This document shows, piece after piece, positions 1 through 64,000 of a stretch of DNA of 64,000 bases. Where the stretch lies: positions 62,001 through 126,000 of the forward strand of contig NZ_JASBRQ010000044.1 of NCBI RefSeq assembly GCF_030149425.1, written 5' to 3'. Under the pieces are notes generated by a model that was not told the origin of the DNA, searched no databases, and was given only the letters and a program-made list of their open reading frames with translations. How positions within the stretch are numbered: position 1 is the first letter of the stretch; the number at the start of each line of letters is the position of its first letter. Source of the stretch: Maricaulis sp. GTDB lineage: Bacteria > Pseudomonadota > Alphaproteobacteria > Caulobacterales > Maricaulaceae. The translations under genes and the position numbers were made by a program.

Positions 1-726
1 CCGCAGGCCAAGTCAGGCCCGGTGCCGGTCCTCTGGTATCTCTCCGGCCTGACCTGCAACTGGTCCAATGTGATGGAGAAGTCCGGCCTGCAGCGAGCGG
101 CCAGCGAGCACGGCGTCATGGTCATCGCACCGGACACCAGCCCGCGCGGTGAAGAGGTCGCCGATGACGCGGCCTATGATCTCGGCCAGGGCGCCGGCTT
201 CTACCTGACGGCGACGCAGGCGCCCTGGGCGCCGCACTTCCAGATGGATCGCTATATCACCGAGGAATTGCCGGCCCTGATCGCGGAAAACTTCCCCGCT
301 GATGTGAGCCGCCAGGGCGTTTTCGGCCATTCCATGGGCGGGCATGGAGCTTTGACCCTGCACCTGAAACACCCGGAGACCTATCGCTCGGTCTCGGCCT
401 TCTCGCCCATTGTGGCACCCAGCCAGGTGCCGTGGGGGCGCAAGGCCTTCACTGCCTATCTCGGTGCGGATGAGACCGCCTGGGCACACTATGATGCTTG
501 TGAACTGGTCCGTACCCGCCCCAGCGCAGCGCATATTCTCATCGATCAGGGCGAGGCGGATCAGTTTCTGGAAGAGCAACTCAAGCCGGAACTGTTCGAG
601 GCCGCCTGCCGCCTGGCCGGACAAAGTCTCACCGTGCGCCGCCAGCCCGGCTATGATCACTCATACTATTTCATCGCCAGCTTCATCGAGGACCATATCG
701 CCCATCATGCCCGGGTGCTGACCTAG
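1..726 (+). CDS. fghA: S-formylglutathione hydrolase, 5'-truncated by window edge
   Basis: Cytosolic esterase that hydrolyses S-formylglutathione to formate and glutathione, the last step of glutathione-dependent formaldehyde oxidation. The frame is open from base 1, and family members carry about 40 more N-terminal residues, so the true start lies upstream; the first ATG at 22 is internal. Visible features are the family segment LSGLTC, the APDTSPRG loop, the nucleophile elbow GHSMGG, an acid-loop aspartate in IDQGEAD and the catalytic histidine in GYDHSYY. The C-terminus is intact. No formaldehyde dehydrogenase partner is visible in the window; it may lie upstream. Confidence 0.93.
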   Translation, partial: PQAKSGPVPVLWYLSGLTCNWSNVMEKSGLQRAASEHGVMVIAPDTSPRGEEVADDAAYDLGQGAGFYLTATQAPWAPHFQMDRYITEELPALIAENFPADVSRQGVFGHSMGGHGALTLHLKHPETYRSVSAFSPIVAPSQVPWGRKAFTAYLGADETAWAHYDACELVRTRPSAAHILIDQGEADQFLEEQLKPELFEAACRLAGQSLTVRRQPGYDHSYYFIASFIEDHIAHHARVLT

Positions 727-820
727 ACCTGCCCCTGCGACGGAATATCCAATAGCGCCCTTCCCGTTTAAAAAGTAAGGTTTTCGCGTTCGATTAACGC
801 CATACTTTTCAAGCAGGTAG

Positions 821-1549
821 ATGCCACCCTCTCTTGTCGCCTACGGACGATTGCTGCTCGACAGCCTGCGCGATCTGGCGCCGATCATCCTCGTGGTGGC
901 GTTTTTCCAGATCGCCGTCCTGCAACAACCCTTCCCCGATCTGCCCCGGATTATTTTCGGGCTGGTCGCCGTCCTCATGGGGCTGGCGCTGTTTATCCGC
1001 GGCCTGGAGATCGGCCTCTTCCCGATCGGTGAAAGCATGGCCGGAGCCTTCGCCCGCAAGGGTAATGTCTGGTGGCTGATGGGATTTGCCTTCGCCCTTG
1101 GATTTGGCACCACCGTCGCCGAGCCGGCGCTGATCGCCGTCGCCGCCGAAGCCGCCAGCGTCAAAGCCACCGAAGGCGCGCTGGCGGAAGCCGATCAGGC
1201 CTCCTATGCGCTGGGCCTGCGCTATACCGTCGCCGTATCCGTCGGCGCCGCGCTGGTTCTGGGGGTGATCCGCATCCTCAAGGGCTGGCCGATCCAGTTC
1301 CTGATCATTGGCGGCTATATCCTCATCGTATTGCTGACCCAGTTCGCACCACGCGAGATCATCGGCATTGCCTATGACAGCGGCGGGGTGACGACCTCCA
1401 CCATTACCGTGCCGCTGGTCACCGCCCTGGGCATCGGCCTCTCAACGGTAATCAAGGGGCGCAATCCGCTGATCGACGGTTTCGGCCTGATCGCCTTTGC
1501 CAGCCTGACCCCCATCCTCTTCGTCCTGCTCTACGGCATGGTGGTCTAG
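821..1549 (+). CDS. DUF1538 family integral membrane protein (first copy)
   Basis: A 242-residue protein with about six or seven hydrophobic segments, matching the DUF1538 membrane family. The conserved segment GTTVAEPAL sits near residues 92-100, and the family's second signature [16 protein letters not shown] lies in the C-terminal half. It is read as a predicted permease because of its topology and its linkage to a PII-like protein; no substrate is known to me. The ATG at 821 follows a weak AGG six bases upstream. The next DUF1538 gene starts immediately after this stop codon, so the two are probably translated together and may form a heteromer. Confidence 0.85.
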
Positions 1550-2503
1550 ATGCTCGACGCGCTGATCCAGATCCTCACCACCCTGGTGACGACTTTGCGC
1601 GACGTTGCGCCGATCGCCCTGATCCTCGGCTTTTTCCAGATCGTGGTGCTGCGCCAGCGGGTGCCGCATCTGAAACAGGTTCTGATCGGTTTCGTTTATG
1701 TGATCCTCGGCCTGGCGCTGTTCCTGGTCGGGCTGCAAGAGGCGCTCTTCCCGCTGGGCGAGACCATGGCCCGGCAATTGACCGACCCGGCCTTTATCTA
1801 TGGCGGCGAGGCCATCCCCGAGGACCGCGACTGGACCAAATACTACTGGATCTACCTCTTCGCCTTCACCATCGGCTTTTCCACCACCATCGCCGAACCT
1901 TCGCTGATCGCCGTCTCGCTGAAAGCCGATGAAGCCTCCGGCGGCGCCATCTCGTCCTGGCCGCTGCGCATTGCCGTCGCCGTCGGGGTGGCCTTGTCGA
2001 TCGCGCTGGGCGCCTTCCGCATCGTCACCGGCACGCCGCTGCACCTTTACATGATGGTCGGCTATGTCCTGGTCGTGGTGCAGACCATGTTCGCGCCGAA
2101 AGAGATCGTGCCGCTGGCCTATGATAGCGGCGGTGTCACCACCTCGACCGTAACAGTGCCCCTGGTCACCGCCCTCGGCCTCGGCCTGGCGTCCACGGTT
2201 CCCGGCCGCAGTCCGCTGATCGACGGCTTCGGACTGATCGCGCTGGCGAGCCTGTTCCCGATGATCACGGTGATGGGCTACGCTCAGGGCTCTGCCGCCT
2301 GGGCCGCCTGGCAGAGAAAACGCACAAAGGCCGTACTGGCCGCGACCGGACCGCACCCGGAGCCGCCACAAAGCGCGCTCGAGGCGCACATGAAACCCAC
2401 CGAAACCACACCGGAAACGGACGCAAGCGCGGCCCTGATGAAGGAGGATGGCGAGCATGAAGTTCAAGCTGATAATCGCCCTGGTGACCGACGAGAAGAC
2501 TGA
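1550..2503 (+). CDS. DUF1538 family integral membrane protein (second copy)
   Basis: A 317-residue paralogue of the preceding gene. It repeats the same plan: an opening LRDVAPIALILGFFQIVVLRQ, then STTIAEPSL, then [19 protein letters not shown]. It differs by an insertion with charged residues near residues 80-95 and by a hydrophilic C-terminal tail of roughly 70 residues after the last membrane segment. That tail is rich in Glu, Thr and Ala and could be a cytoplasmic docking region for the PII-like protein encoded next; this is inference. The last 47 bases overlap the PII-like gene. Two unequal copies in tandem suggest an obligate pair. Confidence 0.85.
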   Translation: MLDALIQILTTLVTTLRDVAPIALILGFFQIVVLRQRVPHLKQVLIGFVYVILGLALFLVGLQEALFPLGETMARQLTDPAFIYGGEAIPEDRDWTKYYWIYLFAFTIGFSTTIAEPSLIAVSLKADEASGGAISSWPLRIAVAVGVALSIALGAFRIVTGTPLHLYMMVGYVLVVVQTMFAPKEIVPLAYDSGGVTTSTVTVPLVTALGLGLASTVPGRSPLIDGFGLIALASLFPMITVMGYAQGSAAWAAWQRKRTKAVLAATGPHPEPPQSALEAHMKPTETTPETDASAALMKEDGEHEVQADNRPGDRRED

Positions 2504-2807
2504 CGAGGTCACCGAAGCCGGCCGCAAGGCCGGCGCCACCGGGTGTACCGTCATCACCGCTGCCCGCGGTGAAGGCCTCAACCCGCCCAAGACATTCTTC
2601 GGCCTGACCCTGGAAGGACAACGCGATGTTGCCCTCTTCCTGGTCGAAGCTCATATGAGCCGTTCCATCCTCGAAGCCATTGGCGAGGCTGGACAATTTG
2701 ACGATGAGGCAGGCGCAGGGGTCGCCTTCCAGATCGATATCGAGGATGCTGTCGGCCTGTCCAGCCAGCTGCCTGAAATCAAACGAGAGATTGAAGACAA
2801 GATATGA
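2457..2807 (+). CDS. PII-like signalling protein
   Basis: A 116-residue protein with the PII (GlnB/GlnK) ferredoxin-like fold pattern: beta-1 KFKLIIALV, helix KTDEVTEAGRKAGATG, and the C-terminal strand FQIDIEDAVGL corresponding to the PII segment FVFDLEQAIRI. The T-loop region reads GEGLNPPKTFFG, so the uridylylated tyrosine of classical PII is absent, and the ATP-binding TGxxGDG segment is replaced by DEAGAG. Start choice: AAGGAGG at 2441-2447 abuts the ATG at 2448 but lies nine bases before the ATG at 2457, so 2457 is preferred. It probably senses a nucleotide or metabolite and gates the DUF1538 pair, which is inference from the operon. It shares an ATGA overlap with the next gene. Confidence 0.82.
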   Translation: MKFKLIIALVTDEKTDEVTEAGRKAGATGCTVITAARGEGLNPPKTFFGLTLEGQRDVALFLVEAHMSRSILEAIGEAGQFDDEAGAGVAFQIDIEDAVGLSSQLPEIKREIEDKI

Positions 2808-3208
2808 CCGGAACCGATTATGTTCAGGTGCGCGAGGTGATGACCCCCTCGCCCATCGCCATTGACGGCCTGGCGACTGTCGACCAAGCCGTTGATCTCA
2901 TGCGGGAAAAGAATGTCAGCTCGCTGGTCGTCGACAAGCGCGATGAGTCGGACGAGTACGGCATCCTCGCCGTCCATGATGTCGCCGAACAGGTCATTGG
3001 CCAGGACCGCTCTCCCGAGCGTGTCAGCGTTTATGAAATCATGTCCAAACCGGTGCTCAGCGTCGACATCGCCATGAACGTCAAATACGCCGTCCGCCTG
3101 CTGACCCGTTTCCGCCTGACCCGGGCGCTGGTGCTGCAGGACGGCAAGGTTGCCGGCTTTGTCACCCTCCGCGACCTGGTCCTGCGATCCATGGCCAAAC
3201 CCTCGTGA
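2804..3208 (+). CDS. CBS-pair domain protein
   Basis: A 134-residue protein made only of two CBS motifs, about residues 8-63 (VMTPSPIAIDG to VHDVAEQVIGQ) and 73-128 (IMSKPVLSVDI to LRDLVLRSMA). CBS pairs bind adenosine nucleotides and act as allosteric modules. Its overlap with the upstream PII-like gene (ATGA, 2804-2807) and with the downstream crotonase (GTGA, 3205-3208) shows translational coupling. It is likely a second energy-status input for the DUF1538 membrane pair. A free-standing CBS pair could also regulate another enzyme in trans. Confidence 0.88.
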   Translation: MTGTDYVQVREVMTPSPIAIDGLATVDQAVDLMREKNVSSLVVDKRDESDEYGILAVHDVAEQVIGQDRSPERVSVYEIMSKPVLSVDIAMNVKYAVRLLTRFRLTRALVLQDGKVAGFVTLRDLVLRSMAKPS

Positions 3209-3993
3209 GCACTGACGATATCCGCATTGAGCGCAAGGGTGCGCGGGCCGATCTCATCCTCAACCGGCCGCGGCGCCATAATGCGCTGACCGAAGCCATG
3301 TGGCTGGCCATCCCCGAACTCCTCGCCCCGCTGGCCGAGGATGAAAGCCTGCGCCTGCTGGTGGTGCGCGGAACCGGGGGAAGCTTCGCCTCGGGCGCGG
3401 ATATCGGCGAGTTTGAAACGGCTTACGCCACCCTGGAACGGGCTGAGACCTATTCCAATGGGATTGCTGACGGGCTCAATGCCCTCGCCGATTTTCCCAA
3501 ACCGACCCTGGCAGCCATTGAAGGCGTCTGTATTGGCGGCGGCTGCGGGCTGGCACTGGCCTGTGACCTGCGTTTCGCGGCTGAAGGCAGCCGCTTCGGG
3601 ATTACACCGGCCAAGATGGGGCTGGCCTACCCGTTCAATGACACCAAGCGACTTGCCGAGGCCGTCGGCCTGTCGACGGCTAAGGATTTGCTGTTCACCG
3701 GTCGCCATGTCAGCGCCGACGAGGCGCTGCAGATCGGCCTCATCGACCGCCTGCTGGAGCCTGGCGCGCTGGCCGAAACCGTCAGTGACTACGCGGCCTT
3801 ACTGGAGACGCGGTCGAGCGTGACCGCGCGCATCACCAAGGCGATGCTGACCCGCCTGGAAGCGGGCCAGACAGATGAGGACGCCATTACCCGGCAATGG
3901 TTCCTCGACGCCTTTACCAGCGCCGATTTCAAGGAAGGATATCGCGCCTTCCTCGACAAGCGGGCACCGGATTTCAAGCGCCGCCAGGACTGA
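3205..3993 (+). CDS. Enoyl-CoA hydratase/isomerase (crotonase) family protein lacking both usual catalytic glutamates
   Basis: A 262-residue crotonase-fold protein starting at GTG in a four-base overlap with the CBS gene. Oxyanion-hole segments are present: GSFASGADIGEF and IGGGCGLALACDLRFAAE. In classical enoyl-CoA hydratase the two catalytic glutamates sit in GGGCE and in the PEI segment; here these positions read GGGCG and TPAK, so hydration by the standard two-Glu mechanism is not expected. It may be an isomerase, dehalogenase, thioesterase-like or otherwise diverged crotonase acting on an acyl-CoA. Its linkage to the DUF1538/PII/CBS genes is unexplained. The stop is directly followed by the stop of the convergent GNAT gene. 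Confidence 0.85.
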   Translation: MSTDDIRIERKGARADLILNRPRRHNALTEAMWLAIPELLAPLAEDESLRLLVVRGTGGSFASGADIGEFETAYATLERAETYSNGIADGLNALADFPKPTLAAIEGVCIGGGCGLALACDLRFAAEGSRFGITPAKMGLAYPFNDTKRLAEAVGLSTAKDLLFTGRHVSADEALQIGLIDRLLEPGALAETVSDYAALLETRSSVTARITKAMLTRLEAGQTDEDAITRQWFLDAFTSADFKEGYRAFLDKRAPDFKRRQD

Positions 3994-4305
3994 TCAGGCT
4001 TTCGCCTTGAGACCTTCGATCACATCCGACCATTCCGGGTGACGATCGGCTTGTGCCTTGAGGAAGGGGCAGAGCGGCACGATGGTGAAGCCGTTTTCCC
4101 GGGCTTCAGCCACAATATGACGCGCCAGCGCCGATCCGACGCCCTGGCCCTTGAGACTTTCGGGCACACCGGTGTGATCGACAATGATGCGGGTCGGGCT
4201 GAGGCGCGAGAACGTCATCTCGCCGACATCGTCCTGACCGGCGATGTGGGCGACATAGCGGCCCTTGGAACCGGTTTCTTCCAGCGTGAACGTGATATCG
4301 GACAT
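3994..4305 (-). CDS. Small GNAT-fold N-acetyltransferase (YjdJ/COG2388 type)
   Basis: A 103-residue protein of the single-domain short GNAT type. The acetyl-CoA pyrophosphate loop is seen as VPESLKGQGVGSALARH (the Q/R-x-x-G-x-G/A motif as KGQGVG), followed by the characteristic ENGFTIVPLCPF and a terminal HPEW. The ATG at 4305 is preceded by GGGAGG, which decides against the longer open frame up to 4410. The substrate is unknown; members are usually annotated only as acetyltransferases. It lies downstream of the Rieske/TPP fusion on the same strand, separated by a strong inverted repeat, and is tail-to-tail with the crotonase gene with no gap. Confidence 0.85.
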   Translation of the reverse strand: MSDITFTLEETGSKGRYVAHIAGQDDVGEMTFSRLSPTRIIVDHTGVPESLKGQGVGSALARHIVAEARENGFTIVPLCPFLKAQADRHPEWSDVIEGLKAKA

Positions 4306-4351
4306 GGCGGGCCTCCCTGGCAAATTGTGTTGATGCAGACATAGGCGCGCG

Positions 4352-4420
4352 GCCGGGCGAAAGAAACGGGTGCTCCGGCGAAGCTTTGTTTCCCCCGGAG
4401 CAATAATCACTTCGCCCGGC
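4352..4420 (-). other. Bipartite inverted repeat / RNA hairpin between the Rieske-TPP gene and the GNAT gene
   Basis: Outer arms GCCGGGCGAA (4352-4361) and TTCGCCCGGC (4411-4420) pair perfectly. Nested inside them, TGCTCCGG (4371-4378) pairs with CCGGAGCA (4395-4402). Together they would fold as one long stem with an internal loop and a 16-base apical loop. It sits 18 bases past the stop of the Rieske/TPP gene and 47 bases before the GNAT start. No T-tract follows, so it is not a clear intrinsic terminator; it could be an mRNA-stabilising element or a small dispersed repeat. Confidence 0.6.
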
Positions 4421-4437
4421 TCAATCCTTCAGCACGC

Positions 4438-6423
4438 CTAGACGAGCTCGGCATCGGTCATGATTTCCAGCAGGGCCGGACCGTCATGAGCAAGCGCCTC
4501 GGTCATGGCTGCATCCAGCTCCTCACGGCTTTTCACGGTACGGCCGTAACCGCCGCACGCGCGGGCGAAACCGGCGAAGGTCGGATTGACCAGGCTGGTC
4601 TGCCAGACCGGCCAGTTCCCGGCCCGTTGCTCCTTGGTGATTTTGCCCAGCTGGGCGTTGTTGAGGAGAATGTGGGTGATGTTCATGCCGTATTTCACAG
4701 CGGTGGTGAATTCCATGGCGTATTGGCCGAACCCGCCATCACCGGACACCGAAATTACCTTGCGGTGGCGGTGTTCCTCAAAATCCTGCGTCGCGGCCCA
4801 GGCGCCCATCGCCGCCGGGAAGGCAAACCCGATCGATCCCAGATAGCCTGACATCATCACCCGCTGGCCCTGGGGTTCGAAATAGCGCCCGAAGGAATAA
4901 GTATTATTGCCGACATCAACGGCGATCGCGGCCTCGTCCGGTGCCAGCCGGGTCAGGGCATCGAATACCGCCGCAGCAGCCAGCCCCTGACCGCGGTCTT
5001 CGCCCTGGCGGCGCTTTTTTTCTTCCCGCCAGATGTGCCAGCGTTCCGCCAATTCCTCGCGCTGATCGATGGCAGCGAGCTCACGATTGCTGATGAGATG
5101 ACGAATAATCCCCACCGTGCGCCGGACCTCGCCCCAGACCGGATAGGTAACGGGATGGAATTTGCCCAATTGCATGCGCTCGAAATCAACCTGCACGATC
5201 GGCTTTTTCGGCTCGATCCCGGAATGATTGGAGAAGGACGCCCCAAGCGCGATTATGAGATCGCATTCATTCATGAACCAAGAGGCGATCGGCGTGCCCG
5301 AGCGGCCGACCACGCCAGCGGCGAGTGGGTCACTGTCGGCGATCTGCCCCTTGGCCTTGAAGGTGGTCACCACCGGAGCCCGCAACTCTCGCGCCAGCGC
5401 GGCGATCTGATCCATCCCGTCACGCGCGCCATAGCCGACGATGATCAGCGGGCGCTTGGCCTGGGCGATCGCCTCCGCGGCCGCAGCGACCTCCTCCTGG
5501 GGCGGCGCAATATCGCCGGACGTCAGACGTCCGCGCGGCGCCGCAGCGGCCTGGTCCGAGGGCAGGGTCTGAACATCGTCCGGGAAGATCAGGTGCGCCA
5601 CATCACGCTCGACAATCGCCGTCTTGCAGGCGAGCGAGGCCAGCTCCGCGTGATTGGAGGAGTTCAACACGGGTTGTGAGAAACGGGTGACCGGATCAAA
5701 AGCCGATTTCAGATCGATATCCTGGAAAGCGCCCGGACCGAAGACCTGGACCTGGACCTGGCCGGTCAGAGCCAGAACCGGTGCCCGGTCCACCTTGGCG
5801 TCCCAAAGCCCGGTCAGGAGATTGGTCGCGCCGGGTCCGGCGATGGCCAGACAGGCTGCCGGTTTGCCCGACAGTTTGGCATAGCCGGAACAGGCGAATG
5901 ACGCGGCCCCCTCATGCCGGATGCCGAAATAGGACAGCTCACCGGCTTCCTCGCGCAGGCGCAAGGCATCGGCCAGGCCGAGATTGGAATGCCCGACCAT
6001 GCCGAAGCAGGATTTGATGCCCCAATTGACAAAGGTCTCGGCCATCACATCGGTGACGGTGCGCGCATGCGCGGGCTCCGGCTCGACGCCGACATAAATG
6101 CCATCCTCGCGCACTTCGACCGGATAGGTCTCCTGGCCCGCATCCTCGTGGCCGCCCGGAGGCGCACCGGTGAGCGGATCGAAATCCCAGCCATGCCAGG
6201 GGCAACGCAGCCAGCATTTATCGTCGACGCCCTTTTCGATCGACCCCTCGCCGAGCGGGCCACCCTGGTGCGGACAGTGATTATCCATCGCCGCGTGCTG
6301 ACCGTCGAAATGTACCAGCGCGATAGAATGGGTCCCGGCGGTTGCGGATTTGACCCGGCCCTCAGCCAGTTCATCGCCTTCAGCAACCTTGTGCCAGTCC
6401 AGCTCGGTCTGTGTATCGCTCAC
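4438..6423 (-). CDS. Rieske [2Fe-2S] domain fused to a pyruvate-oxidase-like thiamine diphosphate enzyme
   Basis: A 661-residue fusion. Residues 1-110 form a Rieske ferredoxin domain with ligands Cys50/His52 (CPHQGG) and Cys74/His77 (CPWHGW). From about residue 120 a full acetolactate-synthase/pyruvate-oxidase fold follows: the N-terminal TPP domain with the catalytic glutamate in GIRHEGAA, a central domain with GYGARDGMDQI, and the C-terminal TPP/Mg site GDGGFG ending in LLNN. It probably decarboxylates a 2-oxoacid and passes electrons through its own iron-sulfur cluster; the substrate is unknown. The start chosen is GTG at 6423 because AGGGAG lies just upstream; a longer frame reaches 6462 without a better site. 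It is divergent from the membrane redox operon at 6616. Confidence 0.85.
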   Translation of the reverse strand: MSDTQTELDWHKVAEGDELAEGRVKSATAGTHSIALVHFDGQHAAMDNHCPHQGGPLGEGSIEKGVDDKCWLRCPWHGWDFDPLTGAPPGGHEDAGQETYPVEVREDGIYVGVEPEPAHARTVTDVMAETFVNWGIKSCFGMVGHSNLGLADALRLREEAGELSYFGIRHEGAASFACSGYAKLSGKPAACLAIAGPGATNLLTGLWDAKVDRAPVLALTGQVQVQVFGPGAFQDIDLKSAFDPVTRFSQPVLNSSNHAELASLACKTAIVERDVAHLIFPDDVQTLPSDQAAAAPRGRLTSGDIAPPQEEVAAAAEAIAQAKRPLIIVGYGARDGMDQIAALARELRAPVVTTFKAKGQIADSDPLAAGVVGRSGTPIASWFMNECDLIIALGASFSNHSGIEPKKPIVQVDFERMQLGKFHPVTYPVWGEVRRTVGIIRHLISNRELAAIDQREELAERWHIWREEKKRRQGEDRGQGLAAAAVFDALTRLAPDEAAIAVDVGNNTYSFGRYFEPQGQRVMMSGYLGSIGFAFPAAMGAWAATQDFEEHRHRKVISVSGDGGFGQYAMEFTTAVKYGMNITHILLNNAQLGKITKEQRAGNWPVWQTSLVNPTFAGFARACGGYGRTVKSREELDAAMTEALAHDGPALLEIMTDAELV

Positions 6424-6576
6424 CCGCTTCTCCCTGCGCTTGATTGCCGACCGCTTTAGCATCGGGCGGGCGCGTGCAGACCATCACATCTGGCTCGCGA
6501 AGTCGTCAGGAAACGCGATCACAATTTTCGATGCCCGACTGATTCCGGTAGTTTAGGACCGGTTGGCAGCTTAGCC

Positions 6577-6591
6577 TGACCGCGACGGTCA
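6577..6591. promoter_or_regulatory. Operator-like palindrome in the divergent redox promoter
   Basis: TGACCG-CGA-CGGTCA is a perfect six-base inverted repeat with a three-base centre. It lies 25 bases before the ATG at 6616 in the 192-base gap between the Rieske/TPP gene and the membrane operon. Its location fits a repressor site for the rightward operon. No regulator gene is adjacent, so the binding protein is unknown. Confidence 0.4.
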
Positions 6592-6615
6592 TGACGGCAT
6601 GAAGGGAGACGCATC

Positions 6616-6846
6616 ATGGATCAGGCATTGGCACAGGCCCTATTGGCTTGTCTGGGCCCATACTTCCTCGCCGGGCTGATCTTTGCCCTCGCCTTCGTGA
6701 CGCTGTTGATCAAACGGTTCGATGCAGGTGCCGCCGAGGCCGCGCCGGTCCAGTTCCGGGTCTTGATCTTTCCCGGCGTCATCGCCCTCTGGCCCGTTTT
6801 ATTGCTTACCCTGATCAAGCGTATGACAGTCGGAGGCCGGGCATGA
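6616..6846 (+). CDS. Small two-helix membrane protein, first gene of redox operon
   Basis: A 76-residue hydrophobic protein with two predicted membrane helices, about residues 15-33 (PYFLAGLIFALAFVTLLI) and 48-66 (LIFPGVIALWPVLLLTLI). A well-placed AAGGGAGA precedes the ATG. I do not recognise the family. It overlaps the next small gene by ATGA and opens a four-gene operon, so it is probably a small accessory subunit of the ferric-reductase-like complex, comparable in role to the small subunits of membrane oxidoreductases; this is inferred from position only. Confidence 0.75.
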   Translation: MDQALAQALLACLGPYFLAGLIFALAFVTLLIKRFDAGAAEAAPVQFRVLIFPGVIALWPVLLLTLIKRMTVGGRA

Positions 6847-6992
6847 GACGCGCACACCGCACCGCCCATCTCGTGATCTGGGTCATACTCATCCCGGTCA
6901 TGGCCATTGTCGGCTGGGCCGCTCTCGCGCACAAACCGGTCCCAGCGAACAATGAAGCACTGCCGGCGGCGCTGATCGAGGAGACGCGCTAA
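6843..6992 (+). CDS. Very small single-helix membrane protein, second gene of redox operon
   Basis: A 49-residue protein starting MRRAHRTAHLVIW, with one membrane helix at about residues 9-28 (HLVIWVILIPVMAIVGWAAL) after a basic N-terminus, and a polar tail. Positive-inside topology places the N-terminus in the cytoplasm and the tail in the periplasm. It overlaps the upstream gene by four bases (ATGA) and the downstream gene by one base (TAATG), a strong sign that it is translated. No family is recognised; it is likely a structural subunit. Confidence 0.72.
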   Translation: MRRAHRTAHLVIWVILIPVMAIVGWAALAHKPVPANNEALPAALIEETR

Positions 6993-8050
6993 TGGCGGTC
7001 GGATACAAGGCCGTTATCTGGAACGGCTTCAAGAAGTCCTATCTGTTCAGCCTATGGGCGGTGATCGCCGCCTTCATCGCCAGCTTTGTCATCATGACCA
7101 GCCTGACCCAGCCGGAGGGCGAGAGCTTCCACCCGGTGCAATTGGTCATGCGCGCCTTCGGCTTTGCGGGTTTTGCACTTTTGACCTTCATCCTGATCAT
7201 CGGCCCGATGGCCCGCCTGACCCCGCGCTTCAAACCCTTGCTCTACAATCGCCGCCATATGGGCGTGTCCGCCTTCATCCTGATGCTCATCCACGCCGCC
7301 CTGGTGATGGTCTGGTATCACGGCTTCTCCGACATCAACCCGCTACTTTCGGTGCTGACCACCAATCCGAATTATGACCGGATCGGCGGCTTCCCGTTTG
7401 AAAGCCTGGGACTGGCGGCCTTTCTGATTATCTTCCTGATGGCGGCAACGAGCCATGATTTCTGGCTCGCCAATCTTGGCGCCCCCTTCTGGAAGGCGCT
7501 GCACATGGGTGTCTATTTCGCCTTTGCCCTGTTGGTCGCACACGTCCTGCTGGGCCTGGTCCAGCACGAAAAATCCCCGCTCTACGCTTATTGGGTCCTG
7601 GGCTCGGCAGGGCTGGTCGGCGCCCTGCATCTGATCACCGGCTGGCGCGAGTTTGCCAAGGACCGGCGCACGGGCTTCAAGGCAAAGGATGGCTGGGTCG
7701 AGGTCGGCCCGGCCAGCGACATCCCCAATGACCGCGCTGTTATCGTGCCCGGTGAGGGCCGCGAACGCATCGCGGTGTTCCGCTATGACGGCCAGGTCTC
7801 GGCCATCTCCAACGCCTGCAAACACCAGAACGGCCCGCTCGGCGAGGGCCGCATCGTCAATGGCTGCGTTGTCTGCCCCTGGCATGGGTATGAATACAAG
7901 CCGCGCGATGGCCGTTCTCCGGCGCCCTTCACCGAGAAGGTCGCGACTTACAAGGTCGGGCTGCAAGACGGCATCGTCTTCGTCAACACCAAGGCCCTGC
8001 CGGCCGGCACCGATGTCGAACCGGCTCGCATTGAGGAGGCCCGGGCATGA
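6992..8050 (+). CDS. Ferric-reductase-like transmembrane protein with C-terminal Rieske domain
   Basis: A 352-residue membrane protein. Residues 1-225 contain about six helices of the ferric reductase/cytochrome b type, with candidate haem histidines in RRHMGVSAF, LIHAALVMVWYHG, LHMGVYFAF and LVAHVLLGL. Residues 230-335 are a Rieske domain with ligands Cys276/His278 and Cys295/His298 (CPWHGYEY). The likely role is to move electrons between the membrane haems or quinone pool and the iron-sulfur cluster. The fusion replaces the usual flavin domain of ferric reductases. It overlaps the next gene by four bases. The Rieske/TPP enzyme encoded divergently is an attractive electron donor, which is inference. 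Confidence 0.85.
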   Translation: MAVGYKAVIWNGFKKSYLFSLWAVIAAFIASFVIMTSLTQPEGESFHPVQLVMRAFGFAGFALLTFILIIGPMARLTPRFKPLLYNRRHMGVSAFILMLIHAALVMVWYHGFSDINPLLSVLTTNPNYDRIGGFPFESLGLAAFLIIFLMAATSHDFWLANLGAPFWKALHMGVYFAFALLVAHVLLGLVQHEKSPLYAYWVLGSAGLVGALHLITGWREFAKDRRTGFKAKDGWVEVGPASDIPNDRAVIVPGEGRERIAVFRYDGQVSAISNACKHQNGPLGEGRIVNGCVVCPWHGYEYKPRDGRSPAPFTEKVATYKVGLQDGIVFVNTKALPAGTDVEPARIEEARA

Positions 8051-8826
8051 GCAGGAAGCTTATCCGCGACGAGGATCCGGGCGAGTACTTCGTCGGCTAT
8101 CTCGACGCCCCGAAAGTCGACCGGCGCTATTTGCTTGGTCTTTCGGTTCTGGGCCTGGGCATTGCCGGCGGCGCGGGTGCGTTGCTGGCCAAGAAACAGG
8201 GCGGCGCGGGCCAGGGCAGCTGGGATATGGCAACGCAGGTCACGCTGTCCGGCTATCTCTCCGAAACCCCTTACCCGCTCCTGCGCACCACCGGCCTCGA
8301 CGGCTCGATGCAGACCGTTCTGCTGGCCTGCGACACCAAGTGCGGCGCACAGGAAAAACTCGCCGCCGCCAGCGTCGCGGGTGACCGGGTCAATGTGCGC
8401 GGATCGCTGATCCAGCGCGGCCGCCATGTGATGATGGCCGTCGCCAATGAGGATGACTGGATCAGCGCAGACCAGACCCTGCCCGCACGGCTGACCGGGT
8501 TTGACGAGGAAGACCTCGGCATGGTCGAGCTGAACGGCGAAATCCTCGACAGCAAGTGCTGGTTCGGCGCCATGCGGCCCAATGAAGGGGCCGGACACAA
8601 GGCCTGCGCCATGCTGTGTATCGCCGGCGGTCTCGCCCCCTATTTCTATGCCCGTGACAGGCTTGGCCGCAGCCGGGCCATGATGATCACCGACCCGGAG
8701 GGCCATGCCCTTGTACAGCCAATCCTGCGTTATGTGGCGGACCCTGTGCGGGTCACCGGCCGCGTGCACCGGATCGAGGATCTGCTTCAGCTTCGCCTCG
8801 ACCCGGCGGATCTGACGCGAGTCTAG
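8047..8826 (+). CDS. Membrane-anchored protein with CxxxC pair and C-H-C-C signature
   Basis: A 259-residue protein: a charged N-terminus, one membrane helix at about residues 28-47 with a Gly-rich stretch, then a soluble domain. Notable residues are a CxxxC pair (Cys95/Cys99) and the block Cys171-Trp172, His184, Cys187, Cys191 followed by IAGG. That block looks like a metal, cluster or thiol-redox site; I recall similar motifs only in uncharacterised proteins. The C-terminal part (RVTGRVHRIEDLLQL) resembles an OB-like strand pattern. It is the last gene of the redox operon, overlaps its neighbour by four bases, and meets the convergent serine hydrolase in a CTAG stop overlap. The function is unknown. 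Confidence 0.75.
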   Translation: MSRKLIRDEDPGEYFVGYLDAPKVDRRYLLGLSVLGLGIAGGAGALLAKKQGGAGQGSWDMATQVTLSGYLSETPYPLLRTTGLDGSMQTVLLACDTKCGAQEKLAAASVAGDRVNVRGSLIQRGRHVMMAVANEDDWISADQTLPARLTGFDEEDLGMVELNGEILDSKCWFGAMRPNEGAGHKACAMLCIAGGLAPYFYARDRLGRSRAMMITDPEGHALVQPILRYVADPVRVTGRVHRIEDLLQLRLDPADLTRV

Positions 8827-9929
8827 CCCTGCTGGGCCTGCAGGCGCAGGAAGGTGAGCAGGTTCTCATTGGCGTAGATTTCACGCACCAGGGGCTCGAA
8901 GAGCTTGGCGCCATTGGCACCATTGGTCGCAATGATTACGCCGAGATCGCGCTCCGGCAGGTAAAAGCTCAAGGCCCGCTCACCGATATCGCCGCCCCCC
9001 TGAATGATGACCGGCTCGCCGTCCCAGACGAAGACCGAGCCATAAAGCGCAAACCCGACGGCATCCGGGCAAATGTCGGTGAATACCGGGATGGAGCAGA
9101 ACCGCGAGGCAAAATCGAACTGGATGGTCTCACGTTGCGTGACCAGGGGCGCGCTGAGCCCCTCACCGCGGATCACGCCGGCCATGAACGCGCCATAGCC
9201 GCCAACGGTGATATAGAGATCATCCGCCGCGGAGGCCGGCACGGTGAAATCGGCGGCGACAAAACTCCCATCCGGACGTTTCGACCAGGCATAGTGCTCC
9301 GCCAGCCCGGGGTCACGGCCGACAACGACGCCATCAATTCCGCGTGGCTCAAGCAGGCGAGAGTGGACCAGCGCCGCGTAATCCTGCCCGGTCACCTGTT
9401 CGGCGAAACGGGCCAGATACTCATAGCCCTCGCCGGAATAATCCGACATCGAGCCCGGATCGAAACGGATTTCCAGCTGACCGCTTTCGCTCATCCGGCG
9501 CCAATTGTGAAACCCGGTCGAATGCCCCAGCGCATGACGCGGGGTCAGTGTCTGCGCCCTCGGATCATCAACAATATCCGGATCGATCCAGTAGGGCGCC
9601 ATGGGGTCATCAAGACCGAACTCTCCGGCCTCAACCAGGCTCAACATCGTCTCCGACGCGATCGTCTTGGCCACGGAGGCGACGTTAAACAGCGTATCTG
9701 CCGTCGCCGCTTCGCCGGGTCGCGCCTCGCCCCAGACGCCGGAATAGACGACGCCATCTGCATTGACGATGGCGATGCCGGCGGCGGGTACGTCATGCTC
9801 GCTGAGCAGAGCCGGCACCCGCGCATCAAATACGGTCTGCCAATCCTGCGCCGGCTGCGCACTGGCACCGCCCGTCATGCCGGCAATCACCGCCGCACCA
9901 ATCATCAGGGTTTTCCAAGTCTTGCTCAT
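8823..9929 (-). CDS. Exported serine hydrolase, beta-lactamase/penicillin-binding class C fold
   Basis: A 368-residue protein with a signal peptide (MSKTWKTLMIG to GGASA, cleavage before QPAQD). The beta-lactamase-like serine hydrolase motifs are present: SxxK as SVAK in NVASVAKTIAS, the Tyr motif as YSG in SDYSGEGYEYLARF, and a late glycine-rich strand QGGGDIG in place of KTG. It is probably periplasmic and acts on an ester, amide or D-amino-acid peptide; the substrate is not predictable. The ATG at 9929 is nine bases from GGAG, while the ATG at 9935 is only three bases away, so 9929 is preferred. It is monocistronic. Confidence 0.85.
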   Translation of the reverse strand: MSKTWKTLMIGAAVIAGMTGGASAQPAQDWQTVFDARVPALLSEHDVPAAGIAIVNADGVVYSGVWGEARPGEAATADTLFNVASVAKTIASETMLSLVEAGEFGLDDPMAPYWIDPDIVDDPRAQTLTPRHALGHSTGFHNWRRMSESGQLEIRFDPGSMSDYSGEGYEYLARFAEQVTGQDYAALVHSRLLEPRGIDGVVVGRDPGLAEHYAWSKRPDGSFVAADFTVPASAADDLYITVGGYGAFMAGVIRGEGLSAPLVTQRETIQFDFASRFCSIPVFTDICPDAVGFALYGSVFVWDGEPVIIQGGGDIGERALSFYLPERDLGVIIATNGANGAKLFEPLVREIYANENLLTFLRLQAQQG

Positions 9930-10018
9930 GTCCATTCACTCCGGTGGATCTGCACCGCAACCGGCGGCGCTTGTACCCGATGGGATGCCTAGAACTGGGG
10001 CATGGATGCAGGTTTTAA

Positions 10019-10060
10019 GTCTCATATCGCCCATTCCGGCAGGTTTGAACGTTATGAGAC
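10019..10060. promoter_or_regulatory. Inverted repeat upstream of the aldo/keto reductase
   Basis: GTCTCATA (10019-10026) and TATGAGAC (10053-10060) are perfect inverted arms separated by 26 bases. They lie in the 158-base divergent gap between the serine hydrolase and the aldo/keto reductase. The long spacer suggests two half-sites or a weak hairpin rather than a compact operator. Confidence 0.3.
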
Positions 10061-10087
10061 CTTCAGGCTTGCCCGCGCGGGCGCCAC

Positions 10088-10984
10088 ATGCTCACTGAGG
10101 CCATGATCCCGATCCATGATACCGATGCCGTCTGGGGCGCCTGGCGCGCCCGCTCCAACGCGTTAAGCCGCACACCGCAGGGCTTCGCCGAACGTCTGTC
10201 CGCCTGCCTCGATCTGGGCGTGTCCTGGATCGACCATGCAGACATCTATGATGATGGCGCCGTCGAGAACCTGCATGGCGAGGCTCTGACCCATCTCGAT
10301 GGCGAGCAGGCCCGGCGCCTGCGGGTGATTTCAAAATGCGGGGTCCGGTTTGAAAGTCCGGGCCAGCCCGGTGTCCGCATCGCCCATTATCGTTCCAGTG
10401 CCGATTTCATTACCGCGCAGGCCGAGGCCTCACTCAAGCGATTGCGCGGCGAACGCATCGATCTCTACCTCCTGCACCGGCCCGATTATCTCATGGCCGT
10501 CGAGGAGACGGCGCGCGCCCTGGAGGCACTGGTGTCGAGCGGCAAGGTCGCCTCGGTCGGTATTTCAAACTTCTCCACCCACCAGCTGGCCGGTCTCACC
10601 GAGACGCTGGACCTGCCGCTCACGGCCCATCAGATCGAATTGTCTGTGCTGGCCAATCAAGCACTCGACAGCGGTGTGCTGGAACAGGCCCGGTCACTCA
10701 AGGCGGCCATCCTCGCCTGGTCGCCCTTGGCGGGAGGGGCCCTGTTCGCCGAGGACCGCCCGGTCAATGTCGTGCTCGCCCACCTGGCCGAGCGCGAAGA
10801 GACTGATATGGCCAGTATCGCCCTGGCCTGGCTGCGGCGCATACCCGGACCGGTCATCCCGGTATTGGGGACCATGTCTGTCGAGCGCTTGCAGCAACAG
10901 ATCGAGGGCCTGCGCCGGATCAGTCTTGATGAGCAGGACTGGTATGAAATTCTCCAAGCCGCCCGCGGAGCCCGCGTGCCCTAG
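10088..10984 (+). CDS. Aldo/keto reductase (YdhF-like)
   Basis: A 298-residue NADPH-dependent oxidoreductase. The catalytic tetrad regions are visible: Asp and Tyr in DHADIYDDG, Lys in VISKCGV and His in LLHRPD, plus the nucleotide-binding IPVLGTMSVERL near the C-terminus. Overall order and length match the E. coli YdhF type. The ATG at 10088 has no clear ribosome site; the ATG at 10103 has GAGG too close, so the start is uncertain by five residues. The carbonyl substrate is unknown. It ends in a CTAG overlap with eda, convergent. Confidence 0.87.
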   Translation: MLTEAMIPIHDTDAVWGAWRARSNALSRTPQGFAERLSACLDLGVSWIDHADIYDDGAVENLHGEALTHLDGEQARRLRVISKCGVRFESPGQPGVRIAHYRSSADFITAQAEASLKRLRGERIDLYLLHRPDYLMAVEETARALEALVSSGKVASVGISNFSTHQLAGLTETLDLPLTAHQIELSVLANQALDSGVLEQARSLKAAILAWSPLAGGALFAEDRPVNVVLAHLAEREETDMASIALAWLRRIPGPVIPVLGTMSVERLQQQIEGLRRISLDEQDWYEILQAARGARVP

Positions 10985-11610
10985 GGCTTCATGGCTGCGG
11001 CCCGGCGGGCATTGGCCTCAATCGTATCCCAGTCACCGGCCTCGATCATTTTCGAATTGGCAATCCAGGATCCACCGACGCAGACCACATTGGGCAGAGC
11101 CAGATAGTCCGGTGCCTTTTCTGCGGAGATCGAACCGGTCGGACAGAAGCGAATATCCGGCAAGGGACCGTACAGGGATTTCAGATAGGGCAAGCCGCCC
11201 GCCTGTTCGGCCGGGAAGAATTTCAGCACCTCAAATCCCATCTCGGCCGCCTGCATGGCCTCACCGGCTGTCGCGACGCCGGGCAGGACCGGCAGGCCGA
11301 CTTCAAGCAAGGCCGCGGCAAGCACAGGGGTCAGGCCGGGCGAGACCAGGAAGTCTGCCTTGGCGTCGAGGCAGGCGCGACTTTGATCCCCGGTGCGCAA
11401 CGTGCCCATACCGATAATCAGCTCCGGCCGTGCAGCCTTCATGGCCTGCATCACCTCAAGCGCATTGTCGGTACGCCAGGTCATCTCGATGACTTTCAGC
11501 CCGCCCGAGGCCAGGGCATCCGCCAGCGGCGCGGCGTGGGCGACATCGCCAACGGTCAGCACCGGGATGACCGAAGCCTCATCGATCAGGGTTTGCATCG
11601 AAACAGCCAT
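10981..11610 (-). CDS. eda: 2-keto-3-deoxy-6-phosphogluconate (KDPG) aldolase
   Basis: A 209-residue class I aldolase cleaving KDPG to pyruvate and glyceraldehyde-3-phosphate, the last Entner-Doudoroff step. The Schiff-base lysine lies in EVLKFFPAE, the catalytic glutamate in KVIEMTWRT, and the phosphate site in CPTGSIS and CVGGSWI. MTWRT replaces the more common VTLRT. It is the last gene of zwf-pgl-edd-glk-eda and shares one base with glk (TAATG), showing translational coupling. Confidence 0.96.
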   Translation of the reverse strand: MAVSMQTLIDEASVIPVLTVGDVAHAAPLADALASGGLKVIEMTWRTDNALEVMQAMKAARPELIIGMGTLRTGDQSRACLDAKADFLVSPGLTPVLAAALLEVGLPVLPGVATAGEAMQAAEMGFEVLKFFPAEQAGGLPYLKSLYGPLPDIRFCPTGSISAEKAPDYLALPNVVCVGGSWIANSKMIEAGDWDTIEANARRAAAMKP

Positions 11611-12584
11611 TAAAGGCCTCCAATTTCTGCCAGGGCAGCGGCTCCAAGAAGCGGCGCTGCATCAGACGTAATCATCGAGATCGGGATATCGCCCGCATAG
11701 CGGGTCATCGGGCCCCGGCGGGTGAAGCGCGCGAGGAAGGCGCTGGATTCCAGCAGCGGGCGCATTTTCGGCAGGATACCGCCGCCCAGAAAGACCCCGC
11801 CGCGGGCACCGGCCATGACGGCAACATCACCGGCATAGGCGCCCAATACAGCGCAGAAAAGATTGACCACGCGCCGCGACATGGAGTCCTCGGAGGTGAG
11901 CGCCTCGGCCGTGATCTCTTCCGGCCGGTAGCCCGGCCAGGGTTCGCCATCGATATGGCACAGCGCTCGGTGGATATTGACCAGTCCACGCCCGGACAGA
12001 AGACGCTCCCAGGACACGAAACCGTATTCATCGGCGATGAAACGTCCGACAGCGATTTCCTCCTGGGTCCGCGGCGCAAAGCCCGCATGACCGCCCTCGG
12101 TCGGAACGACGAGAAGATTGCCGTTATGCGGGATCAGAAGTCCGAGACCGAGCCCGGTACCCGGCCCCAGCACCGCATAGGGCGCGCCGGCCTCCGGCTT
12201 GCCCGCATTGAGCGTAACCAGGTCTTCCGACGCGATCAGCGGCGCCCCACGGGCCTGGGCCGCGAAGTCATTGACCGGAAGCAGAGCATCGAGCTGGAGC
12301 TCCTTGGCCAGATCCTCCGGCTTGAACTTCCAGGTCGAATTGGTCAGCCGGATCGTGCTCTGGGCCACCGGGCCTGCGACGGCAAAGCAGCCGCGCTGCG
12401 GCCGCGAGCCCGTACAGCTTTCCAGAAAAGCGTGGGCCGCATCGCGCAGATTCTCGAAATGCTCATTCTTGAGCCGGCGGATCTGCTCCAGCCTGAAGCC
12501 TGCACGCACACTGCCGCGTGCAATGGCAAAGCGCGCATTGGTTCCGCCGATATCGGCGACCAGATAGGACGGCGACGCGCTCAT
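11610..12584 (-). CDS. glk: Glucokinase
   Basis: A 324-residue ATP-dependent glucokinase of the Glk family (not ROK): phosphate-1 motif [12 protein letters not shown] at the N-terminus, sugar site [11 protein letters not shown] with the catalytic Asp in [13 protein letters not shown], and [10 protein letters not shown]. It phosphorylates free glucose, such as that released by the alpha-glucosidases encoded further right, and hands it to Zwf in the same operon. It overlaps edd by four bases (ATGA) and eda by one. Confidence 0.96.
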
Positions 12585-14428
12585 GCTTCTGCCAGGGCCT
12601 TTTGATCGGCCGGAACAGCAAGGTCGGGCATGCTCAACGCCCCGTCCTCGGCCGAAGTCGCAATGGCGCGGAAACCGGCAAACAGCTCGCGGCCCATGCC
12701 CTCGGTGCGCTTGGGCGGCAGCACCGCCACTTCGCGCTCATCGAGATCGACACCTTCCACGCTGAGCTCACCGCTATGGCCGCAGACCTTGACGATATCG
12801 CCGTCGCGAACTTTGCCGATGGCACCGCCCATGGCCGCTTCCGGGCTGACATGGATTGCGGCAGCCACCTTGCCCGATGCGCCGGACATGCGGCCATCCG
12901 TGACCAGGGCCACTTTGAAGCCCTTGTCCTGCAGCGAGCCCAGTGCCGGGGTGAGCTTGTGCAGCTCGGGCATGCCATTGGCCCGGGGCCCCTGGAAGCG
13001 CAGAACGGCGACGAAATCGCGCTCCAGCTCGCCGGCTTTGAACGCCGCCATGAAGTCATCCTGATCATCGAAGACGACCGCCGGCGCTGTGACTGTGCGA
13101 TGTTCCGGTTTGACCGCAGACACCTTGATCACCGCGCGGCCGATCGGCCCGTCGAGCAGGCGCAGACCGCCATCCGGCGAGAAAGGCGCCGCATAGGGGC
13201 GCACGATTTCGGTATCGGCGCTGTCTTCGGTGACCGGTTTCCAGACCAGTTCCTCGCCATCCAGCAGCGGCTGGCTGGCATAGGCCCGAAGTCCGTGCCC
13301 CATCACAGTTTCGACATCCTCGTGCAGCAGACCCGCATCGAGCAGTTCGCGGATGATAAAGCCCAGCCCGCCGGCGGCATGGAAATGGTTCACATCGGCC
13401 GGCCCGTTCGGATAAACGCGGCACATCAGCGGCGTGACACTGGCCAGCTCATCAAAATCGGACCAGTCAATGATGATACCCGCCGCCCGCGCCATGGCGA
13501 TTAGGTGGATGGTGTGGTTGGTCGAACCGCCGGTCGCGTGCAGGCCGATAATCGCGTTGACGATGGCTTTCTCGTCGACAATGTCGCCGATCGCCTGGGC
13601 CCCATCCTCGGCCAGGGCCGCCGCCCGCTGGGCCGCGGCAATGTTGAGGCGCTCGCGCAGCGGGTCGTCGGGATTGATAAAGGCCGTGCCGGGAATGTGC
13701 AGCCCCATGACTTCCATCAGGAGCTGGTTGGAATTGGCCGTACCGTAGAAGGTGCAGGTGCCGGGCGAGTGATAGCTTTTGCTCTCCGCCTCCAGCAACG
13801 CGTCGCGGCCGACCTTGCCCTCGGCAAATAGTTGGCGGACCCGCGCTTTTTCCGGATTGGGCAGCCCCGAGCGCATCGGCCCGGCCGGGACAAAAATCAC
13901 CGGCAGATGACCAAAGCGCAGCGCGCCGATGATGAGACCGGGTACGATCTTGTCGCAAACCCCAAGGCACAAGGCCGCGTCGAACATGTTGTGGGACAGG
14001 GAAACCGCCGTCGACATGGCGATCACATCACGCGAGAACAGGGACAATTCCATGCCCGGCTGACCCTGGGTGACCCCGTCACACATGGCCGGCACACCAC
14101 CCGCAACCTGGCCGACCGCACCAACCTGGTTGAGCGCTTTCTTGATGATCGGCGGATAGGCCGCGAACGGCTGGTGGGCGGACAGCATGTCATTATAGGC
14201 GGTGACGATCCCGACATTGGCCCAGCCGCCATCCTTGAGCGCGCGCTTGTCGGAACCACCGCAGGCGGCAAAACCATGCGCCAGGTTTCCGCACGATAGG
14301 GCCGAGCGATGGCGACCCTCACCGCGGGCCGCCTCGATCATGTCGAGATATTGCCGCCGCGTCGCGGCACTACGTTTCTGGATCCGCTGTGTCACCTCGG
14401 CGACGACATGCTGGGGCGATACACTCAT
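12581..14428 (-). CDS. edd: 6-phosphogluconate dehydratase
   Basis: A 615-residue IlvD/Edd family [4Fe-4S] dehydratase producing KDPG from 6-phosphogluconate. Family blocks in order: [10 protein letters not shown]-type cluster region ([19 protein letters not shown]), [18 protein letters not shown], the [11 protein letters not shown] segment, [12 protein letters not shown], and the C-terminal [12 protein letters not shown]. Length agrees with Edd rather than the shorter IlvD. It starts 31 bases after the pgl stop. Confidence 0.97.
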
Positions 14429-14459
14429 CTCGCTCTCCTTATCCGGGTCCGTTCAGGGC

Positions 14460-15185
14460 TCAACCGGCCCAGTGGATTTCAAAATTGGGTGCCGGCTGCC
14501 GCAGCAATGCGCGCACCGGCATATCCTCGACCAGACCGTCCTCGAGCGCGACCTCAAGCGTTTCGAGCTTACCCTGCCCGGTCAGCATCAGCACATTCAG
14601 GCCCGCGCCATCGAGGGCCGGCTTGGTCAACGTCATGCGATCGAGGAAAGGACCGGTGACATCGGACGGATGTGCCCGCACCGCAGCCAGCGTACCGGCA
14701 TCTGGGTCGAGTGCCCCGGCCAGGCCCTCGGCATGCGGGAACCAGCTCGCCGTATGGCCATCCCCGCCCATGCCGAGAACAATGGCATCAAAGGGCTGTG
14801 GCACACCGGCCAGTCGGGTTTCAAGCTCGGCCAGGCCCGCCTTGGGGGTGGCGTCTGCCGTCTTCAGCTCGACAAAGCGCGCCGCAGCGGCGGCGTTCTG
14901 CAAGAGCGAACCGGCGACGAAATCCGCATTCGACCCGGCTTCACCGCGATCAACCCAGCGCTCATCGACCAGCACCACCGTGACCTTGTCCCACTCCACA
15001 TCCATCGCGGACAGGCGGGTGTAGAGCGGTGCCGGGGTGGATCCGCCGGAAACAGCAAAACTGGCGGCTCGGCGCGCCGCGATACCAGCCCTGAGCTGGG
15101 CTGCGATCTTTTCGGCGAGAACATCGACCATGGCATCGCGATCGCCATGGCGTTCCACAATGAGGGTGTCAGCGGGTGACGGCAT
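14460..15185 (-). CDS. pgl: 6-phosphogluconolactonase
   Basis: A 241-residue DevB/SOL-type lactonase hydrolysing 6-phosphogluconolactone. Motifs: SGGSTPAPLYTRL, VLVDERWVD and LGMGGDGHTASWFP. The ATG at 15185 overlaps the zwf end by 17 bases and yields the normal family length; the longer in-frame extension to 15335 lies inside zwf and is rejected. Second gene of the Entner-Doudoroff operon. Confidence 0.95.
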   Translation of the reverse strand: MPSPADTLIVERHGDRDAMVDVLAEKIAAQLRAGIAARRAASFAVSGGSTPAPLYTRLSAMDVEWDKVTVVLVDERWVDRGEAGSNADFVAGSLLQNAAAAARFVELKTADATPKAGLAELETRLAGVPQPFDAIVLGMGGDGHTASWFPHAEGLAGALDPDAGTLAAVRAHPSDVTGPFLDRMTLTKPALDGAGLNVLMLTGQGKLETLEVALEDGLVEDMPVRALLRQPAPNFEIHWAG

Positions 15186-16644
15186 CGAACCACTCCCTAT
15201 CTTCGCGCGCGAGCAGGAAATCGGATTGCGTCGGACCATCGGTACCGGCCTGATAGCCATAGAGCTTGGAGTGGCCCTGATCCCAGGCCTGAATGATCTG
15301 GTCGATCCAGCGCCAGGAGGCCTCCACCTCGTCACGACGCATGAACAGGCTGAGATTGCCGCGCACCACGGCCATCAGGAGGCGCTCATAGGCATCGGGA
15401 TAGCCGCCCTCGAAATGCTCGGCATAGGACAGGTTGAGCGGCACATAGCGCAGGCGCAAACCGCCCGGCCCCGGATCCTTGGTCATCAGCATCAGCTTGA
15501 CGCCTTCATCAGGCTGCAGCCGAATAATCAGACGGTTAGGGTGCGGCGCACCGCTGGCGCTCCCGACCACATCATGGGGCACGGGTTTGAACTGGACGAT
15601 GATCTCGGACCGGCGGTCGCTCATACGCTTGCCAGTGCGCAGATAGAAGGGGACGCCGGCCCAGCGCCAATTGTCGATATGAGCGCGCATGGCGACGAAG
15701 GTTTCGGTATCGCTCTCATGCCCGACTTCATCGGCATAGCCCTCGGCCGGCTCACCTTCGACAGCCCCGGCCCGATATTGTCCGCGGACCACGTCCTGAC
15801 CGACGCTGTCCGCCGTCACCGGGCGCAGCGCCTTGAGTACTTTCAGCTTCTCGGTGCGCACAGCATCGGCATCGAGAGAGTTGGGCGCCTCCATCGCGAC
15901 CAGACAGACCAGCTGCAGCAGATGGTTCTGAACCATGTCGCGCAGGGCACCGGAGCGGTCATAATAGCTCGCGCGCTGACCGGCCCCGAGGGATTCGGCC
16001 ACGGTGATCTGGACGTGATCAATACCCGCCGCATTCCACATCGGTTCGAACAGAAAATTGGCAAAGCGCAGGATCAACAGGTTCTGGACCGTCTCCTTGC
16101 CGAGATAGTGGTCGATGCGGAAGATCGAGTTTTCGGGGAAGACCTCGCCCACCTGGTCATTGATCAACCGGGCAGAATGAAAGTCCTTGCCGATCGGCTT
16201 TTCCAGAATGATGCGCGCATTCTTCGAATTCAGCCCGTGGCGCCCGATGGCCGCACAAACCTGACCGTAAATCGACGGCGGCAGAGCCAGATAGAAAAGG
16301 CGAATCTTGTTCTCATCGGGGTCGAGCGCCGCGCTGAGCTCTTTCCAGCCCTCCCCGTCCCCGGTCGCGTCGACGGAGAGATAGACCAGGCGCTGGGCAA
16401 ACTCGGTCCATCGCGCCTTACGGTTTTCCGAGGCATCCTCGGCCAGGATGTGGGTCGCGGCGAGCTCGCGATAGGCGTCGCCATCGAGCGTATCGCGTGA
16501 GGCCGCGATGATACGCGACTCCGGCGGGATCTGCCCGTCACACCAACGGTGAAACAGGGCCGGGACAAGCTTTCGCAAAGCCAGATCGCCGGTCGCGCCA
16601 AACACGACAATATCGAAGGGTTCGACGGGAAGTAATTCAGCCAT
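15169..16644 (-). CDS. zwf: Glucose-6-phosphate 1-dehydrogenase
   Basis: A 491-residue dehydrogenase oxidising glucose-6-phosphate to 6-phosphogluconolactone with NAD(P) reduction. The dinucleotide fingerprint [14 protein letters not shown] is at the N-terminus and the active-site motif [10 protein letters not shown] near residue 180. The ATG at 16644 is preceded by AGGA at good spacing; the upstream in-frame extension is not needed. First gene of zwf-pgl-edd-glk-eda. A perfect palindrome lies about 43 bases upstream of the start and is a candidate control site. Confidence 0.97.
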
Positions 16645-16686
16645 GAACGCTTTCCTGGACAGAGGCACCGGCCGGCGGCGCAATTG

Positions 16687-16702
16687 ATGTTAGCCCTAAC
16701 AT
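16687..16702. promoter_or_regulatory. Perfect palindrome upstream of zwf (candidate operator)
   Basis: ATGTTAGCCCTAACAT has seven-base arms (ATGTTAG/CTAACAT) around CC. It is 43-58 bases upstream of the zwf start, in the divergent gap shared with the alpha-amylase. The symmetry is typical of GntR- or LacI-family sites, making it a likely control point for the whole Entner-Doudoroff operon. Neither LacI regulator in the window has an identical site upstream of its own gene. Confidence 0.55.
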
Positions 16703-16741
16703 ACAGGTTTTGGATGCACCAGAGGTTAAGCTGCAGCGAGC

Positions 16742-16759
16742 TTTGCAATTTCCTGCAAA
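16742..16759. promoter_or_regulatory. TTTGCA/TGCAAA inverted repeat upstream of alpha-amylase
   Basis: TTTGCA (16742-16747) and TGCAAA (16754-16759) form a perfect inverted pair with a six-base spacer, about 88 bases before the amylase ATG. It belongs to the TTGC/GCAA-type sites found throughout the maltodextrin locus and could bind the LacI-type regulator encoded at 21115. Confidence 0.42.
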
Positions 16760-16846
16760 TTCGTTCTGGAAAAGCGGCCGGCTTGGCAAGCCGCCATCGC
16801 TTTGATTATATACCAATACAACAATACTACTGGGGATCGATCGACG

Positions 16847-18748
16847 ATGCAGGTTTTGCAAAAACTGAAACCCTCCATCCTGTCCAGCCTGACAGCACTC
16901 TGCCTGACAACAGCCGCCTGCGCCCAGCCAGCGCAGAACGCTGGCATTGCCGACAGCGATCGCGGCCCGCAGGACGAGATCATCTATTTCGTTCTGCCCG
17001 ACCGGTTTGAGAACGCCAACCCCGAAAACGACCGCGGCGGCATCGATGGCAACCGCATGCAGCACGGCTTCGACCCGACCGATACCGGCTTTTTTCATGG
17101 CGGCGACCTTGCCGGCCTGACCGCGCGGCTCGACTATATCCAGGGCCTGGGCGCCACTGCCGTCTGGCTGACACCGATCTTCCACAACAAGGCGGTCCAG
17201 GGCGAAGACGACTGGGCCTCGGCTGGCTATCACGGCTATTGGGTCACTGACTTCTCGCGCCCGGACGCCCACCTGGGCACACGGGAAGAGTTCCGCGCTT
17301 TCGTCGATGCCGCCCATGCTCGCGGCATGCGGGTTTATATGGACATCATCACCAATCACACCGCCGATGTGATCGCCTATCGCGAATGCCACGACCCGTC
17401 CTCCGCTCTCTATATCGACCCGCAAGGCCCCTGCCCCTATCGCTCGCGCGCCGATTACCCGTTCACCACGCGCGGCGATGCAGACGGCGAGCCGATCAAT
17501 GACGGCTTTCTGGGCGACGACCCGGCACACCTGACGGACGAGAACTTTGCCCGCCTGACTGATCCGGACTTCGCCTACACCCCCTTCTACCCGGTTGCAG
17601 ACGAGCGCGGCGCGCTGGTGCCGGCCTGGCTCAATGACATGACCCTCTACCACAACCGCGGCGACAGTTTCTGGTGGGGCGAAAGCGCGCTCTATGGCGA
17701 TTTTGTCGGCCTCGATGACCTCAACACCGAGCACCCGGTGGTCGTCGAGGGCATGATCGAGATCTACAAGGAATGGATCACCGAATTCCGCATTGACGGC
17801 TTCCGCATCGACACGGTGAAGCATGTCCGGCCGGAATTCTGGGCCGAATTCACCCCGGCCATTATCGAACACGCCCATGACCTTGGCATCGATCACTTCT
17901 TTGTTTTTGGCGAGGTCAATGTGACGGGCAATGGCGCCACAATCGAGGCCGGACAACTGACCCGCTTCACCCAGGAAGGCGGCATGCCCTCCGTGCTCGA
18001 CTTTGCGGTTCAGCAAGCGATCCAGGAGGTGGTTATCGATGGCCGGCCCGGCGAGCTGTTCGAGCACGTGTTCAATTTCGACCATTCCTATGCCGGTGGC
18101 GCCGAGACCGGCCTGATCCTGCCAACCTTCGTGTCCAACCACGATATGGGCCGGTTTGCCGGCTTCCTGCAGGACGCCGCCCCTGGCATGGCGGACGAGG
18201 AACGCTTCGCCCGCGTGCGCCTGGCCCATGCGATGATGATGTTCATGCGCGGCATTCCGACAATCTATTACGGTGACGAGCAGGGCTTTGTGTCCGATGG
18301 ACATGATCGCGGCGCCCGCGAGAACATGTTCGCCAGCCAGGTCGAGAGCTATAATGACAATGACCTGATCGGCACGGACGCGACGACAGCAGACGCGAAT
18401 TTCGACACCCGCCATCCGCTCTACCGGTCCCTGGCACAGATGGCCGCGATCCGCACCGCCACCCCGGCCCTGCGCCGCGGACAGCAGATCGTCCGATTTG
18501 CCGGTCGCGAGGACGGGATCATTGCCCTGTCGCGCCTGCATGAAGAAAGCGGCGAGGAAGTCATCATTGTCTTTAATGCCGAGCAGGAGCCTGTGACGAT
18601 GAATATCACGGTCGATGGCCGCTCCACGGCCTGGGAAGGCCTGGCCGGAGGCTGTGAGACCAGTAGTCGCACCACAGCCAGCTATGCTGTAACCGTACCG
18701 CCGCTTGACTTCATCGTCTGCCGGTCAAGCTGGGTGGGGGATGATTAA
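16847..18748 (+). CDS. Exported alpha-amylase (GH13), probable lipoprotein
   Basis: A 633-residue GH13 enzyme. The N-terminal export signal ends in LTTAACAQ, compatible with a lipobox (Cys near residue 25) or a normal signal peptide. The (beta/alpha)8 motifs are intact: DIITNHTAD, the nucleophile Asp322 in GFRIDTVKH, the general acid Glu356 in FGEVN, and Asp433 in SNHDMGR. It should cut starch or maltodextrins in the periplasm or on the cell surface before uptake by the TonB-dependent receptor. The ATG at 16847 follows GGGGA; a longer frame begins at 16802 within AT-rich promoter sequence. The last eight bases overlap the DUF427 gene. Confidence 0.92.
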   Translation: MQVLQKLKPSILSSLTALCLTTAACAQPAQNAGIADSDRGPQDEIIYFVLPDRFENANPENDRGGIDGNRMQHGFDPTDTGFFHGGDLAGLTARLDYIQGLGATAVWLTPIFHNKAVQGEDDWASAGYHGYWVTDFSRPDAHLGTREEFRAFVDAAHARGMRVYMDIITNHTADVIAYRECHDPSSALYIDPQGPCPYRSRADYPFTTRGDADGEPINDGFLGDDPAHLTDENFARLTDPDFAYTPFYPVADERGALVPAWLNDMTLYHNRGDSFWWGESALYGDFVGLDDLNTEHPVVVEGMIEIYKEWITEFRIDGFRIDTVKHVRPEFWAEFTPAIIEHAHDLGIDHFFVFGEVNVTGNGATIEAGQLTRFTQEGGMPSVLDFAVQQAIQEVVIDGRPGELFEHVFNFDHSYAGGAETGLILPTFVSNHDMGRFAGFLQDAAPGMADEERFARVRLAHAMMMFMRGIPTIYYGDEQGFVSDGHDRGARENMFASQVESYNDNDLIGTDATTADANFDTRHPLYRSLAQMAAIRTATPALRRGQQIVRFAGREDGIIALSRLHEESGEEVIIVFNAEQEPVTMNITVDGRSTAWEGLAGGCETSSRTTASYAVTVPPLDFIVCRSSWVGDD

Positions 18749-19325
18749 GCTACCCGACAAAGCCGCCCTGCTGCGCCAGGCCCAGCCCGGCCGCGCGCAC
18801 TGGCCCGCGCGCCCGGCAGACCTCACTCCGGAACCTGCAGCGCCCGGTGAAGAGTCGGTCTGGGATTATCCGCGGCCGCCGGTCATTCGGCCCGCCGGGG
18901 CAAGCGTGCGCATCGAATTTGGCGGCGAAATCATCGCCCACTCCGACCGCGCCGTGAAAGTCTGCGAAACCGCCGGAGCGCCGGTCTACTACATCCCGCC
19001 CGATGATATCGCGATGGAGTTTATGGAGCCGCGTTCGCACGCCATCAGCGTATGCGAGTGGAAGGGCGCAGCGATCTATTACGATATTGTCGCCGGCGGC
19101 CGCCGCGCTCATGAAGCCGCATTCAGCTACCCCGATCCGTTCGATGATCTGGACGAAGGCTATGCCGCAATCGCCGGCTGGCTCGGCTTTTACGCCGGAC
19201 GGGTAGACGCCGCCTGGCTTGGCGAAGAGCGGGCACGCCCCCAGGATGGCGGCCTCTATGCCGGCTGGGTCACATCCAACATCAAGGGCCCCATCAAAGG
19301 CGGACCGGGCACCGGCCACTGGTAG
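18741..19325 (+). CDS. DUF427 domain protein
   Basis: A 194-residue protein with a DUF427 domain at about residues 48-145: VRIEFGGEIIAHSDRA, then VYYIPPDDI, CEWKGAAIYYDI and AFSYPDPFDDL. The domain is a small beta-rich fold of unknown biochemical role, common in Proteobacteria and Actinobacteria. The ATG at 18741 overlaps the amylase stop region and follows GGTGGGGG. The coupling suggests co-transcription with amylase but not a shared function. It is tail-to-tail with the MFS gene, 15 bases apart. Confidence 0.85.
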   Translation: MIKLPDKAALLRQAQPGRAHWPARPADLTPEPAAPGEESVWDYPRPPVIRPAGASVRIEFGGEIIAHSDRAVKVCETAGAPVYYIPPDDIAMEFMEPRSHAISVCEWKGAAIYYDIVAGGRRAHEAAFSYPDPFDDLDEGYAAIAGWLGFYAGRVDAAWLGEERARPQDGGLYAGWVTSNIKGPIKGGPGTGHW

Positions 19326-19340
19326 TTCGCGTCACCGAAC

Positions 19341-20852
19341 TCACCCCTCCGCCGACCGGGCCGCTGCCCGCCCCGGCACGAAGACCAGCGACAGCGCACC
19401 GAGCGCCATTGAGCCCGCTGCGACCAGGAAGGTGTAGATCGCCTCATTGCCGAGGAAATTGACCAGCACCGACCCGATCACGCCAGCCACAACCATTTGC
19501 GGCAGGACGATGAAGAAATTGAAGATACCCATATAGATGCCCATCTTCTCCGCCGGCAGGGCGTCAGACAGAATGGCGTAGGGCATCGTCAGGATAGACC
19601 CCCAGGCGATCCCGACACCGACCATGGACAACATCAGGAGCTGGGGATCGCGCACCAGCCAGAAAGAGGCGAAGGCGGCCGCACCGGCGACCAGGCCGAG
19701 CGCATGGGCAAGACGCCGATTGATAAGCTTGGTGACCAGAGGCAACAGCAAAGCCCAGAGCATCGAGACGATATTGTAGACAGCGAACAACACCCCGACC
19801 CAATTGCCCGCTTCCTGGTAACCGGAAGAGGCCGGATCCGGTGACCCGTAGTGATGCGCGGCGACAGCGGGAACCGCATAGACCCACATGATGAAGAGCG
19901 CGAACCAGGAGAAGAATTGCACCACAGCGAGCCGGCGCATCAGTCGCGGCATGGTCACCAGATCGCTGATGATATGACTGACCACATTGTCGGTCCGGTC
20001 GCGCATTTTCGCCAGCGCGTGGCCCAGGAAGAGCAAGGCCAAGCCACCGGCTGTCGCCGTCAGCACATATAGCTCGGGGCGCATGCCGAAAGCATGGATA
20101 GCGTAGCTGCCGAGACCCGCGACCATGGCCAGCGAGAAGGCATTGGCGAAGAAGTAGACCGGCGAACGCGGCTTCGCGTCAGAAGCCGCCGCCCGGCCAA
20201 CGCCGGACGCGGCATTGAACTTCGCCATCTCCTCGGGGGAATACTCCTTCGACGAAATGATGGTCCAGCCGATTGCCAGGAATAGCGCGACGCCGCCGAT
20301 ATAGAAGGAATAGCGCACCGTATCCGGCACCACGCCGGGCGCCGCCTCATTGGCCACACCGAGCTGGGTCAGGACGAAGGGAGCCACCGACGCCAACCCC
20401 GCCCCGGCACCGATGAAGATGGTCTGCATGGCAAACCCCCGGGTGCGCTGACGGCTGGGCAGCATATCGCCGACATAGGCCCGGAAGGGCTCCATGGAAA
20501 CGTTGATGGAGGCATCCAGCACCCAGAGCATGACCACGGCGGCCCAGAGATAGGGCGAGTTGGGCATGATGAAGAGCGCCAGCGTGGTCAGGATCGCGCC
20601 GGCCAGGAAATAGGGCCTGCGCCGACCCAGCGGCCCCCAGGTGCGGTCGGAGAAATGCCCGATCAGGGGCTGTACGATCAGCCCGGTGACCGGACCGGCC
20701 AGCCAGTAGATCGCCAGATTGGAAACATCGGCGCCGAGGGTCTGGAAAATGCGGCTGACATTGGCCCCCTGAAGGGCGAAGGCCATCTGGATCCCGAAGA
20801 ATCCGAACGACATATTGAATATCTGCCAGAAGCCGAGCTGCGGCTTTTGCAT
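19341..20852 (-). CDS. MFS sugar transporter of the maltose/sucrose (SLC45-like) type
   Basis: A 503-residue, twelve-helix permease. The MFS motif between helices 2 and 3 reads GHFSDRTWGPLGRRRPYFLAG, typical of the glycoside-importing branch that includes the Caulobacter maltose transporter MalY. The central loop is at about residues 200-235. It probably brings maltose or maltodextrins across the inner membrane. The ATG at 20852 follows GGAGAGGG, favouring it over upstream starts. Divergent from the LacI regulator, with TTTGC-type sites in the 262-base gap. Confidence 0.88.
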   Translation of the reverse strand: MQKPQLGFWQIFNMSFGFFGIQMAFALQGANVSRIFQTLGADVSNLAIYWLAGPVTGLIVQPLIGHFSDRTWGPLGRRRPYFLAGAILTTLALFIMPNSPYLWAAVVMLWVLDASINVSMEPFRAYVGDMLPSRQRTRGFAMQTIFIGAGAGLASVAPFVLTQLGVANEAAPGVVPDTVRYSFYIGGVALFLAIGWTIISSKEYSPEEMAKFNAASGVGRAAASDAKPRSPVYFFANAFSLAMVAGLGSYAIHAFGMRPELYVLTATAGGLALLFLGHALAKMRDRTDNVVSHIISDLVTMPRLMRRLAVVQFFSWFALFIMWVYAVPAVAAHHYGSPDPASSGYQEAGNWVGVLFAVYNIVSMLWALLLPLVTKLINRRLAHALGLVAGAAAFASFWLVRDPQLLMLSMVGVGIAWGSILTMPYAILSDALPAEKMGIYMGIFNFFIVLPQMVVAGVIGSVLVNFLGNEAIYTFLVAAGSMALGALSLVFVPGRAAARSAEG

Positions 20853-20863
20853 AACCCTCTCCC

Positions 20864-20895
20864 CATTTGCATATTTTTGCGGATATTGCGGCAAG
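20864..20895. promoter_or_regulatory. Cluster of TTTGC half-sites upstream of MFS transporter
   Basis: The stretch holds TTTGCAT, TTTTTGCGG and ATTGCGG in close succession, 12-43 bases upstream of the transporter ATG. They resemble halves of the TTTGCGCAAA sequence found near the LacI gene start and are candidate weak operator sites. Part of this stretch (20874-20895) recurs near-identically at 34474-34495. Confidence 0.35.
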
Positions 20896-21081
20896 AGGGC
20901 GACGGTGTCGAGCGATAAATAATATTACGCAGATTCCGCATATTAGAGCACAGAACAAGATGAAAACCACGTCGGACTTGATCCTGAACCAGTTTTGAGA
21001 GCAGGATTACGATGCAAAACTTTTCACGCCGATACGATTCGCCGCGCTTGAAATGTCCAGGCAAATCACGGCATTTGCCTA

Positions 21082-21091
21082 TTTGCGCAAA
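21082..21091. promoter_or_regulatory. TTTGCGCAAA palindrome, candidate autoregulatory LacI operator
   Basis: A perfect ten-base palindrome with a central CG dinucleotide, typical for LacI-family operators, 24 bases upstream of the LacI-type start codon. Near-identical copies occur before the TonB-dependent receptor (TTTGCGCAAC, 24000-24009) and the second alpha-glucosidase (TTTACGCAAA, 30338-30347). Confidence 0.55.
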
Positions 21092-21114
21092 AATGGCTCA
21101 AGAGCGCTGAAATC

Positions 21115-22128
21115 ATGACGAAAAAAACCACCCGCCTCGAAGATCTCGCCAAGAAGGCCGGCGTCTCCGTCTCGACCGCATCGCGAGCGCTGAATGACAG
21201 CCCGTCGGTCAATATGCGCACCAAGCAGGCCATCTGGAAACTGGCGCGGGAGATGGACTACCCCTTCCGCCGCCACATGCCGGCGGGCCCGATCGGCGCC
21301 AAGGCGACCGTGTCGGTCGTGGTACCACGACCCCAGGGCCGCGATACACGCCTGTCCGACCCCTTCCTGCTGGAGTTATTGGCCGGGATCGGCGATGCCG
21401 CCCGCGACCGCGAATGCGATGTCCACATCAGCCATGTCGCCCCGGCCTCCTATGACGACCTGGTTGTCGCCATGACGACCCACCGCGCCGAGGGCGTCAT
21501 CTTTGTCGGCCAGAGCACACTGCACGGGGCCTTCAACCGGCTGGCGGAAACCGAGGGCCGCTTTGTGGTCTGGGGCGCGGAACTGCCCGAGCAGCGCTAT
21601 TGCTCGATCGGTTCGGATAATGTGCGCGGCGGCCAGCGCGCCAGCGAGCACCTGCTACGCCTGGGCCGCAAGCGGATCGCCTTTATCGGCCAATCGGAAG
21701 CACCGGAAGTCGTGCAACGCTTCCGCGGCTATCAGCAAGCCCTGGAGAACAACGGCAGGGAGCTGATCGACGAGCTCGTCGTCGACACCCATTTCGATAT
21801 TGAGTCGGCAGAAGCCTCGGTCGACGCGCTGATCAAAAACGGGGTCGAGTTCGACGGCATTATCGCCGCCAGTGATGTCATTGCACTCGGCGCCATACGG
21901 GCACTGCAACACGCAGGAAAGCGCGTGCCGGAAGATGTCGCCGTGGTTGGCTACGACAATATTTCGTTCAGCCGCTATGCCAATCCGGCCCTGACCACGG
22001 TCGACCAGGACATGCAGGCCGCCGGCCGGATGATGCTGTCCAAACTGCTCGACTTCCGCGGCCCGCAGGCACGCCGCTCGGAACGCCTGGCGACCGATCT
22101 GATCGTTCGCGAAAGTTGCGGCGGCTAG
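21115..22128 (+). CDS. LacI-family transcriptional regulator of the maltodextrin locus
   Basis: A 337-residue regulator. The N-terminal helix-turn-helix reads RLEDLAKKAGVSVSTASRALND, with a hinge helix near residue 50. The periplasmic-binding-protein-like effector domain follows, with the dimer segment VAVVGYDNISFSRYANPALTTV near residue 280. By position between the transporter and the alpha-glucosidase it corresponds to the mal regulator of Caulobacter. It is expected to repress sugar genes in the absence of maltose-type sugars, through TTTGCGCAAA-like sites. The 3' end overlaps the alpha-glucosidase stop in CTAG. Confidence 0.92.
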   Translation: MTKKTTRLEDLAKKAGVSVSTASRALNDSPSVNMRTKQAIWKLAREMDYPFRRHMPAGPIGAKATVSVVVPRPQGRDTRLSDPFLLELLAGIGDAARDRECDVHISHVAPASYDDLVVAMTTHRAEGVIFVGQSTLHGAFNRLAETEGRFVVWGAELPEQRYCSIGSDNVRGGQRASEHLLRLGRKRIAFIGQSEAPEVVQRFRGYQQALENNGRELIDELVVDTHFDIESAEASVDALIKNGVEFDGIIAASDVIALGAIRALQHAGKRVPEDVAVVGYDNISFSRYANPALTTVDQDMQAAGRMMLSKLLDFRGPQARRSERLATDLIVRESCGG

Positions 22129-23765
22129 GGCGCATTCAACTCCAGCACCACACCGGCATAGGCCGGCAAGACCGCGGACTGCGCCCCGGCCAGATTGACA
22201 CTCTCGATCACACGCGCATGGGGCGGCGCCGCCCAGGCCACCGGCTCGGCAGTCAGGTTGAAAACACACAGAACCGCCTGATCACCAGCCGTCCGGGTGA
22301 ATTCCAGCACGCCCGCAGCCGCACCCTCTGCGACCTGCATGCCACCGCACCGCAAAGCCTCCCAGTCCTGCCGCAGCGCCATCACCCGGCGCGCCCAGTT
22401 CAGGGTTGAGTCCGCATCCACCTCCTGCGCATCGACAGCGAGGGGCAGATGCGCCGGATCAACCGGCAACCAAGGCTCAACCGTCGAGAACCCGGCATGC
22501 GGCTGCGCCGCGCACCAGGGGATCGGCGTGCGCGCACCATCCCGGCCCAGGGTTTGTGGCCAGTTGGCAATCGCTTCGGGGTCCTGCAAACGCTCATAGG
22601 GCACCACCGCCTGCGGCAGCCCGAGCTCCTCACCCTGGTAGATGAAGATATTACCCCGCATCGCTACCAGCAGCAGCAAGCTCATCTCGGCCATCGCCTT
22701 ACGGTCCGCCGGTGAGGCCCAGCGCGACACCGCCCGCGGGGCGTCATGATTGGAGAACGTCCAGGACGGCCAGCCGGCAACCCCATCATCGGGCCAGAGC
22801 TCAACACCGCGGCGCACCAGATCGGCCTCGAGCTGGTCGGCATAGAGATAGAGAAAGCCATAAGCGCTGTGCAGCCGCCCGGGCGGACGCGTGTAAAGCT
22901 CCATCTCGTCGAGCGCGCGCTCGCCACCGACTTCAGCCACCAGGAAACGATCGCCATATTCCTCCGCCAGCGCCCGGACCTCCTCCAGGAAAACCGGAAT
23001 GTCGGGATGGGACTGGTTGTAATAGTGATGCTGGAAGTCGAAGGGCCGCGTCCGCTTGCCACCCGCGTCGCGCACAGGCGGGTTATCGCGTAGCGACGGG
23101 TCGTGCATCATGAAGTTCACCGCATCCATTCGGATGCCGTCAACGCCACGATCAAGCCAGAAGCGCATGGTGTCGAGAATTTCAGCCTGCACCTCGCCAT
23201 TATGAACGTTGAGATCGGGCTGCTCGGGCAAGAAATTGTGCAGATAGTACTGACCGCGGCGCGCATCCCATGTCCAGGACGGGCCGCCAAAAACGGATTG
23301 CCAGTTATTCGGCGGCGAACCGTCCGGCTTGGGGTCGGCCCAGACATACCAGTCCGCCTTGTCACCCTCACGACCGGCGCGGCTCTGCTCGAACCAGTCA
23401 TGGGCATCAGACGTATGCGAATAGACCTGGTCGATAATGACGCGAAGCCCCAGCGCATGCGCCTTGCGCAATAGCTCGTCGAAATCCGCCAAAACGCCGA
23501 AAATCGGATCAACATCGCGATAATCAGCGACGTCATAGCCGAAATCGCGCATCGGCGAGGTAAAGAAGGGCGAGATCCAGATCGCATCGACACCGAGGCT
23601 GGCAATATAGTCCAGGCGCGCCGTGATGCCGGGCAAGTCACCAACCCCGTCACCATTGGAGTCGGCAAAGCTGCGCGGATAGATCTGGTAGATGACCGCG
23701 CCACGCCACCAGGCCTGTTCGGCCTCGGATGCCATATCCGGCTGGTCGAACGCCTCCAAATTCAT
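22125..23765 (-). CDS. Alpha-glucosidase, GH13 oligo-1,6-glucosidase/AglA-like (first copy)
   Basis: A 546-residue cytoplasmic GH13 enzyme without a signal peptide. Motifs in order: YQIYPRSFADSNGDGVGDL with the DxNxDG calcium loop, GVDAIWISPFF, DQVYSHTSD, the nucleophile Asp in GIRMDAVNF, the acid Glu in VAEVGGE, and SNHDAPR. It hydrolyses maltose or short maltodextrins to glucose. The ATG at 23765 follows GGGAGGGG, so the longer frame to 23801 is rejected. It is about 55-60 percent alike by eye to the second copy at 30382. An 18-base near-palindrome lies 70 bases upstream. Confidence 0.93.
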   Translation of the reverse strand: MNLEAFDQPDMASEAEQAWWRGAVIYQIYPRSFADSNGDGVGDLPGITARLDYIASLGVDAIWISPFFTSPMRDFGYDVADYRDVDPIFGVLADFDELLRKAHALGLRVIIDQVYSHTSDAHDWFEQSRAGREGDKADWYVWADPKPDGSPPNNWQSVFGGPSWTWDARRGQYYLHNFLPEQPDLNVHNGEVQAEILDTMRFWLDRGVDGIRMDAVNFMMHDPSLRDNPPVRDAGGKRTRPFDFQHHYYNQSHPDIPVFLEEVRALAEEYGDRFLVAEVGGERALDEMELYTRPPGRLHSAYGFLYLYADQLEADLVRRGVELWPDDGVAGWPSWTFSNHDAPRAVSRWASPADRKAMAEMSLLLLVAMRGNIFIYQGEELGLPQAVVPYERLQDPEAIANWPQTLGRDGARTPIPWCAAQPHAGFSTVEPWLPVDPAHLPLAVDAQEVDADSTLNWARRVMALRQDWEALRCGGMQVAEGAAAGVLEFTRTAGDQAVLCVFNLTAEPVAWAAPPHARVIESVNLAGAQSAVLPAYAGVVLELNAP

Positions 23766-23834
23766 CTTGCCCCTCCCTGATTTCGCCGGCCAGACCACCA
23801 ACGATCATTCTTTGCAGCAATTCGCTGTCTTGTG

Positions 23835-23852
23835 ATTGCAAAAATTTGCAAT
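23835..23852. promoter_or_regulatory. ATTGCAAA-AA-TTTGCAAT inverted repeat upstream of alpha-glucosidase
   Basis: Eight-base perfect arms around AA, 70 bases upstream of the alpha-glucosidase ATG and in the divergent gap with the TonB-dependent receptor. A further partial site TTTGCAGCAA is at 23811-23820. It is the most symmetrical of the TTTGC-type sites in this locus and a strong operator candidate. The surrounding 290-base gap (23766-24058) is AT-rich and holds no gene. Confidence 0.5.
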
Positions 23853-23999
23853 GTTGCGCTCAAACTGTCAATCCAGTTGTTTCGTCGCTATTATTAGCAA
23901 TATGGCGCGCATTAGGGCGTGTAACAAAAACACCTCACCGGGCATATCTCTAATTTTTTCTCAACATTCGGAGTTGTGCTGATCAATTTTTTTCATTAA

Positions 24000-24009
24000 T
24001 TTGCGCAAC
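24000..24009. promoter_or_regulatory. TTTGCGCAAC operator-like site upstream of TonB-dependent receptor
   Basis: Nine of ten bases match the TTTGCGCAAA palindrome at 21082. It lies 50 bases before the receptor ATG, a position suited to repression by the LacI regulator encoded nearby. Confidence 0.5.
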
Positions 24010-24058
24010 AAGCTAAAGCCGCCAGTTCAAATTGCGGCGCGCTTGAGGGAGGAATTTT

Positions 24059-26794
24059 ATGAAGCCAATCAAAGCCATGCTGCAGTCTACCGTGTTCACG
24101 ATGGCTGCCGCTTCAACACTCGCTGCCATCGCACCGGCAGCCCTCGCGCAGACCGATACCAATACGGATCGCGAGCAGATCATCGTCACCACCGAGCGCC
24201 GCGAGCAGAACATCCAGGATGTCGCCGCGACTGTTCAGAACTTCTCCGCGATGGACTTGCAGACGCTCGGCATCAATTCGGATTTCGAGAACCTGCAATA
24301 CGCGGTTCCGGGCCTGCAGATCGCCCAGCAGGAAGGCAAGTTCGAGGTCTTCCTTCGCGGTATCGGTTCGACCGATAGCGATTTCTCCTCCGACCCGTCC
24401 GTCGCCACCCACTTCAATGGCGTTTACATGGCCCGCCCGCGCGGCATCGGCCCGCTCTTCTTCGACGTCGAGCGCGTGGAAGTGAATAAAGGCCCGCAAG
24501 GCACGCTGCGCGGCCGTAACGCGACCGGCGGTACGATCAATGTGATCTCCGCCCGCCCGGACATGGAAGAGTTCGGCGGCTATGTTCAAGCTGGCGTCGG
24601 CAATTTCGAGAACCGTGAATTCGAAGCCGCGATCAACCTGCCGGTGACCGACACTTTTGCCCTGCGCGCATCCGCTTGGCACCGCGCCCATGACGGCCTT
24701 TATACCAACCAGTTCGACACCGGCCCGGCTTTTGAAGGCCCGAGCTCGCAGGACGACATGGCCTGGCGCCTGTCCGGCCAGTTCGAACCGACCGATAATT
24801 TCACCGCCTACTTCCTGTACCAAGACAGCGAAGTCGGCTCGTCCGGCGATCCGGGTGCCTTTGCCGGACGCGCGCTCTCGGCGGGCTATGACATCGACGA
24901 TCTCGACGATCCGTGGAACCAGTACTTCCGTCGCGGCGGCAGCTATGATGCCGATGTCGAGACCGCGCTGGTCACCCTGTTCTACGATTTCGGCGGCGTT
25001 GGCGTCGAATACAGCGGCTCACAGCACACGGTTGATGCCTATAACGCCAACGCGTCGCGCGAATGGCAGCTGGGTATGGTTTATCCGGGTTCTGACGCAG
25101 AGGCCGCCAATATCCCGTTCGGCGTCCAGGACACCTTCTACCAGGGTGAGCTGAGCGAGGGCACGACGCACGAGCTGCGCTTCTTCTCCACCGATGCAGG
25201 CCGCCTGCAATGGACCGCCGGCGCCTTCTATTTTGAAGAAGAATACGACTACCTCTCCTGGGATGTGGGCCGCGGCTATTGCGGTGACAGCGACTGGTTC
25301 GAGCCGGGCACGATTTCGTGCTGGCAGAACGGCCTGGGCGGCGAGAACCGCGGCGACGCCTCCACCGTCGAATCCATGGCCTTCTATGCAGACGGCACCT
25401 ACGACATCTCCGACACTTTCCGCGTCAAGGCTGGCATTCGCTATACCGAAGACGAGAAAATCGCCAATGAGAGCAATGCCCAGTACCAGATCGTCTTCAC
25501 CGATCAGGCCTGGCAGGACCAGTTCGGCTCCGCTTTTGACGGCAACACCTATCTCAACTTCCTGACCCTGGGCACGGATGGTTTCCGCCTGGAAGCGCCG
25601 GGCGGCCGCTCTTCGCTTGATCCGGTGGTATGCGAGGAGTTCTCCTTCGCGTCCCTGTCCTGTGAAGGTGGCGTCGACGCCAATACCGCCGGCGCGGCGG
25701 GGCTGGCCCACTTCCTCGATGGCATTAGCCGCTTCGGCATTAATGACACCTGGGACGATCTGCTGGAGAATTGCGACCCGGGCGTGGATTGCTGGGCCTT
25801 CATCCGCTCCGCCTACCCGGACGGCACCGAGACCAATTCGGTCGAGAATGACTATGTCGACTGGCGTCTTGGCTTTGAATACGACCTCGATGATGACCGC
25901 ATGATCTACGGCACTATCTCCACCGGCACCCGTTCGGGCGGTGTGAACCTGCCGATCGTCGCCGGCGGTGTCGTCCAGACCCGTATCTGGGAGCCGGAAG
26001 AGCTGACCGTGTGGGAATTCGGCTCCAAGAACGAGATCGAATTCATGGGCCGCGATGCGATCCTGAACGCCGCTCTGTTCTTCTATGATTACTCGGACAA
26101 GGTGATCCAGAACCTGGTCGATATTGACGTTTCCACGCCGACCAATCCGGGCGCCACGACCCAGGTCGTGCTCACCGACAACGTCGCCAGCGCCAATGTC
26201 TGGGGTTTCGAGCTCGAGGGTAATTTCGACTTCGATTACGGTTTCAACGCGGCCTTCAACCTGTTGTATCTCGACAGCGAGTTCGAGAACTCGACGGTCT
26301 ATGACAGCCGCTCGAACACGCCCGGCATCTCGATTGACGGCAATCGTCTGCCGAACACGTCGGAGTGGAACCTCAATGCGCGCCTGTCGCAGACCATCGA
26401 TATCGAGCACGACTATGTCTCGTCCGTCGATTGGACTGTGAACATGATGTATCGCAGCGAGTACTTCCTCTCGCCGTTCAACTCGATCGGCTATGACAGC
26501 AATGGCGACGTCATTCCGCTGGAAAACCTGACGCCGGGCAATAACGGCACGCTGTCGGGCATTGGCGGCGACGCCAACGGCAACTTCCTGTCCGACCGTG
26601 TCGACGGTTTCGCCATCTTCAATGCCAATGCGGGCATGAATTTCGGAGCAGATGAGAACCTGCGCCTCGACGTCTATGTCGAGAACCTGACCGAGGAAGC
26701 CTTCTCGACCAAAGGCTTCATCAATAACTCGGTGAACATCCGCTATCTGAACTCGCCGCGCCAATACGGCGTCCGCCTGCGCGCGAGCTTCTAG
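24059..26794 (+). CDS. TonB-dependent receptor, maltodextrin uptake (MalA-like)
   Basis: A 911-residue outer-membrane receptor. It has a signal peptide (MKPIKAMLQST to PAALA), a TonB box region EQIIVTTERREQ, a plug domain (about residues 55-165) with VFLRGIGSTDSDF and VEVNKGPQGTLRGRNATGG, and a 22-strand barrel ending in YGVRLRASF with the terminal Phe needed for barrel assembly. The neighbours (amylase, alpha-glucosidases, LacI, MFS) indicate maltodextrins as substrate, as for Caulobacter MalA. A strong GAGGGAGGAA precedes the ATG. A good terminator follows at 26853. Confidence 0.92.
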   Translation: MKPIKAMLQSTVFTMAAASTLAAIAPAALAQTDTNTDREQIIVTTERREQNIQDVAATVQNFSAMDLQTLGINSDFENLQYAVPGLQIAQQEGKFEVFLRGIGSTDSDFSSDPSVATHFNGVYMARPRGIGPLFFDVERVEVNKGPQGTLRGRNATGGTINVISARPDMEEFGGYVQAGVGNFENREFEAAINLPVTDTFALRASAWHRAHDGLYTNQFDTGPAFEGPSSQDDMAWRLSGQFEPTDNFTAYFLYQDSEVGSSGDPGAFAGRALSAGYDIDDLDDPWNQYFRRGGSYDADVETALVTLFYDFGGVGVEYSGSQHTVDAYNANASREWQLGMVYPGSDAEAANIPFGVQDTFYQGELSEGTTHELRFFSTDAGRLQWTAGAFYFEEEYDYLSWDVGRGYCGDSDWFEPGTISCWQNGLGGENRGDASTVESMAFYADGTYDISDTFRVKAGIRYTEDEKIANESNAQYQIVFTDQAWQDQFGSAFDGNTYLNFLTLGTDGFRLEAPGGRSSLDPVVCEEFSFASLSCEGGVDANTAGAAGLAHFLDGISRFGINDTWDDLLENCDPGVDCWAFIRSAYPDGTETNSVENDYVDWRLGFEYDLDDDRMIYGTISTGTRSGGVNLPIVAGGVVQTRIWEPEELTVWEFGSKNEIEFMGRDAILNAALFFYDYSDKVIQNLVDIDVSTPTNPGATTQVVLTDNVASANVWGFELEGNFDFDYGFNAAFNLLYLDSEFENSTVYDSRSNTPGISIDGNRLPNTSEWNLNARLSQTIDIEHDYVSSVDWTVNMMYRSEYFLSPFNSIGYDSNGDVIPLENLTPGNNGTLSGIGGDANGNFLSDRVDGFAIFNANAGMNFGADENLRLDVYVENLTEEAFSTKGFINNSVNIRYLNSPRQYGVRLRASF

Positions 26795-26852
26795 GCTTTC
26801 CCCTGAGACGGGCCGCGTCCAGACGTGGCCCGCTCAACTGAGTAACGACCTC

Positions 26853-26890
26853 GCGCCACCGTTCCCACGACGGTGGCGCTTTTCTTTTTC
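26853..26890 (+). terminator. Intrinsic terminator after TonB-dependent receptor
   Basis: Stem GCGCCACCG (26853-26861) pairs with CGGTGGCGC (26871-26879) around a nine-base loop, followed by TTTTCTTTTTC. It separates the receptor from the halogenase-like gene, which therefore has its own promoter or receives only read-through. Confidence 0.85.
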
Positions 26891-26955
26891 CGGCCGCTCG
26901 CAAGCAGCACAGCCGGGCTATACTCGGCACATTGAGCCGGAAAGGATGGCACAAC

Positions 26956-28494
26956 ATGAGCCTGAAACGCGTTCTTGTCGTCGGCGGCGGATCGGCCGGC
27001 TGGATCACCGCGGCCTATATGGATGCCGCCCTGAATTCCAAGGATCACAAACCGGTCGAGGTCTCGCTGATCGAGTCCGAGATTGTCGGACGCATCGGTG
27101 TGGGCGAAGCCACGGTTCCGACCATCCGCCATGTGCTGCAGACCATCGGCATTTCCGAGAGTGATTTCATGAAGGCGACCGATGCGACCTTCAAACAATC
27201 GATCCGCTTCGATAACTGGCTCGATGGCCGCGGCGAAACCTATTACCACCCGTTCGAGCGCCGCCAGACCGCCCGCATCGACCGCACCGGCGTGAACTGG
27301 ATGGCCAGCGATCGCTCGCGCCCCTTCGCCGAGCTGGTCTCGACCCAGCCGCACTTCTGCGAGGCAGGCCTGTCTCCGCGCATGCCGAAAAGCCCGGATT
27401 ACGCCTCGCCCCTGCCCTACGCCTATCACATGGATGCGGAGAAATTCGCCGACCATCTCTGCGACATCGCCAAGGCGCGCGGCGTCAAACACTATGTCGA
27501 TGATGTCACCGACATCAAACGCGCCGAGAACGGCAATATCGAGAGTGTGTCGACCAAGGGCGGATTGACCCTTGAAGCCGACCTCTTCGTTGACTGCACC
27601 GGATTTGCCTCAATCCTGATCGGCAAGACGCTCGGCGCTGAGTTTGACGATTTCTCCCAGCACCTGCTCTGCGACAGCGCGGTCGCCATGCGGGTGCCCT
27701 ACGAGACCTATTACCCCGGCCAGATCAAACCCTATACGACCTCTACCGCCGTATCGAATGGCTGGATCTGGGATATCGGCCTGATGAACCGGCGCGGCAC
27801 CGGCTATGTCTATTCCTCGGCCTTTCTCGACAAGGACAAGGCGGAAGCCGAGCTGCGCGCTTTCGAGGGCGACCACACCAAGGATCTCGACGCGCGACAC
27901 CTGCGCTTCCGTGTCGGCCGGCGGCCACAGCAATGGGTCAAGAACTGCGTCTCTATCGGCCTCTCTTCGGGCTTTATCGAGCCCCTGGAATCCACCGGCA
28001 TCTATTTAAGCGAATACGCCGTGGTGACGCTGTGCGAACACTTTCCCTATGGCAGCGACATGCAGCCCCTGGCCGACCGCTTCAACCAGATCATGACCGG
28101 CCGCTATGACGAGATCCTCGACTTCATCAACATGCATTATTGCATGACCCGCCGCACCGACACCGAGTTCTGGCGCGAGGTGCAAAAGGACGAACGCATC
28201 ACCGACAACCTCAAGGCCAAGTTCGAGTTCTGGAAACTCAAACCACCCTCCCATTCCGACTTCGAGGACCAGCTGCGCCTGTTCTCGCACCAGAGCTATG
28301 AGTACATCCTCTACGGCATGGACTTTCAGCGTGACCGGTTTGGCGGCGGCCAGCGCCCGGTGGCGAAACACCTGCCCGGCGTGACCAGGATCGTCGAGGC
28401 CGGCAAGACCCGCCTTCCGCGCCATGAAGACTGGCTCGAGCACGAGCTGGGAACCAAGCTCGGGCGCTACCGCACGGCGGAACTGGCAGAGTAA
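26956..28494 (+). CDS. Tryptophan-halogenase-like FAD-dependent monooxygenase
   Basis: A 512-residue flavoprotein of the PrnA family. The FAD fingerprint GGGSAGW is near residue 13. Lys80 in TFKQSI and Glu345 in EPLESTGIY match the catalytic Lys and Glu of tryptophan halogenases. The usual GWxWxIP block appears as GWIWDIG (residues 269-275), with the proline replaced by glycine. The family is common beside TonB-dependent receptors in Caulobacterales, where its substrate is unknown; halogenation is plausible but not shown. The ATG at 26956 follows AAAGGA. Confidence 0.88.
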   Translation: MSLKRVLVVGGGSAGWITAAYMDAALNSKDHKPVEVSLIESEIVGRIGVGEATVPTIRHVLQTIGISESDFMKATDATFKQSIRFDNWLDGRGETYYHPFERRQTARIDRTGVNWMASDRSRPFAELVSTQPHFCEAGLSPRMPKSPDYASPLPYAYHMDAEKFADHLCDIAKARGVKHYVDDVTDIKRAENGNIESVSTKGGLTLEADLFVDCTGFASILIGKTLGAEFDDFSQHLLCDSAVAMRVPYETYYPGQIKPYTTSTAVSNGWIWDIGLMNRRGTGYVYSSAFLDKDKAEAELRAFEGDHTKDLDARHLRFRVGRRPQQWVKNCVSIGLSSGFIEPLESTGIYLSEYAVVTLCEHFPYGSDMQPLADRFNQIMTGRYDEILDFINMHYCMTRRTDTEFWREVQKDERITDNLKAKFEFWKLKPPSHSDFEDQLRLFSHQSYEYILYGMDFQRDRFGGGQRPVAKHLPGVTRIVEAGKTRLPRHEDWLEHELGTKLGRYRTAELAE

Positions 28495-28500
28495 ACCCCT

Positions 28501-28752
28501 CCTTCTCCCCACCCGGGGAGAAGGTGCCCGAAGGGCGGATGAGGGGCTTAGCTATAAGTTTACGGCGTCGGTGAATTTCTTGTTGCGCGGCTTGAGCCGC
28601 GCGCCCCTCACCCCCGCTACGCGGGACCTCTCCCCGATCATGGGGAGAGGGATGCTAGCCGCAAGGCAGACGATTCAACGTGACCGGCATCACATCTTTC
28701 TCCCCACCCGGGGAGAAGGTGCCCCGGACTTGATCCGGGGCGCATGAGGGGC
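28501..28752. repeat. Cluster of three palindromic intergenic repeats
   Basis: Three copies of one element fill the 274-base gap between the halogenase-like gene and the second MFS gene. Copies 1 (28501-28548) and 3 (28696-28752) share CTTCTCCCCACCCGGGGAG and AAGGTGCCC, then a variable part, then ATGAGGGG. Copy 2 (about 28600-28651) is in reverse orientation with a changed loop (CTCTCCCC/GGGGAGAG). Each copy can form one or two hairpins. This looks like a REP/RPE-type dispersed repeat. No coding frame of interest is present. Confidence 0.75.
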
Positions 28753-28768
28753 CTTTGAAAGACCCCGC

Positions 28769-30211
28769 TCAGCCCTGCCCGTCATCCACCAGTGGCTTGA
28801 CCGTCAGCCACAATGCCGCCGACACCGCCAGCGAGACCGCGCCAATGGCAAAGACCAGCCCTTTATCGGCCACCCGGTCGATGGCGAGGCCGACACCCAG
28901 GCTGGCCACCAGCTGGGGCAGCACGACGGAGAGGTTGAAAATACCCATGTAAAGCCCTGTGCGCGCCTTGGAGACACGCTGGGTCATGATGGCGAATGGC
29001 AGGGAGACGATCGCGGCCCAGCCGACGCCGAGCAGGGCCATCACCAGGTAGATGGCCAGCGGGCTGAAGCCGAGGAAATATCCGCCGGCATAGCCAACCG
29101 CCATGACGGCGAGACAGGCAGCATGCAGGCGCACCCGGCGCATTTTCTTGGCCAGAGGGGCGAGCACGAAAGCCGGCAACAGGGCCGCCACGGCATTGAG
29201 AATGAGGAAGCTGTAAGAGGTGATCTGACCGAGCCGGTCATCCTCGACACCGGGAATGCGGAATTCGAGGAAGGCGAACATGTAGATGAACATGGTCTGC
29301 ACCCCGATCCAGGAAAACGCGTGCGCCGCCATGATCTTCTGGAACTCGCCCATATCCTCGCCTGTCGCGGATGGCGCTTTGGGCCGGCGCAGGATGACAT
29401 AGCCGATCAGAACCGCCGTGGCCGCGAGGGTGAGTATCTCCGCGGTAAAATCATGACGCTCCACACCCATCAAACGCAGGGTCAGGGCGTAGGCGTCATA
29501 GGCGATCACCGCCCAGAGCGGCAGCGTCGCCACGGCCAGGCGCGAGATATCGGAGCCGCTCGATGCAGCGGCCGCCTGCTCGCCCTCCGTACCCTCGAGA
29601 GTTCGGGGTTCCTGCATGAAAAAGGGCGGGACCAGGGTGAAGAGCAGGACCAGGACCGCGCCGCCATAGATGAGGAAAATATTCCCCATGGCCGCGCCGA
29701 CAAAATAGGCCAGCACGCCAAAAGAGCCGGAAACGGTCTGCATCCAGGTATAGCCCTGGGTGCGGCGCTCACCTTCCGGGGTCAGGTCGGCGATGACCGA
29801 GCGGGTCGGGTTGAAGCCGACATTGATCGACAGATCGAGGGTCAGCGCCACAACAAGGGCAACAGCGACAATGCCCTCCAGCCCCAGGCTGGTGGAAATC
29901 ACCCCGATATTGGGCAAGGCGAGCAGGGAAAGCGCCGACAAGACGCCGCCAATCAGGATAAAAGGCCGCCGCCGTCCGCCCCAGAACCAGACCTTGTCGG
30001 AAATCATGCCGATAATGACCTGGCCGATAATCCCGGCCAGCGGTCCGGCCGCCCAGACCAGACCAATCTCCTCGATCTCGAAATCGAACTGCGTCCGCAA
30101 CAGCCAGCTCAGAGCCGAGATCTGCACCGCCAGGGCAAACCCCATCGCCGTTGACGGCAAAGTCATCAACACCATGAAAGGCGCGCTCAGGCGCTTTTGC
30201 ATATTCAGCAT
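28769..30211 (-). CDS. MFS sugar transporter (second glycoside transporter)
   Basis: A 480-residue twelve-helix permease related to the transporter at 19341. The motif after helix 2 reads GMISDKVWFWGGRRRPFILIGG, the typical signature of this glycoside-importing MFS branch. It probably imports maltose, isomaltose or a similar alpha-glucoside for the alpha-glucosidase encoded divergently at 30382. The ATG at 30211 is preceded by GGGGGAGAG and is preferred to the next ATG at 30202. Confidence 0.87.
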   Translation of the reverse strand: MLNMQKRLSAPFMVLMTLPSTAMGFALAVQISALSWLLRTQFDFEIEEIGLVWAAGPLAGIIGQVIIGMISDKVWFWGGRRRPFILIGGVLSALSLLALPNIGVISTSLGLEGIVAVALVVALTLDLSINVGFNPTRSVIADLTPEGERRTQGYTWMQTVSGSFGVLAYFVGAAMGNIFLIYGGAVLVLLFTLVPPFFMQEPRTLEGTEGEQAAAASSGSDISRLAVATLPLWAVIAYDAYALTLRLMGVERHDFTAEILTLAATAVLIGYVILRRPKAPSATGEDMGEFQKIMAAHAFSWIGVQTMFIYMFAFLEFRIPGVEDDRLGQITSYSFLILNAVAALLPAFVLAPLAKKMRRVRLHAACLAVMAVGYAGGYFLGFSPLAIYLVMALLGVGWAAIVSLPFAIMTQRVSKARTGLYMGIFNLSVVLPQLVASLGVGLAIDRVADKGLVFAIGAVSLAVSAALWLTVKPLVDDGQG

Positions 30212-30251
30212 GGCTCTCCCCCGGGCACGGCCTGGACAGCCGCTCCCACCG

Positions 30252-30269
30252 TTTTGCAAATCCTTGCAG
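30252..30269. promoter_or_regulatory. TTTGCAAA-type site upstream of second MFS gene
   Basis: TTTTGCAAATCCTTGCAG contains the eight-base palindrome TTTGCAAA and a following TTGCA. It lies 42-58 bases upstream of the transporter start and resembles the amylase-upstream site at 16742. Likely part of the LacI-controlled set. Confidence 0.4.
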
Positions 30270-30337
30270 TGAATTTGCTCTGGGTCACGCTATTTTTCCG
30301 GAATCAAATGCACTAACTGATAATCAAGCGCTCCAAA

Positions 30338-30347
30338 TTTACGCAAA
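30338..30347. promoter_or_regulatory. TTTACGCAAA operator-like site upstream of second alpha-glucosidase
   Basis: One mismatch from the TTTGCGCAAA palindrome at 21082. It is 35 bases upstream of the alpha-glucosidase ATG at 30382, in the divergent promoter region. Confidence 0.45.
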
Positions 30348-30381
30348 CTCGTGCTATTCAATGACGGATGGAGAGGGTTTG

Positions 30382-31965
30382 ATGAGCGATACAGCCGACA
30401 AGAACTGGTGGCGCGGCGCGGTGATCTACCAGATCTATCCACGCAGCTATCTCGACACCAATGGTGATGGGATCGGCGACCTGCCCGGCATTATCGACAA
30501 GCTCGACTATATTGCCGCGCTCGGCGTCGACGGCATCTGGATCTCGCCCTTCTTCACCTCGCCAATGGCGGATTTCGGCTATGACGTCGCCGATTTCTGC
30601 GATGTCGATCCGGTCTTCGGCACGCTGGATGATTTTGACCGGCTGATCGCCAAGGCCCATGGGCTCGGCCTCAAGGTCGTGATCGACCAGATCTATTCCC
30701 ACACCTCCGACCAGCATGCCTGGTTCACCGCCAGCCGTGCCGATCGGTCAAATGCCCAGGCGGACTGGTATGTCTGGGCCGACCCCAAGCCGGACGGTTC
30801 GCCGCCGACCAATTGGCAATCCTTCTTCTATGGCCCGGCCTGGACCTGGGATGCGCGCCGCGGCCAGTACTACATGCACAACTTCCTGCCCGAGCAGCCC
30901 GATCTCAATTTGTGGAATCCGGACGTGCGGGCCGCCATTCTCGACACGCTGCGCTTCTGGCTCGATCGCGGCGTCGATGGGGTAAGGCTGGATGCCATCA
31001 GTCACTGCCTGCATGACCGGGACATGCGCGACAACCCGCCCAAACCGGTCCAGAACCCGCGCAAACCCGGTGACATGCAGGACCAGATTCGCACCGTAGG
31101 CCTGCCGGAAACGGCCGGTTTGATGACCGAAATCCGCAGCGTTCTGGACGAATATCCAGGCCGTTTCGCCGTCGGCGAGATCGGTGGCGAGGACCCGCTG
31201 GGCCAGGCCGTGACCTATGCCGATCCGGACACCACACTTCAAACGGCCTATAATTTCAGCTTCCTGTTCCGCAAGCCGCTCGATCCGGCGCTGATCCGGG
31301 ACACCATAGAAGACGGCCTCAATCGTCATCCCAAGGGCTGGCCGACCCAGGTGTTTTCCAACCATGACGCCGTTCGTGCCCCCTCCAGATGGGGCGACGC
31401 CAGTTCCGCTTTCGCCATTCAACTCAACGCTTTGCTTCTAAGCTTGCGGGGCTCGGTCTGCCTCTATCAGGGTGAAGAGCTGGGCCTGCCACAAGCGGAT
31501 ATACCATTCGAGAAACTGGTCGACCCCGAAGCCATCAAGAACTGGCCGCGAACCCTCGGCCGCGACGGTGCCCGCACGCCCATGCCCTGGGTACCGGATG
31601 AGGAATATGCCGGCTTTTCCGCGCAAGAGCCCTGGCTCCCGGTCGATGCCCGCCACGGCCCGCTCAGTGTCGCGCTGCAGGAAAAGGACAAGGCCTCCGT
31701 CCTGCACTGGACCCGGCGCCTACTGACCCTGCGCAAGGCCGAACCGGCGCTAAAACTCGGAGATATCCGCTTCCTCGATACAGACGCGCCGCTCCTCGTT
31801 TTTGAGCGGATAAATGGGGATGATCATTTGGTCTGCGCCTTCAATCTCGCAGCAACGAGGACGCCCCTGCCAGCAGATATAACCGGCGATATGCTGCTTG
31901 GACGCATCAACACTCGCCCGGCTCGAACACTCGAACCGCACGGCTGGGCGATCCTACGCCGTTGA
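30382..31965 (+). CDS. Alpha-glucosidase, GH13 (second copy)
   Basis: A 527-residue cytoplasmic paralogue of the enzyme at 22125. It carries IYQIYPRSYLDTNGDGIGDL, DQIYSHTSD, the nucleophile Asp in GVRLDAISH, the acid Glu in VGEIGGE and SNHDAVRAPSR. Having two such enzymes suggests different linkage or length preferences (for example alpha-1,4 versus alpha-1,6). The ATG at 30382 follows GGAGAGGG; the ATG at 30361 has no comparable site. Confidence 0.93.
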   Translation: MSDTADKNWWRGAVIYQIYPRSYLDTNGDGIGDLPGIIDKLDYIAALGVDGIWISPFFTSPMADFGYDVADFCDVDPVFGTLDDFDRLIAKAHGLGLKVVIDQIYSHTSDQHAWFTASRADRSNAQADWYVWADPKPDGSPPTNWQSFFYGPAWTWDARRGQYYMHNFLPEQPDLNLWNPDVRAAILDTLRFWLDRGVDGVRLDAISHCLHDRDMRDNPPKPVQNPRKPGDMQDQIRTVGLPETAGLMTEIRSVLDEYPGRFAVGEIGGEDPLGQAVTYADPDTTLQTAYNFSFLFRKPLDPALIRDTIEDGLNRHPKGWPTQVFSNHDAVRAPSRWGDASSAFAIQLNALLLSLRGSVCLYQGEELGLPQADIPFEKLVDPEAIKNWPRTLGRDGARTPMPWVPDEEYAGFSAQEPWLPVDARHGPLSVALQEKDKASVLHWTRRLLTLRKAEPALKLGDIRFLDTDAPLLVFERINGDDHLVCAFNLAATRTPLPADITGDMLLGRINTRPARTLEPHGWAILRR

Positions 31966-32007
31966 GCCCACTCGACAGAGCGGTGCTGTGCTGGCTAAAC
32001 AGTCGGT

Positions 32008-33126
32008 ATGAGCGATACCACCTCCAAAGCACCGCTGGCCGGCCTGCGTGTTCTTGAACTCGCCCGCATTCTGGCCGGACCCTGGGCCGGACAGACCCTG
32101 GCCGATCTCGGCGCTGATGTGCTGAAGATTGAAAGCCCGGACGGCGATGACACCCGCAAATGGGGACCGCCCTTTATCGAAGGCGAGGATGGCGAGACCA
32201 GTGCCGCCTATTTCCACGCCTGCAATCGCGGCAAACGGTCCGCCATAGTGGATTTCCGGACCGAGACCGGCCGCGATACCGTCCGCCGCCTGGTGGCGGA
32301 CGCCGATGTAGTGATCGAGAATTTCAAGCGCGGCGGACTGGCCCAGTACGGGCTGGACTATGACAGCCTTGCCGCTCTCAATCCGCGTCTGATCTATTGC
32401 TCCATAACCGGTTTTGGCCAGACCGGTCCCTATGCCGACCGGGCCGGCTATGACTTCATCATCCAGGCCATGAGCGGGGTTATGGACCTGACCGGTGAGC
32501 CGGACGGGCCGCCGCAGAAAATGGGCGTTGCCTTCGCCGATGTCTTCACCGGGCTGTACAGCACCATCGCCATCCAGGCGGCCCTCGCCGAGCGCGAGAA
32601 AAGCGGGCTGGGTCAGCATATCGACATGTCGCTGCTCGATTGCATGACCGGTGTGCTGGCCAACCAGGCAATGAATTATCTCGCCTCCGGCCAGACACCG
32701 AAACGCATGGGCAATCGTCACCCCAATATCACGCCCTATGAGGCCGTACCGGTCAGCGATGGCTGGATCATCCTCGCCGTGGGCAATGACAAACAGTTCG
32801 AGCGCTTCTGCCAGGTGGTGGGCCTTGAGGCCAAGCCGGAATGGTCCGGCAATACTGGCCGCATCAAGGACCGCGACGCGCTCGGCGAGGCGATCAGCAC
32901 GCTGACCGCGCAATGGACGCGCGACGAGCTCCTCAAGGCGCTGGAAGCCGCGACCGTACCGGCCGGACCGATCAACAGCGTTGAGGATGCGCTGAAGGAC
33001 CCGCAGATCACCGCCCGCGGCCTGGTCGGGGAGTACGGCCTGAACTCCCCCATCCGCTTTTCCCGCTCCGCCACGGTGACCGGCGGCGCGCCGGCGCTCG
33101 GCCGGGACGCCCCGGACTGGCTCTAA
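32008..33126 (+). CDS. CaiB/BaiF (class III) CoA-transferase
   Basis: A 372-residue family III CoA-transferase. The N-terminal signature PLAGLRVLELARILAGPWAGQTLADLGADVLKIE is complete, and the catalytic aspartate lies in GVAFADVFTGLYS (about residue 178). NRGKRS and ITGFGQTGPYADRAGYD are also typical. It moves CoA between carboxylates, but the acid pair cannot be named from sequence. The start has only a weak ribosome site. It meets the ABC1-kinase gene in a convergent CTAA overlap. Confidence 0.9.
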   Translation: MSDTTSKAPLAGLRVLELARILAGPWAGQTLADLGADVLKIESPDGDDTRKWGPPFIEGEDGETSAAYFHACNRGKRSAIVDFRTETGRDTVRRLVADADVVIENFKRGGLAQYGLDYDSLAALNPRLIYCSITGFGQTGPYADRAGYDFIIQAMSGVMDLTGEPDGPPQKMGVAFADVFTGLYSTIAIQAALAEREKSGLGQHIDMSLLDCMTGVLANQAMNYLASGQTPKRMGNRHPNITPYEAVPVSDGWIILAVGNDKQFERFCQVVGLEAKPEWSGNTGRIKDRDALGEAISTLTAQWTRDELLKALEAATVPAGPINSVEDALKDPQITARGLVGEYGLNSPIRFSRSATVTGGAPALGRDAPDWL

Positions 33127-34442
33127 AGATAGGGACGGGCGAGCGCCGCGATATCGACACGGGCGCGCAGGCGCCGGGCGAGCAGGTAGAGGCCGCCGAA
33201 CTTGCGGTGCAGGTAGAGCGCATCAATCGGGGGAAGGTGGCGATAGCCCAGCTCCAGACCCAGCCTCATGCCGTCATCGCGCAGCTCGCCCGCCAGATCT
33301 GACGCGGCGAAATCAAACCCGCCCTCAGCACGCAGCGGGGCAGCGGCCGCCATCATGATCTTGAGCAGCAGCTCGAGCTGATCAGACGGCGTCTCCGCGT
33401 CGAAATAGCCGATCTGGCTGGCCGCGGCGCGCAAGGCGCCGGCATCCGCTTCGGCACCGGCCCGGAGCAGCGCGCGATAGCCGGCAACCAGCCCCTCGGG
33501 GAGCGAGCGCACCGCGCCGAAATCGAGCAGGACGAGACAAGCGCGCTCCGGGTCATAGCGATAATTGGCCAGGTTCGGATCGGACTGGATCGCACCCAGC
33601 TCGAACAGCTCACGAAAAAGCAGGGCAAACAGGTCGCCCACTATCCGGTCGCGCACTCCCTGGCGCTCGGCCTCAAGCGCCTCGAGCGGTACAGAGTCGA
33701 TGTAATCCATGGCCAGAATGGTGCGGCCGGAAAGCTCGGCATCCGGGCGCGGCAGGCGATAACGCTCATCGGCTTCCAGCCAGTCATGGAAACGAGCCAG
33801 ATGTCCGGCCTCGGCGAGATAATCCGCCTCTTCATGCAATTGCAGCTTGGCCTCAGCCAACAGCGGCTTGATGTCGACCTGGCGCGGCAGCAAGCCGGAG
33901 GCCGCGGTCAGGGCGCCGAGATTGTCGACATCACTGTCGATACTCTCGGCGACGCCCGGGAATTGAACCTTGATTGCCAGATCGCGCCCGTCCCGGGTCA
34001 CGGCGCGATGCACTTGCCCGATCGAGGCGGCGGCCAGCGGACGGGGGTCAAACCGCTTGAAACGAGACAGCCAGCGCTCACCCCAGGCAGCGTTGAGAAC
34101 TTGTTTGAGTTGTTTTGGCGGCATCGGCCTCGCATCAGCGCGCAAGCGGGCGAGCACCTCGGCAAATTCCGGCGGCAAGAGGTCACCGGCATCCATCGAG
34201 ATCAACTGCCCCACCTTCATTGCCGCGCCGCGCATCCTGGCCAGTTCGCCCGCCAGCTTGTGCGCATTGCGCGGTGACAGGGCAATGGCGCGCAGGTCCG
34301 GCCGATCGCCCGATGCCAGCGCCGAGATACTGCCGGAGAGCACATTGAGGCCGACATCTGTGGCCACGGAACCCAGCCGGGCGAGCCGATTGAGGCGCCC
34401 TTTCGGCACGGCCACGCCGTTATCTTGATCCGGTTTGCTCAT
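33123..34442 (-). CDS. ABC1/AarF/UbiB-family atypical kinase
   Basis: About 439 residues. The ABC1 signature K-x-G-Q appears in RGAAMKVGQLISMDAGDLLPPEF; the Ala-rich nucleotide loop AAASIGQVHRA, the catalytic-loop equivalent DPNLANYRYD and the metal-binding LLDFGAVRSL are present. Bacterial homologues such as UbiB support ubiquinone synthesis or act as small-molecule/lipid kinases or ATPases. With no ubi neighbours its exact role is open. An ATG at 34442 or a GTG at 34451 could start it; neither has a clear ribosome site. Confidence 0.85.
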   Translation of the reverse strand: MSKPDQDNGVAVPKGRLNRLARLGSVATDVGLNVLSGSISALASGDRPDLRAIALSPRNAHKLAGELARMRGAAMKVGQLISMDAGDLLPPEFAEVLARLRADARPMPPKQLKQVLNAAWGERWLSRFKRFDPRPLAAASIGQVHRAVTRDGRDLAIKVQFPGVAESIDSDVDNLGALTAASGLLPRQVDIKPLLAEAKLQLHEEADYLAEAGHLARFHDWLEADERYRLPRPDAELSGRTILAMDYIDSVPLEALEAERQGVRDRIVGDLFALLFRELFELGAIQSDPNLANYRYDPERACLVLLDFGAVRSLPEGLVAGYRALLRAGAEADAGALRAAASQIGYFDAETPSDQLELLLKIMMAAAAPLRAEGGFDFAASDLAGELRDDGMRLGLELGYRHLPPIDALYLHRKFGGLYLLARRLRARVDIAALARPYL

Positions 34443-34588
34443 ATCGCTCACATCGCTGGCAATCGAGAGCTAGTTTTTGCGATATTGCGGGCAAGCCTGC
34501 ACCGCCGCGTCAGCTTGCCGCCCCGCCCTGTTCAAGCTAGAGAAGCGCCCTTGCCTGCAAGCCTTTTCCAACCAACAGGACCGGTCCA

Positions 34589-36013
34589 GTGGAAGTGAAA
34601 CTCTTCAATACGATGTCGCGCTCAACCGAGGTCTTCGATCCCATCGAAGCGGGTAAGGCGGGCATCTATACGTGTGGGCCGACCGTCTATCACCACGCCC
34701 ATATCGGCAATATGCGCGCCTATGTCGCCGCCGATGTACTGGTGCGCACGCTGCGCCTGTCCGGTCTGGACGTGAAGCACGTGATGAATATCACCGATGT
34801 CGGCCACCTCACCTCCGATGAGGATGAAGGCGACGACAAGATGGAAGTCGGCGCGGCGCGTGAAGGTATCACGGCCTGGGATATCGCCGAGCGCTACACG
34901 GTTTCCTTCTTCGAGCAGTCGGAAAAGCTCAACATCAAGCGCCCGAACATCGTCTGCCGCGCGACTGATCACATCGCCCAGCAGATCACCATGATCGAGC
35001 AGCTCGAAGAAAAGGGCTTCGCCTACACGACAGACGAAGCCGTCTATTTCGACACCACCAAGATCGATGATTACGGCAAGCTGGCGCGCCTTGACCTGGA
35101 CGGTCTGCGCGGCGGCGAGCGTGTCGATCTCGGGGCCAAGCACTGCAAGACGGATTTCGCGCTTTGGAAATTCTCGCGTGGCGAAAAACGCCAGATGGAG
35201 TGGGACAGCCCCTGGGGCGTCGGCTTTCCGGGCTGGCATATCGAATGCTCGGCCATGTCGGCGCATTATCTCGGCGATCAGTTCGACATCCATACCGGCG
35301 GGATCGACCACATCCCGGTGCACCACACCAACGAGATCTGCCAGAGCGAATGCGCGACCGGCAAGGCGCCCTTTGCCAAATTCTGGCTGCACAGCGAGTT
35401 CTTGCGCCTGCTCGACGATATCAAAATGTCCAAGTCGTCTGGCGACTTCCTGACGGTTTTCGCGCTGGAAGAGCGCGGCTATGACCCGCTCGCCTTCCGT
35501 CTGCTCTGCCTGAAGGCGCATTACCGTACGGCGATGAAGTTCAGCTGGGACGTGCTCGACGGAGCGGCGACGCAATACCGCCGCATGCGCCTGGCCGTCA
35601 CCGCCCTGCTCGACCAGGGCGATGCAGACGCGATTACCGACATCACGGCGGACGCAGGCAGTGCCAAGTATGACACGCTGATCCGAACGGCGCTCTATGA
35701 CGACCTCGCCACGCCGGCGGCCCTGACACATTTGCAGGCGGCGATCAGCGATGACGCCTTGAGCGCGGATCAGAAACTGGCCCTGGTCAAAACCTTTGAC
35801 GGCGTATTCGGGCTCAGCTTGCTCGAGCCCTATGTCGAGGAAAGCGACAGCGATGCCGGCGAGGATGTTCAGGCCATGCTGGATGCACGCCAGCAGGCGC
35901 GCCAGGACAAGAACTGGGCCGAAGCGGATCGCCTGCGCGATGCTATTGCGGCCGCCGGCTATGTCATTGTCGACACGCCGGACGGCCCCAAGCTGGAAGC
36001 GGCCAAGGCCTAA
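34589..36013 (+). CDS. cysS: Cysteinyl-tRNA synthetase
   Basis: A 474-residue class I synthetase charging tRNA-Cys. It starts at GTG (34589), nine bases after AGGA. The zinc cysteine is Cys29 (YTCGPTVYHHAHIG), the HIGH motif reads HIGN (38-41), the zinc-binding set continues in WHIECSAM and HHTNEICQSEC, and KMSKS begins at residue 279. The DALR-type C-terminal domain ends in RDAIAAAGYVIVDTPDG. It ends in a CTAA overlap with the GH3 gene. Confidence 0.97.
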   Translation: MEVKLFNTMSRSTEVFDPIEAGKAGIYTCGPTVYHHAHIGNMRAYVAADVLVRTLRLSGLDVKHVMNITDVGHLTSDEDEGDDKMEVGAAREGITAWDIAERYTVSFFEQSEKLNIKRPNIVCRATDHIAQQITMIEQLEEKGFAYTTDEAVYFDTTKIDDYGKLARLDLDGLRGGERVDLGAKHCKTDFALWKFSRGEKRQMEWDSPWGVGFPGWHIECSAMSAHYLGDQFDIHTGGIDHIPVHHTNEICQSECATGKAPFAKFWLHSEFLRLLDDIKMSKSSGDFLTVFALEERGYDPLAFRLLCLKAHYRTAMKFSWDVLDGAATQYRRMRLAVTALLDQGDADAITDITADAGSAKYDTLIRTALYDDLATPAALTHLQAAISDDALSADQKLALVKTFDGVFGLSLLEPYVEESDSDAGEDVQAMLDARQQARQDKNWAEADRLRDAIAAAGYVIVDTPDGPKLEAAKA

Positions 36014-38223
36014 GCGTCGATGTGGAACTCGGTCCCGAGATCGGTGGTGGAATCGCCACCGATCCACAGGTCGAATGCACCCGGCTCTGCGCCATAGGTC
36101 TTGTTGCGGCGGAAGAAGGCGAGATCATCCGTGTGCAGCTCGAAGCGCACACGGCGGCTTTCACCCGGCTCCAGCGTCACCCGCTCGAACCGCTTCAGCT
36201 CACGGATCGGCCGGGTCAGGCTGGCAAAACGGTCGCGGATGTAGAGCTGCACCACTTCGGCACCGGCAACCGCACCGCTATTGGTCAGGGTAATCTCGGC
36301 GACCACGCTCTCACCCATACGGATATGGTGCCGGTCCAGCGCCAGATCCGTGTAGGCAAAATCGGTGTAGCTCAGCCCGAAACCGAAGGGGAAGAGCGGC
36401 TCGTATCCGGCATCGAGGTGGAAGGTCGTCATGCCCAGGGAGGTCTGGGTGGCAGCGGCCGGGATTTCGTCGATATGGATCACCGTGTCGGGTGTCGCCG
36501 GACGACCGGTCTGCTTGTAGCCGTAATAGATCGGCACCTGGCCGGACATGGTCGGGAAGCTGACCGGCAGCTTGCCCGACGGCACGACGCGGCCAAACAG
36601 CGTGTCGGCAATCGCCGGTCCGCCCATCGTGCCGGGATGCCAAGCATAGATGAGCGCGTCAAAGCCATCGATAATCCCGCCCAGTGCCAGCGGACGGCCC
36701 GCCAGCACAACCCCGATGACCGGTTTGCCGGCGCTGCGGAGATGGCGGATCAGGTCTTCTTGCACGCCCGGCAAAGTGATGTCGGCGCGACAGTGGGCTT
36801 CACCGGACAAGATGGCCTCTTCGCCGATGAACAGCACGACCGCATCGGACTGTTCAGCAGCGCACAGCGCCTCGTCAAAGCCGCCCTTGTCCTTGGAACG
36901 GGTGGTTTCCAGGCCACGCACGTGACGGATTTCGACCGTGCCTTCGAGCATGGAATTGAGCGCCGCGAGCGGTGTCACACTGCGCTCCGCATCCCCGTCA
37001 AACACCCAGGTGCCCAACTGCTCCGCCGGCTCATCGGCGAGCGGGCCGATCACGGCGATGGAGGAGAGGGTTTCAGCGTTGAGCGGAAGTGTGCCGTGTT
37101 CATTGCGCAGCAGGACAAGGCTTTGTTCGGCCGCCTCACGCGCCATGTTGAGGGCCGTCATCCGCGGCGGCACAGAAGGCAGCTCAGTCACATCCCGGTC
37201 CATCAGGCCCGCCCGGAATTTCACCCGCAGGACATTGCCGACCAACTCATCCACGCGCTGCATGGAAACCCGCCCCTGGTGCACAAGCTCCGGCAGGTGA
37301 CGTTCATAGACGCCGCCGATCATGTCGATCTCGACCCCTGCCGTCGCGGCCTCATAGGTTGCCTCGACATCATTTTCACTGAAGCCGTGGACGACGAGCT
37401 GGTGGATGGAATCCCAGTCGCTGACCACGGCACCGTCGAACGACCATTCCTTGCGCAGCACCTGGTCGAGCAGGAAATCGCTCGCGGTCGCCGGGATGCC
37501 ATCAATATCGCTGAACGAGGTCATGAAGGTGCCGACCCCAGCCTCTACCGCCGCGAAGAAGGGCGGCAGGTAGACATTGCGCAGCTCGTTTTCCGGAATA
37601 TTGGTCGTGTTGTAGTCGCGGCCGGCCTCAGACGCTCCATAACCGGCAAAATGCTTGGCGCAAGCCACCAGCGTGTCCGCGCCTCCGGTTTCGCTGACCT
37701 GGAAGCCCTCGACCATCGCCGCCCCCAGAACGCCGGTGAGATAGGGATCTTCACCCAGGCTTTCGGCGATACGGCCCCAACGCGGATCGCGCGAAATGTC
37801 GATCATCGGCGCGAAGGTCCAGTTGACGCCAAAGGCGCTGGCCTCCTGGGCCGACAGGCGGGCACAGGCGCGGACCACTTCCGGATTCCAGCTCGCCGCC
37901 TGGCCGATCGGCAGCGGCGCCACCGTGTGATAGCCATGGATGACATCGCGGGCGATCAGGAGCGGAATGCCATGCTCGCTCTCATGCACGGCAATGTGCT
38001 GCAGTGCGTTGATGACATTCGGATCGACAATATTGATCACAGAGCCGACGCGACCGGCGCGAATGGCCGGAGCAAGGCTTTCAACGATATTATCGCCCCA
38101 GGCCTGGACCTGGTTGAGCTGGCCGATCTTCTGCTCCAGCGTCATCCGCTCGAGGAGATCGCGGATGCGGCTCTCGATGCCGTTATCATTGCCCGCGGCG
38201 CTGACTTCTTGTGCATTGCCCAT
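36010..38223 (-). CDS. Beta-glucosidase, GH3
   Basis: A 737-residue GH3 enzyme: N-terminal barrel (LIARDVIHGYHTVAP, KHFAGYG, nucleophile Asp269 in VVSDWDS), second alpha/beta domain (VIGPLAD, LFIGEEAILSGE, with candidate acid Glu), and C-terminal fibronectin-III-like domain (GAEVVQLYIRD). No export signal is seen, so it is probably cytoplasmic, releasing glucose from laminari- or cello-oligosaccharides imported by the GPH permease encoded upstream. The ATG at 38223 is chosen over a TTG at 38253. Last gene of the beta-glucan operon. Confidence 0.92.
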   Translation of the reverse strand: MGNAQEVSAAGNDNGIESRIRDLLERMTLEQKIGQLNQVQAWGDNIVESLAPAIRAGRVGSVINIVDPNVINALQHIAVHESEHGIPLLIARDVIHGYHTVAPLPIGQAASWNPEVVRACARLSAQEASAFGVNWTFAPMIDISRDPRWGRIAESLGEDPYLTGVLGAAMVEGFQVSETGGADTLVACAKHFAGYGASEAGRDYNTTNIPENELRNVYLPPFFAAVEAGVGTFMTSFSDIDGIPATASDFLLDQVLRKEWSFDGAVVSDWDSIHQLVVHGFSENDVEATYEAATAGVEIDMIGGVYERHLPELVHQGRVSMQRVDELVGNVLRVKFRAGLMDRDVTELPSVPPRMTALNMAREAAEQSLVLLRNEHGTLPLNAETLSSIAVIGPLADEPAEQLGTWVFDGDAERSVTPLAALNSMLEGTVEIRHVRGLETTRSKDKGGFDEALCAAEQSDAVVLFIGEEAILSGEAHCRADITLPGVQEDLIRHLRSAGKPVIGVVLAGRPLALGGIIDGFDALIYAWHPGTMGGPAIADTLFGRVVPSGKLPVSFPTMSGQVPIYYGYKQTGRPATPDTVIHIDEIPAAATQTSLGMTTFHLDAGYEPLFPFGFGLSYTDFAYTDLALDRHHIRMGESVVAEITLTNSGAVAGAEVVQLYIRDRFASLTRPIRELKRFERVTLEPGESRRVRFELHTDDLAFFRRNKTYGAEPGAFDLWIGGDSTTDLGTEFHIDA

Positions 38224-38280
38224 GACGGCTTTCCCGTTCTTCTCGGCGGTCAAAGCCGCCGGGTGGAGTGTTCAGTTGAG

Positions 38281-39756
38281 TTATTCGGCTGGTACCGCGT
38301 CCGGCACACCGCGACGGCTTTCCAGCTTCAGGCGAACCTGGTGCATCGTCTCCCGCGTAACATCGAGCGTTGAGATCGTGTAGATGGCAATCGCGGACGC
38401 AATAAAGGGAACGCCAACATCGAAGATGCGCAACATCAACAGGGTCTGCTCGCTCTGTTCCGCGCCCAAATCGACATCGAAGCCCGTCGCATTCAGCAGG
38501 AAGCCGCCACCGACCAGGGCAACGGACATGCCCAGTTTGACGACCCACCAGTACATTGAGCCAAACATGCCCTCGCGTCGTTCGTGAGTTTTGAGCTCAT
38601 CAAGATCAACAACATCGGCCATCATAGACGGCATCAGGGTGAAAAGGCCGCCAAGTCCGAACGCCAGGAGCGGTCCAGGCAATAGAACCAGCCACGGCAC
38701 TTCAGGATTATAGCAGAACCATTTCGCCAGATAGCCGAGCATGGAGATGCCGGTGGATACTGCGAAAGCACGGCGCTTGCCGATCTTTGTGGCGAGCCAG
38801 GCAACAAAAGCGACGACCCCGAAGGTCGCAAAAGTTGCCACCGTGCCGGCATAACCGGCCCAGAGCGCCCCAGCCGCCTGATCGCCTCCCATCACGTAAT
38901 AGATGATCACGTAGGTTTGGAATGCGGCAATCATGATGAAGCCGTTGAAGATCAGGAAGGTCGCCAAGCAGAGTTTCAAGAAGGGAACAAAACTCAATGC
39001 CGCGACAAAACTCTTGAAGAAATCACCGACCGTTCGGAACAGCGCCCTGATCCCACTCAGTTTATCAGTATGACGCGCAGCCGACTCCTTGGCGGCAATG
39101 CCGGCCAAGCGTTCACGCAGGAATATTGCCGGCACCAATCCGAGGCAAAGGACCAGAACCGCAGTTACCAGAGCGACAGCGGCCGCGCCATCAACCATGT
39201 TCTCGAAGAGCGGCTCGTAGGTCATGATCGCCAGCAACCAGGGCGGTATGAAATAGGCGAGCTGGCCAATGAAATTCTGCGTCCCCATCAGCCGGGATCG
39301 CTCGTCATAATCGGGGGTCAGCTCATATCCCAGCGCAACCCATGGCGTCGCGAAGACGGTATAGGCTAGGTAGAAGGCCAAGGACCCGACCAGGAACCAC
39401 CAGAAATAGAAGCTGTCGCTTTGCCCGTCCGGCATCTGCCAGACCAGCGCCAAGGCGATCGCTACCAGGATCGCGCCGACAAAAATGTAGGGCCGGCGGC
39501 GCCCCCACCGCGTTTGGGTATTATCCGACACATAACCCATGACCGGGTCCGTGAAGGCATCGAACATGCGAGGCAGTAACCCGGTGGCGATACCCGCGAG
39601 AACCGGGTCCATACCGAGTCCAAGGTTCAACACGATAGCTAGCCCGCCAAACACGCCCGCCAGCAAATTGTTGGCGAAGGCACCGGACCCATAGGCAAGC
39701 CTATGCGCAAAGGAAACGCGATCTTCGGGACGCGTTTTAGTCGCAGTCTGGCTCAT
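38281..39756 (-). CDS. GPH-family (MelB-like) sugar:cation symporter
   Basis: A 491-residue twelve-helix permease of the glycoside-pentoside-hexuronide family. Markers include AHRLAYGSGAFANNLLAG at helix 1, RMFDAFTDPVMGYVSDNTQTRWGRRRPYIFVGA with the cation-site aspartates, and LPSMMADVVDLDELKTHERREGMFGS in the C-terminal half. It likely imports beta-gluco-oligosaccharides across the inner membrane, judging by the flanking GH3 and GH16 genes. AGGAT precedes the ATG. Confidence 0.9.
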   Translation of the reverse strand: MSQTATKTRPEDRVSFAHRLAYGSGAFANNLLAGVFGGLAIVLNLGLGMDPVLAGIATGLLPRMFDAFTDPVMGYVSDNTQTRWGRRRPYIFVGAILVAIALALVWQMPDGQSDSFYFWWFLVGSLAFYLAYTVFATPWVALGYELTPDYDERSRLMGTQNFIGQLAYFIPPWLLAIMTYEPLFENMVDGAAAVALVTAVLVLCLGLVPAIFLRERLAGIAAKESAARHTDKLSGIRALFRTVGDFFKSFVAALSFVPFLKLCLATFLIFNGFIMIAAFQTYVIIYYVMGGDQAAGALWAGYAGTVATFATFGVVAFVAWLATKIGKRRAFAVSTGISMLGYLAKWFCYNPEVPWLVLLPGPLLAFGLGGLFTLMPSMMADVVDLDELKTHERREGMFGSMYWWVVKLGMSVALVGGGFLLNATGFDVDLGAEQSEQTLLMLRIFDVGVPFIASAIAIYTISTLDVTRETMHQVRLKLESRRGVPDAVPAE

Positions 39757-39798
39757 GGGATAATCCTGTCTCGTGGGCCCCGCTTAAGGGGCCACACG

Positions 39799-40794
39799 TC
39801 AGCTGGCGCAGGCGCGCGCCGTTTCCAGGTCTTGCGGGCAGTCATAGACCCGCACCCAGTCAATCAGGAATTGTTTGGGATAGCCCTCAAGGCGGACACC
39901 GCCCAGCGTCAGGCTTTCAGCGAGATTGCCGCCGATCGCCAGATTGAGGATCAGGAAGAACTCCTTGTCGAACGGCGCATTGGGATTGCCGTCGGCAAGT
40001 TCGCTATCGGTGCGCCAGTTTGTCGGCGTCAGGCTTCCATAGCTTTCGCCATTGAGGAACCACTCGATCTCGCCTTCAGTCCATTCAATCGCGAACACGT
40101 TGAATTGCTGTTCGTTATCCGGACCCGTCGGGATCGTTGTATTGCGGTTCATATAGCGGTTTTCCGGCCAGGCGCCACCGAAGTGGAGCGTGCCGAACAT
40201 GCGATTCTCAAGGCGGCCGCGGCATTCCCGGCAACGCTCGCCGAGATTGACCGCTTCCAGGATGTCGATTTCGCCGGACAGGGCCCAGGGGCCGTAATAC
40301 TCGTCCGTCGGCAACATCCAGATCGCCGGCCAGGTGCCCTGACCTTCGGGCAGGCGGGCGCGGACTTCGATCCGCCCATAGCGCCAGTCGCCCTTCCCGC
40401 GGGTATTCAGACGGGCCGAGGTAAAGGGCTGAGTATTGGTCTCGGCCCTTTGCTCTTCCGACATGCCCTCGCGCATATGCGCAGGCCAGGCCGGACCCGT
40501 GGCTTCGCCCAGCCGGGCCTCGATCACGAGGCAGCCATCATCGACGCGGGAATTCTGATCGAACGGCGTGTAGCACTGCCGCTCATCATTACCACCGCCC
40601 CAACAATCAACCTCGCGATTCCAGCGTTCGGCATCGATGGTGTCACCATCAAACTCGTCCGACCAGACCAGCCGCCAGGAGGAGGTCTCTTCCGAGATCC
40701 CGCCCTGGCCGTCGCAGGCCGCGATTGCGGAGGGCGTCACGAGCGCGATGGCGCCGATTGCCCCAGCCATTACTCTCATGACGCCGCTCCTCAT
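39799..40794 (-). CDS. GH16 endo-beta-1,3(4)-glucanase (laminarinase-like), probable lipoprotein
   Basis: A 331-residue GH16 enzyme. An export signal ends in the lipobox IAAC (PSAIAACDGQ). The catalytic core SGEIDILEAV carries the E-x-D-x-x-E triad, with WPAIWMLP before it and FLILNLAIGGN and DWVRVYD at the end, typical of bacterial laminarinases. It should cut laminarin-type beta-glucan at the cell envelope. Both the ATG at 40794 (GGGAGG upstream) and the ATG at 40779 (AGGAG upstream) are plausible starts. It follows the receptor gene by 13 bases in one operon. Confidence 0.92.
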   Translation of the reverse strand: MRSGVMRVMAGAIGAIALVTPSAIAACDGQGGISEETSSWRLVWSDEFDGDTIDAERWNREVDCWGGGNDERQCYTPFDQNSRVDDGCLVIEARLGEATGPAWPAHMREGMSEEQRAETNTQPFTSARLNTRGKGDWRYGRIEVRARLPEGQGTWPAIWMLPTDEYYGPWALSGEIDILEAVNLGERCRECRGRLENRMFGTLHFGGAWPENRYMNRNTTIPTGPDNEQQFNVFAIEWTEGEIEWFLNGESYGSLTPTNWRTDSELADGNPNAPFDKEFFLILNLAIGGNLAESLTLGGVRLEGYPKQFLIDWVRVYDCPQDLETARACAS

Positions 40795-40807
40795 CGCTTA
40801 CGCCTCC

Positions 40808-43645
40808 CTAGCGACGCACGCGGAAACGGACACCGAAGGTCCGCGGACGCGAGAAGAAGCGGGTGTTATCAAACTGGGTGATAACGATCGCCTGCTCGCG
40901 CTGCTCGTCCGTCAGATTCTGGACGTAAGCCTCAAAGCGGATCTTCTCATTGCCGCCCGGGTTGTAGCCCGCACCGGCATCGATCGTGGTGTAGCCCTCG
41001 ACCAGGTCATTCAGACGCAGCGGGTCATCATTCGCGAAGTCAAACTCCGGATAGATGGTGCCGTTGAACAGATCCTGATGCTGCTCGGAGCGGTAGCCGA
41101 CCGAAACGATCCAGTCGGCATCGCCATGGTCGAAATTCAGACGCTGGCTGAGCGAGGTCTGGATGCTCCATTCCGGCGTACGGCGCAGGCGGAAACCGTC
41201 GATGGACTGCGGGATCGCCTGGGCCGGTGCCACGTCAGCCTGGAAACGGCTGTCCGCGATCAGCTCGGAGTTCTGGATGCGCGCTTCCGGCATCCACAGG
41301 ACGGTACCCTTCCACTGCATGTTGTAAGGCAGGTCATAACCGGCCTCGAACTGTGCACCGTAGATCTCGGCGTCGGACGCGTTGAAGTTGAAGTTCACCA
41401 CCGTGCCGAGCTGCGAGCCCGGAGTTGCGGACGTGTCCAGATCAACACCCTGACCATCAAGGATCTGACCGACAGAAAGCAGGACGTTCTGGATCAGGTC
41501 GGAATAGTCATAGTAGAAGGCCGAAGCATTGAAATACCCCCGCCCATCCGGCGTATCGAACTCGTATTTGGAGCCGACTTCATAGACGAGGACGCTTTCC
41601 TCTCCATAGGTCGGTGCCAGTTCGGAAGTGTCGAACGGAACCGGCGGGCTGCCCGCACCCGGATCGATCGTGACGTTTTCAACTGACGGAAGGTTATCGT
41701 TGAAGCCACCGCCATTATGGCCGGTGCTTAGGGACGCGTAGACGAGATGATCATCGGACAGATCCATCTCCAGGCGCAGACGCCAGTCGATGAAGTTAAA
41801 CGATGCAAAACCGTTTTGCGGTGCGATCTGGCCCGGGAAAGGCAGGGCATAAGTGAAGATACCGTCAGCCGCATTATCCCACGGAATACCGTCGGTCGTG
41901 CTCGGGCATTCCCAGAAGTCGCCGGCAATGGTGTCGACACAGGTCGGATAGGACGCGATCTGGGTCGGGTTGCCGAGGTCGACGCCGACCAGCGGGCCGT
42001 TGGCGAAGATGTCATCGACATTGTCACGCGCGCCGAAGGTCCGGACACCATCCATGTAGAAGTCGAGCGCTTCTTGGTCGGTCACCTGGCCATCCCCGTC
42101 AGTGTCCGGGTTGTAGATGGTCCGGTCGAAGATATTGAACTGGAAGCCTTCAGTACCGACACGTACGCCGCCGCAGCAGGCATAACCGGCGCCGCCGATG
42201 GCGAAGCCGTAACGGGCGTTGACGCCGGTACGGGTCTTTTCCTCTTCCGAGTAACGGATACCAGCCGTCAGGCGGACATCGTCACGCACTGCCCAGGTGC
42301 CATCGGCATAAGCCGCCCAGGCATCCGTCTGGGTGCGCTGGTTGAATTCAAGGCCGGAGAAGAACAGACCGCGGTCACCCGTGGTGCCGAGGAAGGTGCG
42401 CTGATCTTCTTCGAATACGAAGACACCGGCATTCCAGACCGAACCATTGTCGAGCTCGTCGAAGAAGCGGATCTCGTGAACCGTCGACTCGGAGTCGGTG
42501 ACCGACTGGAAGAAGGAGAAGTTATCGAAAGCTTCCTGCAGGTTGCCGTCAGACGGGTTGCGCAGGTTATCGATCACGCCGTCATAATACGGCGAGAGCG
42601 GGGTTGCAGCCTGATAATCATAAACCAGGTCGCGCATGCCGCCGATATATTCGACGTTGAACCATTCGGTTTCCCACTCGGCATGGGCCTTGAAGCCCCA
42701 GTGCTCGGTGTCGAGTTCCGGGGTGAAAGCGCGACCGATGACACGGCGCGGATCGTCAATGTCTTCCGGACGGACGCCATTGCCCAGCGGGTTGGCATAG
42801 TTGGTACCGGTGTAGCCGCTACCGCCTTCGCTGATATAGTCACCGGTCAGGGTGAGACGGAAGGTCGAAGTCGGCTCGATCAGATAGGACGCGCGAACGG
42901 CCCAGTTTTCAGCTGATTCAGCAACACCGACGCCTTCGCTTTCGCAGGTCGGGACGGTCACACTGATTTCATCGCTGCAGGGCGACACATTCTCGTAATA
43001 GCTGTCACGTTCAAGCGCATAACCGGCGAGACGGAAAGCCGAGTTCTGCGTGATCGGAACGTTGATGACGCCTTCGGCAGAATATTCGCCGAAGTTACCG
43101 ATGCTGACTTCGCCAGCCGCATCGAAGACACCCAGACCCGGGCCCCACGGGATCACATTGACCGACCCGGCAGTGGCATTACGGCCGCGCAGCGTACCCT
43201 GCGGACCAACATTCACCTCAACCCGCTGGATATCAAAGAAGGCGGAACCGAAACCGCTCGGACGCGGAATGTAGATACCGTCCATGTGGGTCGCCGCAGC
43301 CGGCTCGCCGAGCTCGGTATTGTTGGTCGAACCAACACCGCGGATAAAGACCTCGATATTACCCTGGTTGTTACCGATCTGCAGGCCCGGATAGCGGCCG
43401 TTCAGGTCGGCAATGGACTGGACGCCCAGCAGTTTCATTTCCTCGCCATCGAACGAGGTGGCGGTACCTGCCAGGTCTTGTAGCGACATCTCACGACGTT
43501 CAACGGTTACGGTGATCTCTTCCCGGTCCGTTGTGGTATCTGTGTCGGCCTCCTGGGCCATGACAGCCGGCGTCAACGCCAGACTACCAAGAACGCCAAG
43601 CGAAACGGAACGCAAGGCGGATTGCTTCAATGCACGCAAAATCAT
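40808..43645 (-). CDS. TonB-dependent receptor of the beta-glucan locus, with an EF-hand loop
   Basis: A 945-residue outer-membrane receptor: signal peptide (LRSVSLGVLG to PAVMA), TonB box EEITVTVERRE, plug with VFIRGVGSTNNTE and VEVNVGPQGTLRGRNATAG, and a barrel ending GVRFRVRR (an unusual Arg end rather than Phe). Residues 514-525 read DTDGDGQVTDQE, a canonical EF-hand calcium loop, in a long predicted surface loop. By position it imports oligosaccharides made by the GH16 enzyme. GGGGAGAAA precedes the ATG. First gene of receptor-GH16-GPH-GH3. Confidence 0.9.
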   Translation of the reverse strand: MILRALKQSALRSVSLGVLGSLALTPAVMAQEADTDTTTDREEITVTVERREMSLQDLAGTATSFDGEEMKLLGVQSIADLNGRYPGLQIGNNQGNIEVFIRGVGSTNNTELGEPAAATHMDGIYIPRPSGFGSAFFDIQRVEVNVGPQGTLRGRNATAGSVNVIPWGPGLGVFDAAGEVSIGNFGEYSAEGVINVPITQNSAFRLAGYALERDSYYENVSPCSDEISVTVPTCESEGVGVAESAENWAVRASYLIEPTSTFRLTLTGDYISEGGSGYTGTNYANPLGNGVRPEDIDDPRRVIGRAFTPELDTEHWGFKAHAEWETEWFNVEYIGGMRDLVYDYQAATPLSPYYDGVIDNLRNPSDGNLQEAFDNFSFFQSVTDSESTVHEIRFFDELDNGSVWNAGVFVFEEDQRTFLGTTGDRGLFFSGLEFNQRTQTDAWAAYADGTWAVRDDVRLTAGIRYSEEEKTRTGVNARYGFAIGGAGYACCGGVRVGTEGFQFNIFDRTIYNPDTDGDGQVTDQEALDFYMDGVRTFGARDNVDDIFANGPLVGVDLGNPTQIASYPTCVDTIAGDFWECPSTTDGIPWDNAADGIFTYALPFPGQIAPQNGFASFNFIDWRLRLEMDLSDDHLVYASLSTGHNGGGFNDNLPSVENVTIDPGAGSPPVPFDTSELAPTYGEESVLVYEVGSKYEFDTPDGRGYFNASAFYYDYSDLIQNVLLSVGQILDGQGVDLDTSATPGSQLGTVVNFNFNASDAEIYGAQFEAGYDLPYNMQWKGTVLWMPEARIQNSELIADSRFQADVAPAQAIPQSIDGFRLRRTPEWSIQTSLSQRLNFDHGDADWIVSVGYRSEQHQDLFNGTIYPEFDFANDDPLRLNDLVEGYTTIDAGAGYNPGGNEKIRFEAYVQNLTDEQREQAIVITQFDNTRFFSRPRTFGVRFRVRR

Positions 43646-43725
43646 CAGATTTCTCCCCTCGGATGCCCCCCGAATTTTTTCGGTCCATGGGCCCTTAGGC
43701 TAAACGCTCTCGCTTTTGTCCAACC

Positions 43726-43737
43726 TTGTCAAGACAA
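43726..43737. promoter_or_regulatory. TTGTC-AA-GACAA palindrome upstream of the beta-glucan receptor
   Basis: Perfect five-base arms around AA, 81-92 bases upstream of the receptor start, in the AT-rich 144-base gap next to the LacI gene end. Read on the minus strand it overlaps a TTGACA sequence that could be a -35 element. A further GACAA half is at 43763-43767. A candidate operator for the adjacent LacI-type repressor. Confidence 0.42.
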
Positions 43738-43789
43738 TTGTGTCAGATTTTTATTTTGCCTAGACAAGAAGATAGGGGGTGAACGTGGT

Positions 43790-44800
43790 TTAGCGCTTGG
43801 GCGCTGCCGCGGTGGATTGACGAATCTTCAATTCATAACCAAGGGTTAGATCGTCGACTTCAGACTTGCTTCCGGCCCCGGTCAATTTGCGCACCGCTTC
43901 GCGGGTCATCGCCTCATAAGGCTGGGCCACAGTGGTCAGCGGCGGCCAGATGGTGCGAGCGAGAGCGATGTCGTCGAATCCGACCACGGACAGGTCTTCA
44001 GGAACCTTCAGATCGAGCCGATTGGCGACAAAATAGACCGCTGCCGCCATCTCGTCATTGGAGGCAAAGATCGCGGTCGGCCGGTCCGGCCCGGATAACA
44101 TGGCTTCCGCCACACCCAGCGCTTCGTCGAAACTGAACCCGCCCGGCTGCACCAACGCCTCATCTCGATCTGCATCCGGCACCGCAGCAAGAGCCGCGTC
44201 ATACCCCTCACGGCGACGCTTGGTCGCGATATGCTCGGCATCACCGGAAATATGCCCGATACGGCGGTGCCCGAGATCGAGCAGGTGGGTGGTTATTTCC
44301 TTGGCCGCCTGGAAATCATCCATGCTGATCGACGGCGCGCCCTCGACCGGCTGTGTCGGTGAGATCAGCGCGAAGGACACACCGCGCTCGATGAGCTGGT
44401 CATGCAGCACGGTGGACCCACACAGCGGCGGGACCAGAATCATGTTCTTGACCCGGGTCCGAGCCAGAAAGGCGCTGAGCTGCTTGTCCCAGTCATCGGC
44501 ACGCTCATCGAACAGGCCCGCTGCCAGAAAGTAGCCGACCTCGTCACAGGCCTGCAGGGCCGCATGATGGAAGCGGGACTGGAAGCCGCTTGAGGGGTCA
44601 CCGAACAGCATGCCGATCGACCGCGAGCGGCCGGAGCGCAGCTCGCGCGCGGCGTGGCTGGGATTGTAATCCAGCTCCTTCATCGCTTTCAGCACGCGCT
44701 CGCGCGTCGCCGCACGAACAGCGCTCTGATCGTTCATGACGCGTGAGACGGTTTTGATCGAAACCCCGGCGCGTTTGGCTACGTCGAAGATATTCGCCAT
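43790..44800 (-). CDS. LacI-family transcriptional regulator of the beta-glucan locus
   Basis: A 336-residue LacI-type repressor: helix-turn-helix IFDVAKRAGVSIKTVSRVMND, hinge with NPSHAARELRSGRSRSIG, and effector domain with LSVVGFDDIALARTIWPPLTTVAQP. It lies directly upstream of the receptor-GH16-GPH-GH3 operon on the same strand and very likely controls it, with a beta-gluco-oligosaccharide or derivative as inducer. This is inference from gene order. Confidence 0.9.
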   Translation of the reverse strand: MANIFDVAKRAGVSIKTVSRVMNDQSAVRAATRERVLKAMKELDYNPSHAARELRSGRSRSIGMLFGDPSSGFQSRFHHAALQACDEVGYFLAAGLFDERADDWDKQLSAFLARTRVKNMILVPPLCGSTVLHDQLIERGVSFALISPTQPVEGAPSISMDDFQAAKEITTHLLDLGHRRIGHISGDAEHIATKRRREGYDAALAAVPDADRDEALVQPGGFSFDEALGVAEAMLSGPDRPTAIFASNDEMAAAVYFVANRLDLKVPEDLSVVGFDDIALARTIWPPLTTVAQPYEAMTREAVRKLTGAGSKSEVDDLTLGYELKIRQSTAAAPKR

Positions 44801-44952
44801 GAAAGCCTATCCAGCTGGCGTGAGCGTTCGCCGCGACCCGCCCGGTGTTCCAGTCCGGTGAATCGCTGCCCCCTCCTATGGGATAATGCGTCACGGCCCG
44901 AAGCGCAAAAACCTAAGTGTCACAGGACGCTTCGAAGCAATTCAGCCCCGGT

Positions 44953-44974
44953 GTTAGACCAAAGTCGCTCTAAC
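44953..44974. promoter_or_regulatory. Inverted repeat and shared 14-mer upstream of acetate symporter
   Basis: GTTAGA (44953-44958) and TCTAAC (44969-44974) are inverted with ten bases between. The left part belongs to TTAGACCAAAGTCG (44954-44967), which recurs with one change upstream of the porin-acs operon (51572-51585). It lies 74 bases upstream of the DUF4212 start and is a candidate site for the CrbR-like regulator. Confidence 0.5.
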
Positions 44975-45040
44975 CCCAGGGCATTCGGTCTGTCATCTTG
45001 CCCAGGTGCTGGAAAACCAGCAATTTGCGGGAGGCAAGCA

Positions 45041-45355
45041 ATGACGGACATTATGGATACAAATACGCCGCCCCGGACCGAGGATCATGACGTCACTGAA
45101 GACGTCACCAAAGCTTATTGGCGCGAGAACCTCACGCTGATGGGCATTTTGCTCTCGATCTGGTTCGCGGTGTCTTTCGGCGCGGGCATTCTCGCGCGTG
45201 AATGGCTCGATCAATTCTCGATCGGCGGAGCCCCTCTGGGCTTCTGGTTTGCTCAACAAGGCGCGATTTTCGTCTTCGTCGCTCTGATCTTCATCTACGT
45301 GCATCGCATGCACAAGATCGAGCAGAAGTACGGCATGAGCGACGACAACGACTAG
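45041..45355 (+). CDS. DUF4212 small subunit of sodium/solute symporter
   Basis: A 104-residue protein with two membrane helices, about residues 35-55 (LTLMGILLSIWFAVSFGAGI) and 68-92, and a C-terminal RMHKIEQKYG typical of DUF4212. This small subunit accompanies the VC_2705-type sodium/solute symporters, which are linked to acetate uptake. A GGGAGG ribosome site precedes the ATG at 45041. The symporter gene starts nine bases after its stop, with AGGAGG overlapping the stop codon. Confidence 0.92.
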   Translation: MTDIMDTNTPPRTEDHDVTEDVTKAYWRENLTLMGILLSIWFAVSFGAGILAREWLDQFSIGGAPLGFWFAQQGAIFVFVALIFIYVHRMHKIEQKYGMSDDND

Positions 45356-45364
45356 GAGGCGGTT

Positions 45365-47284
45365 ATGGATTCGACCCTGCTATGGACCGCGTTCTTCGTT
45401 ATCGCAACGTTCGGTCTCTACATCGGCATCGCCGTCTGGGCGCGTGCCGGTTCAACAGATGATTTCTACGTGGCCGGCCATGATGTGCCGCCGCTTTTCA
45501 ATGGCATGGCGACCGCCGCCGACTGGATGAGCGCCGCCTCATTCCTGTCCATGGCCGGTATCATCGCCTTCTCCGGCTATGACGGATCGGTCTATCTGAT
45601 GGGCTGGACCGGCGGCTATGTCCTTTTGGCCCTGCTGCTGGCACCGTATCTGCGCAAATTCGGCAAGTTCACCGTGCCGGATTTCGTGGGCGATCGCTAT
45701 TACAGCCAAGCCGCCCGCATTGTTGCGGTGATCTGCGCCCTCTTCATCTCCTTTACCTATATCGCCGGGCAGATGCGCGGTGTCGGTATCGCCTTCTCCA
45801 ACTTCCTGCATGTTCCGATCGAAATCGGAGTCATTGTCGGCGCGATCATCGTTCTGTTCTATGCCGTTCTGGGCGGTATGAAGGGCATCACCTACACCCA
45901 GGTGGCGCAGTATTGCGTGCTCATCTTCGCCTTCATGGTTCCGGCTATCTTCCTGTCGCTGCAGATCACCGGTACGCCGATCCCGCAGTTGGGTTTTGTC
46001 GGCAATGCGGAAAACGGCACCCCCCTCTTGCTCAACCTCGACCGCACTTTGGTTGATCTGGGCTTCCAACCCTATACGGAAGGGCTGAAAAGCAAGCTCG
46101 ACGTGTTTGCCATCGCGCTGGCCCTGATGGTCGGCACGGCCGGCCTGCCGCACGTCATCATCCGCTTCTTCACCGTGCCCAAGGCATCGGATGCGCGTAA
46201 ATCCGCGGGCTGGGCCCTGGTCTTCATCGCCATCCTGTACACGACGGCGCCGGCTGTGGCTGTTTTCGCCCGCTCCAACTTCATCGATACGGTCAATGAA
46301 AGCACCTATTCGGTCGAAGCCGCGCGCGGTGACATCCCGGCTGCAGACCTGCCGGAAGGCTCTACGCCGGGCTGGTTCTATAATTGGGAACGCACCGGAT
46401 TGCTGGGCTTTACCGACCATAATGGTGATGGCCGCATCCAGTATCGCGCCGATCCGGCGACCAATGAGGTCACCACGTTCGATCGCGACATCTTCGTGCT
46501 GGCCAATCCGGAGATCGGCAATCTGCCGGGCTGGGTCATCGGGCTGGTGGTTGCCGGCGGGCTGGCGGCTGCCCTGTCGACGGCAGCGGGTTTGTTGATG
46601 GTGATTTCCTCGGCGGTGTCTCACGATCTGTGCAAGAAAGTGCTCTTGCCGGGCATGAGTGAGACGCAGGAATTGCTGGTCGCGCGCTCAGCCGCGGTGG
46701 TCGCTGTGCTGATCGCCATTCTGGCCGGCATCTACCCGCCCGGCTTTGTGGCCGCCGTCGTCGCCTTCGCCTTTGGTCTGGCTGCGGCGAGCTTCTTCCC
46801 GGTCATTTTCCTGGGCATTTTCTGGAAGCGGATGAACAAGGAAGGCGCGATTGCAGGCATGAGCACAGGCCTGTTGCTGACCGGCGCTTACATCGTCCAC
46901 TTCAAGATCGGCTTCTCTTCCATGGTGCTCGGCGTGCTCGCCGTCATCCTGGCCATCGCTGCCGCGATCCTCTTCCTGGGAACGCGTCAGGCCGGCAAGT
47001 CGACCCCAGCACTGATGTATAGCGCAGGCGGTCTGGTTCTGGTCGGTCTGCTCGGATTGATCGGTGTCCTGCCGGACATCCCGATGGGCAGCAGCGATCA
47101 GTGGTTCCTCGGCATATCGCCGGAAGGCTTCGGTACGGTCGGCATGTTCGTCAGCTTCGCTGTCGCAACCGCCGTCGCCCTGGCCACCAAGACACCGCCG
47201 CAGGACGTCCAGGACATGGTCGAGGAGATCCGCATCCCCTCCATCCATGCCCACCCTGTGCACGGCAACGCACCGGCTGAATAA
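45365..47284 (+). CDS. Sodium/solute symporter, acetate-type (VC_2705/ActP-like)
   Basis: A 639-residue, roughly 13-helix SSS-family permease. Family segments include DFYVAGHDVPPLFNGMATAADWMSAASF, the core GWTGGYVLLALLLAPYLRKFGKFTVPDF and GLAAALSTAAGLLMVISSAVSHD. A non-membrane insert near residues 300-380 contains DHNGDG (from Asp351), a calcium-loop-like sequence. The linkage with a CrbS-like sensor, CrbR-like regulator and acetyl-CoA synthetase supports uptake of acetate or a similar short monocarboxylate. An inverted-repeat terminator follows. Confidence 0.92.
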   Translation: MDSTLLWTAFFVIATFGLYIGIAVWARAGSTDDFYVAGHDVPPLFNGMATAADWMSAASFLSMAGIIAFSGYDGSVYLMGWTGGYVLLALLLAPYLRKFGKFTVPDFVGDRYYSQAARIVAVICALFISFTYIAGQMRGVGIAFSNFLHVPIEIGVIVGAIIVLFYAVLGGMKGITYTQVAQYCVLIFAFMVPAIFLSLQITGTPIPQLGFVGNAENGTPLLLNLDRTLVDLGFQPYTEGLKSKLDVFAIALALMVGTAGLPHVIIRFFTVPKASDARKSAGWALVFIAILYTTAPAVAVFARSNFIDTVNESTYSVEAARGDIPAADLPEGSTPGWFYNWERTGLLGFTDHNGDGRIQYRADPATNEVTTFDRDIFVLANPEIGNLPGWVIGLVVAGGLAAALSTAAGLLMVISSAVSHDLCKKVLLPGMSETQELLVARSAAVVAVLIAILAGIYPPGFVAAVVAFAFGLAAASFFPVIFLGIFWKRMNKEGAIAGMSTGLLLTGAYIVHFKIGFSSMVLGVLAVILAIAAAILFLGTRQAGKSTPALMYSAGGLVLVGLLGLIGVLPDIPMGSSDQWFLGISPEGFGTVGMFVSFAVATAVALATKTPPQDVQDMVEEIRIPSIHAHPVHGNAPAE

Positions 47285-47305
47285 GTCGGCCCGGTAGCCG
47301 AATAC

Positions 47306-47333
47306 CCGGCCCCGGTCAGCTGACCGGGGCCGG
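47306..47333 (+). terminator. Perfect 28-base palindrome after the symporter (probable terminator)
   Basis: A 14-base arm starting CCGGCCCCGG at 47306 is followed at once by its exact complement ending at 47333, then TTTGCTTTGG. The stem is very stable, but the T-run is short and the loop minimal. It lies 22 bases after the symporter stop and 75 bases before the sensor kinase. Confidence 0.65.
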
Positions 47334-47407
47334 TTTGCTTTGGGCTTGTCCCACCGTGCAGACCACGCAATGATCACAAGGCCTTGGCCGGGGAGGGTTT
47401 GCGCCGC

Positions 47408-50400
47408 ATGTCGATCAACGCCGTCGCCATCACGCTCGGCCTGTACACGGCATTCCTGTTTATGCTGGCCGCCTGGGGTGATCGTCACGCGTCCCGGCTG
47501 GATCGCCATGCCGGGCTGCGCAGCGGATTATTGGCGCTCTCACTGGGCGTCTACTGCACCAGCTGGACCTTCTACGGCGCCGTTGGCGAAGCCTCGCGCA
47601 ATGGTTGGGACTATCTGCCGATCTATCTCGGTCCGGCCCTGCTTTTCATGCTGGGCTATCCGATTATCCGCCGGCTGGTCCGCCTCGGGCGCAAACATGA
47701 TACCGGCTCGATTGCCGACTTCCTGGCGGCCCGTTTCGGCAAGTCCGCCCTGGTCGGCTCGCTCGCGGCCATCGTGCTGGCGGTCGCGTCCGTGCCCTAT
47801 GTCGCCCTGCAGCTGAAATCGACGGCCACCAGCCTGGAGCTGCTCGTGGGCAGCGAAGCGCGCGAGATTGACTGGGCCTTGCTGGCGACAATTGCCTTCG
47901 CCGCCTTCGCCATATTGTTCGGCGCCCGCCGGCCGGACACGTCGAGCGGCAATCGTGGCCTGGTTCTGGCTGTCGCCTTCGAGGCGGTGGTCAAACTGGT
48001 TGCCATGATTGCGGTGGGCGTTCTGGCCTGGAGCATCTGGAACGGTTTGCCGACCGCTGAGCAACAGGCCACCTTCGCCGCCTCGTCCCTGCGCGCGCCG
48101 GATCTGGATGTCCGCTTTGCCGTGCTGACCCTGCTCGCCGGCTTCGCAGCCCTGTGTCTGCCGCGGCAATTTCACATGCTGGTCGTCGAGGCGCGCCAGC
48201 CGGAGGATGCGCGCCGCTCGCGCTGGGCCTTTCCGGCTTATCTCGGACTGGTGGCGCTGGTTGCCCCACCGGTCGCGCTGGCCGGAACCACGCTCAGCGG
48301 CGGTACCAATCCGGATGCCTTCGTCCTCGCCCTGCCGATCGCTGCGGGCTCGGACAGCCTGGCCCTGCTGGCCTTTATCGGCGGTTTCTCCGCATCGGCC
48401 GGGATGATCACGGTCGGCGCCCTGGCCCTCTCGACCATGCTGGTCGATGCCGTCGCCGCCCCCATCCTGCTGCAGCGCGGGGTTGAGAACCGGCCGCGCA
48501 ACCTGGCCACGCGCCTGCTCAATTATCGCCGCGCCACCATCCTGCTCCTGCTGCTGGCCGCCTATCTCTTCCACCTCGGGCTCGACCGTCAGATGGCGCT
48601 TGCTGATATCGGGCTGGTGGCCTTCGCCGGTGCGGCCCAGCTCGGCCCGGCCCTGCTTTTCGGACTTTACTGGAAACGCGCCAACCGCGCCGGTGCCATC
48701 GCCGGCATCTGCACTGGCAGCCTGCTCTGGTTCGCCCTTGTTCTCTTGCCGTCCTATACGGGCGCGCCAGTCGCCTTGCCCGGCGACGCGGATGGTTTTG
48801 CCTGGATGACGCTGCTCAGCCTGGTGTGCAATGCGATCGCTTTCATCATCGCTGTCGCCTTCTCACCCGCTCACCTCACCGACCGGGTCCAAGCCGCCCG
48901 GTTCTCCGAACGGGAGCAGCCGGCACCGGGCCCAAGCGGAGCAGCGATCCGTCTGGCGGACCTTCAGACCTTGTTCCAGCATGTCCTCGGCGAAGCCGGC
49001 GCCCGCGAGGCCATCACTGAACTGCGCACCATTGCCGGCCGTTCGGTCGACAGCGGCGGCGCGGTACCGCGTGAAGTGCTCAACTGGTGCGAGGCGCGGC
49101 TGGCCCGTGCCGTGGGGGCTCCGGCAGCCCGAATCCTGATCGCACAGGTCCTACCCGGAGGCGGGTTAAGTGCCAGCGATGTCGTCACCTTGATCGATGA
49201 AACGTCGGAGATTATCCGCACTTCGGAAACAGCGCGGGAGGAGACCGAGCGCTCGGTGCAGTTCTATATGGATCATGTGCCGGCCCTGATCTCTTTCTCC
49301 GACCAGGACCAGCGCCTGCGCTTCGCCAATCGCGCCTATCTGGACTATTTCGGCCTTGACGAGGACATCACCGGCCATCGCATTGCCGAGTATCTCTCGG
49401 AGCAAGAATACGCCCGCCGCGAGCCGTATATCGCCGCGGCTCTTGAGGGCGAGCGCCAGGTTTTCGACATCGCCCGGGATACAGCCGGAGGCACAGCCCA
49501 GACCTGGCAGGTTCTGTATCAGCCCCGCATAGAAGAAGGCGAGGTGGTGGGTTTCTTCGGCGTTTATCAGGACATCACCGCGCGTCGCGTCGCCGAGGAA
49601 GGGCTGATGGAGGCCTATGCCACGCTTGAGGACAAGGTCCGCGAGCGCACCTCCGAGCTGGAAGCGGAGGGCGCCAAGCGGCTGGCGCTGGTTGAGGATC
49701 TGGAGATCGCCCGCGCCCAGGCCGAAGGCGCAACCCAGTCCAAGACCCGCTTCCTGGCGGCAGCGAGCCATGACCTTTTACAGCCGCTCTCCGCCGCACG
49801 CCTGCTCACCTCAGCCCTGTCGAGCGAGCTCGAAAGCTCGCCACCAGACACCCAAAGCCTGATCAATCGGATTGATCAATCGATCGAGAATGCTGATCAG
49901 CTGCTACGGGCGCTGCTGGACATTTCCCGCCTCGATGCCGGCGGCGTCACGCCGGAGATCAGCCGGTTCTCCCTTGACGCCCTGATCGCGGAAACCGCAG
50001 CCCCCATGGCCGAAAAAGCCGCCGAAAAGGGTCTGGAATTGCGCAGTGTTCGCAGCGGGCTGTGGGTGGAGAGTGATCGCGGCCTGATGATGAGCGTGCT
50101 GCAAAACCTGATCGCCAATGCCGTGCGCTATACCCGGAGCGGCGGCGTGTTGATCGGGGCCCGGCGGCGCGGCGCATCCATCGCCTTGCAGGTGGTGGAT
50201 ACCGGACCCGGCGTTCCGCTGGATGCCCGCGAGCGCATCTTCAAGGAGTTCGAGCGCGGCAAGACCAACAAGGCCGATGATCGCGGTCTCGGATTGGGCC
50301 TCGCCATTGTCGACCGGATTTTGCAGCGCCTTGGCCACCCTATCCGCATTGTCGAGGGTCCCGATGGCGGTTCGGTCTTCGAGGTCGAGCTGCCGCGTTG

Positions 50401-50845
50401 CGCGCCCGACGCCGCCCCCAAGCCCAAACGCCGCACGCGCAGCCGGGCCCGCGATCTGAGCGGCGTCACGGTGATGTGCCTCGATAATGACCCGGCCGTT
50501 CTGGAAGGCTTTGAAGAATTGCTCGGACGTTGGGGCTGCGACGTCACAGCCGTCCGCGACGAAGCCGAGGCCAGGACCCATTTCCCGGACACACCGCCTG
50601 ATCTTGCCATCATCGACTACCGGCTCGATGAGGGCGAAATCGGCCCGGAGGTTTTCGAACGGCTGTGCGAGGACTGGGCGGCCCGGCCACCTGCCCTGCT
50701 GGCAACGGCTGAGAAAGGTGCAGAAGTCGAAACCGCGGCGCAGCGGCTCGGTATGGATGTCATCGCCAAACCTGTGCCGCCGGCGGTCCTTCGGGCCAGT
50801 TTGAGCGCGCTGCAGACCCGCCGGCGCCAGAAATCAAACACCTGA
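47408..50845 (+). CDS. crbS: CrbS-like hybrid sensor histidine kinase with SLC5 transporter domain
   Basis: A 1145-residue sensor. Residues 1-490 are a sodium/solute-symporter-like domain of about 12-13 helices (FYGAVGEASRNGWDYLPIYLGP, RKHDTGSIADFLAARFGKS). A PAS domain follows (about 615-730, DHVPALISFSDQDQ), then a coiled coil, the HisKA box with His788 (AASHDLLQP), the HATPase (N-box QNLIANAVRYT, DTGPGVP, GLGLGLAIV) and a receiver domain with Asp1070 (IIDYRLDEG). This architecture is that of CrbS, which controls acetyl-CoA synthetase with CrbR in gamma-proteobacteria. The ATG at 47408 is chosen for GGGGAGGG upstream, over a TTG at 47384. Confidence 0.92.
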   Translation: MSINAVAITLGLYTAFLFMLAAWGDRHASRLDRHAGLRSGLLALSLGVYCTSWTFYGAVGEASRNGWDYLPIYLGPALLFMLGYPIIRRLVRLGRKHDTGSIADFLAARFGKSALVGSLAAIVLAVASVPYVALQLKSTATSLELLVGSEAREIDWALLATIAFAAFAILFGARRPDTSSGNRGLVLAVAFEAVVKLVAMIAVGVLAWSIWNGLPTAEQQATFAASSLRAPDLDVRFAVLTLLAGFAALCLPRQFHMLVVEARQPEDARRSRWAFPAYLGLVALVAPPVALAGTTLSGGTNPDAFVLALPIAAGSDSLALLAFIGGFSASAGMITVGALALSTMLVDAVAAPILLQRGVENRPRNLATRLLNYRRATILLLLLAAYLFHLGLDRQMALADIGLVAFAGAAQLGPALLFGLYWKRANRAGAIAGICTGSLLWFALVLLPSYTGAPVALPGDADGFAWMTLLSLVCNAIAFIIAVAFSPAHLTDRVQAARFSEREQPAPGPSGAAIRLADLQTLFQHVLGEAGAREAITELRTIAGRSVDSGGAVPREVLNWCEARLARAVGAPAARILIAQVLPGGGLSASDVVTLIDETSEIIRTSETAREETERSVQFYMDHVPALISFSDQDQRLRFANRAYLDYFGLDEDITGHRIAEYLSEQEYARREPYIAAALEGERQVFDIARDTAGGTAQTWQVLYQPRIEEGEVVGFFGVYQDITARRVAEEGLMEAYATLEDKVRERTSELEAEGAKRLALVEDLEIARAQAEGATQSKTRFLAAASHDLLQPLSAARLLTSALSSELESSPPDTQSLINRIDQSIENADQLLRALLDISRLDAGGVTPEISRFSLDALIAETAAPMAEKAAEKGLELRSVRSGLWVESDRGLMMSVLQNLIANAVRYTRSGGVLIGARRRGASIALQVVDTGPGVPLDARERIFKEFERGKTNKADDRGLGLGLAIVDRILQRLGHPIRIVEGPDGGSVFEVELPRCAPDAAPKPKRRTRSRARDLSGVTVMCLDNDPAVLEGFEELLGRWGCDVTAVRDEAEARTHFPDTPPDLAIIDYRLDEGEIGPEVFERLCEDWAARPPALLATAEKGAEVETAAQRLGMDVIAKPVPPAVLRASLSALQTRRRQKSNT

Positions 50846-50858
50846 ACTGAGGCTACAC

Positions 50859-51500
50859 TCAGGCCTTGGCCGGTTCGACAAAGAGGGATTGGGCAATAAG
50901 GACCGCCTGCGTCCGGTTGATCACGCCCAGCTTGCGGAAGATCGCGGTCACATGGGCTTTGACCGTGGCGATCGAGATATCCATTTCATAGGCGATCTGC
51001 TTGTTCAGCCGCCCGGCTGCCAGACCTTCCAGCACACGCAATTGTGCCGGGGTCAAAGTCGCCAGAAGGGCCGCATGATCAACGCTTTCATCATCGCCGA
51101 CATCCTCAGCATCCTCCGGCAGCCAGACCTCGCCATCCCGCACCGCCTGCAGGGCCGCGCAGATGGTATCGAGATCGGCTGTCTTGGGGATGAATCCAGA
51201 CGCACCGAACTCGACGGCGCGATAGGCGATGCCCGGCGCATCGCTGGCTGACACGATAACCACGGGGATGGCCGGATAATCGCGGCGCAACTCGGTCAGC
51301 CCGATAAATCCGGAACTGTCGCCCATGTGCAGATCCAGGCAAACCAGATCGACCGGCCCCTTGGCCAGCACGTCCTTGGCCGCGCTCAGGCTGTCGACCT
51401 CAATCGTTTCAATATCGCCCGCAAGTCGCCGGACCGCTTCCAGCAGGGCCGCGCGGACCAGCGGGTGGTCGTCAGCAAGGAGTATGCGTTCTGAGGCCAT
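50859..51500 (-). CDS. crbR: CrbR-like NarL/LuxR-family response regulator
   Basis: A 213-residue response regulator. The receiver begins ERILLADDHPLVRAALLEAV, with phospho-acceptor Asp56 in VCLDLHM; the LuxR-type helix-turn-helix is near residues 145-205 (LTPAQLRVLEGLAAGRLNKQIAYEMDISIATVKAHVTAIFRKLGV). It lies tail-to-tail with the CrbS-like kinase and divergent from the porin-acs operon. It is expected to be activated by CrbS and to turn on acs and acetate uptake. The ATG at 51500 lacks a strong ribosome site; the upstream extension to 51524 is not conserved-looking. Confidence 0.9.
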   Translation of the reverse strand: MASERILLADDHPLVRAALLEAVRRLAGDIETIEVDSLSAAKDVLAKGPVDLVCLDLHMGDSSGFIGLTELRRDYPAIPVVIVSASDAPGIAYRAVEFGASGFIPKTADLDTICAALQAVRDGEVWLPEDAEDVGDDESVDHAALLATLTPAQLRVLEGLAAGRLNKQIAYEMDISIATVKAHVTAIFRKLGVINRTQAVLIAQSLFVEPAKA

Positions 51501-51571
51501 TCGCGTTGCATTCCGGCAGCACAATAGATCGATTGCAATTCATCATAGTCCGCGCGCAAGACGCTGTCTTC

Positions 51572-51616
51572 TTAGCCCAAAGTCGTAGCCCGATTGGCGG
51601 CCTCTACGACCTTTGG
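51572..51616. promoter_or_regulatory. Candidate CrbR target: shared 14-mer and inverted repeat upstream of porin-acs
   Basis: TTAGCCCAAAGTCG (51572-51585) matches 13 of 14 bases of the sequence upstream of the acetate symporter. Here CCAAAGTCGTAG (51577-51588) is repeated in inverse as CTACGACCTTTGG (51604-51616), with one inserted base. It lies 93-137 bases upstream of the porin start in the 208-base gap divergent from crbR. Confidence 0.52.
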
Positions 51617-51708
51617 AGAATACCGCCGCGGCGGGGCTTTCCCGATACTCCCACATCAGACGGACACCCGGCAAACCGCCGGCAAGAAAGGTCCGGGGAG
51701 GACTATCG

Positions 51709-53061
51709 ATGTTGAATTCGCGTTTGCTCAAAACCAAGCTCGGCCTCACCACGGCCGTCCTGGCGCTGACCACCGGCCTGGCGCCGATGGCGGCAGCCAG
51801 CACCAATCCGGACCTCGAGGCCCGCATCGCCGCGCTGGAGGCGATGATCGCGGAGCTGCGCCAGGAAGTGGCCGCAGGACAGGCGGCAGACGCCGAACAA
51901 GTCGTGCGTGTCGAGCAGATCGAAGCCCAGGTCGCAGCGGCACCGGCCGCAGCGGCAGCCAGTGGCGCATCCGGCTTCATGGCCGGCAATACACGCATCA
52001 CCATGGGTGGCTTCGTCGATGCCGACTATCACGTGACGGAGCTGTCGGACGGTGATTTCGCCCCCACCTCGATCGCGCGCGATTTCTACATCCCCGGCGC
52101 AACGCCGGTTGGCGGTTCCGGCGACAGCCGGGTCGATAACGACTTTACCGCCAAAGGGACACGCTTCTTCTTCGCCACTTCAACTCCGACTGATAATGGC
52201 GAAATCCGGGGCCGTCTGGAGTTCGATTTTCTCGGCTCGCCGGGCGGGAATGAGCGGGTCTCCAACTCCTATAATCCGCGCCTTCGCGCCGCCTGGCTGC
52301 AATATGGCAATTGGCGCATGGGCCAGGACTGGTCGACCTTCCAGAACACCGCCGCCATCCCGGAGAGTGCGAGTTTCCTGGTTGCCTCGGACGGCATGGT
52401 CTTCGTGCGCCAGGCCCAGCTGCGCTACACCGCGGGCAATTGGCAATTCGCCCTGGAGAACCCGGACACCACCATCACCCCGTTTGGCGGTGGCGGGCGC
52501 ATTGATGGCGGCGATGGGGCCCTGCCCGACCTTGTTGTGCGCTATAATCACTCCGGTGATTTCGGCAGTTTTGCCATCGCCGGCCTGGCCCGCAATCTGA
52601 CCTATGAAGGCGCCGGTTCCGACGACTCCACCTTTGGCTGGGGCCTGTCCGCTTCCGGCCGCATCAATCTCGGTGACAGTTCCGACCTGCGCTTCTCGCT
52701 CAGCGGCGGCGAAGGCATGGGCCGTTATATCGGCCTCAACGCAGCGAACGGAGCCGTGATGGACGGCAATGGCGGCATTGAAGCCATTCCCTCCTTCGGT
52801 GGCCTTGTCGCGCTGCGCCAGAATCTCGGCGATGGCCGCCGCTTCAATCTCGGCTACTCGCATCTGGAGGTCGACAATGATGTTGCCCTGAGCGGCTCAT
52901 CGGCCACGGCCAGCGTCTATTCCGGCTTCGCCAACTACATGGTCACGCTGGCCCCCGGCATCACGGCCGGAGCGGAAATCCTCTACGGCGAGCGCGAGCT
53001 GGAGAGCGGCGCCTCCGGCACGATCAGCCGCGCCACCTTCTCAACCAAGTACACGTTCTAA
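51709..53061 (+). CDS. DcaP-like outer-membrane porin
   Basis: A 450-residue protein: signal peptide (MLNSRLLKTK to APMAAAS), a short coiled coil at about residues 32-70 (LEARIAALEAMIAELRQEV), an Ala/Pro-rich linker, then a beta-barrel of alternating strands ending SRATFSTKYTF with a terminal Phe. The barrel opens NTRITMGGFVDADYHV and contains SNSYNPRLRAAWLQYGNWRMGQDWSTFQN, typical of DcaP-type trimeric porins. Placed before acsA with a 36-base gap, it probably admits acetate or other small carboxylates. GGGGAGGA lies before the ATG at 51709. Confidence 0.88.
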   Translation: MLNSRLLKTKLGLTTAVLALTTGLAPMAAASTNPDLEARIAALEAMIAELRQEVAAGQAADAEQVVRVEQIEAQVAAAPAAAAASGASGFMAGNTRITMGGFVDADYHVTELSDGDFAPTSIARDFYIPGATPVGGSGDSRVDNDFTAKGTRFFFATSTPTDNGEIRGRLEFDFLGSPGGNERVSNSYNPRLRAAWLQYGNWRMGQDWSTFQNTAAIPESASFLVASDGMVFVRQAQLRYTAGNWQFALENPDTTITPFGGGGRIDGGDGALPDLVVRYNHSGDFGSFAIAGLARNLTYEGAGSDDSTFGWGLSASGRINLGDSSDLRFSLSGGEGMGRYIGLNAANGAVMDGNGGIEAIPSFGGLVALRQNLGDGRRFNLGYSHLEVDNDVALSGSSATASVYSGFANYMVTLAPGITAGAEILYGERELESGASGTISRATFSTKYTF

Positions 53062-53097
53062 GCCCAGAGCCGCACAGGCGGCAAAGGAGAGACCGAC

Positions 53098-55071
53098 ATG
53101 GACGGACAAGCCCTACTCGACAAGCCGGAGACCGCGCCGGAACGCATTGCGGTCAAGCCGGACTATGCCGACCGCGCCAAGATCAATGCGGAGCGCTATG
53201 CCGCGAAATACCTGCAATCGATCGAACAGCCGGAGACATTCTGGCGGCAGGAACTGGAACGGCTAGACTGGTTCAAATACCCGACCCAGCTGGATAATTC
53301 CAACTGGGACCCGGACCAGCTGAAAATCTCCTGGTTCGAGGATGGCATCCTCAATGTCGCCCATAACTGCATCGACCGGCATCTGCCGGAACGGGCCAAT
53401 GATGTGGCCATCATCTGGGAAGGCGACAATCCCGGCTTCCACCACGCCATCACCTACGCCCAGCTGCACAACCATGTCTGCCGCTTCGCCAATGAGCTGA
53501 AATCCATTGGCGTCAAGAAGGGCGACCGGGTGATGATCTACATGCCGATGATCGCCGAGGCGGCCTATGCCATGCTCGCCTGCGCCCGCATCGGTGCTGT
53601 GCATTCGGTGGTATTTGGCGGCTTCTCGCCCGACGCCCTGGCCGGCCGGATCGAAGATTGCGGCGCCCGTTTCGTGGTCACGGCCGATGAAGGCGTGCGC
53701 GGCGGCAAGGCCGTACCGCTCAAGGCCAATGTCGACGCTGCCCTGGAGCAGGTCGAGGTCGATGGCGTGCTGTGCATTCGCCATACCGGCGGTGAGATCG
53801 GCTGGACTGAAGGCCGCGACCATTGGCACCACGAACTGGCCCTCAAGGTAGATGCCATTTGCCCGGCCGAGCCGATGAATGCGGAAGATCCGCTGTTCAT
53901 TCTCTACACCTCGGGCTCCACCGGCAAACCCAAGGGCGTGATGCACACGACCGGGGGCTATCTGCTGTGGACGGCGATGACCTTCGACTACATTTTTGAC
54001 GTGCAGCCGGGTGAAGTCTTCTGGTGTACCGCCGATATCGGCTGGGTCACCGGTCACACCTATCTGATCTATGGACCGCTCGCCAATGGCGTCACGACGC
54101 TGATGTTCGAAGGCGTGCCGACCTATCCAGGCCCGGACCGGGTCTGGCGTGTCGTGGCCACGCACCAGGTCAATGTTCTCTACACCGCACCGACCGCCAT
54201 CCGGGCCCTGATGCGCGAGGGCGATGAGCATGTGCTCAAGCACGACCGCTCTTCCCTGCGCCTGTTGGGCAGTGTCGGCGAGCCGATCAATCCGGAAGCC
54301 TGGTCATGGTATTACAGTGTCGTCGGCGAGGAGCGCTGCCCGATTGTCGACACCTGGTGGCAGACCGAGACGGGCGCCTGCCTGATTACGCCGCTGCCCG
54401 GCGCCCATGATCTCAAGCCCGGCGCCGCCTCCAAACCCATGTTCGGGATTGAGCCGGCCTTGATCGACAATGAGGGCGAGATGATCACGGCCGACGGCGC
54501 CATTGAAGGCAATCTGGTCCTGCTCGGCTCTTGGCCCGGCCAGATGCGGACCGTCTATGGCGACCACAAACGCTTTGCCGAGACCTATTTCACCACCTAT
54601 CGCGGGCTCTATTTCACCGGCGATGGCGCGCGTCGCGATGCCGACGGATACTGGTGGATTACCGGCCGGGTGGATGATGTGCTCAATGTCTCGGGCCACC
54701 GTCTCGGCACAGCAGAGATCGAGAGTGCCCTCGTTTCCCACCCGCTCGTCGCGGAAGCGGCCGTGGTCGGATATCCGCACGATATCAAGGGACAGGGCGT
54801 TTATTGCTACGTCACCTTGAAGGCAGGTCTGCAGCCGACCGACGCGACCGCCAAGGATTTGCGCAAGCATGTGCGCCAGGAGATCGGTCCGGTCGCGACC
54901 CCGGATCTGCTCCAGTTTGCCCCCGGTCTGCCCAAGACCCGGTCCGGCAAGATCATGCGCCGCATCCTGCGCAAAATCGCCGAGAATGAGTTCTCCAGCC
55001 TGGGTGACATCTCGACGCTGGCCGATCCCTCCGTCGTCGATCAACTGATCGAAGGCCGGCTCAACAAATAG
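53098..55071 (+). CDS. acsA: Acetyl-CoA synthetase (AMP-forming)
   Basis: A 657-residue ANL-family ligase converting acetate, ATP and CoA to acetyl-CoA. Motifs: [12 protein letters not shown] (P-loop), [36 protein letters not shown] and the catalytic lysine in [11 protein letters not shown], which is the usual acetylation target of Pat/CobB control. AAAGGAGA precedes the ATG. It is cotranscribed with the DcaP-like porin and followed by a strong terminator; control by the CrbS/CrbR pair encoded upstream is expected. Confidence 0.97.
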
Positions 55072-55103
55072 CGGTTCTCTCCCCAACCCGACCGCTGAAG
55101 CTG

Positions 55104-55141
55104 CCGCCGGAGTGCCCCCCCACTCCGGCGGTCGTCTTTTT
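55104..55141 (+). terminator. Intrinsic terminator after acsA
   Basis: Stem CCGCCGGAGTG (55104-55114) pairs with CACTCCGGCGG (55121-55131) around a C6 loop, followed by TCGTCTTTTT. It ends just where the convergent P450 gene stops (55143), so it may also act on transcripts from the other side. Confidence 0.9.
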
Positions 55142-55142
55142 A

Positions 55143-56522
55143 TCAGGCCGGTTGCGGTGTCTTCACGGCGTGGCGGGAGGGTTTCTCTCCGCCCTCGCCG
55201 TAGATATTCACCTCAAGACTGGAGATCGCATGCACCAGCGTGTTGGGCGCAATGTTCTGGCGGCCCGTCCAGCTGATCTGCGGGAAGCGCTCGAGAATCT
55301 TGCTCAGGGCCGATTGCAGCTGCATCTGGGCAATGCGTTGGCCGAGGCATTTGTGAGGCCCGTGCCCAAAGGCCAGATGTTTGTCGAAATTATCGCGCGT
55401 CATGTCGAACCGGTCCGGGTCCGGGAAGACTGAAGGGTCGCGATTGGCGGCCGGATACCAGAGCACAAGCTTTTCGTCCTTGGCGATACGTTGGCCATTG
55501 AGCTCCGTGTCTTCCAGGGCCGTGCGGCGCATGTGCTGGACCGGTGAAATCAGACGGATGGCTTCATGCGTCATGCGCGGAATGAGGCTGGGATCGGCGA
55601 TCGCCATTTCACGCTGATCAGGGAACTCTGTCAGCAAGCGGATCGTGCCCGACAGCGAGTTTCGCGTCGTGTCATTGCCGGCGAAAATGATCAGCAGCCA
55701 GGAGCCATCCAGATACTCCTGCGGCAGCGGCTTGCCGGCCATTTGTGTATTGGCGATCGCGGTCAGGAGATCGCGCCGCGGATTGGCCCGGCGGTCCGCC
55801 ATGACGCGCTCGCCATAATCGAACATCTCGTTGACGTAGTGGTAGAATTTGATCGGGAACCAGGGCCGGCGCGAGAGCAGGGTCCACGGGTTTACATAAT
55901 ACTGGTTGGCCAGTTCCAGATAATGCATCCACTGGATAACCTTGGGCCGGTCTTCCTCATCAATGCCGAGCATTTCACACAGGGTGAAAAGCGGGACTTC
56001 CTGAGAGAAGAGTTTGACGAAATCGACCACCGGGCCCTGCCGTTCGACCTCGTCGAGCAAGGCGTCGATCTTGGCATCCACCCGCTCACGCAGCTCGGCA
56101 ACAAAGCGCGGGATGAAGAAGTCCTTCTGCTGGATCCGCATTTCCATGTGATGCGGCTGGTCCAGATTGATGATCGAGTTGAAAGCCGCCGGGATCAGCT
56201 TCTTGGGCCGCCATTCCTTGCGCGGCTTGATGAACATGTTGATGCTGCCGCGCTCTGAGGAAAAAACGTCATTGGCCAGCTCGGCCTGTTTGATGTCCTC
56301 ATAGCGCGACACGGCCCAGAACCCGGCCGTCGACTTGTCCGCCGGACCTGACCACATGACCGGCGCCTCTTCGCGCATGCGCTTGAAAAAATCGTGCGGA
56401 TGCCCCTGGGTCCAGGACTGCGGATCCCACAAGGCAAACTCGTCCAGCATCGGATAAACCGCATCATGCTGCGGCAGGGCCTGGGGCCGGTCCTCGAGGA
56501 TGACATCGCTGACGAGTTGCAT
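55143..56522 (-). CDS. Cytochrome P450
   Basis: A 459-residue soluble bacterial P450. The I-helix reads IIFAGNDTTRNSL, the K-helix ExxR lies in HEAIR, and the haem-binding loop LAFGHGPHKCLG has Cys392 as axial ligand. The N-terminal half (EEAPVMWSGPADKSTAGFWAVSRYEDI) resembles the CYP107/CYP125/CYP153-like group of Proteobacteria acting on steroid, terpenoid or alkyl substrates; the exact family cannot be set by eye. The ATG at 56522 is preferred over a TTG at 56528, given GGGAG ten bases upstream. A TetR-like operator precedes it. No ferredoxin partner is nearby. Confidence 0.92.
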   Translation of the reverse strand: MQLVSDVILEDRPQALPQHDAVYPMLDEFALWDPQSWTQGHPHDFFKRMREEAPVMWSGPADKSTAGFWAVSRYEDIKQAELANDVFSSERGSINMFIKPRKEWRPKKLIPAAFNSIINLDQPHHMEMRIQQKDFFIPRFVAELRERVDAKIDALLDEVERQGPVVDFVKLFSQEVPLFTLCEMLGIDEEDRPKVIQWMHYLELANQYYVNPWTLLSRRPWFPIKFYHYVNEMFDYGERVMADRRANPRRDLLTAIANTQMAGKPLPQEYLDGSWLLIIFAGNDTTRNSLSGTIRLLTEFPDQREMAIADPSLIPRMTHEAIRLISPVQHMRRTALEDTELNGQRIAKDEKLVLWYPAANRDPSVFPDPDRFDMTRDNFDKHLAFGHGPHKCLGQRIAQMQLQSALSKILERFPQISWTGRQNIAPNTLVHAISSLEVNIYGEGGEKPSRHAVKTPQPA

Positions 56523-56546
56523 GCTCAAAATGCTCCCAATTCAAAA

Positions 56547-56563
56547 AGCGAACAGTGTTCACT
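56547..56563. promoter_or_regulatory. TetR-like operator upstream of the P450 gene
   Basis: AGCGAACAGTGTTCACT is a 17-base inverted repeat with seven of eight matching arm positions around a central G. It lies 25 bases upstream of the P450 start. Sequences of the form AGTGAACA-N-TGTTCACT are typical targets of TetR-family repressors. No TetR gene is in the window. Confidence 0.5.
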
Positions 56564-56630
56564 CATGGAAGCTAGGGCGCACCCTGCGGGGTTGGCAAGG
56601 GCCGGGCCGGGATTTCCGTTGACGTTAGCG

Positions 56631-57784
56631 TTAAATCCACACTTCGCGGTACAGCGCGGCCATTTCATCGCGGGTCGGAATGCGCGGGTTATTGCCCGGT
56701 GAGCCGGAGGACTCAGCCTGCTCCGCCATAGTACCAATCACGGACTCATAGCGCGCCTGTTCGACACCGAATTCGCGCAGGGTTGGCACCGAAAGCTCAC
56801 CATTTAGCGCCTCTAATTCGTGGATCAGACGGCTACAGGCGCTGGCATCATCAAGCCCGGCCGCCGCAACGCCCATGGTGCGGGCGCATTCGGCATAGCG
56901 CTCCCGCGCCGCTGGTATCGACCATCTGGTAACCGCCGGTAATAGCATGGCATTAGAGAGCCCGTGCGGCACATGGAAGAACGCCCCGATCGGCCGGCTC
57001 ATCCCGTGCACAAGGGCGACAGAGGCGTTGGAAAACGCCATACCAGCCAGGGTCGCCCCGGCCATCATCGCCTCGCGCGCGGCGCGATTGTCCGGCTCGT
57101 GATAGGCGGTCCGCAGATTGGGTGCGATCAGGCGCATCGCCCCCAGCGCCTGCTGATCGGAGAAGGCATTGGCCTTGCGGCTGACATAGGCCTCGATGGC
57201 GTGGGTCAGTGCGTCAATGCCTGTGTCCGCGGTTGCACGCGGTGGCAGGCTGATGGTCAGTTCGAAGTCGACGATCGCCGCCGCCGGCATCAGCCCGGGG
57301 CCCATGCAGAGCATTTTCTCGTCCGTTGCCGCATCGGTGATGACGGTAACGCGAGTGACTTCCGACCCCGTCCCCGCCGTTGTCGGGATGGCGATGACTG
57401 GCACAGCACCCCGGCCGACAATGTTCGGAACCTTGAGATCGCGCATAACCCCGCCCGAGGCGGCCAGCGCAGTCATGGCCTTGGCTGTATCGATCGCACT
57501 TCCGCCACCAAGAGCACAAAATCGCTCTCGCGAAACACAGCCAGGCCTGCTTCGACACAATCCACCGTGGGCTCCGGAACGGTGTCGAGGAAGAGACCCG
57601 GCTCGTTACCTGCTTGACGCAGCAACGCCGCCGCCTGCTCGACATAGCCAAGCTGGGCGAGGATCTTGTCAGAGATGATCAGTGGGCGGCGCGCACCGAG
57701 GCGAGCCAGAACGTCCGGCAAGTCCGCCAGGGCTCCCGCGCCGATGCGCAGGTCCGGGGTCAGATCAATGCGCGCCGCCGCCAT
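56631..57784 (-). pseudogene. Iron-containing alcohol dehydrogenase, split by a frameshift
   Basis: Two overlapping frames together give a complete iron-containing alcohol dehydrogenase of about 384 residues. The first (57784 down to about 57516) encodes DLRIGAGALADLP to FRESDFV; the second continues from ALGGGSAIDTAKAM to the end at 56631. One base is missing near 57516 compared with an intact reading D-F-V-A-L-G-G-G-S. The NAD site (GGGSAIDTAK) and metal-ligand segments (DALTHAIEAYVS, HGMSRPIGAFFHVPHG) are intact. It may be a recent inactivation or a sequencing error. Its start is two bases after the oxidoreductase stop, so the two form an operon. Confidence 0.85.
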
Positions 57785-57786
57785 GA

Positions 57787-58959
57787 TCAGCTTTCGATCT
57801 GGAAGGTCAGACCGGCATGTTCCTGCAGGCGCCCGATCAATGCCTCTCCCATCGCCGGAGCCGGGGTGTAGACACCGCCCGGGGTCTGCTCCCGGTCGAC
57901 ATTCTTGACCAGGCAGAGTGCCGATTCCGCAATCATTTTCGAGGTCGAGCCATAGCCCGGGTCCTTGTCACCGGAGACACCCGCGGTCAGGCGCGTCCCG
58001 TCGGCAGCAACGCCGGTAAACATGGCGTCGTAAAACCCGGTCTCGCGTTCTTCCTTGCTGGGACCCTCACCCGGCTTGGGCGGGTTTTCGGCCATGGATT
58101 TGTCATTGGCGATCATATTGGCGAACTGCTCGCCATTTTCGCCCGGACCGGTGGCGAACATCTCGTCATAGACGAAGTCCTCGCCATAGCGGTGACCCAA
58201 CAGCGCGTTGGACCGGTGGACATTCTTGGTATTGATCGAAGCCATGATGAAGGGCGCCGACCAGGTATTGAGATCGTCCTCGAAAATCACCTTCATGCCG
58301 GAAGGCTGTTTCGGCCCCTCAAAGTCGGGAACCAGGCTGAACGGGTTGCGCAGACGGTTGATCACCTCCGGCTCCTTGGCCGCGCGCGCCATGGTCTCGG
58401 CAAAGCTCGCCGCCGTACCGCCGGAGAAAGTGCCCTTCATCTTGCGCACCCGGCCTTTGACACGGGCGAGCGGAGCACCGGTTTTCTCGATGGCATGCTG
58501 CTGCAGGAAGTAGACGCCGAGATCGAAGGGAATGGAGTCGAAACCACAGGACAGAACAATGCGCGCCCCGCTGGCTTTGGCCGGAGCATCGTAATTACGG
58601 ATGATGTCATACATCCACGCTGGCTCACCGCAGAGGTCGACATAGTCGGTGCCGGCCTCAACGCAGGCCTTGATCAGCGGCTCGCCATAAAGCTGATACG
58701 GCCCCACTGTGGTCACCACGGCGGCCGTCGCTTCCGCCATCGCCTTGAGCGAGGCCGGATCCGCGCTGTCGGCGACGATCAGCGGCGTATCCGCCGGTGC
58801 GCCAATCTCATCGCGCACGGCAGCGAGCTTGTCGGCCGACCGCCCGGCCATGGCCCAGCGGACGTCTGAGCCATACTCGGCAGCGAGATATTCTGCGACG
58901 AGACGGCCGGTAAAGCCCGTCGCGCCGAAAACGACGACGTCATAAGTGCGCGCATTCAT
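57787..58959 (-). CDS. Saccharopine-dehydrogenase-like NAD(P) oxidoreductase (trans-acting enoyl reductase type)
   Basis: A 390-residue protein with an N-terminal Rossmann fingerprint DVVVFGATGFTGRLVAEYLA and the family segments VVTTVGPYQLYGEPLIKACVEAGTDYVDLCGE and LSCGFDSIPFDLGVYFLQ. These match the SCCPDH/trans-acting enoyl reductase group rather than true saccharopine dehydrogenase, so a role in lipid or polyketide-like reduction is possible but not shown. First gene of a two-gene unit with the alcohol dehydrogenase. Confidence 0.88.
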   Translation of the reverse strand: MNARTYDVVVFGATGFTGRLVAEYLAAEYGSDVRWAMAGRSADKLAAVRDEIGAPADTPLIVADSADPASLKAMAEATAAVVTTVGPYQLYGEPLIKACVEAGTDYVDLCGEPAWMYDIIRNYDAPAKASGARIVLSCGFDSIPFDLGVYFLQQHAIEKTGAPLARVKGRVRKMKGTFSGGTAASFAETMARAAKEPEVINRLRNPFSLVPDFEGPKQPSGMKVIFEDDLNTWSAPFIMASINTKNVHRSNALLGHRYGEDFVYDEMFATGPGENGEQFANMIANDKSMAENPPKPGEGPSKEERETGFYDAMFTGVAADGTRLTAGVSGDKDPGYGSTSKMIAESALCLVKNVDREQTPGGVYTPAPAMGEALIGRLQEHAGLTFQIES

Positions 58960-59047
58960 TTTGATTGTCCTGGTCTGGGAGTGGCGAGGATCTGATTGGA
59001 GCGCTCAACTTGCCGCCGCTGAGCAGGCCTGTCGAGAGCCAAGTGAA

Positions 59048-59075
59048 ATGACGCGCTAGAGGATTAGCGCGTCAT
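59048..59075 (-). terminator. Hairpin downstream of gltB (probable terminator)
   Basis: ATGACGCGCTA (59048-59058) pairs perfectly with TAGCGCGTCAT (59065-59075) around a six-base loop. It lies 45 bases past the gltB stop; on the minus strand it is followed by only a short TTTC, so termination may be partial. The rest of the 161-base gap (58960-59120) holds no gene and the upstream region of the oxidoreductase. Confidence 0.65.
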
Positions 59076-59120
59076 CTCTGAAATCAAGGGCCGGGAAACA
59101 ATCCGTTCAAGCCGGACCGA

Positions 59121-62100
59121 TCAGCTCTCTTCTCGCTGGCGATGCATTGCCTTGTTCACCGCCTGCTGCCGCGCCACGATTTCACGCCCCTGGACATGCA
59201 CAAAATCAGCCCGCACCACATCCCAGTTCGCCAGCAATTGGTCCGCCTGGGCCGAGCCGGTTTGCGCCAGATGCTCGATGATCAAGGAGCGGCAAAGCGT
59301 ATCGGCATCGCGCTCCAGCGGGCTGACGACGACGGTCTCGCTATTGAGGCGCGCCGCCAGCCGGTCTTCCGGGTCATAGACAAAGACATCACCGCCGGTC
59401 ATGCCGGCAGCGAAATTGTCTCCGACCGATCCGATCAGAACGACCACGCCACCGGTCATATACTCGCAGCCATTGGCGCCGCAGCCTTCAACCACCGCCT
59501 GGGCGCCGGAATTGCGCACAGCGAAGCGTTGTCCGGCGCGGCCGGCCGCAAACAACCAGCCCGAGGTAGCGCCATAAAGACAGGTATTGCCGATGATGGC
59601 GTGGTGATGATTGTCCAGCGTCGAGCCGAGATAGGGACGCACGATCAGCTTGCCGCCCGACAATCCCTTGCCGACATAATCATTGGCATCGCCATCCAGC
59701 TCGATGCGCAGCCCCCGCGCCGAAAACGCCCCCAGGGACTGACCGGCGGAACCGCGCAGTCGAACCGTCAGGAAGTCCTCGCCCGGACCGCGGGCGCCGA
59801 AGCGCGAAACAAATTCCGATGAGGTCCGCGCGCCGATCGCCCGGTCAGTATTGCGGACATCATAGTCGAGCTGCATCTTCTCGCCGCGATCAAAGGCGGG
59901 GGCAGCATCGACGAGGATGCGGTCATCCAGGGTCGGTGCCACGGCATTTCGCTGCGTCCGGGTTGATCGCGCCGGCCGGTCTGCCGCGTCGGCGCGGGCC
60001 ATGATGGCGCTGAGGTCGAGATCATCCAGGGCCGAGGAGCCCCGGCTGACCTGGGTCAACAGGTCGGCCCGGCCAATCACATCCTCAAGCGAGGTCGCGC
60101 CGAGGCTGGCGAGAATGTCGCGCACATCCTGGGCCAAATAGGTCATCAGATTGACGACATGGTCCGGCGCCCCGCCAAAGCGGGCCCGCAAATCATTGTC
60201 CTGGGTGCACACACCGACGGGGCAGGTATTGGAATGGCACTGTCGAACCATGAGACAGCCCAGCGCCAAGAGTGCAGTCGTACCGACACCAAACTCCTCA
60301 GCCCCGATCATGGCGGCGATAACGATGTCCCGTCCGGTCCGGATACCCCCATCAGCCCGCAGGGTCACCCGCTCGCGCAGACCGTTGAGGGCCAGCATCT
60401 GGTGCGCTTCGGCCAGACCCAGTTCCAGCGGCCCGCCAGCGAACTTGATCGAGCTCAGGGCTGCCGCGCCCGTACCTCCGACCGAACCGGAGATATTGAT
60501 CACATCGGCCCGGGCCTTGGCGACGCCGGCGGCAACGGCACCCACGCCCGCGGCCGCCACCAGTTTCACACCGACCCGTGCCGTCGGATTGATCTGTTTC
60601 AGGTCATAGATGAGCTGAGCCAGGTCCTCGATAGAATAGATATCATGGTGTGGCGGCGGCGAGATCAGGCTGACACCCGGTGTCGACAGGCGCATGCGCG
60701 CGATGAACTCAGTGACCTTGAAACCGGGCAATTGCCCGCCTTCACCAGGCTTGGCGCCCTGCGCCACCTTGATCTCGATCTCGCGGCACTGATTGAGATA
60801 TTCCGCGGTCACGCCGAAGCGGCCGGACGCAATCTGCTTGACCGCCGAGTTCAGGTTTTCCCCGCTCGGCAGCGGCTTGTATCGCTTGGGATCCTCGCCG
60901 CCTTCACCGGAGACCGATTTCGCCCCGATCCTGTTCATGGCGATGTTCAGCGCCCCATGCGCCTCAGGCGACAACGCGCCAAGCGACATGCCCGGCGTGA
61001 CGAATCGGCGGCGAATACCATTGATCGATTCAACCGCATCGACGCTGACTGCCGAGCCCAACGGCCGCATCTGCATCAGATCACGCAAATGTACCGGCCC
61101 CTGCGCCTCAATAGCTTCGCGATAAGCCGTCCACGCGGTGGGTTCGTTTTCACGAACGGCCTTGTGCAAGGCATCAATGGCCTGTGCCGAGAGTGCATGC
61201 CGGTCACCACTACTGCGCTGGCGGAAGAAGCCACCGATCGGCAGGCGGGCGCGATCACCCTGCCAGGCGCCGCGATGCAGATTGACCAGCCGCCCCTCAA
61301 GACCGGACAGGCCCATGCCAGAGATCCGGCTGACCACGCCGGGCAGGTAAGTCTCGACCAGGGCGCGTGACAGGCCCAGCACTTCGAAATCGCAGCCGCC
61401 GCGGTAAGACGAGATGACCGAAATGCCCATCTTGGACATGATTTTCAAAAGCCCGGCATCAAAGGCCTGTTTGAGATGCAGCGCGCGGTTACGGGCCTCT
61501 GCCTCATCGCCCCTGGCTGGCGCTGTCACCGTGTCGAAAGCGAGATAGGGGTTGATCGTCGTCGCCCCCAGTCCGATCAGAACCGCCGCGTAATGGGGAT
61601 CAGCGCACTCGGATGAGCGCACATTGATCGAGCAGCGATTACGCAGCCCCTGCTCGGTGAGCCGGGCATGAACCGCGCCTGTGACCAGGATCATCGGCAG
61701 GGCGGCTTGGGTCTCGCTCTGCCTGTGATCGGTCAGAACAAGGTGCGCCGCACCATGCCGCACGGCTTCGACCGCCTGAGCGATGACGTGATCGATCGCC
61801 TCGGACAGGGTCCGGCCATCGCCAGTCGCCTTACCCGGCTCGAACAGGCAGTCGAGTTCGCGCACCTCGTCCTTGATGTGTTCGCGCCAGCGCTCGAAGG
61901 CCCCATTGGTCAGGACCGGGCTGTCCAGCACCAATACACTGGAGCGTTGCTGCGCCGGGCCGAGCAGGTTGCCCAGATTGCGAAAGCGGGTCTTCAGCCC
62001 CATCACGCGGCCTTCGCGCAGCGGATCAATCGGCGGATTGGTCACCTGCGAGAAATTCTGGCGGAAGAAATGCGAGAGCGGCCGGTAGGTGTCGGACAAG

Positions 62101-63650
62101 ACGGCCAGAGGAGTGTCATCCCCCATCGAACCGACCGCCTCTTTGCCGTCCTCCGCCATGACATCGAGAACCAGCTGGATGGTTTCAAAGCTGTAGCCGG
62201 AGGCGACCTGGCACCGCACACGGTCGGCCTCGGCGAACATTTCCGGTTCGGGTCCGGGCCCGACCACATCTTCTATGTCCTCAATCTCGCCGATCCAGCG
62301 GCGATAAGGCTGTTGCTCGCTGAGACGGTCGAGGATTTCCGCCTCGCGGTAAAACCGGCCTTCATGCAAATCCAGAGCGATCAGGCGGCCGGGCGTAATA
62401 GCGCCGCGCTCGACCACATCTTCCGGAGCGATGCGCGCCATACCGGCCTCTGACCCGGCAACCAGCATGCCATCGCGCGACCGCGCCCAGCGGGTCGGTC
62501 GCAAGCCATTTCGGTCGAGGCCGGCCACGATCCAGCGACCATCGAAAGCAGCGATGGCGGCCGGACCGTCCCAAGGCTCCATCACGGAATTGCAGTAGGC
62601 ATACATGTCCCGCCAGGCTGGCGGCATGACACCTTCACGCTTGGACCAGGCCTCGGGCACCAGCATCGTCTTGGCCATGGGCGCCGGTAGCCCGGTGCGC
62701 ACCAGGAATTCGAAGGTCTGATCCAGGGCCGCACTGTCGGACGCGCCGGGCTGGATCACAGGCAGAATATCAGCACCGTCTTGCGCCAGCACCGAATCCT
62801 CAACCAGCCGCTCGTGGCTCTTCATCCAGTTTGAATTGCCGCGCAGCGTGTTGATCTCGCCATTATGCGCCAGCATGCGGAAGGGCTGAGCCAGGCGCCA
62901 TTCCGGGAAGGTGTTGGTCGAATAGCGCTGGTGGAAAATGGCAAACGGCGAAACAAAGTCCGGATTGCGCAAATCCTTGTAAAAGGCGTCAATATCCTGG
63001 GCCCGGAACAGGCCCTTATAGATGACGTCGCGTGAAGACAGCGAGCAGACATAGAGCTCGCGAAGACCTTCCTCGCGCGCCCGCTGTTCGATGCGGCGGC
63101 GGACGACATAAAGCGTCCGCTCCACCGCTTCCGGGTCACGCCCGCCCGGCTCGCGGAACAGGATCTGCTCGATCTCCGGCAGGGTGGCACGGGCCTTGTC
63201 GCCGAGCACACTCGTATCCACCGGCGGCTGGCGCCAGCCATAGAAGGAAAAGCCTTCGCGCAGGATCTCTGCCTCGACAATCGCCCGAGAGCGTTCACGG
63301 GCACTGAAATCCGTGCGTGACATGAAGATCATGCCGACAATGACATCACCCTGCTCGGGCTCATGCCCGGTCCGGGCGACAGCGGATTTGAAAAAGTCCT
63401 GGGCCACGCCCACCCGCAGCCCGGCGCCGTCACCGGTCAGCCCGTCCGCGTCGACCGCGCCGCGATGCCAAACCGATTTGAGGGCATCGATTGCGGTTTC
63501 CACGATATCGCGGCGGGCCCGCCCCTCGATATCGGCGACGAGGCCGACTCCGCAGGCATCGCGGTCATCTTCGGGCCGGTACAGCCCGGCCTGCTCAAGC
63601 ACATCCCGGCGCGCCAGGTAGTCGGCGGGCGTCCCCGCATTGCGGCTCAT
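59121..63650 (-). CDS. gltB: Glutamate synthase (NADPH) large subunit
   Basis: A 1509-residue enzyme transferring the amide of glutamine to 2-oxoglutarate. The propeptide ends before the nucleophile Cys33 (ACGVGLVADIEG) of the class II amidotransferase domain. The central domain (SNECAD-type segment NVRSSECADPHYAAVLIGLGATTINPYL), the FMN synthase domain (PPPHHDIYSIEDLAQLIYDL, INISGSVGGTGAAALSS) and the 3Fe-4S cysteines (GCLMVRQCHSNTCPVG) follow, then the GXGXG domain (GDANDYVGKGLSGGKL). It overlaps gltD by ATGA, the typical gltD-gltB coupling in reverse order. Confidence 0.97.
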   Translation of the reverse strand: MSRNAGTPADYLARRDVLEQAGLYRPEDDRDACGVGLVADIEGRARRDIVETAIDALKSVWHRGAVDADGLTGDGAGLRVGVAQDFFKSAVARTGHEPEQGDVIVGMIFMSRTDFSARERSRAIVEAEILREGFSFYGWRQPPVDTSVLGDKARATLPEIEQILFREPGGRDPEAVERTLYVVRRRIEQRAREEGLRELYVCSLSSRDVIYKGLFRAQDIDAFYKDLRNPDFVSPFAIFHQRYSTNTFPEWRLAQPFRMLAHNGEINTLRGNSNWMKSHERLVEDSVLAQDGADILPVIQPGASDSAALDQTFEFLVRTGLPAPMAKTMLVPEAWSKREGVMPPAWRDMYAYCNSVMEPWDGPAAIAAFDGRWIVAGLDRNGLRPTRWARSRDGMLVAGSEAGMARIAPEDVVERGAITPGRLIALDLHEGRFYREAEILDRLSEQQPYRRWIGEIEDIEDVVGPGPEPEMFAEADRVRCQVASGYSFETIQLVLDVMAEDGKEAVGSMGDDTPLAVLSDTYRPLSHFFRQNFSQVTNPPIDPLREGRVMGLKTRFRNLGNLLGPAQQRSSVLVLDSPVLTNGAFERWREHIKDEVRELDCLFEPGKATGDGRTLSEAIDHVIAQAVEAVRHGAAHLVLTDHRQSETQAALPMILVTGAVHARLTEQGLRNRCSINVRSSECADPHYAAVLIGLGATTINPYLAFDTVTAPARGDEAEARNRALHLKQAFDAGLLKIMSKMGISVISSYRGGCDFEVLGLSRALVETYLPGVVSRISGMGLSGLEGRLVNLHRGAWQGDRARLPIGGFFRQRSSGDRHALSAQAIDALHKAVRENEPTAWTAYREAIEAQGPVHLRDLMQMRPLGSAVSVDAVESINGIRRRFVTPGMSLGALSPEAHGALNIAMNRIGAKSVSGEGGEDPKRYKPLPSGENLNSAVKQIASGRFGVTAEYLNQCREIEIKVAQGAKPGEGGQLPGFKVTEFIARMRLSTPGVSLISPPPHHDIYSIEDLAQLIYDLKQINPTARVGVKLVAAAGVGAVAAGVAKARADVINISGSVGGTGAAALSSIKFAGGPLELGLAEAHQMLALNGLRERVTLRADGGIRTGRDIVIAAMIGAEEFGVGTTALLALGCLMVRQCHSNTCPVGVCTQDNDLRARFGGAPDHVVNLMTYLAQDVRDILASLGATSLEDVIGRADLLTQVSRGSSALDDLDLSAIMARADAADRPARSTRTQRNAVAPTLDDRILVDAAPAFDRGEKMQLDYDVRNTDRAIGARTSSEFVSRFGARGPGEDFLTVRLRGSAGQSLGAFSARGLRIELDGDANDYVGKGLSGGKLIVRPYLGSTLDNHHHAIIGNTCLYGATSGWLFAAGRAGQRFAVRNSGAQAVVEGCGANGCEYMTGGVVVLIGSVGDNFAAGMTGGDVFVYDPEDRLAARLNSETVVVSPLERDADTLCRSLIIEHLAQTGSAQADQLLANWDVVRADFVHVQGREIVARQQAVNKAMHRQREES

Positions 63651-64000
63651 TCTGCCGCCCCCAGAACTTCAAGACGATTATCGAGGTAGGACTTGATGGC
63701 CTGCGCCGCATCCTGGCCGTCCTTCAACGCCCAGACCACAAGGGAGGCGCCGCGAACGATATCGCCGGCGGCAAAAACACCGTCCAGGCTCGTCATACGG
63801 GTCGCCCGGTCGATCTCGACCTCACCGGAGCGACGCACGCCGAGATCAATGGAGGGCAGATTGCCCGGCAGGTCCTCCGGAGTGAAACCCAGCGCGGATA
63901 TGACCATGTCGGCCTTGATCTCCCTGATGATTTCCGGACAGGGCTCAACAGCACGGCGGCCGCTCAGATCGGGAGCGCCGAGACGCATGCCCTGACCGCG
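63647..64000 (-). CDS. gltD: Glutamate synthase small subunit, C-terminal part (cut by window edge)
   Basis: The last 117 residues of the NADPH/FAD-binding small subunit; the frame is open to base 64000. It contains ADMVISALGFTPEDLPG, the second dinucleotide-linked motif region, and the FAD-binding block VFAAGDIVRGASLVVWALKDGQDAA. The small subunit feeds electrons from NADPH to GltB. It lies upstream of gltB with a four-base overlap, so the two are cotranscribed with gltD first. Confidence 0.93.
   Translation of the reverse strand, partial: RGQGMRLGAPDLSGRRAVEPCPEIIREIKADMVISALGFTPEDLPGNLPSIDLGVRRSGEVEIDRATRMTSLDGVFAAGDIVRGASLVVWALKDGQDAAQAIKSYLDNRLEVLGAAE

Follow-up and report, generated by a model that had tools for sequence, protein, structure and literature searches.

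A candidate redox module of Rieske-fused proteins in two divergent transcription units of a Maricaulis-group genome

The described systems closest to the locus analyzed here are MsrPQ (YedYZ), in which the gene of a membrane protein of the FRD (ferric-reductase-domain) superfamily overlaps that of an anchored or exported partner; the long forms of FRE and NOX, which join a ferric reductase transmembrane domain to a C-terminal electron-input domain; the TPP enzymes PoxB, POX and acetolactate synthase; and glutamate synthase in its ferredoxin-dependent and NADPH forms. In passages of PMC3591440, FRE and NOX enzymes are described as moving electrons outward, and a replacement of the first canonical histidine is reported for YedZ. 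An FRD architecture bearing a Rieske domain (model M4, for which an FMN domain is also given) is shown in the same passages without a function; the FRD–Rieske architecture alone is therefore already in print.

In the genome studied, the genes encoding p76, p49, RieFRE and p259 form one overlapping operon, divergent from the gene of a Rieske-TPP enzyme. These genes lie in a 64,000-nucleotide stretch, referred to as the window, meaning the whole stretch of DNA that was analyzed. Alignments were built from 61 hand-picked RieFRE and 67 hand-picked p259 sequences. For the locus sample, 166 relatives were ranked by how closely their p259 resembles that of the window, and the best 80 were retained; 54 of these 80 were well flanked, with at least 8 kb upstream and at least 3 kb downstream of p259. 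No description of the combined system was found among the titles listed in the literature searched, a scope outside which preprints and most subscription papers lay.

Gene organization of the locus

An earlier note on this DNA had proposed a four-gene overlapping operon facing the Rieske-TPP gene across a shared gap, and this layout was borne out (Table 1). Successive reading frames overlap by 4 bases (p76/p49), 1 base (p49/RieFRE) and 4 bases (RieFRE/p259). The true start of the Rieske-TPP enzyme may lie approximately 16 codons inside the listed start. A simple sigma-70 scan, too crude to exclude a promoter, detected no promoter-like site around the 153-bp gap. The five genes display dN/dS values of 0.05–0.16 relative to a second Maricaulis genome, and the neighbourhood is found again in further genera, indicating that the gene set is more than a chance assembly.

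Table 1 Features of the locus, with positions in the window
Feature	Position	Strand	Description
Rieske-TPP enzyme	4438-6462	-	674 aa; N-terminal Rieske domain and full TPP enzyme
Divergent gap	6463-6615		153 bp; presumed shared regulatory region
p76	6616-6846	+	Predicted two-helix membrane protein
p49	6843-6992	+	49 aa, shorter than the 50-aa limit of the ORF list; predicted single-helix membrane protein
RieFRE	6992-8050	+	Six-helix ferric-reductase-domain (MsrQ-related) protein with C-terminal Rieske domain
p259	8047-8826	+	259 aa; one N-terminal anchor; DxKCxxGxM...HKxCAxxC motif

In loci L014–L018, a gene encoding a Rieske-Glu_synthase-like (hereafter GltS-like) enzyme is located upstream of p76, at the position of the divergent gap. 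No informative empty site was recognized at the KDPG aldolase gene of six other Maricaulis genomes: five carry KDPG aldolase as the sole window gene among those searched, and the sixth (G004) harbors the TPP gene without the RieFRE/p259 core, approximately 9 kb from the KDPG aldolase gene.

Protein features in comparison with described systems

RieFRE matches the Pfam families Ferric_reduct (PF01794; 51.6 bits, cut-off 28), which defines the transmembrane domain of the FRD superfamily, and Rieske (56.8 bits). Residues H89, H101, H155, H171 and H184, together with the Rieske ligands C276, H278, C295 and H298, are invariant in all 61 aligned sequences. Of these histidines, H101, H171 and H184 align with those of MsrQ and correspond to the haem-spanning histidines of TM3 and TM5, as predicted haem sites. 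By spacing, R87 occupies the first canonical histidine position, the same replacement as in YedZ, and H89 is additional. The Rieske domain is predicted to be cytosolic, a placement favored by charge distribution; its nearest solved relatives are mostly soluble ferredoxins, with the b6f iron-sulfur subunit 8hn2 also among them.

Like MsrQ, RieFRE is encoded in overlap with its partner, and it shares 28% identity over 195 aa with the genome's own MsrQ-like protein. It differs from MsrPQ by its Rieske domain and the extra invariant H89, as does p259 by having no molybdoenzyme or other Pfam match, and its 44.4 bits against an NCBIfam cut-off of 130 place it outside MsrQ proper. Because an MsrPQ-like pair is encoded elsewhere in the genome and the curated MsrQ cut-off is not reached, RieFRE/p259 was rejected as an MsrPQ duplicate. 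In contrast to the long forms of FRE and NOX, RieFRE has no Pfam match to an FAD or NAD(P)H domain; its C-terminal match, the predicted electron-input domain, is Rieske [2Fe–2S] only. Membership in bc1/b6f was likewise ruled out for this operon, as distinct from the genome's own bc1, with no cytochrome b/b6 family among the RieFRE matches.

Neither p259 nor the two small proteins p76 and p49 matched any Pfam family; p259 returned one chance-level NCBIfam match (E 0.15) and, as a profile against solved structures, two weak matches (E 0.23). The description of p259 as Cys/His-rich fails by composition (5 Cys and 4 His in 259 aa), but three cysteines and one histidine of its motif (C171, C187, C191 and H184), together with D168 and M176, are invariant in all 67 aligned relatives. 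The anchor is twin-Arg-like in the window, and the pattern used matches 47 of the 67 relatives, the remainder including near misses to the twin-arginine pattern and anchors without the arginine pair. In p76, 85% or more of 64 sequences keep Y16, G20, R48, G54, L58, W59 and P60; in p49, R3, H5, R6, H9 and W13 are conserved. Among the best 80 of 166 relatives, the p76 gene cluster is present in 63 loci and the p49 gene cluster in 24, with ORFs shorter than 45 aa not called.

The Rieske-TPP enzyme combines an N-terminal Rieske domain (58.2 bits; Pfam cut-off, 20.3) with TPP_enzyme_N, TPP_enzyme_M and TPP_enzyme_C, and is by sequence a full pyruvate-oxidase/acetolactate-synthase-like TPP enzyme. 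The domain assignments in the earlier note proved right. The ligands of the enzyme's [2Fe–2S] motif (C63-x-H65 ... C87-x2-H90), as well as the RHEG glutamate and the GDG...N region, are invariant in 6/6 relatives. It shares all three TPP domains with PoxB, POX and acetolactate synthase, from which the extra Rieske domain sets it apart. Among solved relatives, E. coli PoxB ranks first; the C-terminal end of PoxB is missing from the Rieske-TPP enzyme, since the alignment ends at PoxB residue 528 of 572. The C-terminal segment of the enzyme itself looks acetolactate-synthase-like as much as oxidase-like. Its scores are too low for the curated equivalogs PRK08611 (366.9 versus a cut-off of 742) and PRK09124 (284.6 versus 792), and fall under the curated cut-off of every family among 25 listed of the 60 matched. 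A housekeeping acetolactate synthase was ruled out, other, distant homologues being encoded elsewhere in the genome.

The GltS-like enzyme was not found in this genome. In relatives, it fuses a Rieske domain to an FMN/3Fe–4S synthase domain (PF01645; 303 bits), and the 3Fe–4S cysteine motif is present in the one sequence compared. Synthase domain and cysteine motif are common to glutamate synthase, from which this partner differs by the fused Rieske domain and by having no match to a glutaminase domain. Identity with a housekeeping glutamate synthase was also rejected, other, distant homologues lying elsewhere in the genome.

Co-occurrence and linkage of the module parts

Of 249 genomes of the host order, 56 encode RieFRE, and precisely these 56 also encode p259. 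The RieFRE membrane-part match is absent from five of the best 80 of 166 relatives (L042, L076, L078, L103 and L114), in all of which p259 starts no more than about 510 bases from the locus end. Comparison of gene content thus reveals RieFRE and p259 as an inseparable pair in the sampled order, usually accompanied by p76 and often by p49. Core-bearing relatives include cultured Parvularcula and Rhizobium strains.

The two enzymes follow this core less strictly. The Rieske-TPP enzyme is encoded in 31 of the 249 genomes, 28 of which carry the core and 3 of which do not (Fisher 2.8e-18, with genomes counted as independent and uncorrected for relatedness). In 22 of the 31, no more than 10 kb separates its gene from p259; the distance is 62 and 116 kb in two, and in four the gene is on another contig. 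The GltS-like enzyme is present in 30 of the 249 genomes, 27 of them with the core. Both enzymes occur together in 23 genomes of the order; the TPP enzyme occurs without the GltS-like enzyme in this genome and 7 others, and the reverse in 7. Loci L141, L143, L144 and L145, from two other families, contain all parts in one co-directional operon, and L199 has a divergent layout resembling that of the window, with a GltS-like gene. In a sample of the phylum, the TPP enzyme was detected in 4/204 genomes, including the genome studied, and the other three (G305, G356 and G438) all carry the co-directional operon.

On a RieFRE tree of 85 rows (TPP state known for 70, GltS state for 77), presence of the TPP enzyme changes at least 11 times and that of the GltS-like enzyme at least 10 times; a sign test gave no significant joint change of the two on this tree (median p 0.625). 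The two enzymes therefore emerge as recurrent partners whose linkage, as read from these genomes, has changed many times. The earlier note had named a near-absence of neighbouring homologues of the two units as refuting its reading, and the frequent proximity and the four co-directional operons contradict such an absence. Its inclusion of the TPP enzyme in the chain stands as a recurrent partnership, not an obligatory one: the core lacks both enzymes in 24 of the 54 well-flanked loci (from the best 80 of 166 relatives) and in 23 of the 56 core genomes of the order. The core must consequently have other donors or another role.

Possible electron path and alternative explanations

The two transcription units may plausibly constitute one redox module, a reading that we hold tentatively, in which electrons from cytosolic 2-oxoacid oxidation would pass through Rieske centres to the haem of RieFRE and on to p259. 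The TPP enzyme would oxidatively decarboxylate a 2-oxoacid such as pyruvate in the cytosol and, in fuller versions of the module, the FMN/3Fe–4S (GltS-like) enzyme would oxidize an amino or hydroxy acid. Single electrons would travel from the fused Rieske centres of these soluble enzymes to the Rieske domain on the cytosolic side of RieFRE and cross the membrane via one or two b haems on the invariant histidines. On the outer face, p259 would receive them; its Cys3-His-Met site would most likely bind and reduce either a thiol partner or a metal, copper or iron, or else pass electrons on. p76 and p49 would act as small accessory subunits. Co-occurrence, linkage within 10 kb and the co-directional operons argue that the units belong together, yet the pair often lacks the enzymes and the enzymes sometimes lack the pair. 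Also in favor of this reading, short proteins encoded next to SCO1/SenC-like genes (identified by eye) contain the p259 motif, and on two Rhizobium plasmids CopD genes are located close to the core. The electron chain suggested earlier was incomplete, a third Rieske enzyme (Glu_synthase-like), absent here, often belonging to it. The earlier interpretation is partly supported overall; the substrate, electron direction, quinone and exported acceptor in it are inferences.

With somewhat less assurance, we suggest that the module could represent an undescribed transmembrane respiratory or metal/thiol-reducing system. Up to three Rieske-fused proteins, namely a TPP 2-oxoacid dehydrogenase, an FMN/3Fe–4S amino-acid enzyme and an FRD haem protein, would trade electrons Rieske-to-Rieske, and an iron-sulfur-fed FRD protein would export them to a new Cys3-His-Met anchored family. 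Such a system, with an FRD protein fed by iron-sulfur instead of flavin and a dedicated soluble 2-oxoacid enzyme, would link central metabolism with the outward-facing side of the membrane without a need for NAD(P)H. It lends itself to direct testing through the one-to-one pairing of RieFRE and p259, the invariant motif of p259 and the small size of the operon.

An unlikely alternative is that the TPP and GltS-like enzymes form a self-contained soluble pair, 2-oxoacid oxidation driving, via Rieske, reduction at the FMN/3Fe–4S enzyme in a glutamate-synthase-like reaction powered by pyruvate, or the other way round, with the membrane core as a side branch. Consistent with this, in G029, a genome in which no core was found, the Rieske-TPP gene touches or overlaps a GltS-like gene that has no Rieske match, so that one Rieske centre may serve both enzymes; furthermore, three haloarchaeal plasmids encode both enzymes at approximately 60% identity with no core found. 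The 23 genomes containing both fit as well, but those with one enzyme alone, the present genome included, do not, and the frequent adjacency of the membrane pair would be left unexplained.

Less probable still is a metabolic stress or metal-resistance island, in which the units would be co-selected cargo with no direct electron transfer between them. The distribution is patchy (8/61 genomes, own included), and plasmid carriage is documented: the Rieske-TPP enzyme is found on haloarchaeal and mycobacterial plasmids, where no core was found, and the only plasmid matches to RieFRE and p259 are on five Rhizobium plasmids. Cation/proton antiporters recur at 17 of the best 80 of 166 loci and at L133, L143, L145, L206 and L210, and the haloarchaeal plasmids carry merA or sulfur-transfer genes. 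The antiporters of L069, L133 and L143 share approximately 42% identity among themselves; archaeal and mycobacterial antiporters align with them poorly or not at all, which weakens the cross-domain link. Loose co-selection sits poorly with the Rieske domains in three different module proteins, the overlapping core reading frames and a linkage re-formed repeatedly in several orientations, which suggest a link that is physical or based on electron transfer.

Reverse flow, in which RieFRE would take electrons from the quinol pool or the periplasm and supply the cytosolic Rieske enzymes, appears improbable. Quinol can act as an electron donor to MsrQ-type proteins, and soluble Rieske ferredoxins, which predominate among the nearest solved Rieske relatives, usually donate electrons to enzymes. 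However, 2-oxoacid decarboxylation yields low-potential electrons, making the outward direction easier, and outward movement is also that described for FRE and NOX enzymes in the passages of PMC3591440. That two unrelated operons are merely chance neighbours, joined by an earlier reader, is highly improbable: although the core alone is common, chance adjacency is ruled out by the 28/31 co-occurrence and the 22/31 genomes with linkage within 10 kb.

Genes of the module and novelty of its architecture

The module comprises a membrane core and two soluble enzymes. The core consists of RieFRE, a ferric-reductase-domain (FRD), MsrQ-related protein with a C-terminal Rieske domain, and the Cys/His-motif protein p259, often accompanied by the small predicted membrane proteins p76 and p49; the enzymes are a Rieske-TPP enzyme of the 2-oxoacid type (TPP) and, in relatives, a Rieske-Glu_synthase-like (GltS-like) enzyme. 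We regard the module as a putative new form of electron transfer across the membrane by an FRD-type protein, because a Rieske-bearing FRD architecture is in print (model M4, with an FMN domain also listed, in a figure legend of PMC3591440) and the module itself was described in none of the papers found by our literature search.

Pfam matched Ferric_reduct and Rieske domains in RieFRE, and a Rieske domain with all three TPP domains in the divergent enzyme. No Pfam match was obtained for p76, p49 or p259; in NCBIfam, p259 had one match at chance level (E 0.15) and p76 and p49 had none. The small ORFs represent real genes, as dN/dS was 0.05-0.16 for five module genes between the window and locus L013 of a second Maricaulis genome (G007). 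A KDPG aldolase gene lies close to the module in both genomes. The window also encodes two neighbouring membrane proteins that look related to each other, with small ORFs after them.

Coordinates of the module and associated features
Feature	Location	Strand	Remark
p76, p49, RieFRE, p259	window 6616-8826	+	four genes, one direction, overlapping
Rieske-TPP enzyme	window 4438-6462	-	opposite p76 operon, gap 153 bp
Two membrane proteins	window 821-2503		
Small ORFs	window 2448-2807, 2804-3208		
KDPG aldolase (PF01081), then glucokinase-like and 6-phosphogluconate-dehydratase-like ORFs	window 10981-14428		latter two named by eye
MsrP-like + MsrQ-like pair	L003 (contig C75) 389-2055		MsrP by eye
Short p259-motif, Cys-containing and SCO1/SenC-like genes	L192 6319-7898; L194 6491-8026; L195 7242-8850; L196 7052-8694		names by eye
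Antiporter beside module	L069 11231-12487; L133 5790-7154; L143 11882-13264; L145 5067-6266		
DUF1622 protein (Pfam match)	L047 4395-4832		directly 3' of TPP
DUF1622-like ORF	L015 7853-8251		by eye; after TPP
DUF1622-like ORF, split	L129 (G004) 7183-7590		by eye; after TPP, no core
TPP-bearing plasmid loci	L204, L205, L209, L210 (haloarchaeal); L206 (Mycobacteroides)		53-61% identity

Topology of RieFRE and putative role of the core

Six helices are predicted for RieFRE. Positive residues number three, five and six in loops 0, 2 and 6 and at most one in each of loops 1, 3 and 5, with loop 4 neutral, a pattern that favours a cytosolic location for both the N-terminus and the Rieske domain. RieFRE is alignable with the MsrQ-like protein of the host genome, including H101, H171 and H184; two more of its histidines, H89 and H155, are invariant as well. 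By spacing, R87 corresponds to the canonical first-histidine position, which PMC3591440 likewise reports as replaced by R in YedZ/STEAP. The nearest relatives of the Rieske domain are mostly soluble ferredoxins. A separate MsrP-like/MsrQ-like pair in the same genome serves as an internal comparison.

A single N-terminal anchor is predicted for p259, and D168, C171, M176, H184, C187 and C191 are invariant in 67/67 relatives. Its C-terminal domain also occurs in short proteins of 138-164 aa, which at four of five loci viewed have a SCO1/SenC-like gene and a second Cys-containing protein alongside; in these other alphaproteobacteria the cluster possibly functions in copper handling. CopD genes are close to the core on two Rhizobium plasmids. 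Given the Cys, His and Met residues of p259 and this SCO1/SenC-like and CopD context, the likeliest role on the outer side would be copper or thiol chemistry.

Across 61 genomes of relatives, p259 was present in eight, own included. An evenly drawn order sample of 249 genomes contained p259 in 56 (E 1e-10) and RieFRE in the identical 56 (E 1e-40), and a phylum sample contained RieFRE in 7/398, own included. Among 80 genome-contig loci, the best 80 of 166 relatives by similarity to the window and hence biased to its relatives, clustered gene calls from the simple composition-based script used for fetched loci generally recovered p259 in 77, RieFRE in 76, p76 in 63, GltS-like in 34, TPP in 29 and p49 in 24. 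These best 80 loci are mostly alphaproteobacterial, and Phycisphaerae account for several; individual contigs assigned to beta- or gammaproteobacterial MAGs may have been binned wrongly. Seven more loci with a full-length p259, from other alphaproteobacterial families (L197-L203), all have RieFRE adjoining it, and both proteins were matched on five Rhizobium plasmids, the three viewed having ORFs of p76 and p49 size upstream of RieFRE.

Linkage between the core and the soluble enzymes

Several relatives carry, between TPP and p76, an extra gene whose product joins a Rieske domain to one of the Glu_synthase family (PF01645, 303 bits) with a 3Fe-4S cysteine motif; the Maricaulis genome of the window yielded only distant homologues. 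In the order sample, TPP occurred in 31/249 genomes (E <=1e-150) and GltS-like in 30/249 (E 1e-120). Co-occurrence, uncorrected for relatedness, was observed for TPP and core in 28 genomes (Fisher p 3e-18), GltS-like and core in 27 (p 2e-17), and both enzymes in 23 (p 7e-20). TPP lay <10 kb from p259 in 22 of the 31 TPP genomes and 62 and 116 kb away on the same contig in two; the core was on another contig in four and absent in three. At 54 loci with enough flank, 20 had both enzymes, five TPP alone, five GltS-like alone and 24 none.

The earlier note had proposed one chain from the TPP enzyme into the membrane. Against so simple a scheme, core genomes without either enzyme are common (23/56 in the order sample), and the enzymes also occur without the core: TPP in G004 and G076, GltS-like in G024 and G104, and both in G029, whose GltS-like gene has no Rieske match and immediately adjoins or overlaps TPP. 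TPP was further found on four haloarchaeal plasmids (about 60% identity), three of which also bear the Rieske-GltS-like enzyme, and on one Mycobacteroides plasmid (53%). The RieFRE/p259 search, which covered plasmids only and used the p259 of L144 as its p259 query, matched the five Rhizobium plasmids alone at the limits used. The soluble enzymes are therefore more widely spread than the membrane core. Among solved structures, E. coli PoxB is closest to the TPP enzyme, whereas its SGYLGSIGFAFPAAMGA segment is nearer acetolactate synthase than PoxB; because a Rieske domain is fused to the enzyme, we infer that its reaction would be oxidative.

The commonest layout among the 80 loci has TPP divergent and GltS-like heading the core (23), followed by an upstream GltS-like gene by itself (10) and a divergent TPP gene by itself (4). 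In L115, TPP follows p259; in L060, L067 and L106 the enzyme genes lie on the opposite side of p259. L141, L143 and L144, from one family, and L145, from another, encode GltS-like, p76-like, RieFRE, p259 and TPP in that order and in the same direction, with a small additional ORF preceding TPP in L143 and L144; L142, from the former family, has a core without enzymes, and L199, from a further family, the divergent layout. A quick-search RieFRE tree (85 rows; SH-aLRT support only) required at least 11 changes in TPP presence and at least 10 in GltS-like, and the linkage was therefore gained or lost repeatedly. Joint change of the two on this tree was not significant (median p 0.625).

Among neighbouring genes, a DUF1622 cluster is present in 9/80 loci, and a Na_H_Exchanger-type antiporter lies beside the module in 17/80, as well as in L133, L143 and L145; those of L069, L133 and L143 share about 42% mutual identity. 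Neighbours of the plasmid TPP genes include merA (L204, L209), DsrE (L204, L205), dihydrolipoyl-dehydrogenase-annotated genes (L205, L210), TauE/SafE (L205, L209, L210) and a proton antiporter (L206, L210).
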